A program made the translations under genes and the position numbers. A model generated the notes under the pieces. The model saw only the letters and a program-made list of their open reading frames with translations, ran no database searches and was not told the DNA's origin. A stretch of 64,000 bases of DNA from an uncultured Candidatus Entotheonella sp. (GTDB taxonomy: Bacteria; Tectomicrobia; Entotheonellia; Entotheonellales; Entotheonellaceae), in the NCBI GenBank assembly GCA_958295825.1, contig OY282375.1, positions 1,225,489 through 1,289,488 on the forward strand. The letters are read 5' to 3'. Shown here piece by piece: positions 1 through 64,000 of this stretch (position 1 is its first letter; each line of letters begins with the position of its first letter).

Positions 1-68
1 GAGGCGCAGCCAGTCAGCGCGAAAACACACAGAATCCCCACTGTGACAACCGTCAGCAGTCTACCCAC
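1..68 (-). CDS. lipoprotein, N-terminal fragment cut by the window edge
   Basis: A GTG codon at 68 follows an AAGGA ribosome-binding site about 6 nt upstream on the minus strand. It opens a reading frame of 22 codons that runs off the window. The peptide is a short signal sequence ending in a lipobox (A-L-T-G-C-A), so the mature protein would be lipid-modified on that Cys and membrane-anchored. The rest of the protein is outside the window and its function cannot be named. It is divergent from tsaB. Confidence 0.55.
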   Translation of the reverse strand, partial: MGRLLTVVTVGILCVFALTGCA

Positions 69-268
69 GTCAGGTTCCTTACCAAATTTTCAGGATTGGC
101 AAAACAAGCTCCGCCGCTGCTGTTTCAGGAAGCAAATCGGCATTGTACTGCCCTGCCCCAAGCCGGGCAAGTCCCTTGACGATGCGACGAATACCATGCT
201 ATGTTGGCGCTTCACCAGACTGCGATTAACGTATGTTTTTCGCTCGAATAGACGATGGGCCGTCCATA

Positions 269-994
269 ATGATCCTCGGTATCGACACAGCAAGCCCCTC
301 CTGTAGTGCAGCCCTTGTTGAAACAGGTCAAATCATCGCACGCTCCCACTTACCAGGGCGATCTGCCGCCTCGTCACATTTGGTGCGTCTTATCGACAAC
401 TTGTGTGTGCGGGCGGGCTGCGCTGTCGCCGACGTTGCCGGTGTGGCGGTAAACTTGGGACCCGGGGCCTTTACCGGCTTGCGGGTGGGGTTGGCAACGG
501 CACAGGGTCTGGTTACGGCGTACAAGAGGCCGCTGATAGGCTGTAGTACCTTCGAGGCGCTGGTAGACGCAGCCGCAGATTGGGACGGCCTGATTTGCCC
601 GATCATCGAGGCACGCCGCGGTGAGGTGTATGCCGCCTTTTACCGCCGACAAGACCGGCAAATATACGAAACCATGCCTGGAATGGCCGTCTCACCAGAC
701 ACCCTGTGCACCCTTGTTCAGGAACGCACCTTGTTTCTCGGCAGCGGGGTGCAAAGCTACGGCGAATTCTTAGCGTCAAGATTGGGCGAACGGGCGGTAT
801 GCAGGGACCTTGGCAGCGGTTTTGCGCTGGCGGCTAACGTGGCCCGCTTGGGCTGTGAACGTATAGCGACGACCGGCTCTGACGACGGCTACCGTCTCAC
901 ACCCATCTACATCAGACCCGCCGATGCCCGCCTGCCGCGACGCAAGGCGTCACTCACGGCAAGCCGGCAAGAGAAAGGAGCAGCCCATGCTTGA
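269..994 (+). CDS. tsaB: tRNA threonylcarbamoyladenosine biosynthesis protein TsaB
   Basis: TsaB is the ASKHA-fold partner of TsaD in the complex that puts threonylcarbamoyl on A37 of ANN-decoding tRNAs in the cytoplasm. The N-terminus ILGIDTASPSCSAAL and the motif GPGAFTGLRVGLATAQGL are typical of the family, as is the length of about 241 residues. The frame is open from 233, but the ATG at 269 places the first strand (MILGIDT) at the N-terminus as in homologues. The ribosome-binding site is weak. The divergent lipoprotein start lies about 200 nt upstream. The C-terminus is rich in Arg/Lys and is probably not structured. Confidence 0.93.
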   Translation: MILGIDTASPSCSAALVETGQIIARSHLPGRSAASSHLVRLIDNLCVRAGCAVADVAGVAVNLGPGAFTGLRVGLATAQGLVTAYKRPLIGCSTFEALVDAAADWDGLICPIIEARRGEVYAAFYRRQDRQIYETMPGMAVSPDTLCTLVQERTLFLGSGVQSYGEFLASRLGERAVCRDLGSGFALAANVARLGCERIATTGSDDGYRLTPIYIRPADARLPRRKASLTASRQEKGAAHA

Positions 995-1208
995 AGGCAT
1001 TGACGAGGCGACGATTGCACGCCTACGGCAGGAAGACATCGAGTTTCGGCGCTTGCTCGACGAGCATCAACAATACGAAAGTCAACTTGAGGCGTACACC
1101 AACTTGCCGTATCTCAGTAGTGAACAGGAAATGGATCGCAAACGACTGCAGAAGCTTAAGCTCCAGGGCAAGGACCGCATGCTGGTCATCCTGCAGCAAT
1201 ACCAGTAA
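987..1208 (+). CDS. YdcH-like (DUF465) small coiled-coil protein
   Basis: This 73-residue helical protein (LRQEDIEFRRLLDEHQQYE...) resembles the YdcH/DUF465 family, which are small coiled-coil proteins of unknown role. The start ATG at 987 has a strong GAAAGGAG site (973-980) and overlaps the end of tsaB by 8 nt, so the two are likely translated from one message. A longer reading from 924 would lie wholly inside tsaB and is not preferred. Confidence 0.8.
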   Translation: MLEGIDEATIARLRQEDIEFRRLLDEHQQYESQLEAYTNLPYLSSEQEMDRKRLQKLKLQGKDRMLVILQQYQ

Positions 1209-1271
1209 TCCGCATACCTCATTAAACTACGGTTTTCTATTCACACGCGTTGCTAGGGAAGGGGCTAAGCC

Positions 1272-2957
1272 ATGCAAGGCGCTGAAATTTTCATCGAAAG
1301 TTTGTTGGCAGAGGGTGTTGATACCATCTTTGGACACCCGGGCGGGGCCATTTTGCCGATCAACGACGCCCTGTACAGCGGCCGAATCCGCCATATTCTG
1401 ACCCGCCACGAACAGGGGGCGGTACACATGGCGGAAGGGTACGCGCGCGCCACCGGACGGCCCGGCGTCGTGCTGGTAACCTCGGGGCCCGGCGGCACGA
1501 ACGTGGTTACCGGACTCGCCGATGCGTTCATGGATTCCACGCCCATCGTCGTGTTCACCGGTCAGGTGCCTACCGGCGTTATCGGCAACGATGCCTTTCA
1601 GGAAGCAGACATTGTCGGCATGACCCGCTCGTGCACGAAGCACAACTACCTCGTCAGGGACGTCAAGGACTTGGCCCGCACCATCAAAGAAGCCTTCTAC
1701 ATTGCGGCATCCGGACGCCCTGGACCGGTGCTGGTCGATATCCCGAAAGACGTGGCCAACGCCTCGACCGACTTCAGCTATCCAGACGGCGTGGACATTC
1801 GCGGCTACAGGCCGACAACCCTCGGTCACGCCGGGCAAATCCGGCGCGCCGCTGAAATGCTTGCCGCCGCGGAGCGGCCGGTCATCTACTCGGGCGGTGG
1901 CGTCATTCACTCCGAGGCGGCGGCTGAGCTGCACGAACTCGGCGAACTCGCCGCGACGCCGGTCACCAACACCCTGATGGGGCTGGGCGGCTTTCCCGGC
2001 CGCCACGACCTGTGGCTCGGCATGCTGGGCATGCACGGCACCTACACAGCGAACATGGCCATGGATCAGGCCGATCTGGTCATCGCCGTCGGCGCCCGCT
2101 TCGACGACCGGGTCACTGGCAACCTTGAAGAATTCTGCGTCGGCGCGGAGTTCATCCATATCGACATTGATCCATCCTCGATCGGTAAGAACATTCCTGT
2201 CACCCTGCCGATCGTCGGTGACGTGAAGATGTGCTTGCAGCGCCTGCTCAAGGAGTTGCGGGCCATGGAGGGCAAGGATTGGTATGCGGCGCACGCGTCC
2301 TGGTTGGCGCAAATCGCCGAGTGGCAGCGGGATTTCTCGTTGTCGTACGAGCAGGATCCGGATGGCGAACTCATGCCGCAATACGTCTGCGAGCAGATTT
2401 ACGAGGTCACGGCGGGCGACGCCATCATCACCACTGAGGTAGGGCAGCATCAGATGTGGGCCGCCCAATTTTACCACTTCACGAAGCCCCGCCACTTCAT
2501 CACCTCGGGCGGCCTCGGCACCATGGGCTACGGCTTTCCCGCCGCCATCGGCGCCCAGATCGCCTGCCCGGATCGCACCGTTATCGACATCGCCGGCGAC
2601 GGCAGCTTCCAGATGAACGTGCAGGAGCTGGCCACCGCAGTACAGTACGACTTGCCCGTCATCGTGGCGATCCTGAACAACCGTAGCCTGGGCATGGTCC
2701 GCCAGTGGCAGCAGTTTTTCTACGAAGGCCGTTACGCCGACACCAGCCTCGAGGTGAGCCCCGACTATGTGAAGCTCGCCGAGGCTTACGGAGCGGTGGG
2801 ACGACGGGCCACCAAGCCCGACGAGGTGCGTCCTGCGCTTGAGGAAGCCATTCGCCTGCGCCGTCCGGTGGTCCTTGATTTCGTGGTGAAAATGACCGAA
2901 AACGTTTTCCCCATGATCCCCACCGGCGGCTCCATCAAAGACATGCTCTTGGCATAG
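1272..2957 (+). CDS. ilvB: acetolactate synthase large (catalytic) subunit
   Basis: This thiamine-diphosphate enzyme condenses two pyruvates, or pyruvate and 2-ketobutyrate, in the first common step of branched-chain amino acid synthesis. It shows the N-terminal TPP-binding domain with the catalytic Glu in [19 protein letters not shown], a central FAD-type domain ([10 protein letters not shown]) and the C-terminal TPP motif [12 protein letters not shown]...NN. At 561 residues it is full length. An AGGGAAGGGG site precedes the ATG. ilvN follows after 12 nt. Confidence 0.97.
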
Positions 2958-2969
2958 GGGCGGCATACG

Positions 2970-3482
2970 ATGCCAAGGCAGCAAAACGGTGAGGTGCAGC
3001 GGCATACTTTTGCCGTCCTGGTGGAGAATCAGTTCGGTGTTTTGGGTCGTATCACCGGCCTGTTCAGCGCTCGCGGATTCAATATCGAGAGTCTGAGCGT
3101 GGCGGAGACCGAAGACCCGTCGGTGTCCCGTATCACGCTGGTGACGACCGGCGACGACATGATCCTGGAGCAAGTCAACAAGCAGCTGAATCGCCTGATC
3201 GACGTCATCAAGGTGACGGACCTCAGCGAAGAGTCGCACGTTGACCGGGAAATGGTGCTCATCAAGGTCAATACAGAGGATTTCAGGCGCGCCGAGGTGT
3301 TCCGCATCGCCGAGATTTTCCGGGCGAAAATCGTCGATGTGACGACAAAGACCTATGTGCTCGAAGTGACTGGCGATGAGGGGAAGATTTGCGCTGTCAT
3401 CGACCTGCTCAAGCCGCTCGGCATCAAGGAAATGGTGCGCACGGGTAAAATCGCCATTGGCCGCGGCCAGGGCGCAATGTAG
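2970..3482 (+). CDS. ilvN: acetolactate synthase small (regulatory) subunit
   Basis: The 170-residue protein carries an N-terminal ACT domain (FAVLVENQFGVLGRITGLFSARGFNIESLSV) and the IlvH-type C-terminal half (LEVTGDEGKI...). In this family the subunit activates IlvB and confers feedback inhibition by valine. It lies 12 nt after ilvB and 18 nt before psd in the same direction. The ilvC gene often found next in comparable operons is absent here. Confidence 0.96.
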   Translation: MPRQQNGEVQRHTFAVLVENQFGVLGRITGLFSARGFNIESLSVAETEDPSVSRITLVTTGDDMILEQVNKQLNRLIDVIKVTDLSEESHVDREMVLIKVNTEDFRRAEVFRIAEIFRAKIVDVTTKTYVLEVTGDEGKICAVIDLLKPLGIKEMVRTGKIAIGRGQGAM

Positions 3483-3500
3483 CGCCGGCCGAAGCCCCGT

Positions 3501-4160
3501 ATGGGCGGAATGGATCGTATGACGATTTGGCCTGCCCGACTTCCTTTGGCCTCGGAAGGCCTGCCATTCATCCTACCGCTGGCTGCGGCAACGGTGGTAA
3601 GCCTGCTGCTGGGCTGGGAACTGGCCGCGGGGATTGGTGTTGTGCTGACGGCGGGCGTGTCGTGCTTCTTCCGCGATCCGGAACGGGTCATCCCGCAGAC
3701 GCTTGGCGCTGTCGTTTCGCCGGCGGACGGACGCGTACATGAAATTGAAATAGAGGAAGGACACCATCGCATCAGCATTTTCCTGTCGGTCACGGACGTG
3801 CACATCAACCGAACTCCGTATACCGGCAGGGTGACCGAGGTGATCTACAAGCCGGGCCGCTTTGTGCCGGCTTATCGCTCCGAGGCGTCGCGCGAAAACG
3901 AGTCGAATCGCGTGACCATCGACGGCCCGGACGCGGTTATCGGCGTGAAGCAGATCGCCGGTATTTTGGCGCGGCGCATTGTCTGTCGAGCGCGTCCCGG
4001 CGACGTATTGGAGAGAGGCCAACGCTACGGCTTGATCCGCTTCGGATCGCGCACTGACCTGTTCCTCCCTGCTGATGCCGACGTTGTCGCTCAGATTGGC
4101 GATAAGGTGCGCGGCGGCGAAACCATCCTCGCTAATCTGAAGGTGCCGCGAGACACATGA
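3501..4160 (+). CDS. psd: phosphatidylserine decarboxylase, short (Psd-B-like) proenzyme
   Basis: Psd makes phosphatidylethanolamine from phosphatidylserine at the inner membrane and matures by self-cleavage to a pyruvoyl enzyme. The sequence has an N-terminal hydrophobic hairpin (about residues 15-50), the SPADGRVHEIE segment, the histidine region SVTDVHINRTPY, and the cleavage motif RFGSRTD near the C-terminus, where Ser would become the pyruvoyl group. At 219 residues it is the short form. In-frame ATGs at 3510 and 3519 are alternative starts. It overlaps pssA by 4 nt (ATGA). Confidence 0.93.
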   Translation: MGGMDRMTIWPARLPLASEGLPFILPLAAATVVSLLLGWELAAGIGVVLTAGVSCFFRDPERVIPQTLGAVVSPADGRVHEIEIEEGHHRISIFLSVTDVHINRTPYTGRVTEVIYKPGRFVPAYRSEASRENESNRVTIDGPDAVIGVKQIAGILARRIVCRARPGDVLERGQRYGLIRFGSRTDLFLPADADVVAQIGDKVRGGETILANLKVPRDT

Positions 4161-4894
4161 AAAAAAGCCTGTATCTACTTCCCAATCTCTTTACGTCAGC
4201 CAACTTGCTGTTTGGCTTTCTCAGCATGATTGCCGCCAGCAACGGTCAGTACACGCAGGCTGCCTTGGCGATCCTGGTGGCGGTGGGGCTGGACGCGGTC
4301 GACGGCAAAGTCGCCCGGATGACCAACTCGGCCAGCGCCTTCGGGCTGGAATACGACTCGCTGGCAGATCTGCTGTCGTTCGGTATGGCGCCGGGATGGT
4401 TGCTGTACAACTGGTTTCTCGGTTCGTTGGGCCTGTTCGGATGGCTGGCGTCATTCGTCTTCGTCGTGTGTGGCGCTCTGAGGCTGGCGCGCTTCAACGT
4501 TCAGGCATCACACGTACAGCGGTATGTCTTCACGGGCCTGCCAATCCCGGCAGCGGCCAGCGTCATCGCCGCGGCCACGCTGTTGGGGCACGACACCACG
4601 GGCCATTTTCATGTTCTCAATGCCGACCAGCCTCTTGGTCTGATCATCGCCATCTACGCGCTCGCCTTCCTCATGGTGAGCAACGTCAGATACCGCAGTT
4701 TCAAGAAAATCCGCATCAAGCGCATCTGGTCCCTGCCCCTCGTTGTGGGCGGCATGTTCGTCCTCATCATGCTCGCCCTTATGCCGGAACTGTCCCTGTT
4801 TCTCCTGTCCCTCAGCTACGCGCTCTCCGGGCCTGTCGAAACCCTGATTCGACGCAAGAAACCTGGAGAAGACGTCATTCCCGCGGAGCAGTAA
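4157..4894 (+). CDS. pssA: CDP-diacylglycerol-serine O-phosphatidyltransferase
   Basis: This integral membrane enzyme makes phosphatidylserine from CDP-diacylglycerol and serine, supplying the substrate for the psd product encoded just upstream. The CDP-alcohol phosphotransferase signature DG-x2-AR-x8-G-x3-D-x3-D is seen in DGKVARMTNSASAFGLEYD and the following SLAD. Several hydrophobic helices follow. The ATGA overlap with psd indicates coupled translation. It is convergent with argC, with 23 nt between them and no clear terminator. Confidence 0.94.
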   Translation: MKKSLYLLPNLFTSANLLFGFLSMIAASNGQYTQAALAILVAVGLDAVDGKVARMTNSASAFGLEYDSLADLLSFGMAPGWLLYNWFLGSLGLFGWLASFVFVVCGALRLARFNVQASHVQRYVFTGLPIPAAASVIAAATLLGHDTTGHFHVLNADQPLGLIIAIYALAFLMVSNVRYRSFKKIRIKRIWSLPLVVGGMFVLIMLALMPELSLFLLSLSYALSGPVETLIRRKKPGEDVIPAEQ

Positions 4895-4917
4895 GAGGAC
4901 AGGGCCGGCCAGGGGTA

Positions 4918-5961
4918 TCAGGGGTAAAGGGCTGGAAACAGGAGGCCCGCGCTCTCCGGCAAGTCGCACATCAGGTTCATGTTCTGGATGGCCTGCCCGG
5001 CGGCGCCGCGACCCAGGTTATCAATGGCGGCGATGGCGATCGCCGTCCGGGTTCGGGCGTCGACCCTCACCGTCACGTCGCAGAAATTGGACCCTAGCGT
5101 CGCCTTGGTTTCCGGCAAGGCATCGTGTAGCACGCGCATGAACGGGGCCTCGGCATAATAATCGTCGTAGAGGCTCAGCGCCTCTTCCTGGTCCAGGTCG
5201 CCCGCCAGGGTGGCGTAGGTGGTGGCCAGAATGCCCCGCGTCATCGGTATCAGGTGCGGCGTGAAGACCACTTGCACGGCCCTGCCGGCAAGCCCGCTCA
5301 ACTCCTGCTCGATCTCCGCCGTGTGATTGTGACCCGCTACGCCGTACGCCCGCGCGTTTTCGTTGACCTCGCTATAGCCGAAACCACCACCGCCGCCGCG
5401 TCCGGCACCGGAAATACCAGACTTGGCGTCAATAACGATGCCCGCGTGCCCGATCGCACCGGCCCGCATCAACGGCGCCAACGCCAACAGCGAAGCCGCG
5501 GGGTAACAGCCCGGATTGGCCAGCAAACGTGTCTCGGCAATGGCATCACGGTGCAATTCCGGCAAACCGTACACCGCTTCGGACAGGAACGACGGCGTCT
5601 TATGCTCGAACTTGTACCAAATGGGGTAGAGAGACGCGTCGCGCAGACGAAAGTCGGCGGCAATATCGATAACCTTGCAGCCCTGCTCAAGCAACCCCGG
5701 CACCAAGTGCATAGCCTTGCCGCTAGGCAGCGACACGAAAGCCACGGCGGATTCGCGCCCGATGCGTTCCGCGTTCACCGCGATCATTTCCTGATCCACA
5801 AAGTGTCGCAGATTCGGATACAGGCTGGACATGGCGCGACCCTGTTGCGACTCGGCGGTAACGTGCACGATATCCACGTGCGGATGGCTGGCCAGCAGCC
5901 GCACCACCTCGGCGCCACCATAGCCCGAAGCCCCAATAACACTTGCCTTGATTTTGCTCAC
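4918..5961 (-). CDS. argC: N-acetyl-gamma-glutamyl-phosphate reductase
   Basis: ArgC reduces N-acetylglutamyl phosphate with NADPH in arginine synthesis. The protein begins with a Rossmann motif (VIGASGYGGAEVVRLL), has the active-site Cys in LLANPGCYPAASLLAL, and shows GRGGGGGFGYSEVNENARAYGVAGHNHTAEIEQ-type family sequence. The GTG at 5961 has a GAGGGGA site 6 nt upstream. An ATG at 5976 and an upstream start at 6006 are less well placed. argJ lies far away at 50.2 kb, so the pathway genes are dispersed. Confidence 0.95.
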   Translation of the reverse strand: MSKIKASVIGASGYGGAEVVRLLASHPHVDIVHVTAESQQGRAMSSLYPNLRHFVDQEMIAVNAERIGRESAVAFVSLPSGKAMHLVPGLLEQGCKVIDIAADFRLRDASLYPIWYKFEHKTPSFLSEAVYGLPELHRDAIAETRLLANPGCYPAASLLALAPLMRAGAIGHAGIVIDAKSGISGAGRGGGGGFGYSEVNENARAYGVAGHNHTAEIEQELSGLAGRAVQVVFTPHLIPMTRGILATTYATLAGDLDQEEALSLYDDYYAEAPFMRVLHDALPETKATLGSNFCDVTVRVDARTRTAIAIAAIDNLGRGAAGQAIQNMNLMCDLPESAGLLFPALYP

Positions 5962-6186
5962 TGCAGTTCCCCTCATTCCCTGACACTCGCGGCACAATCC
6001 GGTCACTTCCCATCTGTTCGCTTGACTGAGCCACGCCGGAATGTTTTGGACGCCGCAGTATATCTTGACGATAAGGGCGGAGCAAATGGGCGTCCGGCAC
6101 CATGGCAGCCCTAGGAACGCATCGTGATTGCGTGTAGAATGCAGGTCTTCCGAACAGTCACTTCAATTGATTTCCTGGAGATCGGT

Positions 6187-7356
6187 ATGCCTGTCACAGA
6201 CACCCAGACGGCCGCACCGCTGACCATGCTGAAAGAGGAGGAAAATCTCTTTCGCGCGGCGGTGCGCGACTTTGCAGAAGAGGCAATCACCCCCTTTGTG
6301 GCCTCAATGGATGAAAACGGGCGTCTCGAGCCCGCCCTGCTGCCCAAGCTGTTCGACCTCGGATTGATGGGCATCGAGATCCCGGAAGCGTACGGCGGCC
6401 CCGGCGGCTCCTTCTTCATGGCGTGTCTGGCAATCGAAGAGTTGTCGCGCGTCGATGCTGCGGTAGCTGTGGTTGTGGACGTGCACAATACCCTGGTCAC
6501 CAACGCCGTCCTGCACTGGGGCAGCCCCGAGCAACACGCCGCATTCCTGCCCATGCTGGCGAAACACGCCATTGCGTCCTATTCACTGTCGGAAGCCGAT
6601 GCCGGCAGCGACGCCTTCTCCTTGCGGGCCCGCGCTACGCGCCAGGGGGACCAGTACCTGCTGAACGGGCGCAAGCTGTGGACCTCCAACGCACGCGAGG
6701 CCGATCTGTTCATCATTTTTGCCAACGTCGACCCCGCCCTGGGTCACAAAGGTATCACGGCCTTTCTGGTCGAGCGCGACACCCCTGGACTGCAGGTCGG
6801 CAAGAGTGAGAAGAAACTCGGCATCCGTGCCAGCAGTACGTGCGAGGTGCTCCTGGAGAACTGCGCGGTGCCAGCGGCAAACGTTCTGGGTGAGGTTGGC
6901 GAAGGCTACAAGGTGGCCATCGAAACCCTCAACGAAGGGCGCATCGGCATTGGCGCCCAGATGGTCGGCGTCGCCGCAGGTGCCCTGCAAGCCGCTATCG
7001 GCTATGCTAAGACGCGCCAGCAGTTTGGCAGGCCCATCAGCTCCTTCCAGGCCATGCGGTTTCAACTAGCCGAGATGGCAACCGAGGTCGAAGCCGCCCG
7101 GCTCATGGTATACAACGCCGCACGGTTGAAAGACGCCGGCGAGCCTTTCCTGACGGAAGCAGCGATGACCAAGTACTACACCGCCCAGATGGCCGAGCGG
7201 GTTACCTCGAAAGCCCTGGAGGTGTTCGGTGGCATCGGCTATACCAAGGAGGCGCCGGTCGAGAAATTCTTTCGCGATGCCAAGATCGGCAAAATCTACG
7301 AAGGCACCTCGTTCATCCAGTTACAAACCATCTCCAAGCAACTGCTCACCGATTAG
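6187..7356 (+). CDS. acyl-CoA dehydrogenase (short/medium-chain type)
   Basis: This FAD enzyme catalyses alpha,beta-desaturation of acyl-CoA in beta-oxidation or short acyl-CoA catabolism. It has the N-terminal helical domain, the beta-domain signature (YSLSEADAGSDAFSL, LNGRKLWTSNA), and the C-terminal helical domain (TRQQFGRPISSFQ, EVFGGIGYTKE). The glutamate in KIYEGTS is at the usual catalytic-base position for short-chain members. Length is 389 residues. The ATG at 6187 follows GGAG; the frame is open from 6124. A degraded paralogue follows directly. Confidence 0.9.
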   Translation: MPVTDTQTAAPLTMLKEEENLFRAAVRDFAEEAITPFVASMDENGRLEPALLPKLFDLGLMGIEIPEAYGGPGGSFFMACLAIEELSRVDAAVAVVVDVHNTLVTNAVLHWGSPEQHAAFLPMLAKHAIASYSLSEADAGSDAFSLRARATRQGDQYLLNGRKLWTSNAREADLFIIFANVDPALGHKGITAFLVERDTPGLQVGKSEKKLGIRASSTCEVLLENCAVPAANVLGEVGEGYKVAIETLNEGRIGIGAQMVGVAAGALQAAIGYAKTRQQFGRPISSFQAMRFQLAEMATEVEAARLMVYNAARLKDAGEPFLTEAAMTKYYTAQMAERVTSKALEVFGGIGYTKEAPVEKFFRDAKIGKIYEGTSFIQLQTISKQLLTD

Positions 7357-7380
7357 GGCCGGCCTCTCGCACAACGGAGC

Positions 7381-8150
7381 GTCCCCCTGCTCTTTCCCGA
7401 CGAAGCCGCGTTCCAGGCATACCTGCACGACGTCAAAGCGTTTCTATGGCAGGAAATTGATCCCCTGGTGCCGCAATCGAACACGATGAACTGATCCCTT
7501 TCGAGCAGTTGCGCCCGAAATTCCGTGACCATCATCTCTTCGACTGCCTGGAGCCCGAAGCCTACGGCGGCCTGAGCCTCAGTACCGTGCAGTACGCCGC
7601 TGCGCTGAAGGAGTTAGCCAAGATACATGGGGCTTCGAGCCATGCTGCACATGCACAACACCGGACAGTGACTCCAGCCTGGACAGCAATTGCACGGCGG
7701 TGCGCAAGGGTAACGCCTACATTCTGAACGGCCGCAAGCACTTGATCACCAACGCGCGCAAGGCCGATCTGTTCGCCATTTTCTGTTTCACCAGCAATCC
7801 GGCCCTGAGCCCTGAACGGCAGTTCAGCGTGCTTCTGGTCGAGCGCGGGCGGTATGTGCCCAGCTTCACGGTCACACCCATGGCTCACACCATGGGTTGC
7901 TCCGGCGCCTCGCACGACCTACTGACCTTTGAAGACGTGGCCGTGCCTGTCGAGAGCGTCCTCGGTCAAGAGGGCATGGGGCCCGAACAGTTGCTCGCTT
8001 TTCTCGACGTCAGCCGCGTTTTCATCGCCGTCGCAGCCCTTGACGCCACCGAGCGGCTTGCTGGAATTATCGCTGGCGTGGGTCAAGCAGCGCGTCACCT
8101 TCGGCAGGCCTATCGCCAGCCGCCAAGCCGTGTAGGGCTACTTGGCCGAT
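7381..8150 (+). pseudogene. decayed acyl-CoA dehydrogenase
   Basis: Acyl-CoA dehydrogenase homology runs through several frames. It goes from LFPDEAAFQAYLHDVKAFL through IEHDELIPFEQLRPKF and CLEPEAYGGLSLSTVQYAAALKEL to YILNGRKHLITNARKADLFAIF, and then, after a further frameshift near 8070, WVKQRVTFGRPIASRQAV. The catalytic C-terminal third is missing, and part of the N-terminal domain near 7650-7690 is deleted. The remnant is cut off by the transposase relic that begins near 8151. It is too divergent from the upstream intact gene to be a recent duplicate. Confidence 0.75.
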
Positions 8151-8592
8151 ACGCTATGTGATAGCGGATGGCCTATAACAGCAAACGTAAATTCCTCCAC
8201 CGCCTTCACGCCTTGGGGCTGCACCCGATTGGCAAGCTGCGCCGCGCCGCCAATCTGCGCTATCTCTACCAAGGACCGGGGCGTCCCATGACCGCGGCGG
8301 TAAGGTCCATCGGGATGACCTGTCACGCTTTGAGTGGGTACACAGCCAAGCTGCATTTTCGCTGCAATGCCCGTATGAGTGCTCTGACCTTGGGTAAGCT
8401 GGAAACGCTTCAGCAAGGCGGCAATGCCCAGGCAGGGTTTTCCTATGGTGAGCCTCAAACGCCGCGCCTTCAACCAACATCTGCTGGGGGCGAATTTCTC
8501 GCCATTTAACCCAGGGGCGTAGCCCTGAAAAATCCAGCCCCGATTACCAAGACCTTTGTAACTATGGCACGATCACTGACCGGGCGGCTTGA
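8151..8592 (+). pseudogene. decayed DDE transposase relic
   Basis: Fragments in three frames recall the C-terminal half of a DDE (IS4/IS701-like) transposase. They are YVIADGLYNSKRKFLHRLHALGLH, KLRRAANLRYLYQGPGRP, KVHRDDLSRFEWV, VSLKRRAFNQHLLG, and the end LCNYGTITDRAA before a TGA at 8590. No complete reading frame exists and I see no terminal inverted repeats. The fragment abuts the truncated acyl-CoA dehydrogenase, so insertion probably broke that gene. The family assignment is from remembered motif similarity only. Confidence 0.5.
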
Positions 8593-8692
8593 GGACTGTC
8601 CGAAGTATTGTGGGGTTGACACCCAGACCTATTGCGCATAAGGTCAACCTCAATCTACGTGGCATCAAAACCAACCGCATCTGGACAACAGC

Positions 8693-9661
8693 ATGGCCGA
8701 TCCTGTCCTGCAGATTGAAGACCTTGGCGTTCGCTTTCACCTCAAGCGCGGCAGGCTGACGGCTGTTGAACGTGTCTCCTTGACGGTGAACCGCAGCGAG
8801 ACCTTCGGATTGGTTGGCGAATCCGGCTCCGGCAAGACGGTCACGGCGCGCGCCGTGATGCGTCTCGTTCCCATCCCCCCCGGCGAGATTTTTCAAGGCC
8901 GCATCCTGTTCGACGGCGAGAACGTGCTGGACAAATCGGAAGCCGAAATGCGCGAGCTGCGCGGCAGAAAGATCGCCATGGTTTTTCAAGAGCCGATGAG
9001 CGCCCTGAACCCCGTCTTCACCGTTGGCAGCCAGATCTCCGACGCTCTGCGAACCAACCTCGGCATGAGCAAGAAGGAGGCCAAGGAGCGCGTCATCGAG
9101 CTTCTGAACTTGGTTGGCATCCCGTCGCCCGAATCGCGCTACGGCAATTACGTACACGAATTCAGCGGCGGCATGCGACAGCGCGTCATGTTGGCTATGG
9201 CCCTCAGTTGCAATCCTTCTTTCTTGATTGCCGACGAACCCACCACCGCGCTCGACGTGACCATTCAGGCCACCATCCTCGAACTCATCGAGAGCATGAC
9301 CGAACGCTTTCACATGTCGCTGATTTTCATCACGCACAACCTGGGCGTCGTCGCCCACACCTGCGACACCATCGGCGTCATGTACGCCTCGCACCTCGTC
9401 GAGCTCGGCACCAAGAACGAGATTTTCGCCAATCCGCTGCACCCCTACACGCAGGGTCTGCTGAACTCCATTCCACGTCTCGACACGCAGGCGAAATTCC
9501 TGACGCCGATCAAGGGTTTGGTGTGCAACATGCTGGAACCGCCGCAGGGCTGCAAATTCAACCCGCGTTGTGAGCACGCCATGGACATTTGCAGCCAGGA
9601 AGTGCCGCCGCTTAAAGAGGTTGCTGCCGGGCACTTCGTGGCCTGTCATCTGCACCCATGA
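8693..9661 (+). CDS. oligopeptide/dipeptide ABC transporter ATP-binding protein (OppD/DppD type)
   Basis: This cytoplasmic ATPase of a peptide-type importer has Walker A GESGSGKT, signature FSGGMRQR, Walker [13 protein letters not shown] and an H-loop in FITHNLGVV. It ends in the oligopeptide-family extension with conserved cysteines ([19 protein letters not shown]). At 322 residues it is full length. It is followed at once by a second, OppF-type ATPase. No permease or binding protein gene is adjacent, since the upstream DNA is a transposase relic. Confidence 0.92.
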
Positions 9662-9685
9662 GCCGGCATGGGAAACGGGACGCCA

Positions 9686-10663
9686 ATGAGTGACTATTTT
9701 CTGGAAGTCAAGAATCTTACCAAGCATTTCCCGTTGAATAACGACCTGATCTCCCGCCTCGGCGGTAAGACCCGCACCCTGAAGGCCGTGGACGATATCA
9801 GCTTCTTCATCAAGCCCGGTGAAACGCTTGGGTTGGTAGGGGAAAGCGGCTGCGGCAAATCCACCACGGCGCGCCTGATTACCCGCTTGATCGAGCCGAG
9901 CAGTGGCTCCATCTACCTGAAAGACGATGATCTGCTGTCGTTTCTGCCCGAACGCATGCTGGACGTGAGGAAGACCGTTCAACTGGTCTTCCAGGATCCG
10001 TACAGTTCCCTGAACCCGCGCAAAACCATCATGCAGATTCTCAGCCGCCCCCTGGAGGTCCACAATCTCGCCAAGGGTTGGACGGCCAAGCGCCGCCACG
10101 TGCTACATCTGCTGCGCTTGGTGGGTCTGGGCGTCGAGCATGCCGACCGCTATCCGCACGAATTCAGCGGCGGCCAGCGGCAGCGCATCGCCATCGCCAG
10201 AGCCCTGGCCGTCAGCCCTCAACTGATCATCGGCGACGAACCCGTGTCGGCCCTGGACGTCTCTATTCAGGCGCAGATTCTCAATTTGTTCCGGGAGTTG
10301 CAGGAGGAGTTCAACCTGACCTATCTGTTCATCGCCCACGACCTCAGCGTCATCCGCCACATCAGCGACCGGGTCGCGGTCATGTACGTCGGCAAGATCG
10401 TCGAAACCGGCACGGTGGACACCATCTTCGAGAACCCCAAGCATCCCTACACGCACGCCCTGCTCATGGCCGTGCCGCATGCCGATCCGCTCAAGCCGCC
10501 GCCCCGCCTGACGCTGCAGGGCGAACTGGCAACGCCGGTCGATCCCCCACCGGGCTGCCGGCTGTACGGCAGATGCCCCATTGCTACCGACGTCTGCGGC
10601 GAGGTGTCGCCAGAATTGGTCGACCGCGGCGGCGAGCATTACGTCGCTTGTCACAACATCTAA
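9686..10663 (+). CDS. oligopeptide/dipeptide ABC transporter ATP-binding protein (OppF/DppF type)
   Basis: This is the partner ATPase of the preceding gene, with Walker [10 protein letters not shown], signature [15 protein letters not shown], Walker [14 protein letters not shown]-loop FIAHDLSV and the C-terminal cysteine-bearing extension (GCRLYGRCPIATDVC). The ATG at 9686 has GGGA at a good distance. An in-frame ATG at 9668 is possible. The stop overlaps by 4 nt the 3' end of the convergent outer-membrane protein gene. Confidence 0.92.
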   Translation: MSDYFLEVKNLTKHFPLNNDLISRLGGKTRTLKAVDDISFFIKPGETLGLVGESGCGKSTTARLITRLIEPSSGSIYLKDDDLLSFLPERMLDVRKTVQLVFQDPYSSLNPRKTIMQILSRPLEVHNLAKGWTAKRRHVLHLLRLVGLGVEHADRYPHEFSGGQRQRIAIARALAVSPQLIIGDEPVSALDVSIQAQILNLFRELQEEFNLTYLFIAHDLSVIRHISDRVAVMYVGKIVETGTVDTIFENPKHPYTHALLMAVPHADPLKPPPRLTLQGELATPVDPPPGCRLYGRCPIATDVCGEVSPELVDRGGEHYVACHNI

Positions 10664-11385
10664 AACGAGTATTGCAACCCCAAGGTGAATTGCGGGGTCT
10701 CGCCGATGAAACGGGCCTCCACGTTGACCACAAAATGCCCGGCCGGAAAATCGACCAGCGGATAAAAGTTCAGCCCCGCAAACCCCCGCACTGGAACGGC
10801 CGATTCAAACGCGCCTACACCGCCTGACAATGTTATTTCTGATTGGTGATAGGCCATGCCGCCGTAGAGTTGAAACGTCTCAAACCGCCGCGTGCCGACG
10901 CCCAAGGCGGCGTCGAATTCCTCCCACAAGCCCTCAACCTCGGCACTCCCTGCATCATCGTCGTCGCTTGAAAAACGCAGGTACTGCCCCGTCACCCCGA
11001 CAACACCCCAACCAAACCGCAGCAGCCGCAGCCGCAGGCCGCCACCATAAGCCAGCCCGAACGAACCGTTGAAGTCTGTTCCGACGACCTCGAATTCGCC
11101 ACCGCCGAAGCGCGCGTAAATCTCACTCCAATCGGTCAATCCCGCGACCACGGTCACCAAGCCGCGCCCCGTGCCAGCCTTGAATTCCTGACCCGCCGAA
11201 ATGGAGCCTTTTGACTCCACACGCTCCCTGAAGCTGTCGCCAGCCAGTTCAAGGCGCACCTGCAGCAGCCGTTCCTGGCGGGCGGCGGGGTATCCGATTG
11301 CCCCCGCCAGCGCTACAGGGGCTGAATCGGCTAACACCCAGGCCGACACAATAACGCTCAACACAAGACGTACGCATACTGGCAT
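10660..11385 (-). CDS. putative outer-membrane beta-barrel protein
   Basis: This 241-residue protein has a signal peptide (MPVCVRLVLSVIVSAWVLADSAPVALA) followed by alternating amphipathic strands rich in Gly and aromatics. It ends in the sequence QYSF, where the C-terminal Phe matches the BAM-recognition signal of outer-membrane barrels. I do not recognise a specific family. The ATG at 11385 is preceded by GGGAG; the frame is open to 11442. The neighbouring ABC genes are convergent and not co-transcribed. Confidence 0.7.
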   Translation of the reverse strand: MPVCVRLVLSVIVSAWVLADSAPVALAGAIGYPAARQERLLQVRLELAGDSFRERVESKGSISAGQEFKAGTGRGLVTVVAGLTDWSEIYARFGGGEFEVVGTDFNGSFGLAYGGGLRLRLLRFGWGVVGVTGQYLRFSSDDDDAGSAEVEGLWEEFDAALGVGTRRFETFQLYGGMAYHQSEITLSGGVGAFESAVPVRGFAGLNFYPLVDFPAGHFVVNVEARFIGETPQFTLGLQYSF

Positions 11386-11521
11386 GGTGTTCTCCCATAG
11401 ACGTGCAGTGGATTTACAAAGGATGGAGCCTCGGGGCGGCACCGCTTGAAGGCTGCGGTTGGAACGGTATTACGTTGGAAAACAAATCAATCGGTGTGGC
11501 AAAGGTATGAACGGGGTGCGG

Positions 11522-12091
11522 TCAGCGCGACCAACGCTGCCGGTTGGACCGGCCCGCCCGCATGGTCCAGATTCTGTCCCACAACGGGGCGGCCTCCTCG
11601 TCGCGGTTGAGCTTTTCGAGCAGAAACGCGAGGCGCTGCGCCACCTCCAGGTTGTTGTTATCCGCCTCCAACAGTTGCTGGTAGATCTGAATGGCCGACT
11701 CGAACTGCCCGCGCCGCTCATACGTCGTGCCAAGATGAAAGTAATCTTCTTCCGTCTGTGGTTCCTCGGCTTGTGACTCTTCGGCTTGCGGCTCCTCGGT
11801 GGGCATGTCGTACGTTGCCGGTTCCGGCTCATGGGTCTCCACCGCTTCGACTGCCGGGGGCGAGCCCGCTTGGTGCAACGTATCGAGCTGTTCAAGCAAA
11901 TGATCCAGGTTGGGCGTCGACTCTACTCCAGGGCGCCGCGCATGCTGGAGTTCCTCTTCAAGCTCTGCGATACGCTCACACAACTGCTCATTCTCCCTCA
12001 CCACTAGCTGCTTCTCCTCCCGCAGCCGCGCCACCAAACTCGCTGTCTGGCGAATCCTTGCCTCTAACAGGGCATACTTCTCGGCGGACAT
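11522..12091 (-). CDS. coiled-coil / tetratricopeptide-repeat protein
   Basis: Residues 1-55 form a clear heptad coiled coil (LVARLREEKQLVVRENEQL). A proline/glutamate-rich, probably disordered linker of about 60 residues follows (TEEPQAEESQAEEPQTEE). The C-terminus holds about two TPR-like helical repeats (YFHLGTTYERRGQFESAIQIY, VAQRLAFLLEKLNRDEEA). It probably scaffolds protein interactions in the cytoplasm. I see no catalytic motif and cannot assign a pathway. Confidence 0.65.
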   Translation of the reverse strand: MSAEKYALLEARIRQTASLVARLREEKQLVVRENEQLCERIAELEEELQHARRPGVESTPNLDHLLEQLDTLHQAGSPPAVEAVETHEPEPATYDMPTEEPQAEESQAEEPQTEEDYFHLGTTYERRGQFESAIQIYQQLLEADNNNLEVAQRLAFLLEKLNRDEEAAPLWDRIWTMRAGRSNRQRWSR

Positions 12092-12367
12092 GATGTCTCC
12101 TCGGCACCGGGTTGCACAACTCCGCCAGGGTCGTTCAGGCGCCTCGTTTAGCTGTTCAAATCTCTTGATGCTCCGTATTGAGTGCCAGACTTTAATCAGA
12201 CACGCTGGAACCTGTCAACGGCGTTTTGCGCTTCATCGGCCCGTGCGCCGTGTGATATTCTACACGCCCCAACAACGTGAGTCGCAGTCAGTAACCCTGC
12301 TCCATCGAACGCCTCGGCAATCCACACTGGCCGCGCTTCGGGAGTGAACAGCGAGAGGGAATCAGGG

Positions 12368-13462
12368 ATGACCATCACAGGACGAGGCGTCGTGGCGCGT
12401 CGCGCCGGAGAACCGGCGCACGTCGAGGAAATTCTCATTGATCCGCCAGGACCGGGCGAGGTGCTGGTTCGCGTGCAGGCCAGCGGCGTGTGCCACACTG
12501 ATCTGCATTACAAGCTGGGCAGCGTCGGCAACGATTTTCCGTACCTGCTCGGCCACGAGGGCGCCGGCATCGTCGAGGCCGTGGGCGAGGGCGTCACTTC
12601 TCCGGCAGTGGGCGACTACGTCATCCTGGCTTGGCGCGCGCCTTGCGGCAATTGCCGCTTCTGCGCCATCGGCCAGCCGCATCTCTGCGCCGCCAGCCTC
12701 AATGCCGAGCCGCGCATGCGGACGTCGGATGGCGTCACCCTCAGCCCGGCGCTGGGCATTGGGACGTTTTGCACGCACACTGTCGTAGCCGCCCGGCAGG
12801 CCGTCCCCGTACCGACCGAATGCCCGCCAGTGCAAGCCTGCCTGATTGGTTGCGGGGTCATGACTGGCATCGGCGCCGTGCTTTACACGGCATCCGTGCG
12901 GCGTGGCAGCACCGTTGCCGTTTTCGGCTGTGGCGGCGTCGGCGCCAGCGTCATTCAGGGTGCCAGGATCGCCCACGCCGCCAAGATCATCGCCGTTGAC
13001 ATCGCCGAGAATAAGCTCAATTGGGCCCGCGAGTTTGGCGCCACGGACCTGGTGAACGCCCGCGATGGCGACCCGGTGGCGGCAATTAAGGAACTGACAG
13101 GCGGTAACGGCGTCGATTTCTCCTTCGAGGCGATTGGTCGACCTGAAACCTTACTGCAGGCCCTGTGGGCGCGCGACCTCGCCGGCACGTGCGTGCTCAT
13201 CGGCGTGCCGGACCCGACGATGCGTCTTGACCTGCCGATCCAACAGTTCTTCGGCCTGGGCGGCGCGTTGCGGGTGAGTTGGTACGGCGACTGCCTGCCG
13301 TCGCGCGATTTCCCCATGCTGGCGGATTGGTATCGGCGGGGTGACCTCGACCTCGACCGGGCTGTCACGCGAGTCATCACGCTCGACGAGACGGAACCTG
13401 CCTTTGAAGCCATGGAGCGGGGCGAGACGCTGCGCTCGGTCGTCCATCTCCCCGACGATTAA
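12368..13462 (+). CDS. zinc-dependent alcohol dehydrogenase (class III-like)
   Basis: This medium-chain dehydrogenase has the catalytic zinc ligands in SGVCHTDLH and GHEGAGIVEAVGEGV. The structural-zinc cysteines are in CGNCRFCAIGQPHLC. A later Cys (IGCGVMTGIG) and the Rossmann motif VFGCGGVGASVIQG complete the pattern. It oxidises an alcohol, or a thiol adduct of an aldehyde, with NAD(P); the substrate cannot be read from the sequence. The ATG at 12368 follows GAGAGGGA; a GTG at 12344 is in frame. Length is 364 residues. Confidence 0.88.
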   Translation: MTITGRGVVARRAGEPAHVEEILIDPPGPGEVLVRVQASGVCHTDLHYKLGSVGNDFPYLLGHEGAGIVEAVGEGVTSPAVGDYVILAWRAPCGNCRFCAIGQPHLCAASLNAEPRMRTSDGVTLSPALGIGTFCTHTVVAARQAVPVPTECPPVQACLIGCGVMTGIGAVLYTASVRRGSTVAVFGCGGVGASVIQGARIAHAAKIIAVDIAENKLNWAREFGATDLVNARDGDPVAAIKELTGGNGVDFSFEAIGRPETLLQALWARDLAGTCVLIGVPDPTMRLDLPIQQFFGLGGALRVSWYGDCLPSRDFPMLADWYRRGDLDLDRAVTRVITLDETEPAFEAMERGETLRSVVHLPDD

Positions 13463-13541
13463 GCCGAACCTGAGACCGGAACTATTCGTCCCCTTCCAGA
13501 AGCGGTTCTCATGCGAGGGCCGCTTCACCCACCTGCACCTC

Positions 13542-14309
13542 CTAACGCAGCTCGTAAGCGTCGACCAGCGCCTCGACCAAGCCGCCAATCGTGTATTCGG
13601 AAGCCACCACATCGACGCGTAACCCCAAGTTGCGGGCGGTCTCAGCCGTTATCGGGCCGATGACGGCGACCTGTGCCCGATCTGCCAGTGAACGGGCGCG
13701 GGCTTGGCCCAGTTGGGCAACGAAGTTGCGCACCGTGCTACTCGCCGTGAAGGTGAGAACGTCGACGCCGGCCTCAAGTTCGGTCAGGATTTCGGAGGCA
13801 GGTTCGGGCAGGATGGTATCGTACGCGGGCACCTCGACCACTTGGGCACCGGCGCGTTGCAGGCCAGTGCGCAGCGTATCCCGCGCCAGGGCCGCGCGCG
13901 GCAACAGGAATCGCTTGCCGGCCGGCTCTGGCATCACCTCCAGCAGTGCCTCAGCAACGAATCGCTTCGGCACCACAACGCTTTTCAAATCTCGTGCGGC
14001 CAGTTCGGTAGCGGTTGCAGGACCGATGGCGGCCAGTTGCAGGCGTGTGAAAACGTGACCGTCCAACCCAAGCACAGTCATGCGCTGCCAGACGTGATCG
14101 ACGCCGTTGACGCTGGTGAATACAACCCAGTCGAACGTTGCTAACTCGCGCAGGGCGGCGTCCAGTGCTGCGTAGCCGTCTCTCGGTGGGGTGATGTGAA
14201 TGGTTGGAAACGCCAGCGGCACGGCTCCCAACGCCTGCAGCCGTGTTTCAAAATCGTGCGCCTGCGCCTGCGCCCGCGTCACCAAGATGCGTTTGCCCTG
14301 CAGGGGCAT
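13542..14309 (-). CDS. hemD: uroporphyrinogen-III synthase
   Basis: HemD cyclises and inverts ring D of hydroxymethylbilane to uroporphyrinogen III in tetrapyrrole synthesis. The start GKRILVTRAQAQAHDFETRLQALGA, the central FTSVNGVDHVW and AAIGPATA, and the later VLTFTASSTVRNF and VAVIGPITAETA are typical. Conservation is low in this family, but the two-domain pattern is clear. The ATG at 14309 gives the usual N-terminus; 14351 is an alternative. It lies just downstream of the S9 peptidase gene on the same strand. Confidence 0.87.
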   Translation of the reverse strand: MPLQGKRILVTRAQAQAHDFETRLQALGAVPLAFPTIHITPPRDGYAALDAALRELATFDWVVFTSVNGVDHVWQRMTVLGLDGHVFTRLQLAAIGPATATELAARDLKSVVVPKRFVAEALLEVMPEPAGKRFLLPRAALARDTLRTGLQRAGAQVVEVPAYDTILPEPASEILTELEAGVDVLTFTASSTVRNFVAQLGQARARSLADRAQVAVIGPITAETARNLGLRVDVVASEYTIGGLVEALVDAYELR

Positions 14310-14379
14310 GGTTACCGAATCTTCGTGGGAATGATGGAGGTTGTCGTGCATAGAGGGGAGTTCCCGGCCGCGCTGCGGC

Positions 14380-16290
14380 TCACGTAAACAGAACGTGCTG
14401 GCGGAGAAAGGCATTCACCGCCCCGTAGAAATGCGCGATGGTTTCGGTTTTGCGCCAGCCGTGCCCCTCGCCGGCGTAGAGATGGTAAACGTGCGGTACG
14501 CCGCGGCTCACCAGGGAGGCGACGATGGCGTCGGCCTGCGCCTTGGGCACCACTTGGTCGGTCTCGCCCTGAAACACCGCCACGGGGTCGCGAATGGCGT
14601 CGGCGGCGAACAGGGGCGAGCGTTCGCGGTACAGGCTGGCCGCCTGCGGCAGCGGGCCGATCAACTGGTCGAGGTAATGCGCCTCGAATTTGTGGGTCGT
14701 AGCCACCAGGGCAAACAGGTCCGCAATACCGTACATGCTGATGCCGGCTTTGAAGAAACCGTCATGGCTCACCAGCGCCTGCAAAACCGTATACCCCCCG
14801 GCGCTGCCGCCCATGATGACCAGCTTGCCGCCGTCCACCCATCCCTGTTCGACGAGATAGCCCGCCCCGCTGACCGCGTCTTCGACATCGTAAACGCCCC
14901 AGGTGCCGCGCAGCGCATCGGTGTAATCCCGGCCATAACCCGTGCTGCCGCGGTAATTGACCTGCAGCACGGCGTAACCCCGCGTAGTGAAGAACTGCGT
15001 CGCTGGGTGAAAGCTCGCCACCGCTTGCGAAGTGGGTCCACCGTGAATAGAAATAATCGCGGGCGGCAGGCCGATGCCCTGAAAGCGCGTGCTGCTCGGC
15101 GGATAGAAGAGGCCGTGCACCGTTGCGCCGCCGTTCGTCGGCCACGACACTGCCTGTGGTCGCGAGAATTCTTGCTCGGGAATGCTTTCGGAGGCGCTGC
15201 GTTTGCGCACGCGGGTGGCTTGGGGATTTTCGAGAGGTAGGGTGATGACCCGCGCCGATAGCGTGCTGGACGAGGCGATACACGCCAGCATATCTCGGGT
15301 CGGAGACAAGGCCGGTTGTTCGAGATACGTATACGTTTCCAGGCCGGCATGATGGTCGGCAGCCGTGTCGCGTTGCAGGTCGTAGCGCCAAAGCCGCCGG
15401 AAGCCCGCCTCGTTGCGCATGTAGTACAGGGCGCTGCCATCGGGCGCAAAGCCGTACGTGCGGGTGCCCTGTTGCCAGGCCGGTTGCCCCACGTCGGCGC
15501 CATCGGCTGTCAGCATACGGTGACGGTCATCGTGTAGGTCGTACAGGTAGAGATTGCTCCATCCCGTCGCGTTGGATACATAGGCCAGACTGCAGCCATC
15601 CGGCGAAAACGCAGGTTGAAAGACAGCCGTCGTTTCGTCCCCGGCCAGCGTTCGCACGTCCCCCAGATGGGGAACGCCGTCGCCGTCGGTTTGCACCGTG
15701 CCTATCTTGAGCAGCGAGCCATCCCACGGCATCCGCGGATGGTTCCACTCCACCCAGGCGATCTGGTCTCCCCGTGGGTGCCAGCACGGCTGCATGTAGA
15801 AATCCGCGCCCGTCGCCAATTTCTGCGGCCATGCCTGTCCGTCGGTATCCACAATGGCCAGACAATCCACATCCTCATACGTGTGGACGAAAACCACCCA
15901 GCGCCGGTCCGGCGACACCGTGGGTGCCGCGGCGTACCCGAACTCTGGCGTCAACGGTTCAGCAGGTCCACCGGCCAGGGGTTGTCGATACAGCCGACCA
16001 CTGGCCTCGCTGAAATAGGCCCAGCCGCCCGCCACGCCGAAGTCACCGCCCCCGTAGCCGACCCGTGCCCGCACCGACAGCGTCGTCGTCAAGTCCCGCG
16101 GCGCTTCCTCACCCGCCGGCAAGCACACCAGTACCCCGCGGTCCGAGCGGCCCTCCAGCCACACCAGGGTCTCTCCGTCGCTGTCCCACGCCACATCCGA
16201 CAGCCGCAACCCTTCCGCCAAACTCTGTGGCGCAACGAGGCTTGGCCACAAGCCGTACTGCATCGCCCGTTTGTGTTGAATACCTGACAT
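14380..16290 (-). CDS. S9 family (prolyl oligopeptidase-like) peptidase
   Basis: An N-terminal beta-propeller with repeated SPDRRW/SPDGCSLAYVSNATG elements (residues about 30-370) precedes an alpha/beta-hydrolase domain. The hydrolase has nucleophile motif GGSAGG, catalytic Asp in FQGETDQVVP and His in AGEGHGW. Length is 636 residues. Such enzymes cleave short peptides after small or proline residues, or act as acylaminoacyl peptidases. No signal peptide is seen, so it is probably cytoplasmic. The ATG at 16290 follows GGAG. It is probably co-transcribed with hemD. Confidence 0.88.
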   Translation of the reverse strand: MSGIQHKRAMQYGLWPSLVAPQSLAEGLRLSDVAWDSDGETLVWLEGRSDRGVLVCLPAGEEAPRDLTTTLSVRARVGYGGGDFGVAGGWAYFSEASGRLYRQPLAGGPAEPLTPEFGYAAAPTVSPDRRWVVFVHTYEDVDCLAIVDTDGQAWPQKLATGADFYMQPCWHPRGDQIAWVEWNHPRMPWDGSLLKIGTVQTDGDGVPHLGDVRTLAGDETTAVFQPAFSPDGCSLAYVSNATGWSNLYLYDLHDDRHRMLTADGADVGQPAWQQGTRTYGFAPDGSALYYMRNEAGFRRLWRYDLQRDTAADHHAGLETYTYLEQPALSPTRDMLACIASSSTLSARVITLPLENPQATRVRKRSASESIPEQEFSRPQAVSWPTNGGATVHGLFYPPSSTRFQGIGLPPAIISIHGGPTSQAVASFHPATQFFTTRGYAVLQVNYRGSTGYGRDYTDALRGTWGVYDVEDAVSGAGYLVEQGWVDGGKLVIMGGSAGGYTVLQALVSHDGFFKAGISMYGIADLFALVATTHKFEAHYLDQLIGPLPQAASLYRERSPLFAADAIRDPVAVFQGETDQVVPKAQADAIVASLVSRGVPHVYHLYAGEGHGWRKTETIAHFYGAVNAFLRQHVLFT

Positions 16291-16479
16291 GGTTTCTCCG
16301 ATGTTCACCCGCTATGTTCGCATCCTGGATTGGCTATGCTGATCGCGTCTTATAAATCGTTATCGCGCAATTCGGACCAGGGGAACCACGCCAGCGGGGC
16401 GTCCGCTGCGGAGTTGCCAACCCGTAAATCGGCAAGCTTGTACAGAGGACTGGGCGCTGCGCCCGCGAGGACCTGACTC

Positions 16480-17250
16480 AGTCCTTCCTCCATCACGGCA
16501 CGCAGCGATTGGCCCGTGTCTTTGGCGTGCTGTTTCGCACGTCCAAGCAGCTCATCCTGACGGTGCTTGGCGGCGACAAGATGGACGGCCCCTGGTAGCC
16601 GACCGGGAATTTATCGGCGCCGACTTCTTCACCTGGCTCAGAGCACCCCATCCCCTGGTGCATCCGAATCCGGCACGACATGCGGGTATCGCGGACCACC
16701 GGGGCCTTATCACCCAGCAGGCAACTTCTTCAGAAGGTTTCGCCGTTCGACCTCGTGTCCTTGATCGGTTCGCGTCTCGTGTGTGGCCACTGGCTTTGGG
16801 TGACCGGTCTGCGCTTGCCCAGCTGGGGCTTACCTGATCGTGGTGTCGAATCGTTCGGGTCATCAAGCTCTGGAGAGGTACAAGCAGAGGTGGCAGATCG
16901 AAGTGCTCTTCAAGGCGCTCAAATCAAAAGGGTTCAACTTTGAAGCGACGCACTTGAAGAGAGGGCAGGCGTCTGGAGACGTCAGCGGGTGTGTTGGCGA
17001 TAGCCTTTTGCTGGGCTTGGCATTTGGATGCCTGGAGACAGCCATCAAGCCCATTCGGCTCAAGACGCATCAAAGGCCCGCCAGAAGCCTGTTTCGTTAT
17101 GGATTTGACGGCATCCGCCAAGCCGTCCTCAGTGCGGCAGACAAATGGGAACAGCTTGAGCAGGCACTGGGTTTACTCCGAGGGGCGATCACTTCGCCTA
17201 AAGCGCTTCTCCGTCCACTCTGCCCTGTATAATTTTGTCGTGTACAGTGA
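16480..17250 (+). pseudogene. IS4-family transposase relic, copy 1
   Basis: Frameshifted pieces read GGDKMDG, LADREFIGADFFTWL (spread over two frames), EHPIPWCIRIRHDMRVS, then a long C-terminal piece YKQRWQIEVLFKALKSKGFN...FRYGFDGIRQAVL at 16860-17230. The YREK-like stretch (YKQRWQIE) and the C-terminal RLKTHQRPARSLFRYG are typical of IS4 elements. The right end carries TTTTGTCGTGTACAGTG at 17233-17249, which recurs at the end of the second copy near 41690 and is probably the terminal repeat. No intact frame remains. Confidence 0.75.
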
Positions 17251-17275
17251 TCTGTTACTTGTCATTCGTCTTCCT

Positions 17276-17311
17276 AAAAATTAAAGGGATTACACATCGT
17301 GTAATCCCTTT
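17276..17311 (-). terminator. rho-independent terminator of the tRNA operon
   Basis: A perfect 13-bp stem (17283-17295 with 17299-17311) with a 3-nt ATC loop is followed, in the minus direction, by AATTTTT. It lies just downstream of tRNA-Asp. Confidence 0.8.
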
Positions 17312-17320
17312 ATGAATCAA

Positions 17321-17394
17321 CGGGGCCGACGAGACTCGAACTCGCGACCTCCGGCGTGACAGGCCGGCGTTCTGACCAACTGAACTACGACCCC
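17321..17394 (-). tRNA. tRNA-Asp (anticodon GTC)
   Basis: The reverse complement folds as a cloverleaf. The acceptor stem GGGGTCG pairs with CGGCCCC (one G-U). It has D-arm GTTCAGTTGGTCAGAAC, anticodon stem-loop GCCGGCCTGTCACGCCGG with anticodon GTC, and T-arm GTTCGAGTC. The discriminator is G. CCA is not encoded. It lies 10 nt after tRNA-Val on the same strand. Confidence 0.95.
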
Positions 17395-17404
17395 GAAGAT
17401 TAGA

Positions 17405-17477
17405 TGGGCGGAACAGGGCTTGAACCTGTGACCTCCGGCTTGTAAGGCCGATGCTCTCCCAACTGAGCTACCCGCCC
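17405..17477 (-). tRNA. tRNA-Val (anticodon TAC)
   Basis: The reverse complement gives acceptor GGGCGGG/TCCGCCC, D-arm GCTCAGTTGGGAGAGC, anticodon loop CTTACAA (anticodon TAC, reading GUA) and T-arm GTTCAAGCC. The discriminator is A, with no encoded CCA. It is first in a two-tRNA operon with tRNA-Asp. Confidence 0.95.
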
Positions 17478-17637
17478 TTCAAGAGCATGAAGCCGCTGCG
17501 CCAGCCCTCCTGACGGAAAACAGCCAAGGGTGGTAATATAGCCAATGGCCTTGCGCATGTCAACCCGGAAGCCTCGCCTGAGGAAACCAAGGCGCAATGT
17601 AGGGGCACTGTCGAACGAAACCGGCGGCAGGAGTAAG

Positions 17638-18615
17638 TCATACCTTCGGGCGGAAGTGACAGGCCACCCAGTGGCCGCCGCCGATATGCTTGAACTCGGG
17701 GGCCTCTTCTTCACATATTTTTTCCTTATACATGCAACGTGTGTGAAAGTGGCAGCCGCTGGGGGGATCAATTGGGCTAGGCACGTCACCTTCAAGGATG
17801 ATGCGTTTTTTCGTGACGGTAGGGTCGGGAATGGGGACGGCGGAGAGCAGGGCTTCCGTGTAAGGGTGCTGGGGGTCGTTGTAGAGATCGGCGTCGGAGG
17901 CCAATTCCACGATCTGGCCCAGGTACATCACCGCTACACGATCGCTGATGTGCTCAACCACGTTCAGGTTGTGGGCGATGAAGAGATAAGAGAGCCCGAA
18001 TTCTTCCTGCAGGTCTTCGAGAAGGTTAATCACCTGGGCCTGAATCGACACGTCCAACGCCGATACCGGCTCGTCGCAGACGATCAGCTTGGGATTCAGG
18101 GCGATCGCCCGGGCGATGCCGATGCGCTGCCGCTGCCCGCCACTGAACTCGTGAGGGTATTTCCGCATGTCTTCGGCGCGCAGGCCCACCTTCTGCAGTA
18201 ACGAAGCTACCCGCTCGGTTTTTTCGCTGCCTCTGGCGATTTTGTGAATTTCCAGGGGTTCACCGATGATGCTGCCCACCGTCATGCGCGGGTTCAGTGA
18301 GGCGTAGGGGTCCTGAAAAATGATCTGCATTTCCCGTCGCAGGCTGCGCATCGCATTCTTGTCAAGCGCGGTTACGTCCTGGCCTTCGAAGTGAATTTTG
18401 CCGTCCGTCGGCTCGATCAGACGCAGAATGCTGCGCCCGGTGGTCGACTTTCCACAGCCGCTCTCGCCCACCAGCCCCAGCGTCTCCCCCTTGTCTACGG
18501 TGAAGGAAACGCCGTCGACCGCGTAGACATAGCCGATCGTCTTCGAAAACACGCCGCCCTTGATCGGAAAGTACTTTTTGAGATTGGTGACCTCAAGCAA
18601 CGTTTCCGCCGCCAT
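17638..18615 (-). CDS. oligopeptide ABC transporter ATP-binding protein (OppF/DppF type), second set
   Basis: Full-length (325 residues) peptide-importer ATPase with Walker [10 protein letters not shown], signature [15 protein letters not shown], Walker [14 protein letters not shown]-loop FIAHNLNV and the C-terminal [14 protein letters not shown] extension. It lies 44 nt downstream of an OppD-type gene on the same strand. This is a separate set from the pair at 8.7-10.7 kb. Again no permease or binding protein is adjacent. Confidence 0.92.
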
Positions 18616-18659
18616 GCCTTGGTTCTCCTTCAGGGGTCGCAGGCACCCTTTAGACGCGC

Positions 18660-19640
18660 CTAGTGATTAAGCCAACACGCCGAATAGTGATTGGGAGCCA
18701 CCTGTTCCAGCGGGGGTTCTTGCTCTTTGCAATGCGGCATCACGCTCGGGCAGCGCGACGCGAATTTGCATCCCGTGGGCAGGTTCAGCAGGCTGGGGAC
18801 GATGCCGGGGATTTCCTGCAAGCGTTGTTTGGCGCCGCTGGCATCTTTGTCCACGCGAGGAAGGGACTGTAGCAGCCCTTGCGTATAGGGATGATTCGGT
18901 GATGCAAAAATCCGTTCCACCGGCGCCTGTTCCACAACCTTGCCGGCGTACATGACAACGACCTTGCGGGCTATATCGGCAATGACACCCAAATCGTGGG
19001 TAATCATGATGATGGCCGTTCCCAATTCCTCCTGGAGCGTGCGCATCAAGTCGAGAATCTGGGCCTCGATGGTGACGTCTAGCGCCGTTGTTGGCTCGTC
19101 GGCAATCAGGACTTTCGGGTTGCAACTCAGGGCCATGGCAATCATGGCGCGTTGTCGCATGCCGCCGCTCAGTTGATGCGGGTATTCATGCACACGACGC
19201 TCCGGCACCGGAATGCCCACCAGCTTCAGCGCTTCAACAGCTTTCGCCAAGGCATCCTTCTTGTTCAAGCCCTGGTGCAGCCGAACAGCCTCGGTGATCT
19301 GGTTGCCGATGGTAAACACCGGGTTCAGGGAGGTCATCGGTTCCTGGAAGATCATGGAGATGTCGTTGCCGCGAATGCGCCGCATTTCCGCTGAGGAGAG
19401 TTGTAACAGATTCGTGCCTTCAAAAATGATTTCACCATCGACGATTTTGCCGGGCGGGTCGGGGATGAGGCGTAGAACTGACAGGGCCGTCACGCTTTTC
19501 CCGCACCCCGACTCCCCGACGACGCCTACGGTCTCGCCTTTTTCCAACGAGTAGCTGACCCCATCGACAGCCCGGGCGAGGCCGTCGTCGGTGAAAAACT
19601 GGGTTCGCAAGCCGCGAATATCAAGCAGCAGTTCCTGCAT
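18660..19640 (-). CDS. oligopeptide ABC transporter ATP-binding protein (OppD/DppD type), second set
   Basis: This 326-residue ATPase has Walker [10 protein letters not shown], signature [15 protein letters not shown], Walker [14 protein letters not shown]-loop [13 protein letters not shown] and C-terminal cysteines ([15 protein letters not shown]). Together with the next gene it would form the nucleotide-binding dimer of a peptide or related importer. The membrane subunits are presumably encoded elsewhere. A DUF4911-like gene lies 84 nt upstream on the same strand. Confidence 0.92.
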
Positions 19641-19724
19641 GGGCGCCTCGTTAGCGAGTGAGATGGAGATTCTGAAGTGTGGGAATAAACAGGGCTTTCC
19701 TTATAACAACCGCTACCGGGGAAG

Positions 19725-19961
19725 TCAACCGAGGGCCGGCACCGGCTGTTTTAGAATGCGCAGCGGGAGTTCGTTCTGTGCCAAGTCATGGAGCAGGGCC
19801 AAGGTCGTGTCGTAAAACGCCGGGGCAATCATCAACTCGACAATACCTTGGGCAGCGTCGAGGGTGCGTATGAGGCCCAGACCCTCGTACGACCCCACCA
19901 GATTGCATAGGAGGGCGATATCACGGCGCCGTACTTGTACTACCAGTTGCACGATGTCCAT
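19725..19961 (-). CDS. DUF4911-like small protein
   Basis: This 78-residue protein (VRRRDIALLCNLVGSYEGLGLIRTLDAAQGIVELMIAP) fits the DUF4911 pattern, a short alpha/beta domain common in deltaproteobacteria and of unknown function. It may be read with the opp genes downstream. No catalytic residues are apparent. Confidence 0.6.
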   Translation of the reverse strand: MDIVQLVVQVRRRDIALLCNLVGSYEGLGLIRTLDAAQGIVELMIAPAFYDTTLALLHDLAQNELPLRILKQPVPALG

Positions 19962-20056
19962 GCTTGCAATCCGCGTGTGATTTACTGCTCGGTGAGGGGA
20001 GGTGTCCTACAGGGGATTCTTGGGACGCACTTCAAACGGCCGGGGCGATCCGAACC

Positions 20057-21454
20057 TCAGCCCCAGTACGAAATTTCGCCTTCGATGACCTTCTTGTTGA
20101 GTTTCTTGTTGAGATGTAGACCTTCCAGGATGAATTCAATTCCCGAGGCCATCAAAGCCGGGCTCTTGGCACAGCCGAGACGCTGCATGAGTTTTGTCAG
20201 TCCGTCCACTTCCTTGGTTTTCTGCTTGTAGGCACCGGTGGGCATCGTGTCGGATACTTCCAGGCTCTGCCCAAGGCCAAAAAATTCGAGAACGTCGGCC
20301 AGATCCGAAAGGTCGAAATTGTGATTGAACACTTTGCGCACGGCCTGTCGGGTCAATTCGGCAACAACGTCACCCTCCTTGCCTTCCTCGATGGTCTCCA
20401 ACTCGATTTTACCGTTGGAAGAGGGCAGTACAGCCGGCAGATCGCTGATGCGCGGCACGGCTTCATCCTCCCGCAGCAGCAGAGAGCGGCGCAAGGCGTT
20501 GCTGACCAGGCTTTCATAGTTGGCGATGGACATACGCACACTCACCCCCGAGCGCTGATTGATGTCGGCGTGTTGACGCGCCAGATTGGTTATCTCAGCC
20601 ACGATTTCCTTCATGAAACGCGGCACCGTCACCTGTAAGGTGTCGCTGTCCAGCAGCGGTGAGCGTTCTGCCTCCATGATGTCGATTTCGATGGAAATAT
20701 TTCTGGGGTAATGCGTGCGGATTTCGGCGCCATAGCGGTCTTTCAGCGGTGTGATGATGCGGCCGCGGTTGGTGTAATCCTCCGGGTTGGCACTGGCGAC
20801 GACACAGATGTTCAGCGGCAGGCGTGCTCGAAAGCCACGAATCTGCACGTCGCGCTCCTGCATGATGTTGAACAGGCCAACCTGCAGTTTCTCGGACAAG
20901 TCCGGCAACTCGTTGATGCAGAAGATACCCCGGTTCGTGCGTGGAACGAGACCGTAGTGAATCACCAGTTCGTCGGAGAGATAGCGTCCCTCGGCTACCT
21001 TGATCGGATCCACTTCACCGATCAGCTCCGGCGCCGTGACGTCCGGCGTGGCGAGCTTTTCGCTGTAGCGATCCTCGCGGGCCAGCCATGCAATCGGCGT
21101 GTCGTCGCCCTCCTTGCCAAGCAACTCGATGGCGTATTTCGAAATCGGGTTTAGCGGATCGTCGTTGATTTCGCTGCCTTCGACGTACGGTACCCAGGGG
21201 TCGAGCAAGGAGGTGAGACTGCGGATGAGACGGGTCTTCGCTTGGCCGCGTTCGCCGAGAAAGATCATGTCCTGGCCGGCTAGAAGGGCATTTTGCACTT
21301 GGGGAATAACGGTATCTTCAAATCCGTGGATGCCGGGGAAAAGTGGCTCACGATCCAGCATTTTCTGAACGAGGTTCTTACGCATCTCCGCTTTAACGCC
21401 CAGCGGCTTGTAGCCTGTCTCTTTGAGCTTGCCCAGCGTGTCTGCCTGGCTCAT
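20057..21454 (-). CDS. MoxR/magnesium-chelatase-like AAA+ ATPase
   Basis: The 465-residue ATPase has a P-loop variant GERGQAKT, a Walker B region in IFCINELPDLSEKLQ, and the sensor segment VVASANPEDYTNRGRIITPLKDR. These resemble Mg-chelatase subunit I and MoxR proteins, which remodel partner proteins, often together with a von Willebrand A protein. No VWA gene is next to it. The C-terminal third is helical and family-specific. The ATG at 21454 follows GAAGGGA. The upstream neighbour on the same strand encodes a DUF6178-like protein. Confidence 0.8.
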   Translation of the reverse strand: MSQADTLGKLKETGYKPLGVKAEMRKNLVQKMLDREPLFPGIHGFEDTVIPQVQNALLAGQDMIFLGERGQAKTRLIRSLTSLLDPWVPYVEGSEINDDPLNPISKYAIELLGKEGDDTPIAWLAREDRYSEKLATPDVTAPELIGEVDPIKVAEGRYLSDELVIHYGLVPRTNRGIFCINELPDLSEKLQVGLFNIMQERDVQIRGFRARLPLNICVVASANPEDYTNRGRIITPLKDRYGAEIRTHYPRNISIEIDIMEAERSPLLDSDTLQVTVPRFMKEIVAEITNLARQHADINQRSGVSVRMSIANYESLVSNALRRSLLLREDEAVPRISDLPAVLPSSNGKIELETIEEGKEGDVVAELTRQAVRKVFNHNFDLSDLADVLEFFGLGQSLEVSDTMPTGAYKQKTKEVDGLTKLMQRLGCAKSPALMASGIEFILEGLHLNKKLNKKVIEGEISYWG

Positions 21455-21635
21455 AACCGATTCCCTTCGTGCATGTGACGGCACTGTTGCGCGTGACCTT
21501 CGGATAGCGTGGTGATTTGCTTGTCGTATGAGACCGTACAGCAAGCATTGGCGGTCCCGTCAGTAGCGTGTTCGCTGTTTTGAGCGTTCCAAGGGCGGCG
21601 CATCATACGTGAGGGGTTCCAAGGCCGTCAAGCTG

Positions 21636-22982
21636 TCACGATTCAGGCCTGCCCTGGTGTTTTGGCATGTCAGCTGCGCCATACGACAGGTCGTTTTCCA
21701 GTTCGCGCAGTACCCCGTCAACCAACGCCACGTCCTGCAGATTCAGAAAGTCGCGGTAGCCCGATGCGGTTGGCGATGCAAGCTCGGCGAAGAACTGGGC
21801 ATGGGGCTGCAGCAGGCCTGCCACAACTTGCTGTGCCAGACCCGGCAACGCTCTACGCGTGCCTGGCGTTCGATTCAGGTGGGTCTGTATGCGATTGGCG
21901 CGCTGGCGTAAGCCGATGATAAGGGTAATCCCGGTTTGGCAGATGGCGTTCAGCGAACGCTCTCCCAGCAGCGCATCAGGCGGCTGCGAATGCAGGCTGC
22001 AAAGGTACTCAAGACCAAGATTCACGGCAGCATGGACGCGCCGCAAGCTGGCTTTGATCGCGGCGGTATCGGCAAAATCGACTTGATCAATGACTAGCTC
22101 ACGATTGCATAGGCCTACCATTTCCCAGCACAAACGGTCCAGCGTGTCGATGGAGAACTGCCCGGTCAGGGCTCGGGCCAGTAAGGAGCCAGTTGGCGTC
22201 ATGCTCCAGGCATAACTGGGGACGATTCCCGACCCTTCGGCGTTTTCGGGCCGGCCTGGCGCCTCAAGATGCTCCGGCGCAAAGCTAGGGGCGTTGTCGA
22301 TAATGCGGTACGCTTCCAGGGCGTCGTAATAATCAGGAAAGCCTTCGTCCTGCAGCCGACCGCTCTTCCAGCGATAGGCCCATTCCTCCGACTCGTTTTG
22401 GATGCCCCACATAACGCCCTGCATAAGGCCGTGATAGGTATTGAGGTCGGCTTGGCGCAGAAAAGCCAGCAGCCGTTGGATGCGTTCGTTCCACGGGCTG
22501 TCCGGATCGCTGAACTCCAGGCGGTACAGTTCGTTTGACAGGACTTCGTGGTAGGGCCTGGGTTCCTCTTCCTCTTCAATCGGCAGCGTGGCGTGCACCC
22601 GAACGTGTTGGTTGAAAGCGGTGACCAACAGCTCATCGTCCAGAACCGCTAACGTGTCCAGAAACGATTCCAGACCACTTTCGCGTAAATCATCAAGCCA
22701 TTCCAACACTCGGGTGCTACGCAGGTTTTGCTTGTGCCAGCAGTCGAGATCAAGCACGGTGCGGTTCTGCTCCGGGTGAGCGACGGCAAGCAACACAGCG
22801 CGTGATTCCGGCGCTTCTTTCAACAGCACCGCGTACTCGACCGGTGGCAACGCCTGAACGGCTGCGACAATATCGGGAGCGGCCAGTAATTCCTGAACGC
22901 GCTGTTTGACCTCGGCTGGGGAGAGACGAGCCCAAAATGGCTGGGCGAGAAGGGCATGACGGTAGTGCTGCTCTGCTAGCAT
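21636..22982 (-). CDS. DUF6178-like protein
   Basis: This 448-residue, mostly helical soluble protein begins with short repeats of the form LPPVEYAVLLKEAPESRAVLLAVAHPEQNRTVLDLDCW. The order of elements (helical repeats, FPDYYDALEAYRI, later EYLCSLHSQPPDALLG) matches my memory of DUF6178, a deltaproteobacterial family without known function. It sits upstream of the MoxR-like ATPase on the same strand, which may link them. No transmembrane or signal segments are seen. Confidence 0.55.
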   Translation of the reverse strand: MLAEQHYRHALLAQPFWARLSPAEVKQRVQELLAAPDIVAAVQALPPVEYAVLLKEAPESRAVLLAVAHPEQNRTVLDLDCWHKQNLRSTRVLEWLDDLRESGLESFLDTLAVLDDELLVTAFNQHVRVHATLPIEEEEEPRPYHEVLSNELYRLEFSDPDSPWNERIQRLLAFLRQADLNTYHGLMQGVMWGIQNESEEWAYRWKSGRLQDEGFPDYYDALEAYRIIDNAPSFAPEHLEAPGRPENAEGSGIVPSYAWSMTPTGSLLARALTGQFSIDTLDRLCWEMVGLCNRELVIDQVDFADTAAIKASLRRVHAAVNLGLEYLCSLHSQPPDALLGERSLNAICQTGITLIIGLRQRANRIQTHLNRTPGTRRALPGLAQQVVAGLLQPHAQFFAELASPTASGYRDFLNLQDVALVDGVLRELENDLSYGAADMPKHQGRPES

Positions 22983-23060
22983 GGGCTGTGGACCTCAAAC
23001 GGCTGGGTAGTATCAGACGCGTGTGATAACATCCATGGAATCCTGCACAGGTAGCATCGC

Positions 23061-23351
23061 ATGCTCAAACAACCTTGGATGCCGCTTATGTCTTCTATGC
23101 CTTCGCCGCCCCGCCGGGACGTGTTGGTGATTGCCATCCTGATTGCGGGTGTATGTTTTGTGACGCTCGCTCCGTCCCTGTATATCGCGTTCCATGCGCT
23201 GCGATGGGAAAAGGCTTTGCAAGTTCTGGAGGTCGTCTTTCTGCCGGCACTCTTTATCGGTGGGATTGGTGCCCTGTTCGCCTACCAACGCATCAAGGGC
23301 CGGCGGCAAATCTTGGCAGAAAACGGCGTGCCACGCGAGAGCAAAGACTGA
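23061..23351 (+). CDS. small two-helix membrane protein, unknown
   Basis: A 96-residue protein with two hydrophobic segments, about residues 21-45 (VLVIAILIAGVCFVTLAPSL) and 58-78 (VVFLPALFIGGIGALFAY), and a basic C-terminal tail. An ATG at 23088 could also start it. I recognise no family. It ends 6 nt before the end of the convergent moaE. Confidence 0.5.
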   Translation: MLKQPWMPLMSSMPSPPRRDVLVIAILIAGVCFVTLAPSLYIAFHALRWEKALQVLEVVFLPALFIGGIGALFAYQRIKGRRQILAENGVPRESKD

Positions 23352-23357
23352 ACCGCT

Positions 23358-23768
23358 TCAGGTTGGTTGCACCCAATGGGACTCGCCGTCAGCGAAGAAT
23401 TCCTTTTTCCACACCGGCGCTTCTTCCTTGACGCGATCCATGGCATACGCGCACGCCTCGAAGGCGGGCTGACGGTGGGGCGCCGCAACCGCAATCAGGA
23501 TGCTGCTTTCGCCGATTTCCAGCCGCCCGATACGATGCACCATGGCAATGTCGCCCACCGCGAATTTGCTCCGCATCTCCTCGGCAATCTCGGCCATTTT
23601 CTTTTCCGCCATGGCTGCGTAGGCTTCGTACTCCAGATAACGCACCTCCCGCCCGTCAAAATTGTTGCGTACAATGCCGTCAAAGGTGACGACCGCGCCG
23701 TCGGCAGGATTTTTGACGAGATTGTGGACTTGTTGCACGTCTAAGGGTTCTGTCGTGACGCGGAACAT
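23358..23768 (-). CDS. moaE: molybdopterin synthase catalytic subunit
   Basis: MoaE transfers sulfur from MoaD thiocarboxylate to cyclic pyranopterin monophosphate, giving molybdopterin. The family pattern is clear: GAVVTFDGIVRNNFDGREVRYLEYEAY, the region MVHRIGRLEIGESSILIAVAAPHRQPAFEAC, and the active-site lysines near EEAPVWKKEFF. Length is 136 residues. Its ATG lies inside the end of moaD, with GGAGG formed by moaD's own Gly-Gly codons. Confidence 0.94.
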   Translation of the reverse strand: MFRVTTEPLDVQQVHNLVKNPADGAVVTFDGIVRNNFDGREVRYLEYEAYAAMAEKKMAEIAEEMRSKFAVGDIAMVHRIGRLEIGESSILIAVAAPHRQPAFEACAYAMDRVKEEAPVWKKEFFADGESHWVQPT

Positions 23769-24016
23769 TCGTATCCTCCACTCACAGGCGGGATGAGAAC
23801 GACTTCGTCGCCGTCGTGCAGGGTCGTATCTGCTTCGACGAAGTCCATATCGATAGAAAAGCGCAGGTTGTCCAGATAAGGTTCCAGGGCGGGTTGTTGA
23901 TGCCGTATGGCCTCAACCACCTGCTTCAAATCCGCCCCATGGGGCAGGTCGAGAGCTAACGTGTCGGTACCCGCTTTTTCCCGTATCAGGGCGAACAATT
24001 TGACCGTAACGTGCAT
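23741..24016 (-). CDS. moaD: molybdopterin synthase sulfur-carrier subunit MoaD, with aberrant C-terminal tail
   Basis: This ubiquitin-fold sulfur carrier (MHVTVKLFALIREKAGTDTLAL...GDEVVLIPPVSGG) should end in Gly-Gly, which is adenylated and thiocarboxylated. Here ten residues (YECSASRQNP) follow the Gly-Gly, because the codon after GGA GGA is TAC instead of a stop. One extra base would restore TAA. Either the tail is removed by a protease, the gene is damaged, or the sequence has an indel error. It overlaps moaE by 28 nt. Confidence 0.85.
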   Translation of the reverse strand: MHVTVKLFALIREKAGTDTLALDLPHGADLKQVVEAIRHQQPALEPYLDNLRFSIDMDFVEADTTLHDGDEVVLIPPVSGGYECSASRQNP

Positions 24017-24102
24017 GGATTTTTCCTCGCCGCGATTCTACCCAGCGCACCAAATGATGTCAAAAACGCGCCGCTGCCTGCCGATTCCCTCCCGAAACCG
24101 AT

Positions 24103-25122
24103 TCAGAGCCAAGGGCGAAATTGTTTGCTGAGCTTCAAGGCTTGGCCTTGGTAGTGTGACGCCAGCCTCTCGCCATACGTAATTTTCGGCGTTTCGGTGG
24201 TGCGCTCTAGGCACAGCTTGCAGAAGAGTTGTCCGTCCTCAATGAGAAACGGCACGTCGTGCGGCCGCACTTCCAGAACGGCCTTGGCACCTCGGCACGC
24301 GCCGCTGCCATAGCCGAAGCCAGGGTCGAAGAAGCCGGCATAATGGGTCCGCAGTTCGCCTGAGCCCGCGTCATATGCCATCAATTCGGCTGCATAATTG
24401 GGCGGCACACGCACCCTTTCTTTGGATGCCAGGATGTAGAACTCCTCCGGTTCCAGGATGAGCGGGCGTTGCGACACACAGCGGATCGGTTCCCAGAAAT
24501 CCGATGGCTCGTAGAGGCCCACCTGGGCCAAGTCGATGACGTCGCTGTTTTTCCGCGCTTTGTAACCGATGATGTCGCCGTCGCGCCGCGCCGTTTCCAC
24601 CCCCATGAACAGCCCGCCGTCCACGTGCACATCGCTCAGCGGCAGCGGTTGATTATCGTCGCCGTAGAGCAGGGGTTCCGTCCGGTACAATTGGGACAGG
24701 CCGCTGTCGTCCAGCGTCCCGGTGCCGCTGAACAACCGCAGTTGATTCAGTGACAAGCCGTGACAGACCTTGATCGTAAACGAGCGCGGAAATATCTCCA
24801 GATAGAGCCGGCCGCGATAGCCGGGCCGTATGTCGTCAAAGCGCTGGTTGGCGTCGGTGATAACACGGGTGAACACGTCCAGCCGCCCGGTCGAGCTCTT
24901 CGGATTGGCTTTGGCGTGCAGATGGTCTGGCAATGCTAGTTCTTCGAGCAGGGGGATGAGATAGACGTGGCCGCGTTCCAGGACCGCCGCCGGTGTGAGG
25001 GGTAATTCGTACATCGTCAGGTAGGCGAGCTTCTCCGCCACTGTCTCCCGCCCGGGCAGAAAGCTGCTTCGGATGCGGTACGCGATCTCTCCAAGCCGCA
25101 GATCCAGGCTGGCTGGCTGCAA
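24103..25122 (-). CDS. dcd: dCTP deaminase (2'-deoxycytidine 5'-triphosphate deaminase), long form; start unresolved
   Basis: The double-domain deaminase converts dCTP to dUTP, feeding dUTPase and dTMP synthesis. Family sequence is clear: QPASLDLRLGEIAYRI, AKANPKSSTGRLDVFTRVITD, LYLEIFPRSFTIKV, and the repeat domain ending LCLERTTETPKITYG. The TTG at 25122 is the only standard start in frame. About 27 upstream codons (25203-25123: VLPLQKLRDAFETGWITAP...) also look like the family N-terminus but lack ATG/GTG/TTG. An ATG at 25232 would reach them if one G were added in the GGGG run near 25205. Confidence 0.85.
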   Translation of the reverse strand: MQPASLDLRLGEIAYRIRSSFLPGRETVAEKLAYLTMYELPLTPAAVLERGHVYLIPLLEELALPDHLHAKANPKSSTGRLDVFTRVITDANQRFDDIRPGYRGRLYLEIFPRSFTIKVCHGLSLNQLRLFSGTGTLDDSGLSQLYRTEPLLYGDDNQPLPLSDVHVDGGLFMGVETARRDGDIIGYKARKNSDVIDLAQVGLYEPSDFWEPIRCVSQRPLILEPEEFYILASKERVRVPPNYAAELMAYDAGSGELRTHYAGFFDPGFGYGSGACRGAKAVLEVRPHDVPFLIEDGQLFCKLCLERTTETPKITYGERLASHYQGQALKLSKQFRPWL

Positions 25123-25269
25123 TTGCTCAGCCTCGATGCCCAGAGTCGGGGCCGTAATCCAGCCCGTCTCAAAGGCGTCGCGCAGCTTTTGGAGTGGCAG
25201 AACCCCGCCCGTCTGCCCGTTCGCAGGGTCATTATGTGCGGTAGTCTGGGTAGTAGCCGTGACGAATCC

Positions 25270-26259
25270 TTAGCGCTGAAAATGCGGGAGGGGTAGGTCA
25301 AGGGCGGTGAGCAATCCGGGCTGCGCCTGGTGCACGCCGGGGCTCATATTAACGAGGAGGCCTGCCGTCGCGGAGTCTCCCATGTCGTTGCTCTTGATCG
25401 TCATTTCCAGCGACGGCGTACCTTCAATATAAATCGTGTTGCGGGCGTTTTCGGCCTCGAGGTAGGTGCGCAGGTCAAAGGAAATGACCTCCTTGCCATG
25501 GCTGATGCCCTTGACAATGTAGCGAACCCCGCAAACCTGCTGCGGTTTTAGCTGTTGGTGTCCTACGCGCAGGGGCCTGTCGGTGATGACGGGTACAAGC
25601 CGCTCTTTGAAATCGTCCATTTGCCACTGAAGGACGTGCGCCAGGAAGGCCAGCGAATCGACCAGGCCGACCACCCCCACGTGATGCTGCGCCTCCTGTT
25701 CGGCAAAGCTGTCCTTTGTCAGCCCGATGCCGATTTTTTGTTGCAGCGAGGGGCGGCTGCCCGACGCGTTGACGACTCGTGTAACCGCTAAGCGGTCGAT
25801 CTGCTGGCACATTCCCGTGAGCATCAACACCAGCGTGTCCATGACGAAGCCCGGCGTCACACCCGTGCCCAGGATGGAAACACCGTGTTGCTTGGCCATG
25901 CCATCGAGCCGGCGGGTTTCATCGGGGTAGCGGTAGCGCGGATAGAACAGTTCTTCAGCGGAGGCGACAATGTTGATGCCTCGCTCCATCAGGGCGTGCA
26001 GGGTGGGCAGAATTTCGGGAAGGGTGGAGACGGTGGTCAGCAAGGCGACGTCGACGCCGTCGTATTGTTGGAAATCCAGAAAATCTCCGCACACCGGAAT
26101 ACCAAGCCGTTGATCGATCTCGACAACTTCGCCGAGATCTCGTCCTTGCTTGGCTGGGTCAATGTCAAAAGCTGCGGCAATTTGCCAGCCGGGCTTCTTG
26201 AGCAGCAGCCGGGTAACCGCCTTCCCTATGGAGCCCAAGCCGACCTGCATCACTTTCAT
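25270..26259 (-). CDS. NAD(P)-dependent dehydrogenase of the dihydrodipicolinate reductase-like fold
   Basis: A 329-residue protein with N-terminal Rossmann motif (MKVMQVGLGSIGKAVTRLLL) and a DapB-like layout. The segments NIVASAEELFYPRYR and GTGVTPGFVMDTLVLMLTG resemble 2,4-diaminopentanoate dehydrogenase-type enzymes. The substrate is unknown. The ATG at 26259 has GGGAG 8 nt upstream. The TAA stop is in the same frame as the dCTP deaminase coding sequence that follows, and the two are probably co-transcribed. Confidence 0.7.
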   Translation of the reverse strand: MKVMQVGLGSIGKAVTRLLLKKPGWQIAAAFDIDPAKQGRDLGEVVEIDQRLGIPVCGDFLDFQQYDGVDVALLTTVSTLPEILPTLHALMERGINIVASAEELFYPRYRYPDETRRLDGMAKQHGVSILGTGVTPGFVMDTLVLMLTGMCQQIDRLAVTRVVNASGSRPSLQQKIGIGLTKDSFAEQEAQHHVGVVGLVDSLAFLAHVLQWQMDDFKERLVPVITDRPLRVGHQQLKPQQVCGVRYIVKGISHGKEVISFDLRTYLEAENARNTIYIEGTPSLEMTIKSNDMGDSATAGLLVNMSPGVHQAQPGLLTALDLPLPHFQR

Positions 26260-26622
26260 CGTGTGCACTCCCAGCACCAGCCAAGCCCCCCGGACCTTGC
26301 CACCATCGGTTGGGGTTGGCGAGTTCTACGCAGGCAATTTGATGTTCAGGAAACGATGAGCCGGACTGCTCATTCCCGTGAATTCTGGTTTACCGCTCAG
26401 GCTACGTTCGGGCCGATTATCGACCTTCCGCGCGTCGTGTCAACCCTGAAGAGACGGCGAGCTTTATGCGCTTGACACCTGATCGAGGGTGTTGTTACAA
26501 CTCCTGCCCATCCCTGCCGGGCGAGAGTCAGCAGACACTAAACCTAGCGCCGTCCGCGCTGCATCCATCAGCAAAACCTTGGGCTTCGGCCAGCCAGTCA
26601 ATAACACAGAAGGGACATCATT
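26260..26622 (+). other. divergent intergenic region upstream of trkA
   Basis: No gene is supported in these 363 nt. A possible sigma-70 promoter toward trkA is TTGACA at 26472-26477 and TACAAC at 26496-26501, with 18-nt spacing. This is a weak match. Confidence 0.35.
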
Positions 26623-27978
26623 GTGCGCATCATCGTCCTTGGAGCGGGGGAGGTCGGCTACCACGTTGCCAGCCGTTTGATCCGCGAGCAGCACGATGTG
26701 GTTGTCATTGATCACTCGCCCGAGCTTATCGAACGGGTGAAAGAGGAGTTGGACGTCCTGGCCTTCCGGGGCCACGCGGCAAGCCCGCAGGTGCTGGAGG
26801 ACGCTGAGATCGGCCGCACGGACATGTTGATCGCCGTCACCAGCTCGGACGAGATCAATCTGGTCGCGTGTCTTCTGGCCCGTCAATCCGGGGTGCCCAG
26901 TTGCATCGCACGTATCAACGAGCCGGACTTTCGCGAGACGGCGCTCATGCAAGCCGGCAAGCACATCGGCATTGATCTTCTGATCAATCCGAGTCAGGCC
27001 GTGGCGGAGGAAGTCTGCCGGCTGATCAAGACGCCGGGCGCGGAGGAAGCTGCCGACTTTCTCGAAGGCCGCGTGAAGCTCCTGGTTTTCCGGGTGCAGA
27101 AAAGGGCACCGATCGTCCGCCATCGTCTACGGGACATCCCTGGTATCGGTGATGGGCCAGCACCCTTTCTCATTGCGGCGATACAACGCGGACGGGAAAC
27201 GCTAATCCCGACCGGCAACACGATGATTGAGGCCGATGATCATTTGCTCGTTATCGGCAAGAGCGACCTCCTCCGGGACAACCTGCATCTGTTAGGCATC
27301 GTGTCGCACCCAGCGCGTAGAGTGTTCATCATCGGCGGCGGCCGAGTGGGTTACAACGTGGCGCACATGCTGGAGCAGGACGAGACGGACTATGACGTGC
27401 GGCTGCTGGAGCAGGACCCCGCACGCTGTCAGATGCTGGCCAACCGCTTGCCGAACACCCTGGTGCTCCATGGCAACGCGACGGACCTGAAACTGTTGCG
27501 GGAGGAAGGCGTCACTGAAATGGACGCGGTGATTGCCGTGACGAACGACGAGGGCACCAATCTCATCGCGGCCTTGTTGGCCAAAACCAATGGTGCGCGA
27601 GGCGTCGTCACCCTCATCAAACGGCCGGATCTCGTGCCGCTGGTTGCCGCTCTGGGTATCGACGCGGCGATCTCGCCGCGCCTGATCACGGCGGGGGCGA
27701 TTCTCCGCCATTTGCGCCGCGGGCAGGTGCTGTCGGTCTTCACGTCCATCAACACGGAGGCCGAAACGCTAGAATTAGTAGCCGCCCGGCGTGCCAAGAT
27801 CGTTGGCAAGCCTCTATACAAGGTTAGGATGCCTTCCGGCGTTTTGGTCGGCGCGGTGGCGCATGACGATGAAATCCTCATCCCGCGCGGCGACACCGTG
27901 ATCCAGGCGAACGATCGGGTCATCGTGTTTGCCCTGCCCGCCGCCGTGCCTCAGGCAGCCAGGCTATTCGGCGCTTAA
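26623..27978 (+). CDS. trkA: Trk potassium uptake system NAD-binding component
   Basis: TrkA is the peripheral gating subunit of TrkH/TrkG potassium channels. It is a tandem protein with two RCK_N Rossmann domains (MRIIVLGAGEVGYHVASRLI and RRVFIIGGGRVGYNVAHML) and two RCK_C domains (ending LLVIGKSDLL and VIVFALPAAV). Length is 451 residues, normal for the family. The start is GTG at 26623 with AAGGGAC upstream. The channel gene trkH is not in the window. Confidence 0.94.
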   Translation: MRIIVLGAGEVGYHVASRLIREQHDVVVIDHSPELIERVKEELDVLAFRGHAASPQVLEDAEIGRTDMLIAVTSSDEINLVACLLARQSGVPSCIARINEPDFRETALMQAGKHIGIDLLINPSQAVAEEVCRLIKTPGAEEAADFLEGRVKLLVFRVQKRAPIVRHRLRDIPGIGDGPAPFLIAAIQRGRETLIPTGNTMIEADDHLLVIGKSDLLRDNLHLLGIVSHPARRVFIIGGGRVGYNVAHMLEQDETDYDVRLLEQDPARCQMLANRLPNTLVLHGNATDLKLLREEGVTEMDAVIAVTNDEGTNLIAALLAKTNGARGVVTLIKRPDLVPLVAALGIDAAISPRLITAGAILRHLRRGQVLSVFTSINTEAETLELVAARRAKIVGKPLYKVRMPSGVLVGAVAHDDEILIPRGDTVIQANDRVIVFALPAAVPQAARLFGA

Positions 27979-28055
27979 CGGGCGACGCTGATTCATCCAC
28001 AGGGCTCTCATATTCCTTACTTCCCCCAGCGTTCAAGATATTCGAGGAGATCAAG

Positions 28056-28331
28056 GTGAAGAAATACACGGTGTTGACGCAAAACATGTTCCGCCATTTG
28101 GCCCGCGGCGAGGAGGTGCAGTACGGCACCTTTCAGATTCGGGTCGTGGAGGAAAAGATTGTCGTTCGCGGCTTAGGGAAGGATGGACGCCAATTGGAAT
28201 TGCACTATCGGCGGCGTCCTGGAAGCGAGGAGGGTTTCTCGAAGCAACAATTCAAAAACATTTTCGCGTCGCGTGAAAAACCCCTCTTCAGCGTTAGTAT
28301 CCGTTCACGAGGCGCTGGGCAGCGTTCGTGA
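28056..28331 (+). CDS. hypothetical small basic protein
   Basis: A 91-residue protein starting at GTG with a GAGGAG site about 8 nt upstream. It is rich in Lys/Arg and predicted to be mostly beta-stranded (VQYGTFQIRVVEEKIVVRGL). I do not recognise a family. It follows trkA after 77 nt and is convergent with the fmdB-like gene. Confidence 0.5.
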   Translation: MKKYTVLTQNMFRHLARGEEVQYGTFQIRVVEEKIVVRGLGKDGRQLELHYRRRPGSEEGFSKQQFKNIFASREKPLFSVSIRSRGAGQRS

Positions 28332-28357
28332 AAAGACAGGTTGGTTGCTGCGAAACG

Positions 28358-28705
28358 CTACGCCGCCGCCGTTGTTCCTGACGATTTTTTCTTGGCGGAT
28401 TCGCTGCTGCTCCCCGATGGTGCACTTGCTGTTGCGGTCTTGCCATCACTCTTTTCGGACGTGCTCTTCTCGCCTGTTGTGCTCTCCGTTGTGTTCTTTT
28501 CTGAAGATTCGCTTTTCTGACCCCCGTTACGCCCGTAGTCGGTCACGTACCAGCCGCTACCCTTGAGGTGGAACGCGGAGCGCGAAATTAATTTTTGCAC
28601 CGAGCCGTCGCAGGTTGGGCAGGCCGCCACCGGCGGGTCTGAGAACCTTTGCATTCGCTCAAATTCGTGGTTGCAGTCCTGGCAGCGATACTCGTAAATC
28701 GGCAT
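28358..28705 (-). CDS. FmdB-family zinc-ribbon protein
   Basis: The N-terminus MPIYEYRCQDCNHEFE...ACPTCDG is the FmdB/CxxC_CxxC_SSSS zinc ribbon, with the typical LISRSAFHLKGSGWYVTDY segment. A low-complexity Ser/Thr/Lys tail of about 50 residues follows. The function of the family is not settled; it was first proposed as a regulator. The ATG at 28705 has AGGGGGAC upstream. Confidence 0.85.
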   Translation of the reverse strand: MPIYEYRCQDCNHEFERMQRFSDPPVAACPTCDGSVQKLISRSAFHLKGSGWYVTDYGRNGGQKSESSEKNTTESTTGEKSTSEKSDGKTATASAPSGSSSESAKKKSSGTTAAA

Positions 28706-28874
28706 CGAAAGTCCCCCTTCCTCAGACTCCCTCACAAGACATGATGTGTTGCGTTGATTGAATTGAATTGTAAGGCATTAACCCTAACCGGGCGGAAATT
28801 TAGTCGGATACCCCCGGCTTGTCAAGGATGGCCGCAGGCCGACGGATTTCGGGCCGAGCCAACTCGCAGCAGCC

Positions 28875-29492
28875 TCATGCCATCGGCGAACAGGCCGCCG
28901 GCACGAGGATCTTGTTCTGCATATTGACCAGCCATTCGCGCGTCTGCGGCGGCCAATCCGGCAACGCCATCAAGGCCGCCTGGATGCGGTCTCGCTCGCC
29001 CAAGTCGGCATAAGGCCAGATGTGCATCCACAAATTGAGGCCACCGATGTCGGTGTACATGCAGCCGGCAATCGGCGACAACTCGAGCCGTTTTGGCAGC
29101 GATTTCTCCCACGCTGCCAGCACCTTGGGCATCGCCCCCGGCTGGAACTCGTAGATGCGCATCTCGTAGACATTGCCCATCTTCCGGTTGCCGCCAAGGG
29201 CCGGTGAAAAAGGCGCCGGCGTCCAAATCTGGGACTCCATCGACAAAAGCAGTTCTCCACCCTTGGGCGGCCAGCCCGGTTCTTGCGCAGCCTTGGCGCG
29301 GACCGTCATCCGGTGCTCAAGGTTGTCGTACGGCCACACGTGGATCACTTGATTCAGCGGACCGATCTCGGTGTGCCACAGCGCCGCCAGTTCCCCATAC
29401 TTCACGCGGTGGGGCAATGCCGCCTCGAAATGGCCTTCCCACTGGGCGACTGACCCCGGTTTCAGGCCGTAAGTACGAACTTCGTAAATCAC
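28875..29492 (-). CDS. tandem NIPSNAP-domain protein
   Basis: Two copies of the NIPSNAP dimeric alpha/beta-barrel domain lie in tandem: MIYEVRTYGLKPGSVAQWEG at residues 1-100 and VYEMRIYEFQPGAMPKVLAA at about 108-205. Both carry the HVWPYDNLEHR/HIWPYADLGER signature. The biochemical role is unknown. The GTG start at 29492 overlaps the methyltransferase stop by 4 nt (GTGA), so the two are translationally coupled. Confidence 0.82.
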   Translation of the reverse strand: MIYEVRTYGLKPGSVAQWEGHFEAALPHRVKYGELAALWHTEIGPLNQVIHVWPYDNLEHRMTVRAKAAQEPGWPPKGGELLLSMESQIWTPAPFSPALGGNRKMGNVYEMRIYEFQPGAMPKVLAAWEKSLPKRLELSPIAGCMYTDIGGLNLWMHIWPYADLGERDRIQAALMALPDWPPQTREWLVNMQNKILVPAACSPMA

Positions 29493-30172
29493 GATGGACT
29501 CCCTTTTTGGAGAGGTTCAGCACTCGGTAGGTCTTCACCGCTGCGTTTGGGATAAAGGTACAGGGTGAAATCGTTCGGCAAATACCCTTCCAACAGCCGT
29601 ACGTACGGGGTAAGGGTTTGACAGTAGATAAACAATGTTTCCGGATCGTAGTTGAACAGGATGGCATCGCGTTCGCGTGCCCGTGTGCTCAGGAAGTTAA
29701 TCGCCACTCCGCGGGTGCAGCCACGCAGCAACTCGTTGAGGACTTCTTGCACCGCTAACAGATTACGGCCGAAATTGACGTTAAACGCCCCGGAACACAG
29801 AACGTAATCGAACCGCTCAGGACCCAGCCCTTGCAGCACGTCCCGAACTTCAAACTGCGCCTCCGGGTAGCGCTTGCGGGCATGGGCGACCATCTCAGGC
29901 AAAATATCGAAGCCCGTGTAGCTCACCGGAATGCGTCGCCGCAATAGGTAGTTGTAGAGATCGCCGACGCCGCAGCCAATATCCAATACCCGGGCGTTGG
30001 CCAGCGGCCCTACCTCCGACAGGATCGCGAAGCGGCGCCGCTGACTGCGCTGGCTCTGCCAACCGAGACCCCGCCAATTCGGTCCATGGAGTTGCAGGTG
30101 AAGGCGGAAAAAACTGGCCACCTCTTCTTGTGAGCGCTCCGTGACAACTGGGGGCGAAGTTTTGCCGCTCAA
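29489..30172 (-). CDS. SAM-dependent methyltransferase
   Basis: Class I methyltransferase fold with motif I VLDIGCGVGDLYNYLL, an acidic post-I residue in YTGFDILPEMV, motif II FEVRDVLQGL and motif IV YVLCSGAFNVNFG. Length is 227 residues. The start is TTG at 30172 with GGAGAAAG upstream. The substrate is unknown. It is the first gene of a coupled pair with the NIPSNAP protein. Confidence 0.82.
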   Translation of the reverse strand: MSGKTSPPVVTERSQEEVASFFRLHLQLHGPNWRGLGWQSQRSQRRRFAILSEVGPLANARVLDIGCGVGDLYNYLLRRRIPVSYTGFDILPEMVAHARKRYPEAQFEVRDVLQGLGPERFDYVLCSGAFNVNFGRNLLAVQEVLNELLRGCTRGVAINFLSTRARERDAILFNYDPETLFIYCQTLTPYVRLLEGYLPNDFTLYLYPKRSGEDLPSAEPLQKGSPS

Positions 30173-30257
30173 ACTTTCTCCAAAGGCCGGACTGCCGGCG
30201 GGACGGCCTTCAGGAGCGAGGCACGCGACTCATCCCTGAAGGTTTGAAACACCGCTG

Positions 30258-31802
<1,545 letters not shown>

Positions 31803-32322
31803 CAGTGATGACCCCTCTAATTGCCTAATTGCCGCCATAACCGACGGCGTGGCCTGATGTTCCGGTTCCTCTCCGCCGTGCCCCATAGGCACCAGACGAC
31901 GGATGGCACAAGAACGAAGTGGAAGTACAAAACAAGAGAACAGGATCGCTGTTTTCGACGTTCAGTGAGCCGAAAAGCGGTTGTGATACTGAAAGGGAAG
32001 GGGGGTGAGAAGGGATATGGATGCCATGAGCTCCAGCGATACCTGGCACGTCTGCGCACCAGCGACACATGCTATCAAAGCATCGTGTCCTATTGTATCT
32101 CTGTTTACACTCATGGGATCCGTGGTACCTCACATCAACCTGATGCTGCTTTTGGTAGGCAGATTTTGCAAGATGAGAGCGAATGTACTACGTCGCCAAA
32201 AGGCATGTCAAGGCGCAATCTCAAGGGCCAAAACATTTTTTCGCAATGGTTGCTCGACCCCGGCCGACCCTGCTGCTGACATGTTACAATCTGCCGCTTT
32301 GTTTCCATACTGAGGGGCTACC
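31803..32322. other. 520-nt divergent intergenic region (leuA / CDF)
   Basis: No gene, leader peptide or attenuator is convincing. Toward the CDF gene there is an extended -10-like TGTTACAAT at 32282-32290 without a clear -35. Confidence 0.35.
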
Positions 32323-33327
32323 ATGCAAGACGCAAAGCAGCTACCAGAACCAATTCGAAGCCGAAACATCGCAGTGCTGGCCCTGTGTGTGGGTTGGGTC
32401 CTCATGGGGGTCAAGTTTGTGGCCTACTGGCTGACCGATTCCGCTGCTGTACTGTCCGATGCCCTGGAATCGATCGTGAACGTTTTTGCCAGCGGCTTCG
32501 CGTTATTCAGCATCATGCTCAGCGCCCGGCCCCCGGACTCGTCACACCCCTACGGGCATGGCCGGGTGGAATTCTTTTCGGCAGGTCTGGAAGGCATGCT
32601 CATTGTCGTCGCCGCGGTAGCCATCTTCTGGCACGCGGTACCGCGCCTGCTGGTGCCCCAGGCGCTCAACCAATTGTCGGAGGGCATCGCCTTGGTTGCG
32701 GCTGCCGGTGTGGTCAATGCTCTGACCGGCTGGTATCTGCAGCACGTTGGATGCCGCATCCAGTCCCTCGCCCTGATCGCCGACGGCAAGCACCTGCTGT
32801 CGGATTCGTACACCAGTGCCGGTATCCTCGTGGGCATGCTGCTGGTGTGGCTTACCGGCTGGTACATCCTGGATGCCGTTGTTGCCTTGGGCGTTGCGGT
32901 TTCCATCCTGATTATGGGAATCCGGCTTTTGCGCGAAGCCGTGGCCCGTTTGATGGATGAAGCTGACCCGTCGCTCCTTGAGCACATCGTTGAGACCCTG
33001 CAGACCCGCCGCCAGATCCCCTGGATCGACGTACACTGCCTGCGCGCTTGGCGTTCCGGCGCTCGCCTCCATGTCGATTTTCACCTGACCCTGCCGCGTT
33101 ACTGGAACCTGCAACACTGCCACGAGATTATCGAAGAGATCGAGCAGGTGGTACATGACTCACAACCCGAGCAAGGCGATGTCATCATCCATCTCGACCC
33201 GTGCCAGCCGAAGGACTGCCTGTCCTGCCAAATGGCGCCCTGCTCGTTACGAAGCACGGACTTCCAACAGACGCGCCCCTGGACCGTGGCATCGGCCGTC
33301 GAGGGGCCGGTGGAAGATGAAGCCTAA
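32323..33327 (+). CDS. cation diffusion facilitator family transporter
   Basis: An inner-membrane divalent cation/proton antiporter (334 residues). Six hydrophobic helices are visible. The metal site in helix 2 is SDALESIVN and that in helix 5 is DGKHLLSDSYTSAG. A cytoplasmic C-terminal domain has His and acidic residues (CHEIIEEIEQVVHDSQPEQGDVIIHLDPC) and a Cys-rich end (CQPKDCLSCQMAPCS) that may bind metal. It resembles FieF; the metal (Zn, Fe or Cd) is not determinable. Confidence 0.92.
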   Translation: MQDAKQLPEPIRSRNIAVLALCVGWVLMGVKFVAYWLTDSAAVLSDALESIVNVFASGFALFSIMLSARPPDSSHPYGHGRVEFFSAGLEGMLIVVAAVAIFWHAVPRLLVPQALNQLSEGIALVAAAGVVNALTGWYLQHVGCRIQSLALIADGKHLLSDSYTSAGILVGMLLVWLTGWYILDAVVALGVAVSILIMGIRLLREAVARLMDEADPSLLEHIVETLQTRRQIPWIDVHCLRAWRSGARLHVDFHLTLPRYWNLQHCHEIIEEIEQVVHDSQPEQGDVIIHLDPCQPKDCLSCQMAPCSLRSTDFQQTRPWTVASAVEGPVEDEA

Positions 33328-33334
33328 CGTGAAA

Positions 33335-33389
33335 AAAACAGTTTGCTTTGCACACGGCTCTCTGATATTAAGCCGTGGCTATCTGTTTT
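33335..33389 (+). terminator. nested inverted repeat, possible terminator
   Basis: An outer AAAACAG (33335-33341) pairs with CTGTTTT (33383-33389). An inner CACGGCT (33353-33359) pairs with AGCCGTG (33371-33377). It lies just after the CDF stop and ends in a short U run, so it may terminate that transcript. The large internal loops make it weak. Confidence 0.4.
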
Positions 33390-33467
33390 AGAACTCTATA
33401 AAGAGGACGGGATTAGGATACTTCCCGTCAAACGTCAAATGCTCAGACTGCCTAATGGGAGGTAGAT

Positions 33468-34535
33468 ATGGCGTACAGCGAGCGCTCTCAGGCCTATCGA
33501 GAGAAGTTGCAAAATGGCGAGTACGACCTGGGCTGGATGCAGGTCAACTCGGAATGGGGTGTCAGAGCGACACCCGGCAAGCGCGGGCTGACCCTTGACG
33601 ACATCAACGTCGGCTCATACGGCGTCATTCCCAAAGACACCAGCGACTCTCTCAGCTTCGCCCCTCGCGGCGCCGATTTCGATCCTGCGGAACTGCCGGA
33701 CATGGGCTATGAGCTCAACACCGACGCAGAAGCCTGGGCTCAGAACATGAGCGGCCTCTATGAGGAAGCAGTGGCGCGGCAGTGGAGTTCCACCCGTGAC
33801 GTCCCGTGGCACACCCTTGAACCGTTACCCAAGGACATGGAACACGCTATGTCACAGGTCTGCACCTTCCTCACCGAGGTGGAGTTCGTTGCCGGCGACG
33901 TACCCGGCTGGTGGCTGAACAAGGTCAACAACGCCTACCACGAAACCAAGCTGTTCATGGCCACCCAGATCATGGACGAGGCGCGCCATCTCGAGGTGTT
34001 CCGCAAACGCGCCCTGGCCAACGGCGGCGGCCTGGGCAAATGTCCGCCGGAAGTCGAAGAGGGCCTCAAGTACATCCATGACCTGCGTTCCTTCCCGCAG
34101 ATGCTGGCCCGCATGAATCTCTTCGGCGAGGGCCGCGTCCTCACCCTTTTCCGTCTTGGCGAACTCATCGCGCAAAACGAGGTCGAAAAGACGATCTTCC
34201 GCCTTTGTGCCCAGGACGAATCCCGCCACCTCGCCTTCGGCTGCCTGCAGTTGCGGTACCTCATCCAGGAAGACCCGGATCGCATTGAGGAAATCCAGGA
34301 GGCGCTGGACGTTGCCGAACAGCGGACCATGGAATTGGGCTCCACGCCCGAGCAGGTCGAGCCGTTCCTGATCCTCCTCGGTGGCGGTGTCGAGCACATG
34401 GACAAAGGCCAGGAGAAGTTCGCCTTCATCCGCAAGAAAATGGTCCAGGAGTACCTGCAGCGCTGCCATTCCATCGGCATCGATCGCCAGGACCGTTGTC
34501 TCCTCAAGGGGGCGCAGGACATCACGCTACTGTAG
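33468..34535 (+). CDS. ferritin-like diiron protein (R2/oxygenase-like)
   Basis: A 355-residue four-helix diiron candidate. The ligand set can be read as Glu137 or Glu139 (LTEVEF), Glu171/His174 (DEARH), Glu221 (GEGRV) and Glu251/His254 (DESRH), in the ExxH pattern of ribonucleotide-reductase-R2-like and diiron-oxygenase proteins. The substrate is unknown. GGGAGG lies upstream of the ATG. An SCP2-like gene follows after 58 nt, suggesting a lipid or hydrophobic substrate. Confidence 0.7.
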   Translation: MAYSERSQAYREKLQNGEYDLGWMQVNSEWGVRATPGKRGLTLDDINVGSYGVIPKDTSDSLSFAPRGADFDPAELPDMGYELNTDAEAWAQNMSGLYEEAVARQWSSTRDVPWHTLEPLPKDMEHAMSQVCTFLTEVEFVAGDVPGWWLNKVNNAYHETKLFMATQIMDEARHLEVFRKRALANGGGLGKCPPEVEEGLKYIHDLRSFPQMLARMNLFGEGRVLTLFRLGELIAQNEVEKTIFRLCAQDESRHLAFGCLQLRYLIQEDPDRIEEIQEALDVAEQRTMELGSTPEQVEPFLILLGGGVEHMDKGQEKFAFIRKKMVQEYLQRCHSIGIDRQDRCLLKGAQDITLL

Positions 34536-34593
34536 GCAGTACGTACAGAGGCAGGGATTCCCCACCCCCTGCCTCGCGTATTTGGAGGCAGGG

Positions 34594-35043
34594 ATGTTCA
34601 CGTTCCCGTCGCTCGAGTGGTTTCAGGAGTTGGCACGGTTGATGAACGAACATGACGTGCCATATAGACGCTTGGGATACGCGGACGTGCGCTGGGCCGT
34701 CGAAATCCAAGCCACCGAACCGGACCAGCTAACGCACTTGTTCGTTTTCGTGTTCGAGGAGTACGGCTGCAAGTCGGTGCAGGCGTGCGAGCCCGATACC
34801 CAGCCGGAGGTTGCCTTTACCATGCGGGCTACCCTCGGCACCTGGGAGGAAATGATCCGCAACATCCAGAAGAACAAGGGTCCGGATTTGCAGCACACCC
34901 TGAACTACCTCACCCTACCCGACGATCCCATCTACATCGATGCCCCCGACTTCCTCAGCCGTGACCTGTTTGCCCGCTACGGCCAGACCTTCCAGCTCTT
35001 CTTCAACGGTGCCATTCAGGTGCCGACCACCTTTACAAGTTAG
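34594..35043 (+). CDS. SCP2-like sterol/lipid-carrier domain protein
   Basis: A 149-residue protein whose pattern resembles a compact SCP2 fold that binds acyl or sterol ligands. The segments are WAVEIQATEPDQLTHLFVFVFEEYG, VAFTMRATLGTWEEMIRNIQ and LFARYGQTFQLFFNG. The ATG at 34594 follows GGAGG; the frame is open further upstream but only inside the diiron gene. Its position directly after the diiron gene suggests they work together. Confidence 0.55.
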   Translation: MFTFPSLEWFQELARLMNEHDVPYRRLGYADVRWAVEIQATEPDQLTHLFVFVFEEYGCKSVQACEPDTQPEVAFTMRATLGTWEEMIRNIQKNKGPDLQHTLNYLTLPDDPIYIDAPDFLSRDLFARYGQTFQLFFNGAIQVPTTFTS

Positions 35044-35049
35044 ACCCGC

Positions 35050-36183
35050 CTACAGCCGGTTCTCGTTCTGATCGAAGTAATAGGCGTGTTGAGGCGCGAA
35101 TTGCAGCTTCAGCGTCTCGCCCTTGCGCACCGGGATCTGCAAATCAGTCTTGGCGCAGAACGCGCGGTTGCCGTGCACCAGATGGAGAAGCTGGGTGGCG
35201 TCGGAGAGGGAAATGTCCACTCCGTCGACGGTGCAGGGCAGGGCAGGGGGTGAGTCGTTGGTACTGGGACGCAGGTGCTCGGGGCGCCAGCCGAGAAAGA
35301 CGCGGGCGCCGTCCGGCAGGCGGTTCGGGTAGCCGGCAGCGAGCGGCACGGAAAGAGAAGTGCCGCCAACGTCGCAGATCAAGCTCTCACCCCAGCGCTG
35401 GGCGGGAAAGAAGTTCATTGGCGGACTGCCCAGAAACCCGGCAACGAACATGTTTGCCGGTTCGTGATACAACTCGTGATAGGCGCCGACCTGTTCGATT
35501 CGTCCCTGTCGCATGACCGCCAGTCGGTGGCCCATGGACACGGCCTCACCCTGATCGTGGGTAACGAAAATGGTGGTCAGGCCGAATTGGTCGATCAGCT
35601 TCTTCACCTCGCCGCGGGTTTGCAGGCGTAAAGCCGCGTCCAGGTTGGAGAACGGTTCGTCCAGCAGCAGCACCCGGGGGCTGTGACTCAGGCAGCGCGC
35701 CAGCGCCACCCGCTGTTTCTCGCCGCCGGACAAACTGCGCGGCATGCGGCCCAGGAGCTTCTCAAAGCCGATTCCCATGATGCGTGATGTTTCCATCACC
35801 CTGGCGTCGATGGCATCTGGCTTCCAGCGACGCAGCCGGAAGTAGAAGGCGATGTTGCCGTGCACCTTGAAATGTGGGTAGAGGGCGTAGGTCTGAAACA
35901 CCAGGCCGATGGAGCGTTGGGCAGGCGAAAGCGCGCTAACGTCCTCGCCGTCGAAGGTCAACTCGCCGGTTTCCGGCCGTTCAAGTCCGGCGATCAAGCG
36001 CAGCAGCGAGGACTTGCCGCACCCCGTCGGACCCACCACGCTCATCGTTTCCCCGCGGCGAATCCACAGGCTGGCGTTGTCCAGGGCCGGGGCGCCGCGC
36101 TGCCGCCCGTTGCCGTAATACAGGGTCGCCCGCATCAGGTGGATTTCGCTGCTCTTGGACTGCTCGGAAACGCCCAGCACCAT
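35050..36183 (-). CDS. ABC transporter ATP-binding protein, sugar/glycerol-phosphate (MalK/UgpC) type
   Basis: A 377-residue ATPase with Walker A GPTGCGKSS, Q-loop VFQTYALYPHF, signature LSGGEKQRVALARCL, Walker B VLLLDEPFSNLD, H-loop FVTHDQGEAVSM and a C-terminal TOBE/MalK-like regulatory domain (GARVFLGWRPEHLRP). It is an orphan: no permease or binding protein is nearby. It is convergent with the SCP2-like gene, with 6 nt between the stops. Confidence 0.9.
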   Translation of the reverse strand: MVLGVSEQSKSSEIHLMRATLYYGNGRQRGAPALDNASLWIRRGETMSVVGPTGCGKSSLLRLIAGLERPETGELTFDGEDVSALSPAQRSIGLVFQTYALYPHFKVHGNIAFYFRLRRWKPDAIDARVMETSRIMGIGFEKLLGRMPRSLSGGEKQRVALARCLSHSPRVLLLDEPFSNLDAALRLQTRGEVKKLIDQFGLTTIFVTHDQGEAVSMGHRLAVMRQGRIEQVGAYHELYHEPANMFVAGFLGSPPMNFFPAQRWGESLICDVGGTSLSVPLAAGYPNRLPDGARVFLGWRPEHLRPSTNDSPPALPCTVDGVDISLSDATQLLHLVHGNRAFCAKTDLQIPVRKGETLKLQFAPQHAYYFDQNENRL

Positions 36184-36216
36184 ACGGTTCCCTCTGCGGC
36201 ATTATGGGCCTGAAGC

Positions 36217-36792
36217 TCAGTCGTTAAATGGCGGTGTCTGGCCGGCGGGCAAAGGCACGTCAAAGCCGTTCAGAAGCAGGGAGACGAGGCTGTAGTAGCC
36301 CACTAAGGCGATCAATTCGAACATCCCCGACTCGCCAAAGCGCTGCACGGCCTTGGCGTACGACGCATCGGTGAGGCGTTGGGTGCGGTACAGCTCACTG
36401 GCCACGTCATAGGCTCCGGCTTCGCCGTCGTCGCTGAAATCGGGGCGTTCGCCGCGCTTGATTGCCGAGATGACCACTTCCGACACGCCGGCCTGCTTGG
36501 CGAGACGCTCGTGCGCCCACCACTCGAATTGCGCTCGCCAGTGACTGCCGACCACCAACGTCGCTACCTCGATGACATTGCGTGGCAACGAAATGTCGAA
36601 TCGCAGCGCCTCGCCCAACCGCTGCACGCGGTCGCCGACGTGCGGGTTGAGCAGCATGGCGTTGAACGGACCCATCAGGGCGCCATCCTCGCCACGCATG
36701 CCGGGGCCGCGCTTGCCGCCCACAATCGCCTCATAAAGCGTCCGCTGTTCATCAGACATGGCCTCGAGCCGGACCGGGGTAAGACGGGGCAT
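36217..36792 (-). CDS. carboxymuconolactone decarboxylase family protein
   Basis: The AhpD/CMD-like helical fold is seen in FDISLPRNVIEVATLVVGSHWRAQFEWWAHERLAKQAGVSEVV. The family's redox CxxC is absent (WRAQFEW in its place), so this is the non-peroxidase, gamma-carboxymuconolactone decarboxylase-like type. The substrate is unknown. GGAG precedes the ATG. It lies upstream of the orphan ABC ATPase on the same strand. Confidence 0.82.
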   Translation of the reverse strand: MPRLTPVRLEAMSDEQRTLYEAIVGGKRGPGMRGEDGALMGPFNAMLLNPHVGDRVQRLGEALRFDISLPRNVIEVATLVVGSHWRAQFEWWAHERLAKQAGVSEVVISAIKRGERPDFSDDGEAGAYDVASELYRTQRLTDASYAKAVQRFGESGMFELIALVGYYSLVSLLLNGFDVPLPAGQTPPFND

Positions 36793-36900
36793 GGCATCTC
36801 CTAAATCGCATCAGGATTGGGATGGAAAACAACGCCAGAAACAACTTGCACGCTTCATAACATACAACCCCGCCCATTGTAAAACAGCCTGCGTTCCTGT

Positions 36901-36937
36901 CCCCTCCCCCTCCGCGGAGGCGGGTTAGGGAGAGGGG
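36901..36937. repeat. GC-rich intergenic palindrome (REP-like)
   Basis: The core CCTCCGCGGAGG (36909-36920) is a perfect palindrome, flanked by CCCCT and AGGGG. A related GGGAGAGGG-containing hairpin is at 52963-52986. It may be a dispersed REP-type element. Confidence 0.4.
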
Positions 36938-37074
36938 CAATATGAAGTGAGGCACTGCGTCGCTTGAGAGATAGACACGAACCCGGTCCACCATTAAACT
37001 GCGGGCCACACTACGAAATCGGTTCCCGCCAGGGGACTGGAGCCGCGACGACGATGGATACGAGGAGAACCGTG

Positions 37075-37950
37075 ATGGGGCAGCGTTTGGAGGTCGTTGA
37101 GTACACCGACGTGATGTGTTCGTGGGCATGGGGGTCGGAACCGAAGCTGCGGCTGCTGCGGTGGCGTTACGAGGACCGCTGCGACTGGCGGCTGGTAATG
37201 GGCGGCTTGGTAGGCGATTTGACCAAGAAGCCGAACTGGGATCCGGTCGGCCGCGCGCCTCGTTTGTCGGAATACTGGTCCGTGGTGGCTGGTCATACCG
37301 GCAGCCCATACCCGGTATCGCTCAACTGGACGCCTGCCGGCAGCGAGGCTGCCGGCATCGGATTTTGTGCGGCCCGCCTACAGGGAGAAGCCATCGCTCG
37401 TGACGCCCTGCGCCGCATGCGGGAAGCGGTGTTCGTCTTCGGCTGCCCGCCTGACACCCCAGAGCGCGTCATCGACGCCGTCCGCGACACCCCGGGGCTC
37501 GACCGTGAGCGTTTTGCCCGCGACCTCACTGCCCAAGAAGCCCGCGACGCTTACCGACAGGATTGGGACGAAACTCGTCGCCCCAACGATGACGTCCGGC
37601 ACCTTGAAGGCGACTGGCCCGGTATCGGCAACCTGAAGCAGACCGACGGTCTCGACCGTTATGCCTTCCCGACCCTGCTGTTTCGAGGTCCTGGCGGCGA
37701 GCACACAGTCCCCGGCTGGTGCGCTTTCGAGGACTACATCAAAGCCATGGAGCACGCGCTGCCCGGCTCTACCGCCACGCCGCGTTCCGACCCCACCCCG
37801 GCGGAGTTGTTCGACCGCTGGCCGCTGGTTACCGAGCGCGAACTCGAAACCATCTGCGGCCCCGGCAGCCAACCGCCCGCTGGTGTCAAGGCCTACGATT
37901 GGGGCAAGGGCGTCGTGTACCTTCGTACCAAGTTCTACCCGTCGATATGA
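37075..37950 (+). CDS. DsbA-like thioredoxin-fold protein (FrnE/HCCA-isomerase type)
   Basis: The N-terminus VVEYTDVMCSWAWGSEPKLRLL is the DsbA/2-hydroxychromene-2-carboxylate isomerase-type start with a C-S-W-A motif, so only one Cys. An inserted helical domain (RDALRRMREAVFVFG...DTPGLDRERFARDL) and the cis-Pro region YAFPTLLFRG follow. The single Cys argues against a dithiol oxidase. No signal peptide is seen. The ATG at 37075 follows GAGGAG. Length is 291 residues. Confidence 0.75.
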   Translation: MGQRLEVVEYTDVMCSWAWGSEPKLRLLRWRYEDRCDWRLVMGGLVGDLTKKPNWDPVGRAPRLSEYWSVVAGHTGSPYPVSLNWTPAGSEAAGIGFCAARLQGEAIARDALRRMREAVFVFGCPPDTPERVIDAVRDTPGLDRERFARDLTAQEARDAYRQDWDETRRPNDDVRHLEGDWPGIGNLKQTDGLDRYAFPTLLFRGPGGEHTVPGWCAFEDYIKAMEHALPGSTATPRSDPTPAELFDRWPLVTERELETICGPGSQPPAGVKAYDWGKGVVYLRTKFYPSI

Positions 37951-38038
37951 AGGAAGAGGGGAGGAGGATACGCTTGCCCGCCGCTGGGCGTGCCAAGTAG
38001 CGGGCAAGGCAGACTTGGCGGGTGTGCGCATTGTAACG

Positions 38039-40027
38039 TTAAACATCAGCGGTCCGGTTTAGTTGAGAATTCGCATTTCGGTACAAATACCAGGAGCCGA
38101 TGCTGCGGTATGGCTTCCATCGGCCCGCCAATTTTTCCAAGGATTCCACATCATCATGCTCAATTCCGTAGACAGCAGCCATTATCTTCCTGAGAGCTAA
38201 GTCGTGAACTGGAAATATGTCCAGCCTGCCAAGCCCAAACAATAGGAACATGTCCACTGTCCAATTTCCAATGCCTTTGACGTCCTTAAGACGTGCACGT
38301 ATTGAATCCTCCTCTTCGTTTGACAGCTTCGACAGATTCAAGCGCCGACTATGGATACGTTGTGCAAGGTCCAAGACATATTCGTATTTTCTGCCAGACA
38401 CTCCGGCTGCGACGACTTTGTCTTTGGGCATTCTCAGGAATGCAGTGGGTGTAGGGCGGGAGCCACGGAAGAGTCCTCTCAAGCGCCTCATTATCGCGTC
38501 AGACGCATGTTTCGATAGTTGTTGGCCAATGATTGCGTCAACAAGGAAATCAAATCCTGCTGGACGAGACTTCAGACTGCACGGCCCCATTGCATCAATA
38601 ATCAGACCTAATCTCTTATCTTGGGCGCGAAGCCCGTAACACACCTCAGCCAAGTCAAAACTCTCCGATACCGTCGTGTAATTAGCAGTCGCTTCGTGGT
38701 TATAGAGAGCATGTCGCACCACCCATCGATCAATAATGGACGATATGACTTCCATTTTGCCCTGCTGTACGTATAGAGAGAATTCGGTAATCGGTATATG
38801 CTTAACGGCGGTGGGTACGGATGGGGTTGTCGCACCTTCATCAAGTGAATCAAATAGCGAGGATTGGGCGGGTTTTTCCGGCTCCTGTCGGCTCTGTTTG
38901 GCTACGTAGTCTCCCATCGGCAACAAACCGCATTCGAAACGTTTCAAAATAGTGGATACAGCTTCTGGACTACAATCCACACCGATCCAATGACGTTGCA
39001 ATTCATTTGCTACGGCTAGTGTTGTGCCAGAGCCGGCGTAGCAGTCCAAGACCAAATCCTCGGGGTTGGACGATGCCTGCAATATTCGGCGAAGTAAGTC
39101 TGGATTCTTTTCCGATGGATAGCCTGTGATCTTGATATTCTGGTTATGGGCATCCTTGAAATCCAGCCAGATATCCTGAATTCCAACGCCGGGATGTTGG
39201 TCCAGATATACTTTTCGTCTCGGATTTCCATTCTTCGACCAGAATATTTCACCTCTCGCGTCCATCTGGTCCAAGGTTTCAGGGGTATATTGCCAATGCT
39301 TCCCCAGTGGTGGAAGTATACCCCGCCAAGGCTGACCTGTTGCGCCATTTCGTTTGCCGGGAGCGTGGACAGGAACTTTCATAAAGCGTCGCCCAGTTTC
39401 TGGTTCGACGTAATGATATTCCTTGACGCTCTGTTCGGATAAGGACGCCGCGGGACGATTCCACACGTATTTGTCGCTTTTGGAATAGAATAAGATAAAG
39501 TCGGCTATATTTCCGAACGCCCTCCGGGTGTAATTCTTAGGATTGCACTTTTTGCGAACAATCATATTGCGAAAGTTAGTGCTCCCAAAGATTTCATCCA
39601 TAACTAGTTTCATCTGGAAAATCATGTTCTCATCCAGATGCAGATAAATTGAGCCTGAAGGGGACAGCAACTCCCACAATAACACTAGCCGATGCCTCAG
39701 GCTCTCGACGTACTCGGCTCCCCAAAGATCATCATCATAGGCATTCCGCTGCTTGCGGGATAGAAAGGCGCCGCCTGTTCCGAAAGGGGGATCGATGTAC
39801 ACGAGGGCGACTTTTCCCCGAACGGATGCGTCTTCTCGCAACTCCCTCAAAGCATCGAGATTATCCCCGCAGTACAGCCGATTCGAAGATGTGGCGTCCC
39901 GTACTAAATCGAAATCGGCGAAGTTTTTCTCAGCCAAAATGGCTGATAGGCTCCTTTTGCCTGGATATGACAATTCAACGGCCTGAACCGTCCTGTTACC
40001 AATTTTTCTTGGAATACCCGTTGCCAT
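38039..40027 (-). CDS. fused DNA methyltransferase (beta class) - HhH-GPD DNA glycosylase
   Basis: This 662-residue protein holds two enzymes. Residues about 45-375 form a beta-class amino-methyltransferase: catalytic DPPF at 79-82 comes before the SAM motif LDCYAGSGTT (327-336), an order typical of Mod-type, N6-adenine or N4-cytosine enzymes. Residues about 471-655 are an AlkA-like glycosylase with GQQLS (501-505), the helix-hairpin-helix KGIGNWTVDMF (584-594) and catalytic Asp609 in FPVHDLALRK. A linker at about 376-470 is not recognised. The ATG at 40027 sits 2 nt after the endonuclease stop, with GGAG upstream. Base composition is more AT-rich than its neighbours. Confidence 0.88.
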   Translation of the reverse strand: MATGIPRKIGNRTVQAVELSYPGKRSLSAILAEKNFADFDLVRDATSSNRLYCGDNLDALRELREDASVRGKVALVYIDPPFGTGGAFLSRKQRNAYDDDLWGAEYVESLRHRLVLLWELLSPSGSIYLHLDENMIFQMKLVMDEIFGSTNFRNMIVRKKCNPKNYTRRAFGNIADFILFYSKSDKYVWNRPAASLSEQSVKEYHYVEPETGRRFMKVPVHAPGKRNGATGQPWRGILPPLGKHWQYTPETLDQMDARGEIFWSKNGNPRRKVYLDQHPGVGIQDIWLDFKDAHNQNIKITGYPSEKNPDLLRRILQASSNPEDLVLDCYAGSGTTLAVANELQRHWIGVDCSPEAVSTILKRFECGLLPMGDYVAKQSRQEPEKPAQSSLFDSLDEGATTPSVPTAVKHIPITEFSLYVQQGKMEVISSIIDRWVVRHALYNHEATANYTTVSESFDLAEVCYGLRAQDKRLGLIIDAMGPCSLKSRPAGFDFLVDAIIGQQLSKHASDAIMRRLRGLFRGSRPTPTAFLRMPKDKVVAAGVSGRKYEYVLDLAQRIHSRRLNLSKLSNEEEDSIRARLKDVKGIGNWTVDMFLLFGLGRLDIFPVHDLALRKIMAAVYGIEHDDVESLEKLAGRWKPYRSIGSWYLYRNANSQLNRTADV

Positions 40028-40029
40028 CC

Positions 40030-40908
40030 TTATCTCCGTGAAAGCAACCATTCCACTGTGATGCGTTCTGCAATCATCCTGAGGGTTGCAATTTTTATTA
40101 ACCCTGGATGAGATTCCTCTATGGAAGCGTAGTCTCGCCACATTGACCCGAGTAGCAACCCCGGACCATCGTTCACAAAGATCACCTTGAGTGGAAGGCC
40201 CCTCAATTCAGCATAATTTAGTACTTCGTTCGCGCATTCCCTATATTGACCCGTCCTGTCATCTTCCTGCGAGCCGCCCCTGTCTGAGTCATAACGAGCA
40301 AGGCCAACTGCGACGGCCTTCCCATCATGGGACAGCACAAAATCGACGGGTCTGTCCGGCTTGGGATAATCAACGAACAGGTCGCCAAGCAAAACATCTT
40401 TCCCTGCGCGACCTGGTCCGACAATCTCCAATGATGGGAATCGTTCTCTCACAATTTTGAAGAGCCTTTCAGTAAGATCGTAGCCCTTCTTCCCTCTCTC
40501 CTTATATTCCCACAAGATTGCGCAAAGGGCTTCGTCTGGCATCGGGCGTGCCTGGAAATGTTTCTGGACATCCGTAACCGCTCGAAATCTGTCGCCAAAG
40601 CTATCACATATTTTCTTCGCCTCGTTCTTTCTTTTCAGCATCTCAACAGGCGTGTCAGGACTGACGTATTTTCGGAAGACCCTGCACAGTTGGATGCGCA
40701 TCCATTGTGGTTGAGTGTCTAAAATTGCCATGTAAAGGTCTCTTGATGAGTGGGATGACCTGAGCAATTGTCCAAAGGTAACGAGAACCGGCTTATACAA
40801 TTCGCAGGCAAGAGGCAAGATGTCAGGGTAATGCTGCCCCGCAGATAGGGTTATCCATACCTCCTTCTCGGTTTGATAATCAGCGAACGATTTATCCTTA
40901 TGGGACAT
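40030..40908 (-). CDS. putative type II restriction endonuclease
   Basis: A 292-residue protein without close motif recognition. Position and composition make it the endonuclease partner of the methyltransferase fusion that starts 2 nt after its stop. The likely catalytic region is residues 166-220: GRAGKDVLLGDLFVDYPKPD, VDFVL (188-192) and YDSDRGGSQEDDRTG (206-220). Asp189 and the acidic cluster could bind metal, but the usual E-x-K is not evident. GAGGGA precedes the ATG at 40908. It could also be a non-nuclease accessory protein. Confidence 0.6.
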   Translation of the reverse strand: MSHKDKSFADYQTEKEVWITLSAGQHYPDILPLACELYKPVLVTFGQLLRSSHSSRDLYMAILDTQPQWMRIQLCRVFRKYVSPDTPVEMLKRKNEAKKICDSFGDRFRAVTDVQKHFQARPMPDEALCAILWEYKERGKKGYDLTERLFKIVRERFPSLEIVGPGRAGKDVLLGDLFVDYPKPDRPVDFVLSHDGKAVAVGLARYDSDRGGSQEDDRTGQYRECANEVLNYAELRGLPLKVIFVNDGPGLLLGSMWRDYASIEESHPGLIKIATLRMIAERITVEWLLSRR

Positions 40909-41110
40909 CAAAGTTCCCTCGTTTTTTTGCCAGCCTCTTATAGCGGTTTACTCGCATGTCTGGCCTACTACGGCATCGGATAATCGGGGCTGGTTTGCCT
41001 ATTTCGGGCATCCCATATGGTCATGCGAAAACCGCCATAAGTTCGATCGGCAAGAAGGTTTTGTCGTAAGCTGCAGGGCCGTGATTCTGCTAACGAAATA
41101 CGTCCAACTC

Positions 41111-41330
41111 TCACCCCACGCGGTAACGCGACAACACGTCCAGATCGATTTCCAGATCCAGTCCCGGCCCTTGGGACACGGCAAACATGCCATCCACAAC
41201 CTGTGGCTCCTCGGCGAACACGCTGGCTTCCTGCGGCGCGTACAGCACTCCACCATGGGGCGTGCGGCGTGGCTGCCACCAAGTGCGCGGTGGCATTCCT
41301 GCGAAAAGCATTAAACCACGGGATGTCCTG
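41111..41330 (-). pseudogene. C-terminal relic of an enolase-superfamily (MR/MLE) enzyme
   Basis: The minus strand reads GVLYAPQEASVFAEEPQVVDGMFAVSQGPGLDLEIDLDVLSRYRVG and a stop. This is the usual C-terminus of mandelate racemase/muconate lactonizing enzymes. Upstream, TAHLVAATPHAPW appears in another frame, so a frameshift separates the pieces. The barrel domain is gone. Confidence 0.5.
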
Positions 41331-41411
41331 ACGATCGTGATATTCATGTGCTTGTGAAGGTCCACCGTAACGCGGAATGACCTCAGATGAAGAAAACAAC
41401 TCATCATCTCG

Positions 41412-41697
41412 TCAGGAGATGTGCTGGCGATCGCGTTTTGCTGGGCCTGGTACGTGGGTGCTCGGCGTCACGCGGTCAAACCGATTGCGCTCAAGACGCA
41501 TCACAGGCCCGCGAAGCGCCTGTTTCGCTATGGATTCGACGGCATTCGCCAAGCCGTCCTGAATGCGGCAGACCAAAGGTAGGCAGCTTGAGCGGCTCCT
41601 GAACCTGCTCCACAAGGTGCTCACGTCGCCCAAAGCGCTTTTCTCCATCCGCTCTAGTCCATTTGATTTTGTCGTGCACAGTGGTAATTCCCTTTAA
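41412..41697 (+). pseudogene. IS4-family transposase relic, copy 2 (C-terminal end)
   Basis: The DNA matches the end of the relic at 16.5-17.25 kb closely. Shared parts are GATGTGCTGGCGAT, CTCAAGACGCATCA, the FRYGFDGIRQAVLNAAD coding stretch and the terminal TTTTGTCGTGCACAGTGG at 41672-41689. Frameshifts break it. It lies between the restriction-modification island and the acyl-AMP ligase gene. Confidence 0.7.
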
Positions 41698-44519
41698 TTT
41701 TGACCGGATATCAACTCCGGCTCCCCACACCGCGACAGCACTTGCTCACGGGCGGCGGCGCGAAGAGCAGCGGCGGCGGCCAGATCATTTCCTGACGGCA
41801 CGATTGGCTTGCCGACCAGAACCCGCAGGGCACCGCGGTGCGGAAACCATTGGTCGGAGCGAAGAACGGACCGGGTGCCCCGAATGCCCACGGGGACGAC
41901 CGGCACGCCTGCCTGCGCTGCGACCACAAAGGCACCCATGCGGAACGGCCGCAAACCCGGCACGCGCGTCAGGGTACCCTCTGGAAAAAAGACAACGGAT
42001 CGCCCCTGCCGCACCACTTGTAGCAAACGATCGGTATCCTCGACACCACGCTGAATCTCGAAACGCTCCACGAACTCAGCGCCGAGGCGTTTGAGCAGGA
42101 CGTGCGCAAAGAATTGACCGGCCAATTCGCGTTTGACCACGTAGCACGCCTCGCCCGGAATGATCGACATGAGAACAAATCCGTCCAGATAGCTGGCGTG
42201 ATTGGCGACGATCACGAAAGGACCCGCCCCATCGAGATGGTGAACGCCCTCTACCCGAAGGGGGAGGCCCAGGAGCCGTCGCATAAGGCGGGCAGCAAAC
42301 CGCGCCAGGGCGTGGCGCCAGGATAAATTGGGTGTAACGATCAGCAGTTTCCAAACAACGAGCAGGCACAAACCGGCCAGAGTCCAAAAGTATCCGGTAT
42401 ACAAAACCTCCCCCGCGCCCCGGGCGACGCGGCGTACCTGGGATAACAGGCTACCCATCGCAAGACGCGTCAACTGCCACCAGACGGCGCGCGGTCGCTT
42501 GCCCAGCAAGCCCTGCTCGTAGCGCTCTCGACTGGCGCCGCGGCGCAGCTTGCCGCTGGAGGTTTTGGGGACGCTGCCAGGCGGGGCCAACACAACGTCA
42601 TCCGGTGGCGTGCCCAGCAAGTCGGTGACGATGTCGTTGATCCGGCTACGCAACGCCTCGATCTTGGCGGGTGCCGTTTCGCGAGTTTCCGAGAGCACGA
42701 CCAGCCGCTCGGTGCCGGTAGCGGTGTCCGTGCTGCCGAAGACGGCGCTGCAACCGCGCCGCAGGCCCGGCACCCTATTCAGGGCTTCCTCGACCTCCTG
42801 CGGATAAATGTTGCGCCCGGCACGAATGATCATGTCCTTGGCGCGGCCCGTCAAATACACCATGCCTTCGGCAATATATGCCATGTCGCCGGAATCCAGC
42901 CAGTCCCCACTGAACAGGCTCTTGGTCGCTTCGGGGTTGCGGTAGTAGCCCTGCGTGGTCGAGGGTCCGCGAAACTCCAGCCGGCCTTCCTGGCGCTCAC
43001 CCGCCTCGTATCCCATGGCATCGACAATGCGAATCTGATAGCCCGGTAACGGCTGGCCGTTGGCGACTACGTGCAGTGCGGTGGGGTCGTCCGCATCCAC
43101 GGGCACGGCTCGACTGCTGCGCATGAGCGTCTCGCGGTTGATGTGATCCACTTGTGGCAGGCTGTCCGTCGGTGGAAAGGCCAGACCAAGCGAGACCTCG
43201 GCCAAACCATACACCGGCTTCATGGCCTGCGGCCGGAAGCCGTACGCCGCAAAGCGCTCACCGAAGCGGGTCATGGTGTGAGCACTGACGGGCTCGGCGC
43301 CGTTAAAGGCGTAGCGCCAGGAACTGAGGTCCAAACCCTCGATGTCGGCTTCCGCAATGCGGCTGACGCACAATTCATACGCGAAGTTTGGCCCCGCCGA
43401 GATGGTGCCACGGTGCCTGTGGATGGCCCACAGCCAGCGCGCCGGCCGCGCCAGAAACGCTAGCGGTGACATCAGGACCAACGGGCAGGCGAAGTACAGG
43501 CTGCCAAGCCAGGCGCCGATCAATCCCATGTCGTGGTAGAGCGGCAGCCAGCTTACGAACACGTCCGTCGATTGGATGCCTACCACTTGCCCCATAACCC
43601 GGATGTTGGCGAGCAGATTGTCGTGCGTGAGGACCACGCCCTTGGGATTGCCGGTGCTGCCGGAAGTGTATTGCAGGAAGGCAATGTCATGCGGACGAGC
43701 GGCATAACGGTTCAGGCTTTCGCCGCTGTGCGACAATGCCTCGACCGTAAGTACGTTGTGCAGGCTGTCGATCTGCGCCTGCAGCAACCGTGCCAGCGAT
43801 TGGGCCTCCGAAACGGTGATCAGGGCGACGATGCCGGCGTTGGCAAGAATGCGAATTTGGCGACGGAGGTGATCCTCGATCTGCGACAGACGAGCGGGCG
43901 GGTAGATAGGCACAGGAATACCACCGGCGAGCAGAACGCCGACAAATGCGGCGAAGAATTCCCGACCGGTCGGCAGCATCAACGCCACGGTCTGCTGGGG
44001 CTGCAGGCCGTGCGTTTGCAGGCCGGCGGCCACCGTCTCAGCCGCGCGCTGCAAGTCAGCATAGGTGATTGATTCGGCGTGGTCTCCGTCGCCGATCAAC
44101 GTGATGTGCGGGCGTTCAGGATGATGCCTGACGTGCCATGCCAGGGCGTCAATCAGTGTGGCGGCCGCACTTGGCGCCTCGCCGACGGCTTGCGGCTCAA
44201 GGCCCGACGCCGCTAATGGGTCCACTGACTCGGCAGCGGGATTGGCCCGGCGCAGGGCGTGCAACAAATCGCGCGGGACCTCGGCGTTGACAATGTCCTG
44301 CTCCGGCAGGTGCACGCCAAACGCCTGCTCCAGGCGGTGCAGCAGTTCCATGCGTTCCAGGCTGTCGAAGCCGAGGTCGCGGTCCAAAAGGCTGTCGAGC
44401 GTAACCGAGACAGGATTGGGACGATGTGGATGTAATTCGGACATGAGCTGCCGGACGGTACCGAGCAACGCCTCGGCGGGCTGTCGCGTAACCAGCGGTT
44501 CCGGCAGACCACGGGACAT
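41694..44519 (-). CDS. ACP - fatty acyl-AMP ligase - 1-acylglycerol-phosphate acyltransferase fusion
   Basis: This 941-residue trimodular protein has an acyl-carrier domain (residues about 15-95, phosphopantetheine Ser53 in GFDSLERME). An adenylating domain follows (about 120-690: YTSGSTGNPKG at 284-294, later DMIIRAGRNIYPQEVEEAL). A PlsC acyltransferase closes it (about 735-941: NHASYLD at 773-779, FFPEGT at 844-849). It likely activates a fatty acid as acyl-AMP, loads it on the ACP and passes it to a lipid acceptor. Hydrophobic helices precede PlsC. Its start overlaps folD (TAATG). Confidence 0.88.
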   Translation of the reverse strand: MSRGLPEPLVTRQPAEALLGTVRQLMSELHPHRPNPVSVTLDSLLDRDLGFDSLERMELLHRLEQAFGVHLPEQDIVNAEVPRDLLHALRRANPAAESVDPLAASGLEPQAVGEAPSAAATLIDALAWHVRHHPERPHITLIGDGDHAESITYADLQRAAETVAAGLQTHGLQPQQTVALMLPTGREFFAAFVGVLLAGGIPVPIYPPARLSQIEDHLRRQIRILANAGIVALITVSEAQSLARLLQAQIDSLHNVLTVEALSHSGESLNRYAARPHDIAFLQYTSGSTGNPKGVVLTHDNLLANIRVMGQVVGIQSTDVFVSWLPLYHDMGLIGAWLGSLYFACPLVLMSPLAFLARPARWLWAIHRHRGTISAGPNFAYELCVSRIAEADIEGLDLSSWRYAFNGAEPVSAHTMTRFGERFAAYGFRPQAMKPVYGLAEVSLGLAFPPTDSLPQVDHINRETLMRSSRAVPVDADDPTALHVVANGQPLPGYQIRIVDAMGYEAGERQEGRLEFRGPSTTQGYYRNPEATKSLFSGDWLDSGDMAYIAEGMVYLTGRAKDMIIRAGRNIYPQEVEEALNRVPGLRRGCSAVFGSTDTATGTERLVVLSETRETAPAKIEALRSRINDIVTDLLGTPPDDVVLAPPGSVPKTSSGKLRRGASRERYEQGLLGKRPRAVWWQLTRLAMGSLLSQVRRVARGAGEVLYTGYFWTLAGLCLLVVWKLLIVTPNLSWRHALARFAARLMRRLLGLPLRVEGVHHLDGAGPFVIVANHASYLDGFVLMSIIPGEACYVVKRELAGQFFAHVLLKRLGAEFVERFEIQRGVEDTDRLLQVVRQGRSVVFFPEGTLTRVPGLRPFRMGAFVVAAQAGVPVVPVGIRGTRSVLRSDQWFPHRGALRVLVGKPIVPSGNDLAAAAALRAAAREQVLSRCGEPELISGQN

Positions 44520-45376
44520 TATGGCGTCCCCGCAGAAAGGGCAGTCTCCGCCGCGGCGAGGGTTTGCGTCATCAGCGTGGCGATGGTCATCGGACCAACG
44601 CCGCCGGGGACGGGCGTGTAGGCAATGCACCTGTCGACCACGCCGGCCAGTTCGATATCCCCGCTTCCGCCTTGGTGGTAGCCGGCATCAACAACCACGG
44701 CACCCTCCGCGATCCAATCGGCCTTGATGAATTGCGGCCTGCCGACCGCGCCAACCACGAGGTCCGCCTGCCGCACGATGTCAGGCAGGTGCGTTGTGCG
44801 TGAATGGCAAACGGTCACCGTGGCGTGGGCGTTCAACAGCATCATGGCCATCGGTTTGCCCAGGATGGGGCTGCGCCCGACCACGACCGCCCGTTTGCTC
44901 TGGATCTGGATGTTGTAGTGTTCCAGGAGCCGCATGATGCCGGCCGGGGTGGCGGCTCCGTATGCCGGTTCGCCCATTGCCATGCGGCCAAAGTCGTGAC
45001 AGGTCACGCCGTCCACGTCCTTCTCTGGACGAATGGCGTCAAAGCAACGCCGCTCGTCGATCTGTGGCGGCACCGGGTGTTGGAGCAGGATGCCGTGGAC
45101 GTCCGGGTCGGCGTTCAAGCTGGTGATGGCGTCAAGGAGTTCTTCGGTGTTGGTCTCCTGTGGCAACTCGACGCGCCGCGACTGCATGCCAATGCGCCGG
45201 CAGGCGTTCCGCTTCATGCGGACGTACACGGCTGAAGCGGGGTCGTCACCCACCAGGACGGTAGCCAACGTTGGGGCCTTGCCGCCAGTGTGCGCCAGCA
45301 GAACCTGGACTCGGTCGGCCAACCAGCCTTCCATCTTTTTCGCGAGCTTTTTCCCATCAAGAACGATACCGGGCAT
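44519..45376 (-). CDS. folD: methylenetetrahydrofolate dehydrogenase / methenyltetrahydrofolate cyclohydrolase
   Basis: FolD interconverts methylene-, methenyl- and 10-formyl-tetrahydrofolate. The catalytic region [14 protein letters not shown] (with Tyr and Lys), [20 protein letters not shown] and the Rossmann motif [18 protein letters not shown] are all present, ending in [15 protein letters not shown]. Length is 285 residues. AAAGGAAG precedes the ATG. Its stop codon overlaps the start of the acyl-AMP ligase fusion. Confidence 0.96.
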
Positions 45377-45399
45377 CCAACTTCCTTTGGGTCATAAGA

Positions 45400-46026
45400 T
45401 CAAGACGCAGTGGGTGGGAGGCCATCGTAACTTTCCCACAGGTACCACGTTGCGATGGTGCGGTAGGGAATCCACTTTCGGGCGTGTCGGTGCATGGTGA
45501 CCACGGCAGGCATTTTTTTGTAGCCGTAGACGCGCTGAATCGCCTTGCGGATGCCGAGGTCGCCCGCAGGAAACACGTCGAGGCGGCCCAGGAAAAAGAT
45601 GAGAAACATTTCCGCCGTCCACACGCCGATGCCTCTGACTTGCGTCAGTTGCCGCGTCACTTCGTCGTCGCTCAACGTGGGGAGTACCGCGAGTTGCAGG
45701 CTCCCGTCGCTGGTCTTGCTCGCCAAATCCTTGAGCGAAGCCTGTTTTTGACGCGACAACCCCAGGCTGCGCAGGGTTTCGTCCGGGGTGGCAAGAATGC
45801 CTTCCGGCGTCAGAACGCCGGAGTCGAACAACGATTCCAGTCGCTCAGTGATGGTACTGGCCGCTCGACCGCTCAATTGCTGGGAAATAATCGCCCGGCA
45901 CAGCGTGACAAACGGGTCGGTGTCGCCTGGTTCCAGGGTGCACGGGCCACAACGCACCATCAAGTCTCCCAACACCGGATCGGCAGTACACAGATGGGCG
46001 ATGGCGGTTTCATAGGAAACACTCAT
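45400..46026 (-). CDS. DNA-3-methyladenine glycosylase (AlkA-like, HhH-GPD)
   Basis: A 208-residue stand-alone glycosylase: IISQQLSGRAAS (46-57), helix-hairpin-helix VRGIGVWTAEMFLIFFLGRLDVFP (130-153) and catalytic Asp156 in AGDLGIRK. It removes alkylated bases in base-excision repair. Its core resembles the glycosylase half of the methyltransferase fusion at 38-40 kb (for example RLDVFPAGDL versus RLDIFPVHDL). It is upstream of folD on the same strand. Confidence 0.9.
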   Translation of the reverse strand: MSVSYETAIAHLCTADPVLGDLMVRCGPCTLEPGDTDPFVTLCRAIISQQLSGRAASTITERLESLFDSGVLTPEGILATPDETLRSLGLSRQKQASLKDLASKTSDGSLQLAVLPTLSDDEVTRQLTQVRGIGVWTAEMFLIFFLGRLDVFPAGDLGIRKAIQRVYGYKKMPAVVTMHRHARKWIPYRTIATWYLWESYDGLPPTAS

Positions 46027-46216
46027 GTCACGGTCTCGCCGGTTGTTTCAGGGTTTGGGGCAACGCTATAATGCCCTCTCCCTGCGTACGCCATGTCACT
46101 GCGTGGGTGTCGTCACGGGAGCACGGACGGTGGGTTAGACTCTTCCGGTACGTAGCGGAAGGGAACCATTCCGGGGCCTTGAAGTTACAATCCACAACAT
46201 GATGAGGAGGGGAGAC

Positions 46217-46819
46217 GTGTTTGTCAAACGGTGTGCTTCGCTCGCCTTAACCGTTTTTTTGACAATGGGTTTTGCGGGCAGCGTTTGGAGTGCGGATACG
46301 TACGTGGTGGATGGCGCCCATGCCTACGTCGGCTTTACCATCAGCCATTTGGTCATCAACCGGGTCAGGGGCACGTTCAACGACTTCACCGGTACGATCG
46401 TTTACGATGCGGACGATATCACAAAGTCCTCAATGAGCGGCACCATCAACGTCGCCAGCATTGATACGGCGCATCAGAAACGCGACAAGGATTTGCGGAG
46501 CGACAGCTTCTTCGACGCGGATAAGTACCCGCAAATTACGTTCGAGACCACTCGTGTGGAAGCGGGCGGTGATTCCCCGATTCTGCACGGTGTCTTGACC
46601 ATGCACGGCGTTTCCAAAGAGGTGGCGATCCCGTTTCGCATTACCGGCATCGTCGAGTTTGCCGGGAAAATACGCCTAGGATTCGAGGCGCGGCTAGAGC
46701 TGAATCGGCAGGATTATGGTCTTTCCTACTCCAGGCTGATGGATACCGGCGGGTTGGTCGTCGGCAACGACGTGTCGATTGAACTGACGGGGGAAGCGAT
46801 CAAGACGACCGAGAATTGA
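46217..46819 (+). CDS. YceI-family periplasmic lipid-binding protein
   Basis: A signal peptide (MFVKRCASLALTVFLTMGFAGSVWSA) precedes the YceI lipocalin-like barrel: YVVDGAHAYVGFTISHLVINRVRGTF, SIDTAHQKRDKDLRSDSFFDADKYPQITF, and the end VSIELTGEAI. YceI proteins bind polyprenyl-type lipids in the periplasm. The start is probably GTG at 46217, since AGGAGGGGAG sits at the right distance. ATGs at 46199/46202 overlap that site. Confidence 0.9.
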   Translation: MFVKRCASLALTVFLTMGFAGSVWSADTYVVDGAHAYVGFTISHLVINRVRGTFNDFTGTIVYDADDITKSSMSGTINVASIDTAHQKRDKDLRSDSFFDADKYPQITFETTRVEAGGDSPILHGVLTMHGVSKEVAIPFRITGIVEFAGKIRLGFEARLELNRQDYGLSYSRLMDTGGLVVGNDVSIELTGEAIKTTEN

Positions 46820-46842
46820 AAGCCCCAATCCGTGCAACGCAT

Positions 46843-46883
46843 AGCCGAGGTGACAACAGATAGTTCTCGCCTCGGCTTTTTTT
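46843..46883 (+). terminator. rho-independent terminator after yceI
   Basis: AGCCGAGG (46843-46850) pairs with CCTCGGCT (46870-46877), and a T run extends to 46883. It ends the yceI transcript and borders the convergent TM2-like gene. Confidence 0.8.
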
Positions 46884-47313
46884 ATCCCCTGCGCCCCACC
46901 AGGTAGGCATCGACGATTGCGTACACCCACCACAAGGGCGCGATGACCGTGGCCAGAGATGATTGCAGAACCGCAATGGCCGCAACCCAGACAGCAGCCC
47001 CGCCAAGCAGGACAAGGCCCTTCACAAATTGTCCGTTGTAGAACTGTCCCAGTCCGCATATGAGCGACAGCACCGCCGCCAGCCAGGGTCGTAAGACGCT
47101 GTGGTGCGCGACATAGGTCTGGGGCGGCGTTTGGGTCACGTGGGTCGGCACCCACTCGGTACCCATGAACGACGCCGGAGGTGGGGCGGTGCCGAGGGCG
47201 GAAGACAGCGCCTGCACCACGCCGATGGGCAACGCCTCCCCGCAATGCGGACAGGCGTCCGCCATGTCTGCCACGTGTTCGTGACAATGCGGGCAGTGAA
47301 CATAAATGGCCAC
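46882..47313 (-). CDS. zinc-ribbon TM2-like membrane protein
   Basis: The N-terminus has a double CxxC zinc ribbon (VHCPHCHEHVADMADACPHCGEAL). A linker leads to a TM2-like pair of helices (WLAAVLSLICGLGQFYNGQFVKGLVLLGGAAVWVAAIAVL and a further segment), with the G-x-G-x-F-Y-N-G turn. About 143 residues. The GTG at 47313 follows GGGAG; a GTG at 47367 is also open. Function unknown. Confidence 0.7.
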   Translation of the reverse strand: MAIYVHCPHCHEHVADMADACPHCGEALPIGVVQALSSALGTAPPPASFMGTEWVPTHVTQTPPQTYVAHHSVLRPWLAAVLSLICGLGQFYNGQFVKGLVLLGGAAVWVAAIAVLQSSLATVIAPLWWVYAIVDAYLVGRRG

Positions 47314-47383
47314 GCCGGGTTTCTCCCGTCGTCTGAGGTAGGTCCCCTGCCCCGTCCGCTCGGACACGGCGTCGGGAAGGCTT

Positions 47384-47734
47384 TCAGTGATTTTTCAGGA
47401 TTGTATAGGCTTGTCGAATAGCTAACGTCTTGCGGTGCGCGAGCTGCTGAAACTCGTCACCCAAATGGCTGACACGGTCCGGATGATATTTGAGCAACTG
47501 GGCTTTGTAGGCCGCATGAATCTCTTCCGACGACGCACCGGGCTCCAGTTCCAGCACCTCCCACGGATCCAGCGGTTTGGCCCTGCCCGTCTCGGCAGCT
47601 TCGTCGCCATCGCTGGTGGCTTGCGAATACGCGCCGGTGAAGGACGATGCCAGGTGGGCGCGCAAACGCCGCACCAGCCAGTAAGTGCCCATGAACATAA
47701 GGCTGTAGAGGACAAAGCGTATCAGCCAAGGCAT
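47384..47734 (-). CDS. membrane-anchored J-domain protein
   Basis: Residues 1-25 form a hydrophobic anchor (MPWLIRFVLYSLMFMGTYWLV). Residues about 55-116 are a DnaJ domain (LDPWEVLELEPGASSEEIHAAYKAQLLKYHPDR) with the HPD motif that stimulates Hsp70. No zinc finger or client domain follows, so it probably recruits DnaK at the inner membrane. GAGGAG precedes the ATG. Confidence 0.87.
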   Translation of the reverse strand: MPWLIRFVLYSLMFMGTYWLVRRLRAHLASSFTGAYSQATSDGDEAAETGRAKPLDPWEVLELEPGASSEEIHAAYKAQLLKYHPDRVSHLGDEFQQLAHRKTLAIRQAYTILKNH

Positions 47735-47774
47735 ACCGCTATCTCCTCAGCCGCTTGATGGAACCGTCGGCGGC

Positions 47775-48944
47775 TCAAACCACCACCCCTTCGCCCTGCA
47801 AATCGGCAATTTCGGTCTCACTGTAGCCCAACTCCATCAACACGTCATAGGTATGCTCGCCCTGCTCCGGCGTCGGTGTGCGCACGCCGCCGGGCGTACG
47901 CGTCAAGGTGACCGGCGTTCCCAGAATCTCGATCTCGCCCAGCTTGGGGTGCGACACGTTTTGGGCGATTTGCAGGTGCTGTACCTGCTGATCAGCAAAA
48001 GTCTGGTCGATCGTGTACACCGGTCCGCAGGGGACGCCGGCGGCGTTGATCCGCTCCACCCATTTGGCAACGGTGCGATCCTTCAGACAGTCGGCGATGA
48101 TGTCGTTGAGTTCATCCCGGTTCCGTTGCCGTTGCTGCGGGGAGTTGAAGCGTTCGTCGGTGTAGAGATCGTTACGATCGATCGCCTTACAGAAACGCTC
48201 ATATAGCTCCTGGCCGGCGGGGGCAATGTTCAGATAGCCGTCCTTGGCCCGAAACGTGTTGGTAGGCACACCGGTTGGGTGGTTGTTGCCGGCCTGTGGC
48301 GGGACTTCCTTGCCGATGAGCCAGCGGGTGGCCTGGAAGTCGAGCATTTGCACCATCGCTTCCAGCAGCGAGGTGTGAATCCATTGTCCTTCACCGGACT
48401 GCTCGCGCTCGTACAGAGCCGTGAGCACGCCCATGGCCAGGAACATGCCGGCGGTGAGGTCGGCCACGGGAATGCCAACCCGCACCGGCCCGTTGCCCGG
48501 CAAGCCAGTCACGCTCATCAGGCCGCCCAGCCCTTGGGCGATCTGGTCGACGCCCGGACGGTTGGCGTAGGGCCCGGTCTGGCCAAAGCCGGAGATGCTC
48601 GCATAGATCAACCGGGGATTGAGCGGGCGGAGGGTCTCGTAGTCGATCCCCAGCCGGTGTTTGACACCGGGCCGGTAGTTCTCGACCAGCACGTCGGCGT
48701 CCCGCACCATGCGCTTGAGAATGTTGACGCCGCTGGCGTGCTTGAGGTTCAGCGTGAGGCTTCGTTTGTTACGGTGCAGGTTCTGGAAGTCGAAATGGTG
48801 ACGCCCCAATCCGGCGTGCTCGGCGGGATTCTCGACCTTCACCACTTGGGCGCCCATGTCGGCGAGGTGCCGCACGCACGTTGGACCGGCACGCGCCCGG
48901 GTGAGATCAATAACTTTGATCTTGGACAGGGGAGGCAGATTCAT
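47775..48944 (-). CDS. CaiB/BaiF-family CoA-transferase
   Basis: A class III CoA-transferase (389 residues) with KVIDLTRARAGPTCVRHLADMGAQVVKVENP at the N-terminus, ADVLVENYRPGVKHRLGIDYE, and SGFGQTGPYANRPGVDQIAQGLGGLMSVTG. Such enzymes move CoA between carboxylic acids, for example formyl-CoA/oxalate or carnitine. The substrate is not determinable. AAGGAG precedes the ATG. Confidence 0.92.
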   Translation of the reverse strand: MNLPPLSKIKVIDLTRARAGPTCVRHLADMGAQVVKVENPAEHAGLGRHHFDFQNLHRNKRSLTLNLKHASGVNILKRMVRDADVLVENYRPGVKHRLGIDYETLRPLNPRLIYASISGFGQTGPYANRPGVDQIAQGLGGLMSVTGLPGNGPVRVGIPVADLTAGMFLAMGVLTALYEREQSGEGQWIHTSLLEAMVQMLDFQATRWLIGKEVPPQAGNNHPTGVPTNTFRAKDGYLNIAPAGQELYERFCKAIDRNDLYTDERFNSPQQRQRNRDELNDIIADCLKDRTVAKWVERINAAGVPCGPVYTIDQTFADQQVQHLQIAQNVSHPKLGEIEILGTPVTLTRTPGGVRTPTPEQGEHTYDVLMELGYSETEIADLQGEGVVV

Positions 48945-49034
48945 ACGCGCGACTCCTTGGTTACGATTGCATGGTGGGGAATATGGGAGGCAACGGCCGA
49001 ACTCGCGTATCGTAAGACCCGCCCTTCAAAAGTG

Positions 49035-49487
49035 TCAAGCTCGGCGCCCGGTGCTCCCAAAACCGCCCGCCCCCCGACGGGTGGGTTCGATCTCTTCGGG
49101 GCTAACACGACGCAGAGCGACCCGCGGCACAGGCAGAATCAGAAGCTGCGCCAAGCGCTCGCCAGCCTCCACGTGCAGGGGCTGCTGCCGTCGATTCTCG
49201 ACCAGCAGTTGCACGGAACCACGGTAGTCGGCATCAATGACCCCGGGATGGACCGACAAACCGCGCTGAAAAACCGAGCTGCGTCCGAAAATCTGGCCGT
49301 ACCAGCCGTGCGGAATTTGCAGGACGATCTCCAGATCGATTCGGTAGAGCGTACCGGGCGGCAGCGCGTGCTCTTCGGGAATTGCCAGATCGAAGCCGGC
49401 GTCGGTAGCGTACCCCTTCCGCGGCATCCAGGCGCGCGTCGTCAGACAGGCCACGCGAAGTTCTACGGATGTGTCACACGTCGGCAT
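49035..49487 (-). CDS. dut: deoxyuridine 5'-triphosphate nucleotidohydrolase
   Basis: dUTPase hydrolyses dUTP to dUMP and pyrophosphate. All five trimer motifs are seen: DAGFDL, GRSS, GVIDADYRG, GERLAQLLI and the C-terminal RGAGGFGSTG. Length is 150 residues. The ATG at 49487 follows AGGGG. It complements the dCTP deaminase at 24-25 kb, which produces dUTP. Confidence 0.95.
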   Translation of the reverse strand: MPTCDTSVELRVACLTTRAWMPRKGYATDAGFDLAIPEEHALPPGTLYRIDLEIVLQIPHGWYGQIFGRSSVFQRGLSVHPGVIDADYRGSVQLLVENRRQQPLHVEAGERLAQLLILPVPRVALRRVSPEEIEPTRRGAGGFGSTGRRA

Positions 49488-49632
49488 GATCGGCCCCTGA
49501 CAATCGCTTTGCGACACCGCCCGCTAGCCCGGAACATCGAAATTGCCCCGGCAGTCAGTTCCTGATACAAGACCGTGATGCAGTGGGCAAGATAGTCCCT
49601 GCCCGATCAAGCGACTCGCCCAGGAGGAAGCT

Positions 49633-50187
49633 GTGTATCCCCAAACGGTTATTCTGCAAAACAACATGGAAGTCGAACTGTGGCCGATGACCCCGGACGA
49701 CGCCCCGGCCCTCCTGGAGTTTTACCGCTCTCTGCCCCCAAAAGATCTACTGTACCTGAGAGAAGACGTCACCACGCCGGCGTCCATGCAGCGTTGGATT
49801 GAGGGCATCGAGAGCGAACAGAGTTGGCACCTGCTGGCGGGGCATGAAGGGCGAATTATCGCCGACTGCGAGTTGGAGCGGCAGTTTTACGGCTGGTCAC
49901 AGCACATTGGCGAATTGCGCATCGTCGTTGACCGAATGTTTCGTAACAGCGGCCTCAGTCGCCTCATCACCAACGAGATTCTGGCGCAGGCCGTGGATGA
50001 GGGGCTGTACAAGGTCATGGTACAGATGACCGTCGATCAGCGCTCGGCGATCCATATGTTTGAGAAGCTGGGTTTTTGCCACGAAGCCCTCCTCAAGGAC
50101 CACGCCAAGGATCAGCACGGCGAACTGCGCGATCTGGTCATCATGGCCTACTTCACCCGCGATTTCCTGCTCCCAACCTCGGAATAG
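49633..50187 (+). CDS. GNAT-family N-acetyltransferase
   Basis: A 184-residue Gcn5-related acetyltransferase: MTPDDAPALLEFYRSLPPKDL at the start, ELRIVVDRMFRNSGLSRLITNEILAQAVDEG around the acetyl-CoA site, and VDQRSAIHMFEKLGFCHEAL near the end. The substrate is unknown. The GTG start follows AGGAGGAAG. Confidence 0.85.
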   Translation: MYPQTVILQNNMEVELWPMTPDDAPALLEFYRSLPPKDLLYLREDVTTPASMQRWIEGIESEQSWHLLAGHEGRIIADCELERQFYGWSQHIGELRIVVDRMFRNSGLSRLITNEILAQAVDEGLYKVMVQMTVDQRSAIHMFEKLGFCHEALLKDHAKDQHGELRDLVIMAYFTRDFLLPTSE

Positions 50188-50216
50188 TGTCTCCCGCTAC
50201 CAGCCGTTCGGCACCG

Positions 50217-51392
50217 TCAAGTCGTGTACAGCGCGTTGATCCGCACGTATTCTTCCGTCAGATCGCAACCCCACGCCGTGGCTTGGCCACGGTTCAACCC
50301 CAAGTCCACAACGATGCGCACCTCCGGCGCTTGCAGGTAGGTTTCCAACGCCCCTAAATCCACCTCCTGCGGCTCACCCATGGCAAACACACACGTGTCA
50401 CCGAAAGCCATGCGCAGAAGCTCCGGGCGAATGTCCGCCTCTTCATGGCACTTGCCGATAGCCATTGCCAAGCGTCCCCAGTTCGGGTCGGCGCCGTGCA
50501 CCGCGGTCTTGACCAACGGAGAGTTGACGATCGCTTTGGCGATGCGCTTGGCCTGTGCGTCGTCGCGCGCTGCGGTCACGGCAACCTCAATCAGTTTCGA
50601 GGCGCCCTCGCCGTCCCGCGCCACTTCCCTGGCCAGGTGGATGCACACCTCGTCGAGCGCGACCTGAAAGACGTCGGGGTCAACCTCGCCTGCCAAGCCA
50701 TTGGCCATGGCGACAACCGTGTCGCTGGTGCTGGTGTCGGTGTCCACGCTGATCATGTTGAAGGACTTGTGCACGGACTGTTGCAGCATCGGACGCAGCA
50801 CCGCCGGCGACAGGGCCGCGTCGGTGAACACAAAGGCGAGCATGGTCGCCATGTCCGGCTCGATCATCCCCGCGCCCTTGGCAATACCGGCGAGAACGGC
50901 GCCGCCCACCCGCTTGGCGATGCGCTTGGGCCGGGTGTCCGTGGTCATGATGGCTTCGGCCGCCAAGTCCAAGGCGTCCGGGCGCAATTCGTTTCGCAGT
51001 TGCCCCACGATGGCCTGCCGAAAACAATCCATCGGCAGGTGATGGCCGATGACGCCCGTCGAACTCGGAATGACGTCCTCGGGTGCAATACCCAGTTCCT
51101 CAGCCACCCATCGGCAGGTCGCCCGCGCATCGTCCACGCCGCGCTGACCGGTGGCGACGTTGGCATTCTTGCTGTTGATGACCAACGTGTGGGCGTGGTC
51201 GTCCGCCAAATGCTCACGGCCCACGATGATCGGCGCGCCGCAGAACAGGCTCTGGGTGAACATGCCCACCGCCGCCGCCCGCGCCGTAGAGTGGATCACC
51301 GTGAAATCCAGGGTCTCGTCCTTGATACCGATGTTTTTGGCGACGCTCAGATAGCCCTGGGGCTGAAATGGCAACGCTGGCGCACTCGTCAT
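50217..51392 (-). CDS. argJ: bifunctional glutamate N-acetyltransferase / ornithine acetyltransferase
   Basis: ArgJ recycles the acetyl group from N-acetylornithine to glutamate in arginine synthesis. It self-cleaves before the Thr in KGAGMIEPDMATMLAF to give alpha and beta chains. Family sequence includes SSTGVIGHHLPM, DTDTSTSDTVV and GADPNWGRLAMAIG. Length is 391 residues. The ATG at 51392 follows GGGAG. It is 29 nt downstream of a class III aminotransferase gene and probably in one operon with it. Confidence 0.93.
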   Translation of the reverse strand: MTSAPALPFQPQGYLSVAKNIGIKDETLDFTVIHSTARAAAVGMFTQSLFCGAPIIVGREHLADDHAHTLVINSKNANVATGQRGVDDARATCRWVAEELGIAPEDVIPSSTGVIGHHLPMDCFRQAIVGQLRNELRPDALDLAAEAIMTTDTRPKRIAKRVGGAVLAGIAKGAGMIEPDMATMLAFVFTDAALSPAVLRPMLQQSVHKSFNMISVDTDTSTSDTVVAMANGLAGEVDPDVFQVALDEVCIHLAREVARDGEGASKLIEVAVTAARDDAQAKRIAKAIVNSPLVKTAVHGADPNWGRLAMAIGKCHEEADIRPELLRMAFGDTCVFAMGEPQEVDLGALETYLQAPEVRIVVDLGLNRGQATAWGCDLTEEYVRINALYTT

Positions 51393-51421
51393 AAATGGTC
51401 TCCCCTGGCGTTTGCCTCGGA

Positions 51422-52825
51422 TCAACAATAGCTGAACTGTTTCTCGAAGGCCGTCAACGCGTCGTCGATAATCCCCACCATGCGGTCAACCTCGGCCCGC
51501 GTAATGCACAGCGGCGGCGACAGCATGATCATGTGGGTGGCGCGGGTCAGCAGGCCCTTTTCGATCAGAAGCGCGTTCAGGGCGTTGACTTCCTCGCCGT
51601 CGGCGGGGAATTTCTCCTTGCTGTCGCGATTCTGCACCAGTTCCACCGCCGCGAGGAGGCCGATGCCCCGCACATCGCCGATGGTCGGGTGGTGCGCCTG
51701 CAGCCCTTGCAGTTGTTCCAGCAGGTACGCACCCTGGCTGGCGGCGTTTTCCACCAGGCCCTCGCGCTGGATGATGGCAATGTTCTCCAAAGCCGCGGCG
51801 CACGCCACCGCCTGGCCGCCGAACGTCAGCAGGTGCGACAGTTTTTTGCCCGCCTCGGTGGTGAAGACTTCGGCTACCTTCGGCCGACAAATGGTCGCGG
51901 CGATCGGCGCGTAGCCGCTGCTCAGCCCCTTCGCCATGGTCATGATGTCGCCCACCAAGTCCCAGTGCTCGGAGGCGAACATCTTGCCGGTACGCCCGAA
52001 GCCGTTAATCACTTCGTCGACGATCAGCAAGACGCCGTGCCGGTCGCAGATTTCGCGCAGCCGCGGCAGATATTCCGGCGGCGGCACAACGATGCCGCAG
52101 GACGCCGACACCGGCTCGGCAATGACCGCCGCCACGGTCTGCGCGCCCTCGTAGTTGATCAGTTGTTCGATGGCGTCCACGCAATACACGTCGCAGGACG
52201 GATAGGTGTGGCGGTAGTCGCAACGGTAGCAATACGGCGGCGCCACGTGCAGCGTGCCGTTCATGAACGGGCTGTAATACGGCTCCGACATCTGCCGCGT
52301 ACCGCTGACGCTCATGGCGCCGTAGGTCGCGCCGTGGTACGAACCGCGCCGCCCGATGATCTTGAGCCGCTTTGGGTGTCCGGCCAGATATTGATACTGC
52401 CTGGCGATTTTCACCGCCGACTCGACCGCCTCGGAACCGCCGCTGCAGAAGAACACCGTCGACAAGTCGCCCGGCGTGATGTCGGCCAGCAACGTGGCCA
52501 GTTGAATGGCGGGAATGGTGGTCGTCTGCATCGAGCTGCCGTACGCCAAGGTGCCCGCCTGCGCCGCCATCGCCGCGGCGATTTCCTTGCGACCGTGCCC
52601 GACGTTCACCAGCCACAGGCCCGCCAGTGCGTCGATATACTCCTTGCCATCGACGTCCTTGACCATGCACCCCTGCCCTTCGACCAGAATCCGCTTGTCC
52701 GATTCTCTGGCCAAGGCGCGCCACGACGAGCCGTGCATCCACACGTGCGCTTCCCCAGCCTCACGCAACACGTCCGTGTCCGCCCCGTCCGGCAGACTGG
52801 CAAAGGAGATGGGAACCGTGGCCAT
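51422..52825 (-). CDS. class III PLP-dependent aminotransferase
   Basis: A fold-type I aminotransferase (467 residues) with FFCSGGSEAVESAVKIARQY, the SYHGATYGAMSVSG segment, VIAEPVSASCGIVVPP, VDEVINGFGRTGKMFA and the PLP lysine in MTMAKGLSSGYAPIAA. It resembles omega-amino acid:pyruvate and beta-alanine aminotransferases more than ArgD. Being next to argJ, a role in ornithine or related amino acid metabolism is possible. GAGGAG precedes the ATG at 52825. Confidence 0.9.
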   Translation of the reverse strand: MATVPISFASLPDGADTDVLREAGEAHVWMHGSSWRALARESDKRILVEGQGCMVKDVDGKEYIDALAGLWLVNVGHGRKEIAAAMAAQAGTLAYGSSMQTTTIPAIQLATLLADITPGDLSTVFFCSGGSEAVESAVKIARQYQYLAGHPKRLKIIGRRGSYHGATYGAMSVSGTRQMSEPYYSPFMNGTLHVAPPYCYRCDYRHTYPSCDVYCVDAIEQLINYEGAQTVAAVIAEPVSASCGIVVPPPEYLPRLREICDRHGVLLIVDEVINGFGRTGKMFASEHWDLVGDIMTMAKGLSSGYAPIAATICRPKVAEVFTTEAGKKLSHLLTFGGQAVACAAALENIAIIQREGLVENAASQGAYLLEQLQGLQAHHPTIGDVRGIGLLAAVELVQNRDSKEKFPADGEEVNALNALLIEKGLLTRATHMIMLSPPLCITRAEVDRMVGIIDDALTAFEKQFSYC

Positions 52826-52962
52826 GTCTTCGACTCCTCTTTGGCGTTTGAGCAAACTGGAATGGTTTCACCAAGGTTGCAGGCGCAAGACAATAGCAGA
52901 GTCCCCGCTGAAAATACACTTGGTCCAGTGGAAGGACGGCGCAGCAGCGGGAATTTGCAGAT

Positions 52963-52986
52963 CCCTCTTCCCACCGAGGGAGAGGG
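52963..52986. repeat. small REP-like hairpin
   Basis: CCCTCTTCCC pairs imperfectly with GAGGGAGAGGG in the intergenic DNA upstream of the aminotransferase. It resembles the GC-rich palindrome at 36901-36937. Confidence 0.3.
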
Positions 52987-53104
52987 TCAGGGTGATGGGA
53001 AATTCTTGCGTGGTGAAGCCTGCAAGCCGTTCAGCCTTCACCAGTGCAGGCGGCGCGCTTGGCGAACACGTGTCCGAATAATATGTCTACCTGAAGGGTG
53101 AAGC

Positions 53105-53372
53105 ATAGAAGTCACATTCAGGGCACGCCAGCTTCGGCAGTGTTGTGAAGAATCGGCCAGAGCCATCCGCCGATGGGGGCCGGAGGTGGGTCGGAAGTTC
53201 ATCACCCGTATCAAGCAGCTTCAGGCCATAACCAGCGCCCAGAAAGTCTATAACATCAAGGCCATGGGGCTCCATCCGTTGAAAGGGTCCAGAAAAGGCG
53301 AATTGTCAATCACGCTGACAGACAGGTGTCGCCTCATTGTGACGACTGAGATCTCCCATGTGGTAATCGGAT
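53105..53372 (+). pseudogene. higB: HigB/RelE-like toxin relic
   Basis: The frame reads IEVTFRARQLRQCCEESARAIRRWGPEVGRKFITRIKQLQAI, then LHPLKGSRKGELSITLTDRCRLIV. This is HigB-like (RelE superfamily mRNA interferase). The codon at the expected start, 53105, is ATA with GGTGA upstream. The first standard start in frame is GTG 53186, well inside the domain. The usual C-terminal strand after RLIV is lost. The antitoxin-like gene follows. It is probably inactive. Confidence 0.6.
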
Positions 53373-53774
53373 GTGGCGATTTCCTCAGGCGAGGTCTTGC
53401 AGGAGGGAATCAAGGCCCGCGGCATGACCCAGAAGGAACTCGCCGCTCGGCTTGGCAGGCCGCCGCAGGTAATCAACGAGATCATCCGGGCGAAAAAGGC
53501 TATCACGCCGGACACGGCAATCGGGCTGGGAAAGGTGCTTGGGATCGCTCCTCAGCACTGGATCAATCTGGAGACCGATTATCGCATGACCCTCGCCTGC
53601 AATCGGGAAGAGGCGGCCCTTGCTGATAATGTGGAGTGGTTGGATGCCTACCCGGTCATGGTTCCTTCACCTCGCAGTCTGTCAAGAAATTTGCCCGATC
53701 CGTCCGAATCGCCCCGTTCATTTGTCGTGGGACGGCTGCTAGAGAAAAAGGGCTTCCCCAACAATCCAGCTTAG
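53373..53774 (+). pseudogene. higA: HigA-like antitoxin, C-terminally damaged
   Basis: An XRE helix-turn-helix is intact (GEVLQEGIKARGMTQKELAARLGRPPQVINEIIRAKKAITPDTAIGLGKVLG). After YPVMVP the frame seems broken: the neighbouring frame reads SVKKFARSVRIAPFI, and this frame resumes VVGRLLEKKGFP, the usual end of HigA/ImmA-type antitoxins. The GTG start has no good ribosome-binding site. It may still bind DNA. Confidence 0.55.
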
Positions 53775-53789
53775 AAGCAATTTCCGTTC

Positions 53790-54540
53790 AATCTACACCG
53801 CAGCCTGCGTTTCTGAAGTAGTTGACACATGCTTCAGGGCTGAAGGCATCCAGAGCATCGGCGACAGCTTGCCACAAGCCCTCCACCGTGCGCGCTGCTA
53901 CCTGACAACAACCCTTTGAGCTTCGCAAACGCCTGCTCAATTGGATTGAAATCAGGGCTGTCTGGCGGCAAAACAAGTACTCGGCGCCACCCCTTTCTAT
54001 CGTTTCGCGCGCCCCCTGACTCGGCGTGACGACAAGTTGTCCATCACCGCCACGGCACCCGCTCTGATCTCCGGCGCCAAAACCTGTTCAACATAAGCCA
54101 GGAAAGCGGTACCGTTCATGGCGCCGTCGAGCACCATCGGCGCCCGCAGGCCATCCATGCCAAGGGCAGCGCTCAACGTCGTGGTTTCCCACCCATCAGG
54201 CGCCGCAACGCATGGCAGCGGTCAGCCACGCTTGGCACGACCGTAACGACGGGCCACGTCAGGCCGCGCCTGCGCAGTTGGGCTTGAAGTTCCGCCAGGG
54301 TCACGGCGGGCGTCTGTTCGATCTGCTGGAGGAGGAAATCGGCCTGTTCCTCGATACGGCGCGAGCGTCGGTCGCCGCCTTGCGGCTTGGCTGAGACGTG
54401 GCCGTATTGTCGCCCTTGTCGCCGCCAGAGCTTGGTACTGGAGAGACTGACACCGAAGCGCCTGGCAGCCTGTTGTTGCGAGGCGCCAAATAGTTGCCAC
54501 AACACGCTTGCGGAGGTCTTCGGACAGTACGGCTCCCATG
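53790..54540 (-). pseudogene. IS630-family transposase relic
   Basis: The minus strand begins MGAVLSEDLRKRVV, continues in other frames as ARRFGVS, GHVSAKPQGGDRRSRRIEEQADFLLQQIEQTPAVTLAELQAQL, and later LPPDSPDFNPIEQAFAKLKGLL and a final CVNYF-like piece. These are typical IS630 segments. A central part is deleted and several frameshifts and stops are present. Confidence 0.75.
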
Positions 54541-54970
54541 TCTATCGTTCCTCTTTGTCTCCTGTTAAATAGGACGGAAAAAGCTCTAAGGACACTGTGA
54601 TCTCATTCACAAAATCAAGCGCGTGAAGTCGTAGAGCCATTCACCTTGGTCAGCAACGTCGCCCGCGCTCGCTGTTCGCACGGAGATAGAAACGGAGATA
54701 GAAAGTGGGATATAACGCCTTGCACAGGGGGCGGTCAGCACCTCCGGCGTTCCAAAGTTACCGTTTCCATAATCGGGAGGCGGGATAGAGGCATCAAGCT
54801 CAAAAGCGCCGGTTCAGGGGAACGATGTTCTGCTCCCGCGTCTTCTCGGCATGGGCAAAATCTGCTCCCTACACTTCTCAACGCTGAGAAAGCGCTCGTC
54901 CGTGCGGACAGTGTACTCGTCGAAGTGGTTCATACAGACATATTCTTCTGCCATGTGCCCGTCCGCTCCA
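54541..54970. other. intergenic region without recognisable gene
   Basis: 430 nt between the IS630 relic and atpZ. The only structure seen is a short tandem repeat ACGGAGATAGAA x2 near 54678-54702. Confidence 0.4.
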
Positions 54971-55204
54971 TCATTTCTTCAAGACCGTTGATAGAAAATA
55001 ATACATCCCCAGCACAATACCCAGAACTGCCCCAACCAACAAAAATGCCGGCTCCGTCCCCCAACGCCCATCGACCCAGCGCCCGGCAAGAACCCCCAAC
55101 AGGATGGTCAGTACCAGCGTCCAGCCGACGTGCAGGTACGGGCCTACGGTGCGCATGGCCTCGGCCCAGGACGACCCCGGACGCGGCGAATGATTGTCTG
55201 CCAT
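54971..55204 (-). CDS. atpZ: AtpZ/AtpI-family F0F1 ATPase-associated protein
   Basis: A 77-residue protein with two transmembrane helices (VGWTLVLTILLGVLAGRWVDGRWGTEPAFLLVGAVLGIVLGMYYFL). It belongs to the AtpZ/AtpI family that assists c-ring assembly or Mg uptake. It normally heads an atp operon, but here an IS630 relic lies downstream and no ATP synthase gene is in view. Confidence 0.8.
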   Translation of the reverse strand: MADNHSPRPGSSWAEAMRTVGPYLHVGWTLVLTILLGVLAGRWVDGRWGTEPAFLLVGAVLGIVLGMYYFLSTVLKK

Positions 55205-55216
55205 GGCGCCTCTCCC

Positions 55217-55750
55217 CTATCGTTCCCCGTCCGTCGGCAACATCCAATAGCCATCCACCAGCCGCACCCGTTGCGACGGCACCGACGCCGGAACGGGATA
55301 ACCGCGCGTCCGGCGCATCTCGCCGATCCAGCAGTCGTGTTGGTATTCGTGATTGATCAAGTTGATCAGAAGGGTCCGCAGGGTGTGCGACGCCTGCGAA
55401 GGGGCGGCGCGTTGGCCGCTCTGCAGTTCCTCAAGGCGGCCATGCGTGCGGGCCGCCACCGCGTCGCGGTACGCCACGATGGCGGCCAATGGCGGCAGGT
55501 CGCCGCGGTTCTCTTCCGGGTTGGCGGCATCGAACAGGGCGTCAAAACGCGGCTCAATGCTGGGCTCGGCATCGAACAGATTACGCAGCAGAAAATGATT
55601 CACCGCCGCCTGATGTCCAAGGTGCCAGGCAACGGCGCTGCTCTTCGGCTTCGGCCGCCATTGCACGTCCGGCTCCGGCAGATCCCCATAGAGGCTCTGG
55701 GTGTACAGCCGCGCCAAGTCGTATTCATCACGTAGAACCACAAGGTCCAT
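55217..55750 (-). CDS. DinB-like superfamily protein
   Basis: A 177-residue four-helix protein: LPEPDVQWRPKPKSSAVAWHLGHQAAVNHFLLR near the start and LRTLLINLINHEYQHDCWIGEMRRTRG later. The His residues in HLGHQ and HEYQH match the DinB/YfiT metal-site pattern, often used by thiol-dependent transferases. The substrate is unknown. GGAGGG precedes the ATG at 55750. It lies 12 nt upstream of atpZ. Confidence 0.78.
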   Translation of the reverse strand: MDLVVLRDEYDLARLYTQSLYGDLPEPDVQWRPKPKSSAVAWHLGHQAAVNHFLLRNLFDAEPSIEPRFDALFDAANPEENRGDLPPLAAIVAYRDAVAARTHGRLEELQSGQRAAPSQASHTLRTLLINLINHEYQHDCWIGEMRRTRGYPVPASVPSQRVRLVDGYWMLPTDGER

Positions 55751-55902
55751 AGCATATTCCCTCCTGTTGCGTGCAGTTATCCTCACCGTCGACTGGCAAG
55801 TCAAGATAAAATATCCACTGGAGCACAGCACGGTACCGGACTTGCTGGTGTACATTAAACGTGGGAACGACAGGACAAACCACCGGAGGAGCCGGCTTGC
55901 CC

Positions 55903-56937
55903 ATGGCCACACGCAGCGCTGCTTTGGAATCCGCTCGCCGTCCCAGAAAGTCCGCATCCGCGACGGCCCCGTCCGTTGTCGTCGGCCTGAACGCGGTCAT
56001 CGTGGCGGTGACGGACGAGGTGCCGCGCGTACTGACGGTCAGTCGTACCGACCACGCGTTGGCGGGCGGCGGACCGGCGGACGCGTTGCCGTTCGGGCCG
56101 TTGCGGCCGGAGCAGCACCGCACCTTGGAGCGCGGATTGCGAAGTTGGGCGCGGCAGCAGACGGGCATTCGACTGGGGTACGTCGAACAGCTTTATACGT
56201 TCGGCGATCGCTTTCGGGACCCGCGGGCAGGGCAGGGCGGACCGTGGATGATTTCCGTCGCCTACCTGGCGCTAGTACGCGAGCAGCAACTTGCCGGAAG
56301 CGGCGAGGCACATTGGCGCGACTGGTACGATTACTTTCCGTGGGAAGACTGGCGTTCTGGTCCGCCGTCGCTCATCTCTCAGACCATCACACCGGCGTTG
56401 GAAAGCTGGTTGACTCAGGCATCCGATATGCCTGCTACACGTGCGCGCCGGGAACGCCGGGACATTGCCTTCGGCCTGCACCGGACGCCGTGGGATACCG
56501 AGCGCACCCTGGAACGCTACGAATTACTGTACGAAGCCCGCATCGTCGGCGAGGCGGCCAGTGACGTCGGCAAGCCAACACCGCCAGAGGCGGAGAATCT
56601 TGGTCGTCCCATGGCCCTGGACCACCGGCGCATTCTGGCCACCGCCCTCGGGCGCCTGCGGGGCAAGATCAAATATCGCCCTGTGGTCTTCGAATTATTG
56701 CCGCCCGCGTTTACGCTGTCACACCTACAGAGGGTCGTCGAGGCACTGGCGGGTATCCGGTTGCACAAGCAGAATTTTCGACGGCTGGTCGAGCGCGGAG
56801 GCTTGGTCGAGGGAACGGGTCAATATGACGAAGAAACCGGCGGACGACCCGCGGAATTATTCGCTTTCCGCCGCGAGGTTCTACGTGAGCGCGCCGCTCC
56901 CGGCGTCCGGCTTCCCGGCCCCCAGGCCCGGGTGTAG
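55903..56937 (+). CDS. nadQ: NadQ-type Nudix-related regulator of NAD biosynthesis
   Basis: An N-terminal Nudix-like domain (VVVGLNAVIVAVTDEVPRVLTV...ALPFGPLRPEQHRTLERGLRSWARQQTG, YVEQLYTFGDRFRD) lacks a clear Nudix box. A C-terminal winged helix follows (LGRLRGKIKYRPVVFELLPPAFTLSHLQRVVEALAG, LHKQNFRRLVERGGLVEGTG). This layout is that of NadQ/NrtR-like NAD regulators (COG4111-type). It sits directly before nadA-nadC. The ATG at 55903 follows GGAGGAG at some distance; TTG 55897 is possible. Confidence 0.82.
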   Translation: MATRSAALESARRPRKSASATAPSVVVGLNAVIVAVTDEVPRVLTVSRTDHALAGGGPADALPFGPLRPEQHRTLERGLRSWARQQTGIRLGYVEQLYTFGDRFRDPRAGQGGPWMISVAYLALVREQQLAGSGEAHWRDWYDYFPWEDWRSGPPSLISQTITPALESWLTQASDMPATRARRERRDIAFGLHRTPWDTERTLERYELLYEARIVGEAASDVGKPTPPEAENLGRPMALDHRRILATALGRLRGKIKYRPVVFELLPPAFTLSHLQRVVEALAGIRLHKQNFRRLVERGGLVEGTGQYDEETGGRPAELFAFRREVLRERAAPGVRLPGPQARV

Positions 56938-57033
56938 GGATGAGTGTCATGAGGTGCCGCCGTTTTCCGTGGTCTTGACATTTGTTTTGCTCAGACGTAG
57001 CCTAACGGAGTCTTCACAACAGGGAGGATACAG

Positions 57034-57062
57034 GAAGCCGGAATTGCTCGGCTTCTTTTTTT
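57034..57062 (+). terminator. rho-independent terminator between nadQ and nadA
   Basis: GAAGCCG (57034-57040), an 8-nt loop, CGGCTTC (57049-57055) and a run of seven T. It separates the regulator's transcript from nadA, so nadA needs its own promoter or read-through. Confidence 0.85.
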
Positions 57063-57072
57063 ACCCATCTGA

Positions 57073-57091
57073 TATGCTCAACATGAGTATA
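57073..57091. promoter_or_regulatory. candidate NadQ operator upstream of nadA
   Basis: TATGCTCAACATGAGTATA is an imperfect palindrome (7 of 9 positions pair around the central C). It lies between the terminator and the nadA ribosome-binding site, 12 nt before the ATG. It is the best candidate binding site for the upstream regulator. Confidence 0.55.
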
Positions 57092-57102
57092 AGGAAACGG
57101 AT

Positions 57103-58146
57103 ATGCTTCAAGAACCTCATGTAGCCACGCCCTCCGTGCCGCTGCAGCCGTATACGCCGGAGTTGGCGGCGGCTCTGGCGCCGCGCTATGAACGCTTGCA
57201 GGCGGTCATTCCCGAAGCGGAGTGGGCCGTGCACGCGCCATACGTGGCAGCCATCGAAGCCCTCAAGGCCGAGCGCCGTGCCGTCATCCTGGCCCACAAT
57301 TACCAGACACCCGAAATTTTCCACGGTGTTGCCGACCTCACCGGCGACTCCCTTGCCCTTGCCCAGCAGGCCGCCGAAACGGACGCCGACGTGATTGTCC
57401 TGTGCGGCGTGCATTTCATGGCCGAGACCGCCAAACTACTCAATCCCGACAAAACCGTGCTCATCCCTGACCTGGAGGCCGGCTGCTCGCTCGCTTCGTC
57501 CATCACCGCCGCCGACGTGCGTGCCTTGAGACAGCGGCACCCCGGCGTTCCCGTGGTCACCTACGTCAACACCAGCGCCGCGGTGAAAGCCGAATCCGAC
57601 CTCTGCTGCACCTCCGCCAACGCCGTACAGGCGGTCGAATCGCTTGGTGTCGATCGCGTCATCTTTATCCCCGACGAATACCTCGGCAAGTACGTCGCCA
57701 AGCAAACCTCCGTCGAGGTCATCCTGTGGCAGGGTCACTGTGAGGTGCACGAACGCTTCTCCGCTACCGAGTTGCACCTGTACCGCGAAGACCACCCGGA
57801 CGTGTACGTCCTGGCCCATCCCGAATGTCCGCCGGACGTGCTGGCTGAGGCCGATTTTGTCGGTTCCACCGCCGGCATGGTGCGCCATTTGAAAAAACAG
57901 CAGCCCGCCCAGGTGGTCATGCTGACCGAATGCTCCATGAGCGACAACGTGGCCGTGGCGCTGCCGAACGTCGATTTCATCCGTCCCTGCAATCTGTGCC
58001 CGCATATGAAGCGGATTACGTTGAAGAAAATCTTGCGGACCCTGGAACACATGGAATATCCCGTCGAAGTGGAGGCCGAGGTCGCCGACCGCGCCCGCCG
58101 TTCCGTGCAGCGCATGCTGGAACTGGGTCGCGGAGAAGGTCGATGA
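57103..58146 (+). CDS. nadA: quinolinate synthase
   Basis: NadA condenses iminoaspartate and dihydroxyacetone phosphate to quinolinate, using a [4Fe-4S] cluster. Cluster cysteines are visible in VLCGVHFMAETAKLLNP, SDLCCTSANAV and RPCNLCPHMKRITL. Substrate-binding AHNYQTPEIF is present. Length is 347 residues. AAGGAAA precedes the ATG. nadC follows with a 4-nt overlap. L-aspartate oxidase (nadB) is not in the window. Confidence 0.96.
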   Translation: MLQEPHVATPSVPLQPYTPELAAALAPRYERLQAVIPEAEWAVHAPYVAAIEALKAERRAVILAHNYQTPEIFHGVADLTGDSLALAQQAAETDADVIVLCGVHFMAETAKLLNPDKTVLIPDLEAGCSLASSITAADVRALRQRHPGVPVVTYVNTSAAVKAESDLCCTSANAVQAVESLGVDRVIFIPDEYLGKYVAKQTSVEVILWQGHCEVHERFSATELHLYREDHPDVYVLAHPECPPDVLAEADFVGSTAGMVRHLKKQQPAQVVMLTECSMSDNVAVALPNVDFIRPCNLCPHMKRITLKKILRTLEHMEYPVEVEAEVADRARRSVQRMLELGRGEGR

Positions 58147-59021
58147 GTGGGGCGCAGACCGCCAATCCCCTGCCTCTGTATCCCCTGCAATACGAGTCAC
58201 TGGTAAGCGCCGCCCTGATTGAGGATCTCGGGCGCGCCGGCGACCTCACGACCAACGCCATCGTGCCGTCGGAGGCCCACGCCACTGGCTACCTGATAGC
58301 CCGTCGCGGTGGCTGCTTGGCCGGCCTGCCGGTGGCGGCCACCGCCTTCCGGCTGCTGGACCCCGACGTTGACATCTCCTGGCACCGGCACGACGGTGCC
58401 GCCGTGGAGGCCAACCAGACATTGGCCGTTATTCGTGGCTCGGCGCGCGGGCTACTGAGCGCCGAACGCATCGCTCTCAACTTTCTGGGCCGGCTGTCTG
58501 GCATCGCCAGTGCCACCCAAGGCTTGGTGCAGGCCGTACAGGGCTACGCCACGCGCGTCGTTTGCACCCGCAAAACCACGCCCGGCCTGCGGTTGCTGGA
58601 AAAATACGCCGTTCGCTGCGGCGGCGGCGCTAATCACCGTTTTGGACTGGACGACGCCGTGCTCGTCAAGGACAATCACCTGATCGTGTCCGGCGGCATC
58701 ACCGAGGCCGTTCGCCGGGTACATGCGGCGGTGGGACATCTGGTCAAGGTAGAAGTGGAAGTCGATACCCTCGCGCAACTCGACGAGGCGTTATCATGCC
58801 GTATCGACGCGGTGCTACTCGACAACATGCCGCCCGCGCAGCTTGCCGAGGCCGTGCGGATGGTCGGCCGCCGCGTTCTCACCGAAGCCTCCGGCGGCAT
58901 CACGCCGGATACGGCCCGTCAGGTTGCCGCCGCTGGTGTTGACCTGCTGTCTGCCGGCTGGCTGACGCACAGCGCCGCGGCGCTGGACGTGGCGTTAGAT
59001 GTGGTAGGGTTGGGCGGATAA
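58143..59021 (+). CDS. nadC: nicotinate-nucleotide diphosphorylase (carboxylating), quinolinate phosphoribosyltransferase
   Basis: NadC turns quinolinate and PRPP into nicotinate mononucleotide. Typical segments are EDLGRAGDLTTNAIVP, AERIALNFLGRLSGIASAT, TRKTTPGLRLLEKYAVRCGGGANHRFGLDDAVLVKDNHL and EVEVDTLAQLDEAL. Length is 292 residues. The ATGA overlap with nadA marks one operon. Confidence 0.96.
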   Translation: MSGAQTANPLPLYPLQYESLVSAALIEDLGRAGDLTTNAIVPSEAHATGYLIARRGGCLAGLPVAATAFRLLDPDVDISWHRHDGAAVEANQTLAVIRGSARGLLSAERIALNFLGRLSGIASATQGLVQAVQGYATRVVCTRKTTPGLRLLEKYAVRCGGGANHRFGLDDAVLVKDNHLIVSGGITEAVRRVHAAVGHLVKVEVEVDTLAQLDEALSCRIDAVLLDNMPPAQLAEAVRMVGRRVLTEASGGITPDTARQVAAAGVDLLSAGWLTHSAAALDVALDVVGLGG

Positions 59022-59395
59022 ACGCGAAGAAGGCCGTGACATCTTGTACCACGAAGACAGTATTGACAAAAAAGCAACGCCAGAGCTTGTTGACCCTGTC
59101 AATCCTTAATGTCTGACAGGTGGCTCTGTAACCCGTCGTTCCTAGGCCAAACTAACGGTCCTACCATTTATGAGATTATGAGATGAGTTCTAGTGACGCC
59201 CTGCTCCACAGTGGTTTTGGACTTGGTGCTCCTGATGGATGAAGTGCGGCGGCGTGATGGTGAGGCGGTCTAAGGGCTTGCATCAATGGTTCACCGGACA
59301 TGACGATCTGGCTTGTCGTGGCTGAGTCGGACTAGGACCATCACTGCCATGCAACAGCAACCGGCATCGTGTTTTCAACCTACAAACCACGATGT
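59022..59395. other. intergenic region between nadC and eno
   Basis: 374 nt without a supported gene. A 7-bp hairpin CCTGTCA/TGACAGG (59095-59101 with 59114-59120) has no T run. Nothing else is recognised. Confidence 0.4.
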
Positions 59396-60754
<1,359 letters not shown>

Positions 60755-60858
60755 TTAGGACTACAGAAGGATTATGGCACTGAAAGGATTTGCCGTGTTT
60801 AACAACCCTGACGCCAATGAGGCAGACACTCGTGGCCCTTCCAGTGAGCAGACAACGT

Positions 60859-61368
60859 TCAGGCGGTTCCGCCAGTCCAGGCGTCAAGGCCCCAAGCATC
60901 ATGCCGCCTCGCAAGCACGGAGGCCAATATGCCCAGCAGAATGAGGTCCCGGATAAGAACGTGCAAGGGTGTTTCACGAATTCCCAGATTCCCGAAACAA
61001 CCGCAGTCGTCGATGGGAATCTGCGCCACCAACACCACCACCATCAACACGCTGAAACCAACCAGCTGGATGCCGACCAACCACGCAGCCGGTGTCGTCA
61101 GAAAACCGATGCACAAGGCCGTGCCGGAGGCGAGCTCGAGCCACGGCAGCCCGGCAGCAATCGGGGACACCAGGAAATCCGGGATCACTTGGTACTGTTT
61201 CACTAGCGCCATCACCTCGCCGTGGGGCAAGATGAGTTTGCTGGTCCCCGAAAACACGAACAATCCGCCGACAAGCACCCGCGCTGCGACAGCCACCCAC
61301 GGCGCGGCACTGACACGCTGCACAAACGCCTGAAGGCGCGATGGTTTACTGTGCTTCCCGTCGTGCAC
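60859..61368 (-). CDS. MauE/DoxX-like membrane protein
   Basis: A 169-residue protein with about four transmembrane helices. They include VAARVLVGGLFVFSGTSKLI, LELASGTALCIGFLTTPAAWLVGIQLVG and LIRDLILLGILASVLA. The motif DCGCFGNLG (residues 121-129) is a signature of the MauE-type branch, which is linked to disulfide or electron transfer. The GTG start at 61368 follows AGGAG and overlaps the thioredoxin-fold gene upstream by 23 nt, so the two are coupled. It is probably the redox partner of that protein. Confidence 0.78.
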   Translation of the reverse strand: MHDGKHSKPSRLQAFVQRVSAAPWVAVAARVLVGGLFVFSGTSKLILPHGEVMALVKQYQVIPDFLVSPIAAGLPWLELASGTALCIGFLTTPAAWLVGIQLVGFSVLMVVVLVAQIPIDDCGCFGNLGIRETPLHVLIRDLILLGILASVLARRHDAWGLDAWTGGTA

Positions 61369-62050
61369 GATCCAGCTCCTGTCGGATGGTGCGAACGAAG
61401 TCGCCTTCTTGTTGCGCCCCAACGATGCGCTTGTCATTGATAAAGACGGTGGGGGTACTGCGCACGCCAAGGCTGCGGCCGTATGCCTTATCGGCGTTGA
61501 TCAGTTTTTCCATGCGGCCGCTTTTCACGCAACTGGCGAGGGCGGCGGTATCGACCCCAATAGCCCCTGCGAATTCCTGCAGGCGCTGACGGGGATCGGA
61601 CAGGCGGCGCCACTGTTCCTGGCGAGCGTATAGCATGCGGTGAAATTCCCAGAATTGTCCCTGCTCGCCCGCACAAAGAGCGGTTTGCGTGGCTACCTCG
61701 CTGGTAGCATTCAGGGTGAAGGGATACAACACCAGTTGCACATCGCCCTCAAACCGGGCAAGCATGCGCTCCATCGTCTCCTGGAGCGCCTTGCAGTGGG
61801 GTCACGTATAGTCGCTGAATTCCTTTATTACGACGGGGGCATTGGGCACACCCTTACTGTAATGGTTATCCAAGGCGCCCTGCAGACGAAGCGGCAGATT
61901 TCGCTGCTGCCAGGAGCGAATTGCCACGCCGGCAGCCAGGACAAGAATCAGAACGACACTGCCCAAAATAAGCCTCTGGCGCCGCTTGGCGGATAGATTG
62001 GCGTTGGATCGCCGGGGCTTCGACCCGCGCGCTGTCGGTTTCTTGGCCAT
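61346..62050 (-). CDS. membrane-anchored DsbA-type thioredoxin-fold protein with in-frame TGA (predicted selenoprotein, UxxC)
   Basis: Read through the TGA at 61804-61802, this is one continuous 234-residue frame. It has a basic N-terminus, a transmembrane anchor (LILGSVVLILVLAAGVAI, about 29-45), then a DsbA-like thioredoxin fold: NAPVVIKEFSDYT-[TGA]-PHCKALQETM and cis-Pro200 in STPTVFIN. The TGA falls exactly where the first Cys of C-P-H-C belongs, giving U-P-H-C with Sec83. A SECIS-like hairpin follows directly. The periplasmic domain would act in thiol/disulfide or peroxide chemistry. Without selenocysteine insertion the product stops after 82 residues. Confidence 0.75.
61766..61789 (-). 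promoter_or_regulatory. candidate bacterial SECIS element
   Basis: On the minus strand, GCGCTCC (61789-61783) pairs perfectly with GGAGCGC (61772-61766) around a 10-nt loop AGGAGACGAT. The loop starts 19 nt after the UGA and has G among its first two bases. This fits the published description of bacterial SECIS hairpins read by SelB. Confidence 0.65.
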
Positions 62051-62236
62051 CAATATCTCGCATTAGGATTGAGTCAATACATTTCCAAGCGTTGCGGGAT
62101 GATACAACAGCGGGGATGGCTGCGCCACCGACGTGAGAATGACAGGGATGCCAATCATGGATAGACATCCCCAAAGGGATTTGCGAGAATCCCCCCGCCA
62201 GTTATCACCCATTTCTCAGCCTCTGAGGTGTGAATC

Positions 62237-62557
62237 ATGGACGTCAGGCACGCGGCAAGTTGCAAGGCTTTTAATACTGAGAAAATGAATAAGGTCAATC
62301 TCTTTGAGACCGACCGTATGTTCTGCGATCTCTATTGTTTTGAACCCGGGCAGAAACAAAAGGTGCATGCTCACGCCGGCTCCGACAAGGTTTACTACGT
62401 TCTTGAGGGTTGGGGCACATTTCACATTGGCGGCGAAAGCAAGGAACTTCAGGCGAACAGCACGGTCATGGCGCCTTCAGGGGTCGAGCACGGGGTCACC
62501 AACACAAGCAACAAGCGCTTGGTGTTGCTGGTGTACATGGCGCCGAAGCCGAGTTAA
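62237..62557 (+). CDS. cupin-domain protein
   Basis: A 106-residue single-domain cupin: motif 1 G-x5-H-x-H-x-G appears in PGQKQKVHAHAGSDKVYYVLEG and motif 2 in APSGVEHGVTN. The His/Glu set could bind a metal. The ligand is unknown. GAGGTG precedes the ATG. It is 12 nt upstream of the AI-2E-family permease gene and co-directional. Confidence 0.83.
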   Translation: MDVRHAASCKAFNTEKMNKVNLFETDRMFCDLYCFEPGQKQKVHAHAGSDKVYYVLEGWGTFHIGGESKELQANSTVMAPSGVEHGVTNTSNKRLVLLVYMAPKPS

Positions 62558-62569
62558 CAAGGAACCCAC

Positions 62570-63628
62570 ATGAACGGCGCCGGACAGGAACAACAGATCC
62601 AGACAGTTTGTCTACTGATTGTCAGTATGGTGGCAATTGCCATGGCGCTCTTCTGGCTACGCGGGGTCATGGTCCCGTTTGTTTTTGCCGTCCTCATCGC
62701 GTTTGGTTTGGTACCTCTCATCGATTTGCTGGTGCGTTACCTGCACATGCCGAGGTCTGTCGCACTTCTGGCCACGTTGCTGGCAAGCTTCGTCATGCTA
62801 GGTATGGTTGGCGGCCTTATTTCATCTTCCGTAGCGCAATTGGCGGCGCGGGGGGATATCTATCAAGAGCAACTCGGGCAATTATTGGACACCGGCATGG
62901 CAGCCCTGCCACTTGAAAGGTTCGGCGTGCAGGTTGAAAAGGCCGTTGAATCCTTGTCCGACATTTCCCTCACGACGGTCAGCAGCATGCTGCTGACGGT
63001 GACAAGGGAACTCCTGGGGTGGGTGTCGAGCGGTCTGCTGGTGATGATATTTGTCGCCTTCATGCTGGTCGGCAGCACAGGCATGGAGATGGCCCGGGCC
63101 GGATTCTGGGGGGAAGTGCAATCTCGCATCCAACGCTACATCATTGTTAAAGCGCTGGTATCTGCACTAACTGGCGTGCTTGTTGGGCTTAGCCTGGTCC
63201 TTCTTGGCGTCGACCTCGCACTGGTCTTCGGCGTTTTTGCCTTCCTGCTTAACTTTATCCCTAATCTGGGGTCGATAGTCGCCACGCTCCTGCCTCTGCC
63301 TGTGGTGCTGGTAAGCCCGGACCTCACCCCTACGGCGAGAGTATTGGCTATAATGGTGCCATTGGTGATTCAGTTCATCATTGGGAACATCGTGGATCCG
63401 AAACTTATGGGCAAGTCCCTCGACCTGCACCCTGTCACACTACTCCTCGCCTTGATCCTCTGGGGCACGCTTTGGGGCATCGTCGGGATGTTTTTGGCGA
63501 CACCCATCACCGCAATTCTGAAAATTATTTTCGAACGGATGGAAGTCACAACGCCATTTGCGGAACTGTTGGCAGGACGGCTCAAATCCTACACGGATTC
63601 CGGTCGGGAAACGGTCTTGAAAGAGTGA
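62570..63628 (+). CDS. AI-2E (TqsA/PerM) family permease
   Basis: A 352-residue polytopic inner-membrane protein with the family pattern. It has N-terminal helices (LLIVSMVAIAMALFWLRGVMVPFVFAVLIAFGLVPLIDLLV), a soluble insert, and the C-terminal helices with FGVFAFLLNFIPNLGSIVATLLPLPVVL and VDPKLMGKSLDLHPVTLLLALILWGTLWGIVGMFLATPITAI. Substrates of the family vary (autoinducer-2, Na+/H+) and cannot be set here. Confidence 0.9.
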   Translation: MNGAGQEQQIQTVCLLIVSMVAIAMALFWLRGVMVPFVFAVLIAFGLVPLIDLLVRYLHMPRSVALLATLLASFVMLGMVGGLISSSVAQLAARGDIYQEQLGQLLDTGMAALPLERFGVQVEKAVESLSDISLTTVSSMLLTVTRELLGWVSSGLLVMIFVAFMLVGSTGMEMARAGFWGEVQSRIQRYIIVKALVSALTGVLVGLSLVLLGVDLALVFGVFAFLLNFIPNLGSIVATLLPLPVVLVSPDLTPTARVLAIMVPLVIQFIIGNIVDPKLMGKSLDLHPVTLLLALILWGTLWGIVGMFLATPITAILKIIFERMEVTTPFAELLAGRLKSYTDSGRETVLKE

Positions 63629-63639
63629 CGTAAGTGTCT

Positions 63640-64000
63640 TTAGGACTCGGTTCCCTGTCTTGCCTCCGCTATTCTCACCAGAATGATGCTCACCTCGTAC
63701 AATGCGATCAGTGGCAGCAGCAGGGCGCTCATGGTGAAAGCGTCCGGAGTCGGGGTCAGAATAGCCGTGAGCACGGCGCTGGCCAGCATCGCGTACCGTC
63801 GGTTCTGTGTCAGGACTTCGCGCGAAAGCAGGCCCATCGTGTGCAGGATGACGACCACCAGCGGCAGTTCAAAAATGCATCCGCAAGTAGCAGACAAGCC
63901 TAGCGTCAGCCACAGATACCTGCTCACCGCAATGCCGGTGTCCAGGCTCTCCCCGCCAAAGCTGAGCAAGAAGCGTAGCGTAACGGGCAAGACAACAAAG
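63640..64000 (-). CDS. tatC: Sec-independent protein translocase TatC, C-terminal part (window edge)
   Basis: The frame continues beyond the window. The visible 120 residues (FVVLPVTLRFLLSFG, then CGCIFELPLVVVILHTMGLLSREVLTQNRRYAMLASAVLTAILTPTPD and LLPLIALYEVSIILV) are the last helices of TatC, including the FELP motif. TatC is the twin-arginine signal receptor in the inner membrane. Confidence 0.92.
   Translation of the reverse strand, partial: FVVLPVTLRFLLSFGGESLDTGIAVSRYLWLTLGLSATCGCIFELPLVVVILHTMGLLSREVLTQNRRYAMLASAVLTAILTPTPDAFTMSALLLPLIALYEVSIILVRIAEARQGTES

Follow-up and report, generated by a model that had tools for sequence, protein, structure and literature searches.

The window analysed here, G000:C1:1225489-1289488, is a 64,000-nucleotide stretch of the genome of an uncultured, sponge-symbiont-type Candidatus Entotheonella sp., which is assembled as a single contig of 4.29 Mb. 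On the minus strand lies a gene for a DsbA-like selenoprotein (61346..62050), with an ATG start at 62050 and a TAA stop at 61348-61346. The frame contains a single internal stop codon, a TGA at 61804-61802, which was found by direct reading as well as by a computational tool. Read as selenocysteine (Sec), this codon yields a product of 234 amino acids with Sec at residue 83, the first position of a UPHC motif. A TTG at 62053 is a possible alternative start, and the length with the TGA read as a residue is then 234-235 amino acids. Directly downstream on the same strand is a gene for a MauE-like four-helix membrane protein (60859..61368) of 169 amino acids, counted from a presumed GTG start at 61368; with this start codon, the two genes overlap by ~23 nt. 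Almost certainly, as judged from its sequence, the stretch codes for a protein-disulfide enzyme that is anchored in the membrane and has a catalytic selenocysteine.

The interrupted frame and its product

The translated sequence, with Sec included, runs MAKKP...RRQRLILGSVVLILVLAAGVAIRS...EFSDYT-U-PHC-KALQ...STPTVFIND..., followed by the TAA; a standard gene call would split the gene at the UGA. A previous sequence-only reading of this DNA had placed an in-frame TGA at the first Cys position of the CxxC motif in a membrane-anchored, thioredoxin-fold gene, and inspection of the frame agrees. No other TGA in the window breaks a frame at a UxxC, CxxU or TxxU motif with a recognisable part of a protein on either side. 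Elsewhere in the window TGA is the ordinary stop for 13 of 33 long open reading frames, many of them probably antisense; the code is therefore not reassigned, and that explanation of the TGA was ruled out. Insertion of Sec at 61804-61802 is very probable.

The product matches the Pfam families Thioredoxin_4 (95 bits, cut-off 23) and DSBA (78 bits, cut-off 26), and the U-P-x-C motif and the TPT of the cis-Pro loop are invariant in the alignment. The AlphaFold model displays a DsbA-type domain, most of it at a pLDDT >90, behind one N-terminal helix, and its best matches among solved structures are DsbA, TsdA, ScsC, alpha-DsbA and BdbD. The features of DsbA/DsbG-like proteins are all present, namely UxxC, the cis-Pro loop and a helical insertion in the thioredoxin fold. 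Hydropathy points to a single transmembrane segment (61919..61975, minus strand; residues 26-44) that follows a basic, presumably cytoplasmic N-terminus, and the model has a long helix at residues 21-52. One hydrophobic N-terminal segment followed by a DsbA-type domain is thus confirmed, as had been proposed. By the positive-inside rule, the domain is predicted to be periplasmic.

The best NCBIfam match is NF041057 (Rcas_1661 family thioredoxin-like (seleno)lipoprotein), a family that all ten aligned Sec homologues also match. The score of 117.2 bits falls below the curated cut-off of 190 and there is no lipoprotein signal, so that membership is ruled out and the protein is a relative of this family. 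No Cys that might serve as a lipobox cysteine occurs among residues 1-82, where the N-terminal helix is found instead.

Two other genes in the window were noted by eye. One, at 36964-37950 on the plus strand, encodes a second, FrnE-like member of the DsbA superfamily that has Cys, not TGA, near its N-terminal active-site region. A RelE/HigB-like toxin frame lies at about 53102-53623, also on the plus strand, with a possible antitoxin behind it in another frame.

The hairpin, the homologues and the Sec machinery

Behind the UGA is a SECIS-like hairpin (61766..61789, minus strand) that spans nt 13-36 after this codon. Its 8-bp stem is formed by the strands GCGCUCCA and UGGAGCGC and closes an 8-nt loop, GGAGACGA, that begins at nt 21. 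The hairpin had previously been described as starting at nt 13, which is correct, but with a 7-bp stem and a 10-nt loop from nt 20; the 8-bp form is the better drawing. Limits published for bacterial SECIS elements are a stem of 4-16 bp, a loop of 3-9 nt with G in the first two loop positions, a distance of 16-37 nt from UGA to loop and a minimum free energy <= -7.5 (PMC13188914), and the hairpin lies within all of them. An Rfam search of the region returned only a chance match below threshold.

The predicted folding energy is -23 kcal/mol over 61 nt (z -2.9), with none of 200 dinucleotide shuffles equally stable, and -21 kcal/mol over nt 1-48 after the UGA. When the protein was held fixed and synonymous codons were resampled with local codon usage, none of 300 resamplings folded as stably (z -3.8). 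The excess stability averages z -1.93 at 19 Sec loci and -0.43 at 29 Cys loci (Mann-Whitney p 1.5e-5, or 3.0e-5 with the window gene removed), p-values that are optimistic because the loci are related. In the Sec homologues, but not in the Cys homologues, the hairpin has more stability than the encoded protein would require. Conservation of the region, raised as a check in the sequence-only reading, is seen as compensatory change. Over ten aligned Sec sequences, 81% of stem cells are paired, eight double changes occur (a number reached in none of 500 shuffles) and the covariation score of the stem is ~2.4 times that of its best slid version. Column pair 16-39 is G-C, A-U or C-G, and pair 19-36 is C-G, G-C, A-U or G-U. 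The G004 stem has one C-U mismatch, and the hairpins of G077 and G141 are weak and non-significant in the synonymous-resampling test.

An ATG at 61774 raises the question of two separate proteins, the first a membrane peptide of 82 residues and the second a DsbA fragment of 142 residues that would start anew at this codon. The ATG, however, is inside the hairpin, and a restart there would split the thioredoxin fold behind its active site. The position is TTG in two relatives (G002 and G003) and the Cys homologues are single continuous proteins. The two-protein reading is rejected on these grounds as highly improbable.

Homologues were compared in five Tectimicrobiota genomes, which comprise that of the window and four relatives, G001-G004 (G001 is of the same genus and G002 is Candidatus Tectomicrobia KatS3mg131). 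TGA is at the active-site codon in 5/5 of these genomes, the relatives being at 38-89% identity. It is found at the same codon in further phyla as well: in G091 (Nitrospinae bacterium RIFCSPLOWO2_12_FULL_45_22), G089, G077, G141, G127 and G096. Cys occupies the site in most of the best 80 named loci, with Sec scattered over several branches and at least eight Sec/Cys changes of state on the tree. The expectation that homologues would show Cys or Sec at this site thus held. Comparison with the same-genus genome gives a dN of 0.063 and a dS of 0.18 before the UGA, and a dN of 0.048 and a dS of 0.35 after it, which indicates that purifying selection holds both sides of the codon.

Several related loci were noted in the course of this comparison. 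A Myxococcales locus (L113:3295-4400) encodes two tandem DsbA-like domains with an in-frame TGA at UPFC in each. DsbA-like genes with TGA for Cys and SECIS-like hairpins are found in Chloroflexota and Acidobacteria loci (L125, L137, L079, L081 and L083), and the hairpin loop of L081 and L083 is GTC. The Sec-DsbA and MauE genes of G077 are on its contig C14 (L057), and the same genome carries a second UxxC DsbA (L065).

The genome of the window has the complete Sec machinery that had been named as a check: selA (516 bits) with selB immediately behind it, tRNA-Sec (74 bits, anticodon TCA) and selD, the last as an 844-amino-acid fusion. The selenoprotein reading is upheld by this machinery together with the conserved TGA, the compensatory hairpin changes and the Cys homologues, and none of the refuting conditions named in the sequence-only reading was borne out. 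selA is present in 5/5 of the phylum genomes and in five of the six other Sec-DsbA genomes tested; no SelA was found in G077, a genome that is 97% complete and has both the UGA and the MauE gene. SelA alone does not separate the groups, as it is also present in many of the tested genomes with Cys in the best homologue.

A mutation or base-call error that turned TGC or TGT into TGA would leave a pseudogene or an artefact, and a lone in-frame stop formally resembles a nonsense mutation. Five genomes of the phylum, each assembled separately, nevertheless have the identical TGA, as do others; purifying selection persists behind it, the hairpin covaries and the Sec machinery is complete. Such an origin is scarcely credible and is ruled out in practice.

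The genome encodes three further likely selenoproteins, each split by TGA, of which two are peroxiredoxins with TxxU and the third is TlpA-like with UxxC (L152, L153 and L156, at G000:C1:1592687-1593097, 1509696-1510073 and 1593296-1593637). The TlpA-like gene adjoins one of the two peroxiredoxin genes. SelD (L062:5799-8333) is fused behind a domain that resembles, by eye, an FAD/NAD(P)-oxidoreductase.

The MauE-like neighbour and the direction of electron flow

The overlapping downstream gene, which the sequence-only reading did not mention, scores 77 bits against Pfam MauE (PF07291; cut-off 27) and is the only MauE above the cut-off in the genome. Its AlphaFold model (pLDDT 87) displays four long helices. 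A fold search with this model gave no solved match at E <= 0.001, so that a redox mechanism is not readable from the structure. A CGC motif (C122, G123, C124; 60997..61005, minus strand) is in the loop that joins helices 3 and 4. It is invariant in 18/18 aligned MauE neighbours, its cysteines are the only invariant ones, and the loop is predicted to face the periplasm.

The MauE neighbour is also found in G001-G004, G091, G077 and G141, and Omnitrophota and Elusimicrobia genomes have the two genes in this order too, there with Cys at the active site. This conserved neighbourhood is evidence of association, not of interaction; MauE is a likely functional partner of the Sec protein. MauE might instead be a mere operon neighbour, with the Sec protein working alone or with DsbD. 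Sec-DsbA homologues without a MauE neighbour do exist (G089, G096 and G127), and a full-length DsbD is encoded in the genome; DsbD could reduce the Sec protein, and the electron partner would then not have to be MauE. Set against this, several phyla share the order of DsbA and MauE, whether the active site has Sec or Cys, and it is the other neighbours that vary; a mere neighbour is rather unlikely.

The conserved UGA, the covarying hairpin, the Sec machinery, the DsbA domain and the conserved MauE neighbour were all established computationally. The best overall explanation, held with good confidence, is a Sec-dependent periplasmic DsbA-fold oxidoreductase that would exchange electrons with MauE in either direction. 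SelB and tRNA-Sec would decode the UGA as selenocysteine, and the hairpin that closely follows this codon would serve as the SECIS element. One N-terminal helix would anchor the product and leave the DsbA-fold domain, with its UPHC motif and TPT loop, exposed to the periplasm, where the UPHC selenol and thiol may exchange with disulfides of substrate proteins. The MauE-like partner, through its periplasmic CGC, would take electrons from the Sec protein or give them.

Neither DsbB nor VKOR was found in the genome, in searches that did detect the control proteins. The favoured first guess is that MauE re-oxidises the Sec protein in place of DsbB/VKOR, although net oxidation is put forward only tentatively. 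A reducing direction is equally open. DsbD, or thiols via MauE, might keep UPHC reduced and the protein would then be a disulfide reductase or isomerase, acting e.g. on apocytochrome c or on oxidatively damaged envelope proteins. Selenols, being strong nucleophiles, lend themselves to reduction and isomerisation. Such a role fits this property as well as the presence of full-length DsbD, and the solved-structure matches include the ScsC isomerase/reductase family. In a Nitrospinae genome (L055:2203-5902), the cassette comes immediately after genes for cytochrome c assembly, CcsA-type and ResB; this context is seen in one genome only and is a lead, and the context in the genome of the window (enolase, nadA/nadC side) is uninformative. 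The reducing or isomerising role, fed by DsbD, may be entertained on a par with the favoured relay, where MauE would take the place of DsbB.

As the two genes overlap and the MauE start comes only after the UGA, synthesis of MauE might depend on Sec having been inserted; the overlap suggests that MauE may be translated only once the UGA has been read through. It is conceivable, though somewhat doubtful, that MauE-like CGC proteins form, next to DsbB and VKOR, a third class of membrane redox partner for DsbA-like proteins, with a relay via Sec and this translational coupling. If so, the whole relay would be made only when selenium is available.

Comparison with known systems

No paper that names both Entotheonella and a selenoprotein was found in the literature search, and the literature on MauE with thioredoxins held nothing bearing on a Sec-DsbA/MauE pair. 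The terms 'MauE' and 'selenoprotein' were found together in a single paper, which deals with Huntington's disease and is unrelated, judging from title and abstract. Tectimicrobiota are not mentioned in the text of a 2026 review (PMC13188914), nor is MauE in the texts of that review and of PMC9312934. The pairing was found nowhere described and the cassette may be new. What is new here is the lineage, the MauE partnership and the misfit to the curated Sec family NF041057; UxxC selenoproteins of the DsbA/DsbG-like type are already known.

With this locus, Candidatus Entotheonella and the phylum to which it belongs gain a selenoprotein with good support. Through the conserved Sec/Cys swap within one two-gene cassette, nature supplies a selenol and a thiol version of one enzyme for comparison. 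The MauE partnership, in a genome that yielded neither DsbB nor VKOR, opens a neglected membrane family to tests of a role in disulfide relays.

DsbG-like (PF13462) and DsbA-like (PF01323) UxxC selenoproteins are listed in reviews of the prokaryotic selenoproteome (PMC9312934; PMC13188914), and both families are also in the Sargasso Sea set (PMC1088965). The protein described here shares with them the same Pfam domains over cut-off, the UxxC motif, a SECIS-like hairpin and Cys homologues, but differs in its N-terminal membrane anchor and in the overlapping downstream MauE gene. With NF041057 the common ground is the best NCBIfam match; the differences are a score below cut-off and a helix anchor instead of a lipobox cysteine. 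As in DsbA/DsbB and BdbD/BdbC, a periplasmic DsbA-fold oxidoreductase is found with a four-helix membrane partner that has conserved cysteines, yet the partner here is neither DsbB nor VKOR but a MauE-like protein with a single CGC pair, and the active site has Sec. The MauD/MauE pair has a role in the biogenesis of methylamine dehydrogenase, and no methylamine dehydrogenase genes were seen among the flanking genes read. The likeness to MauD/MauE is a member of the MauE Pfam family beside a thioredoxin-fold protein; in the Entotheonella cassette, however, the partner is DsbA-like and carries Sec.
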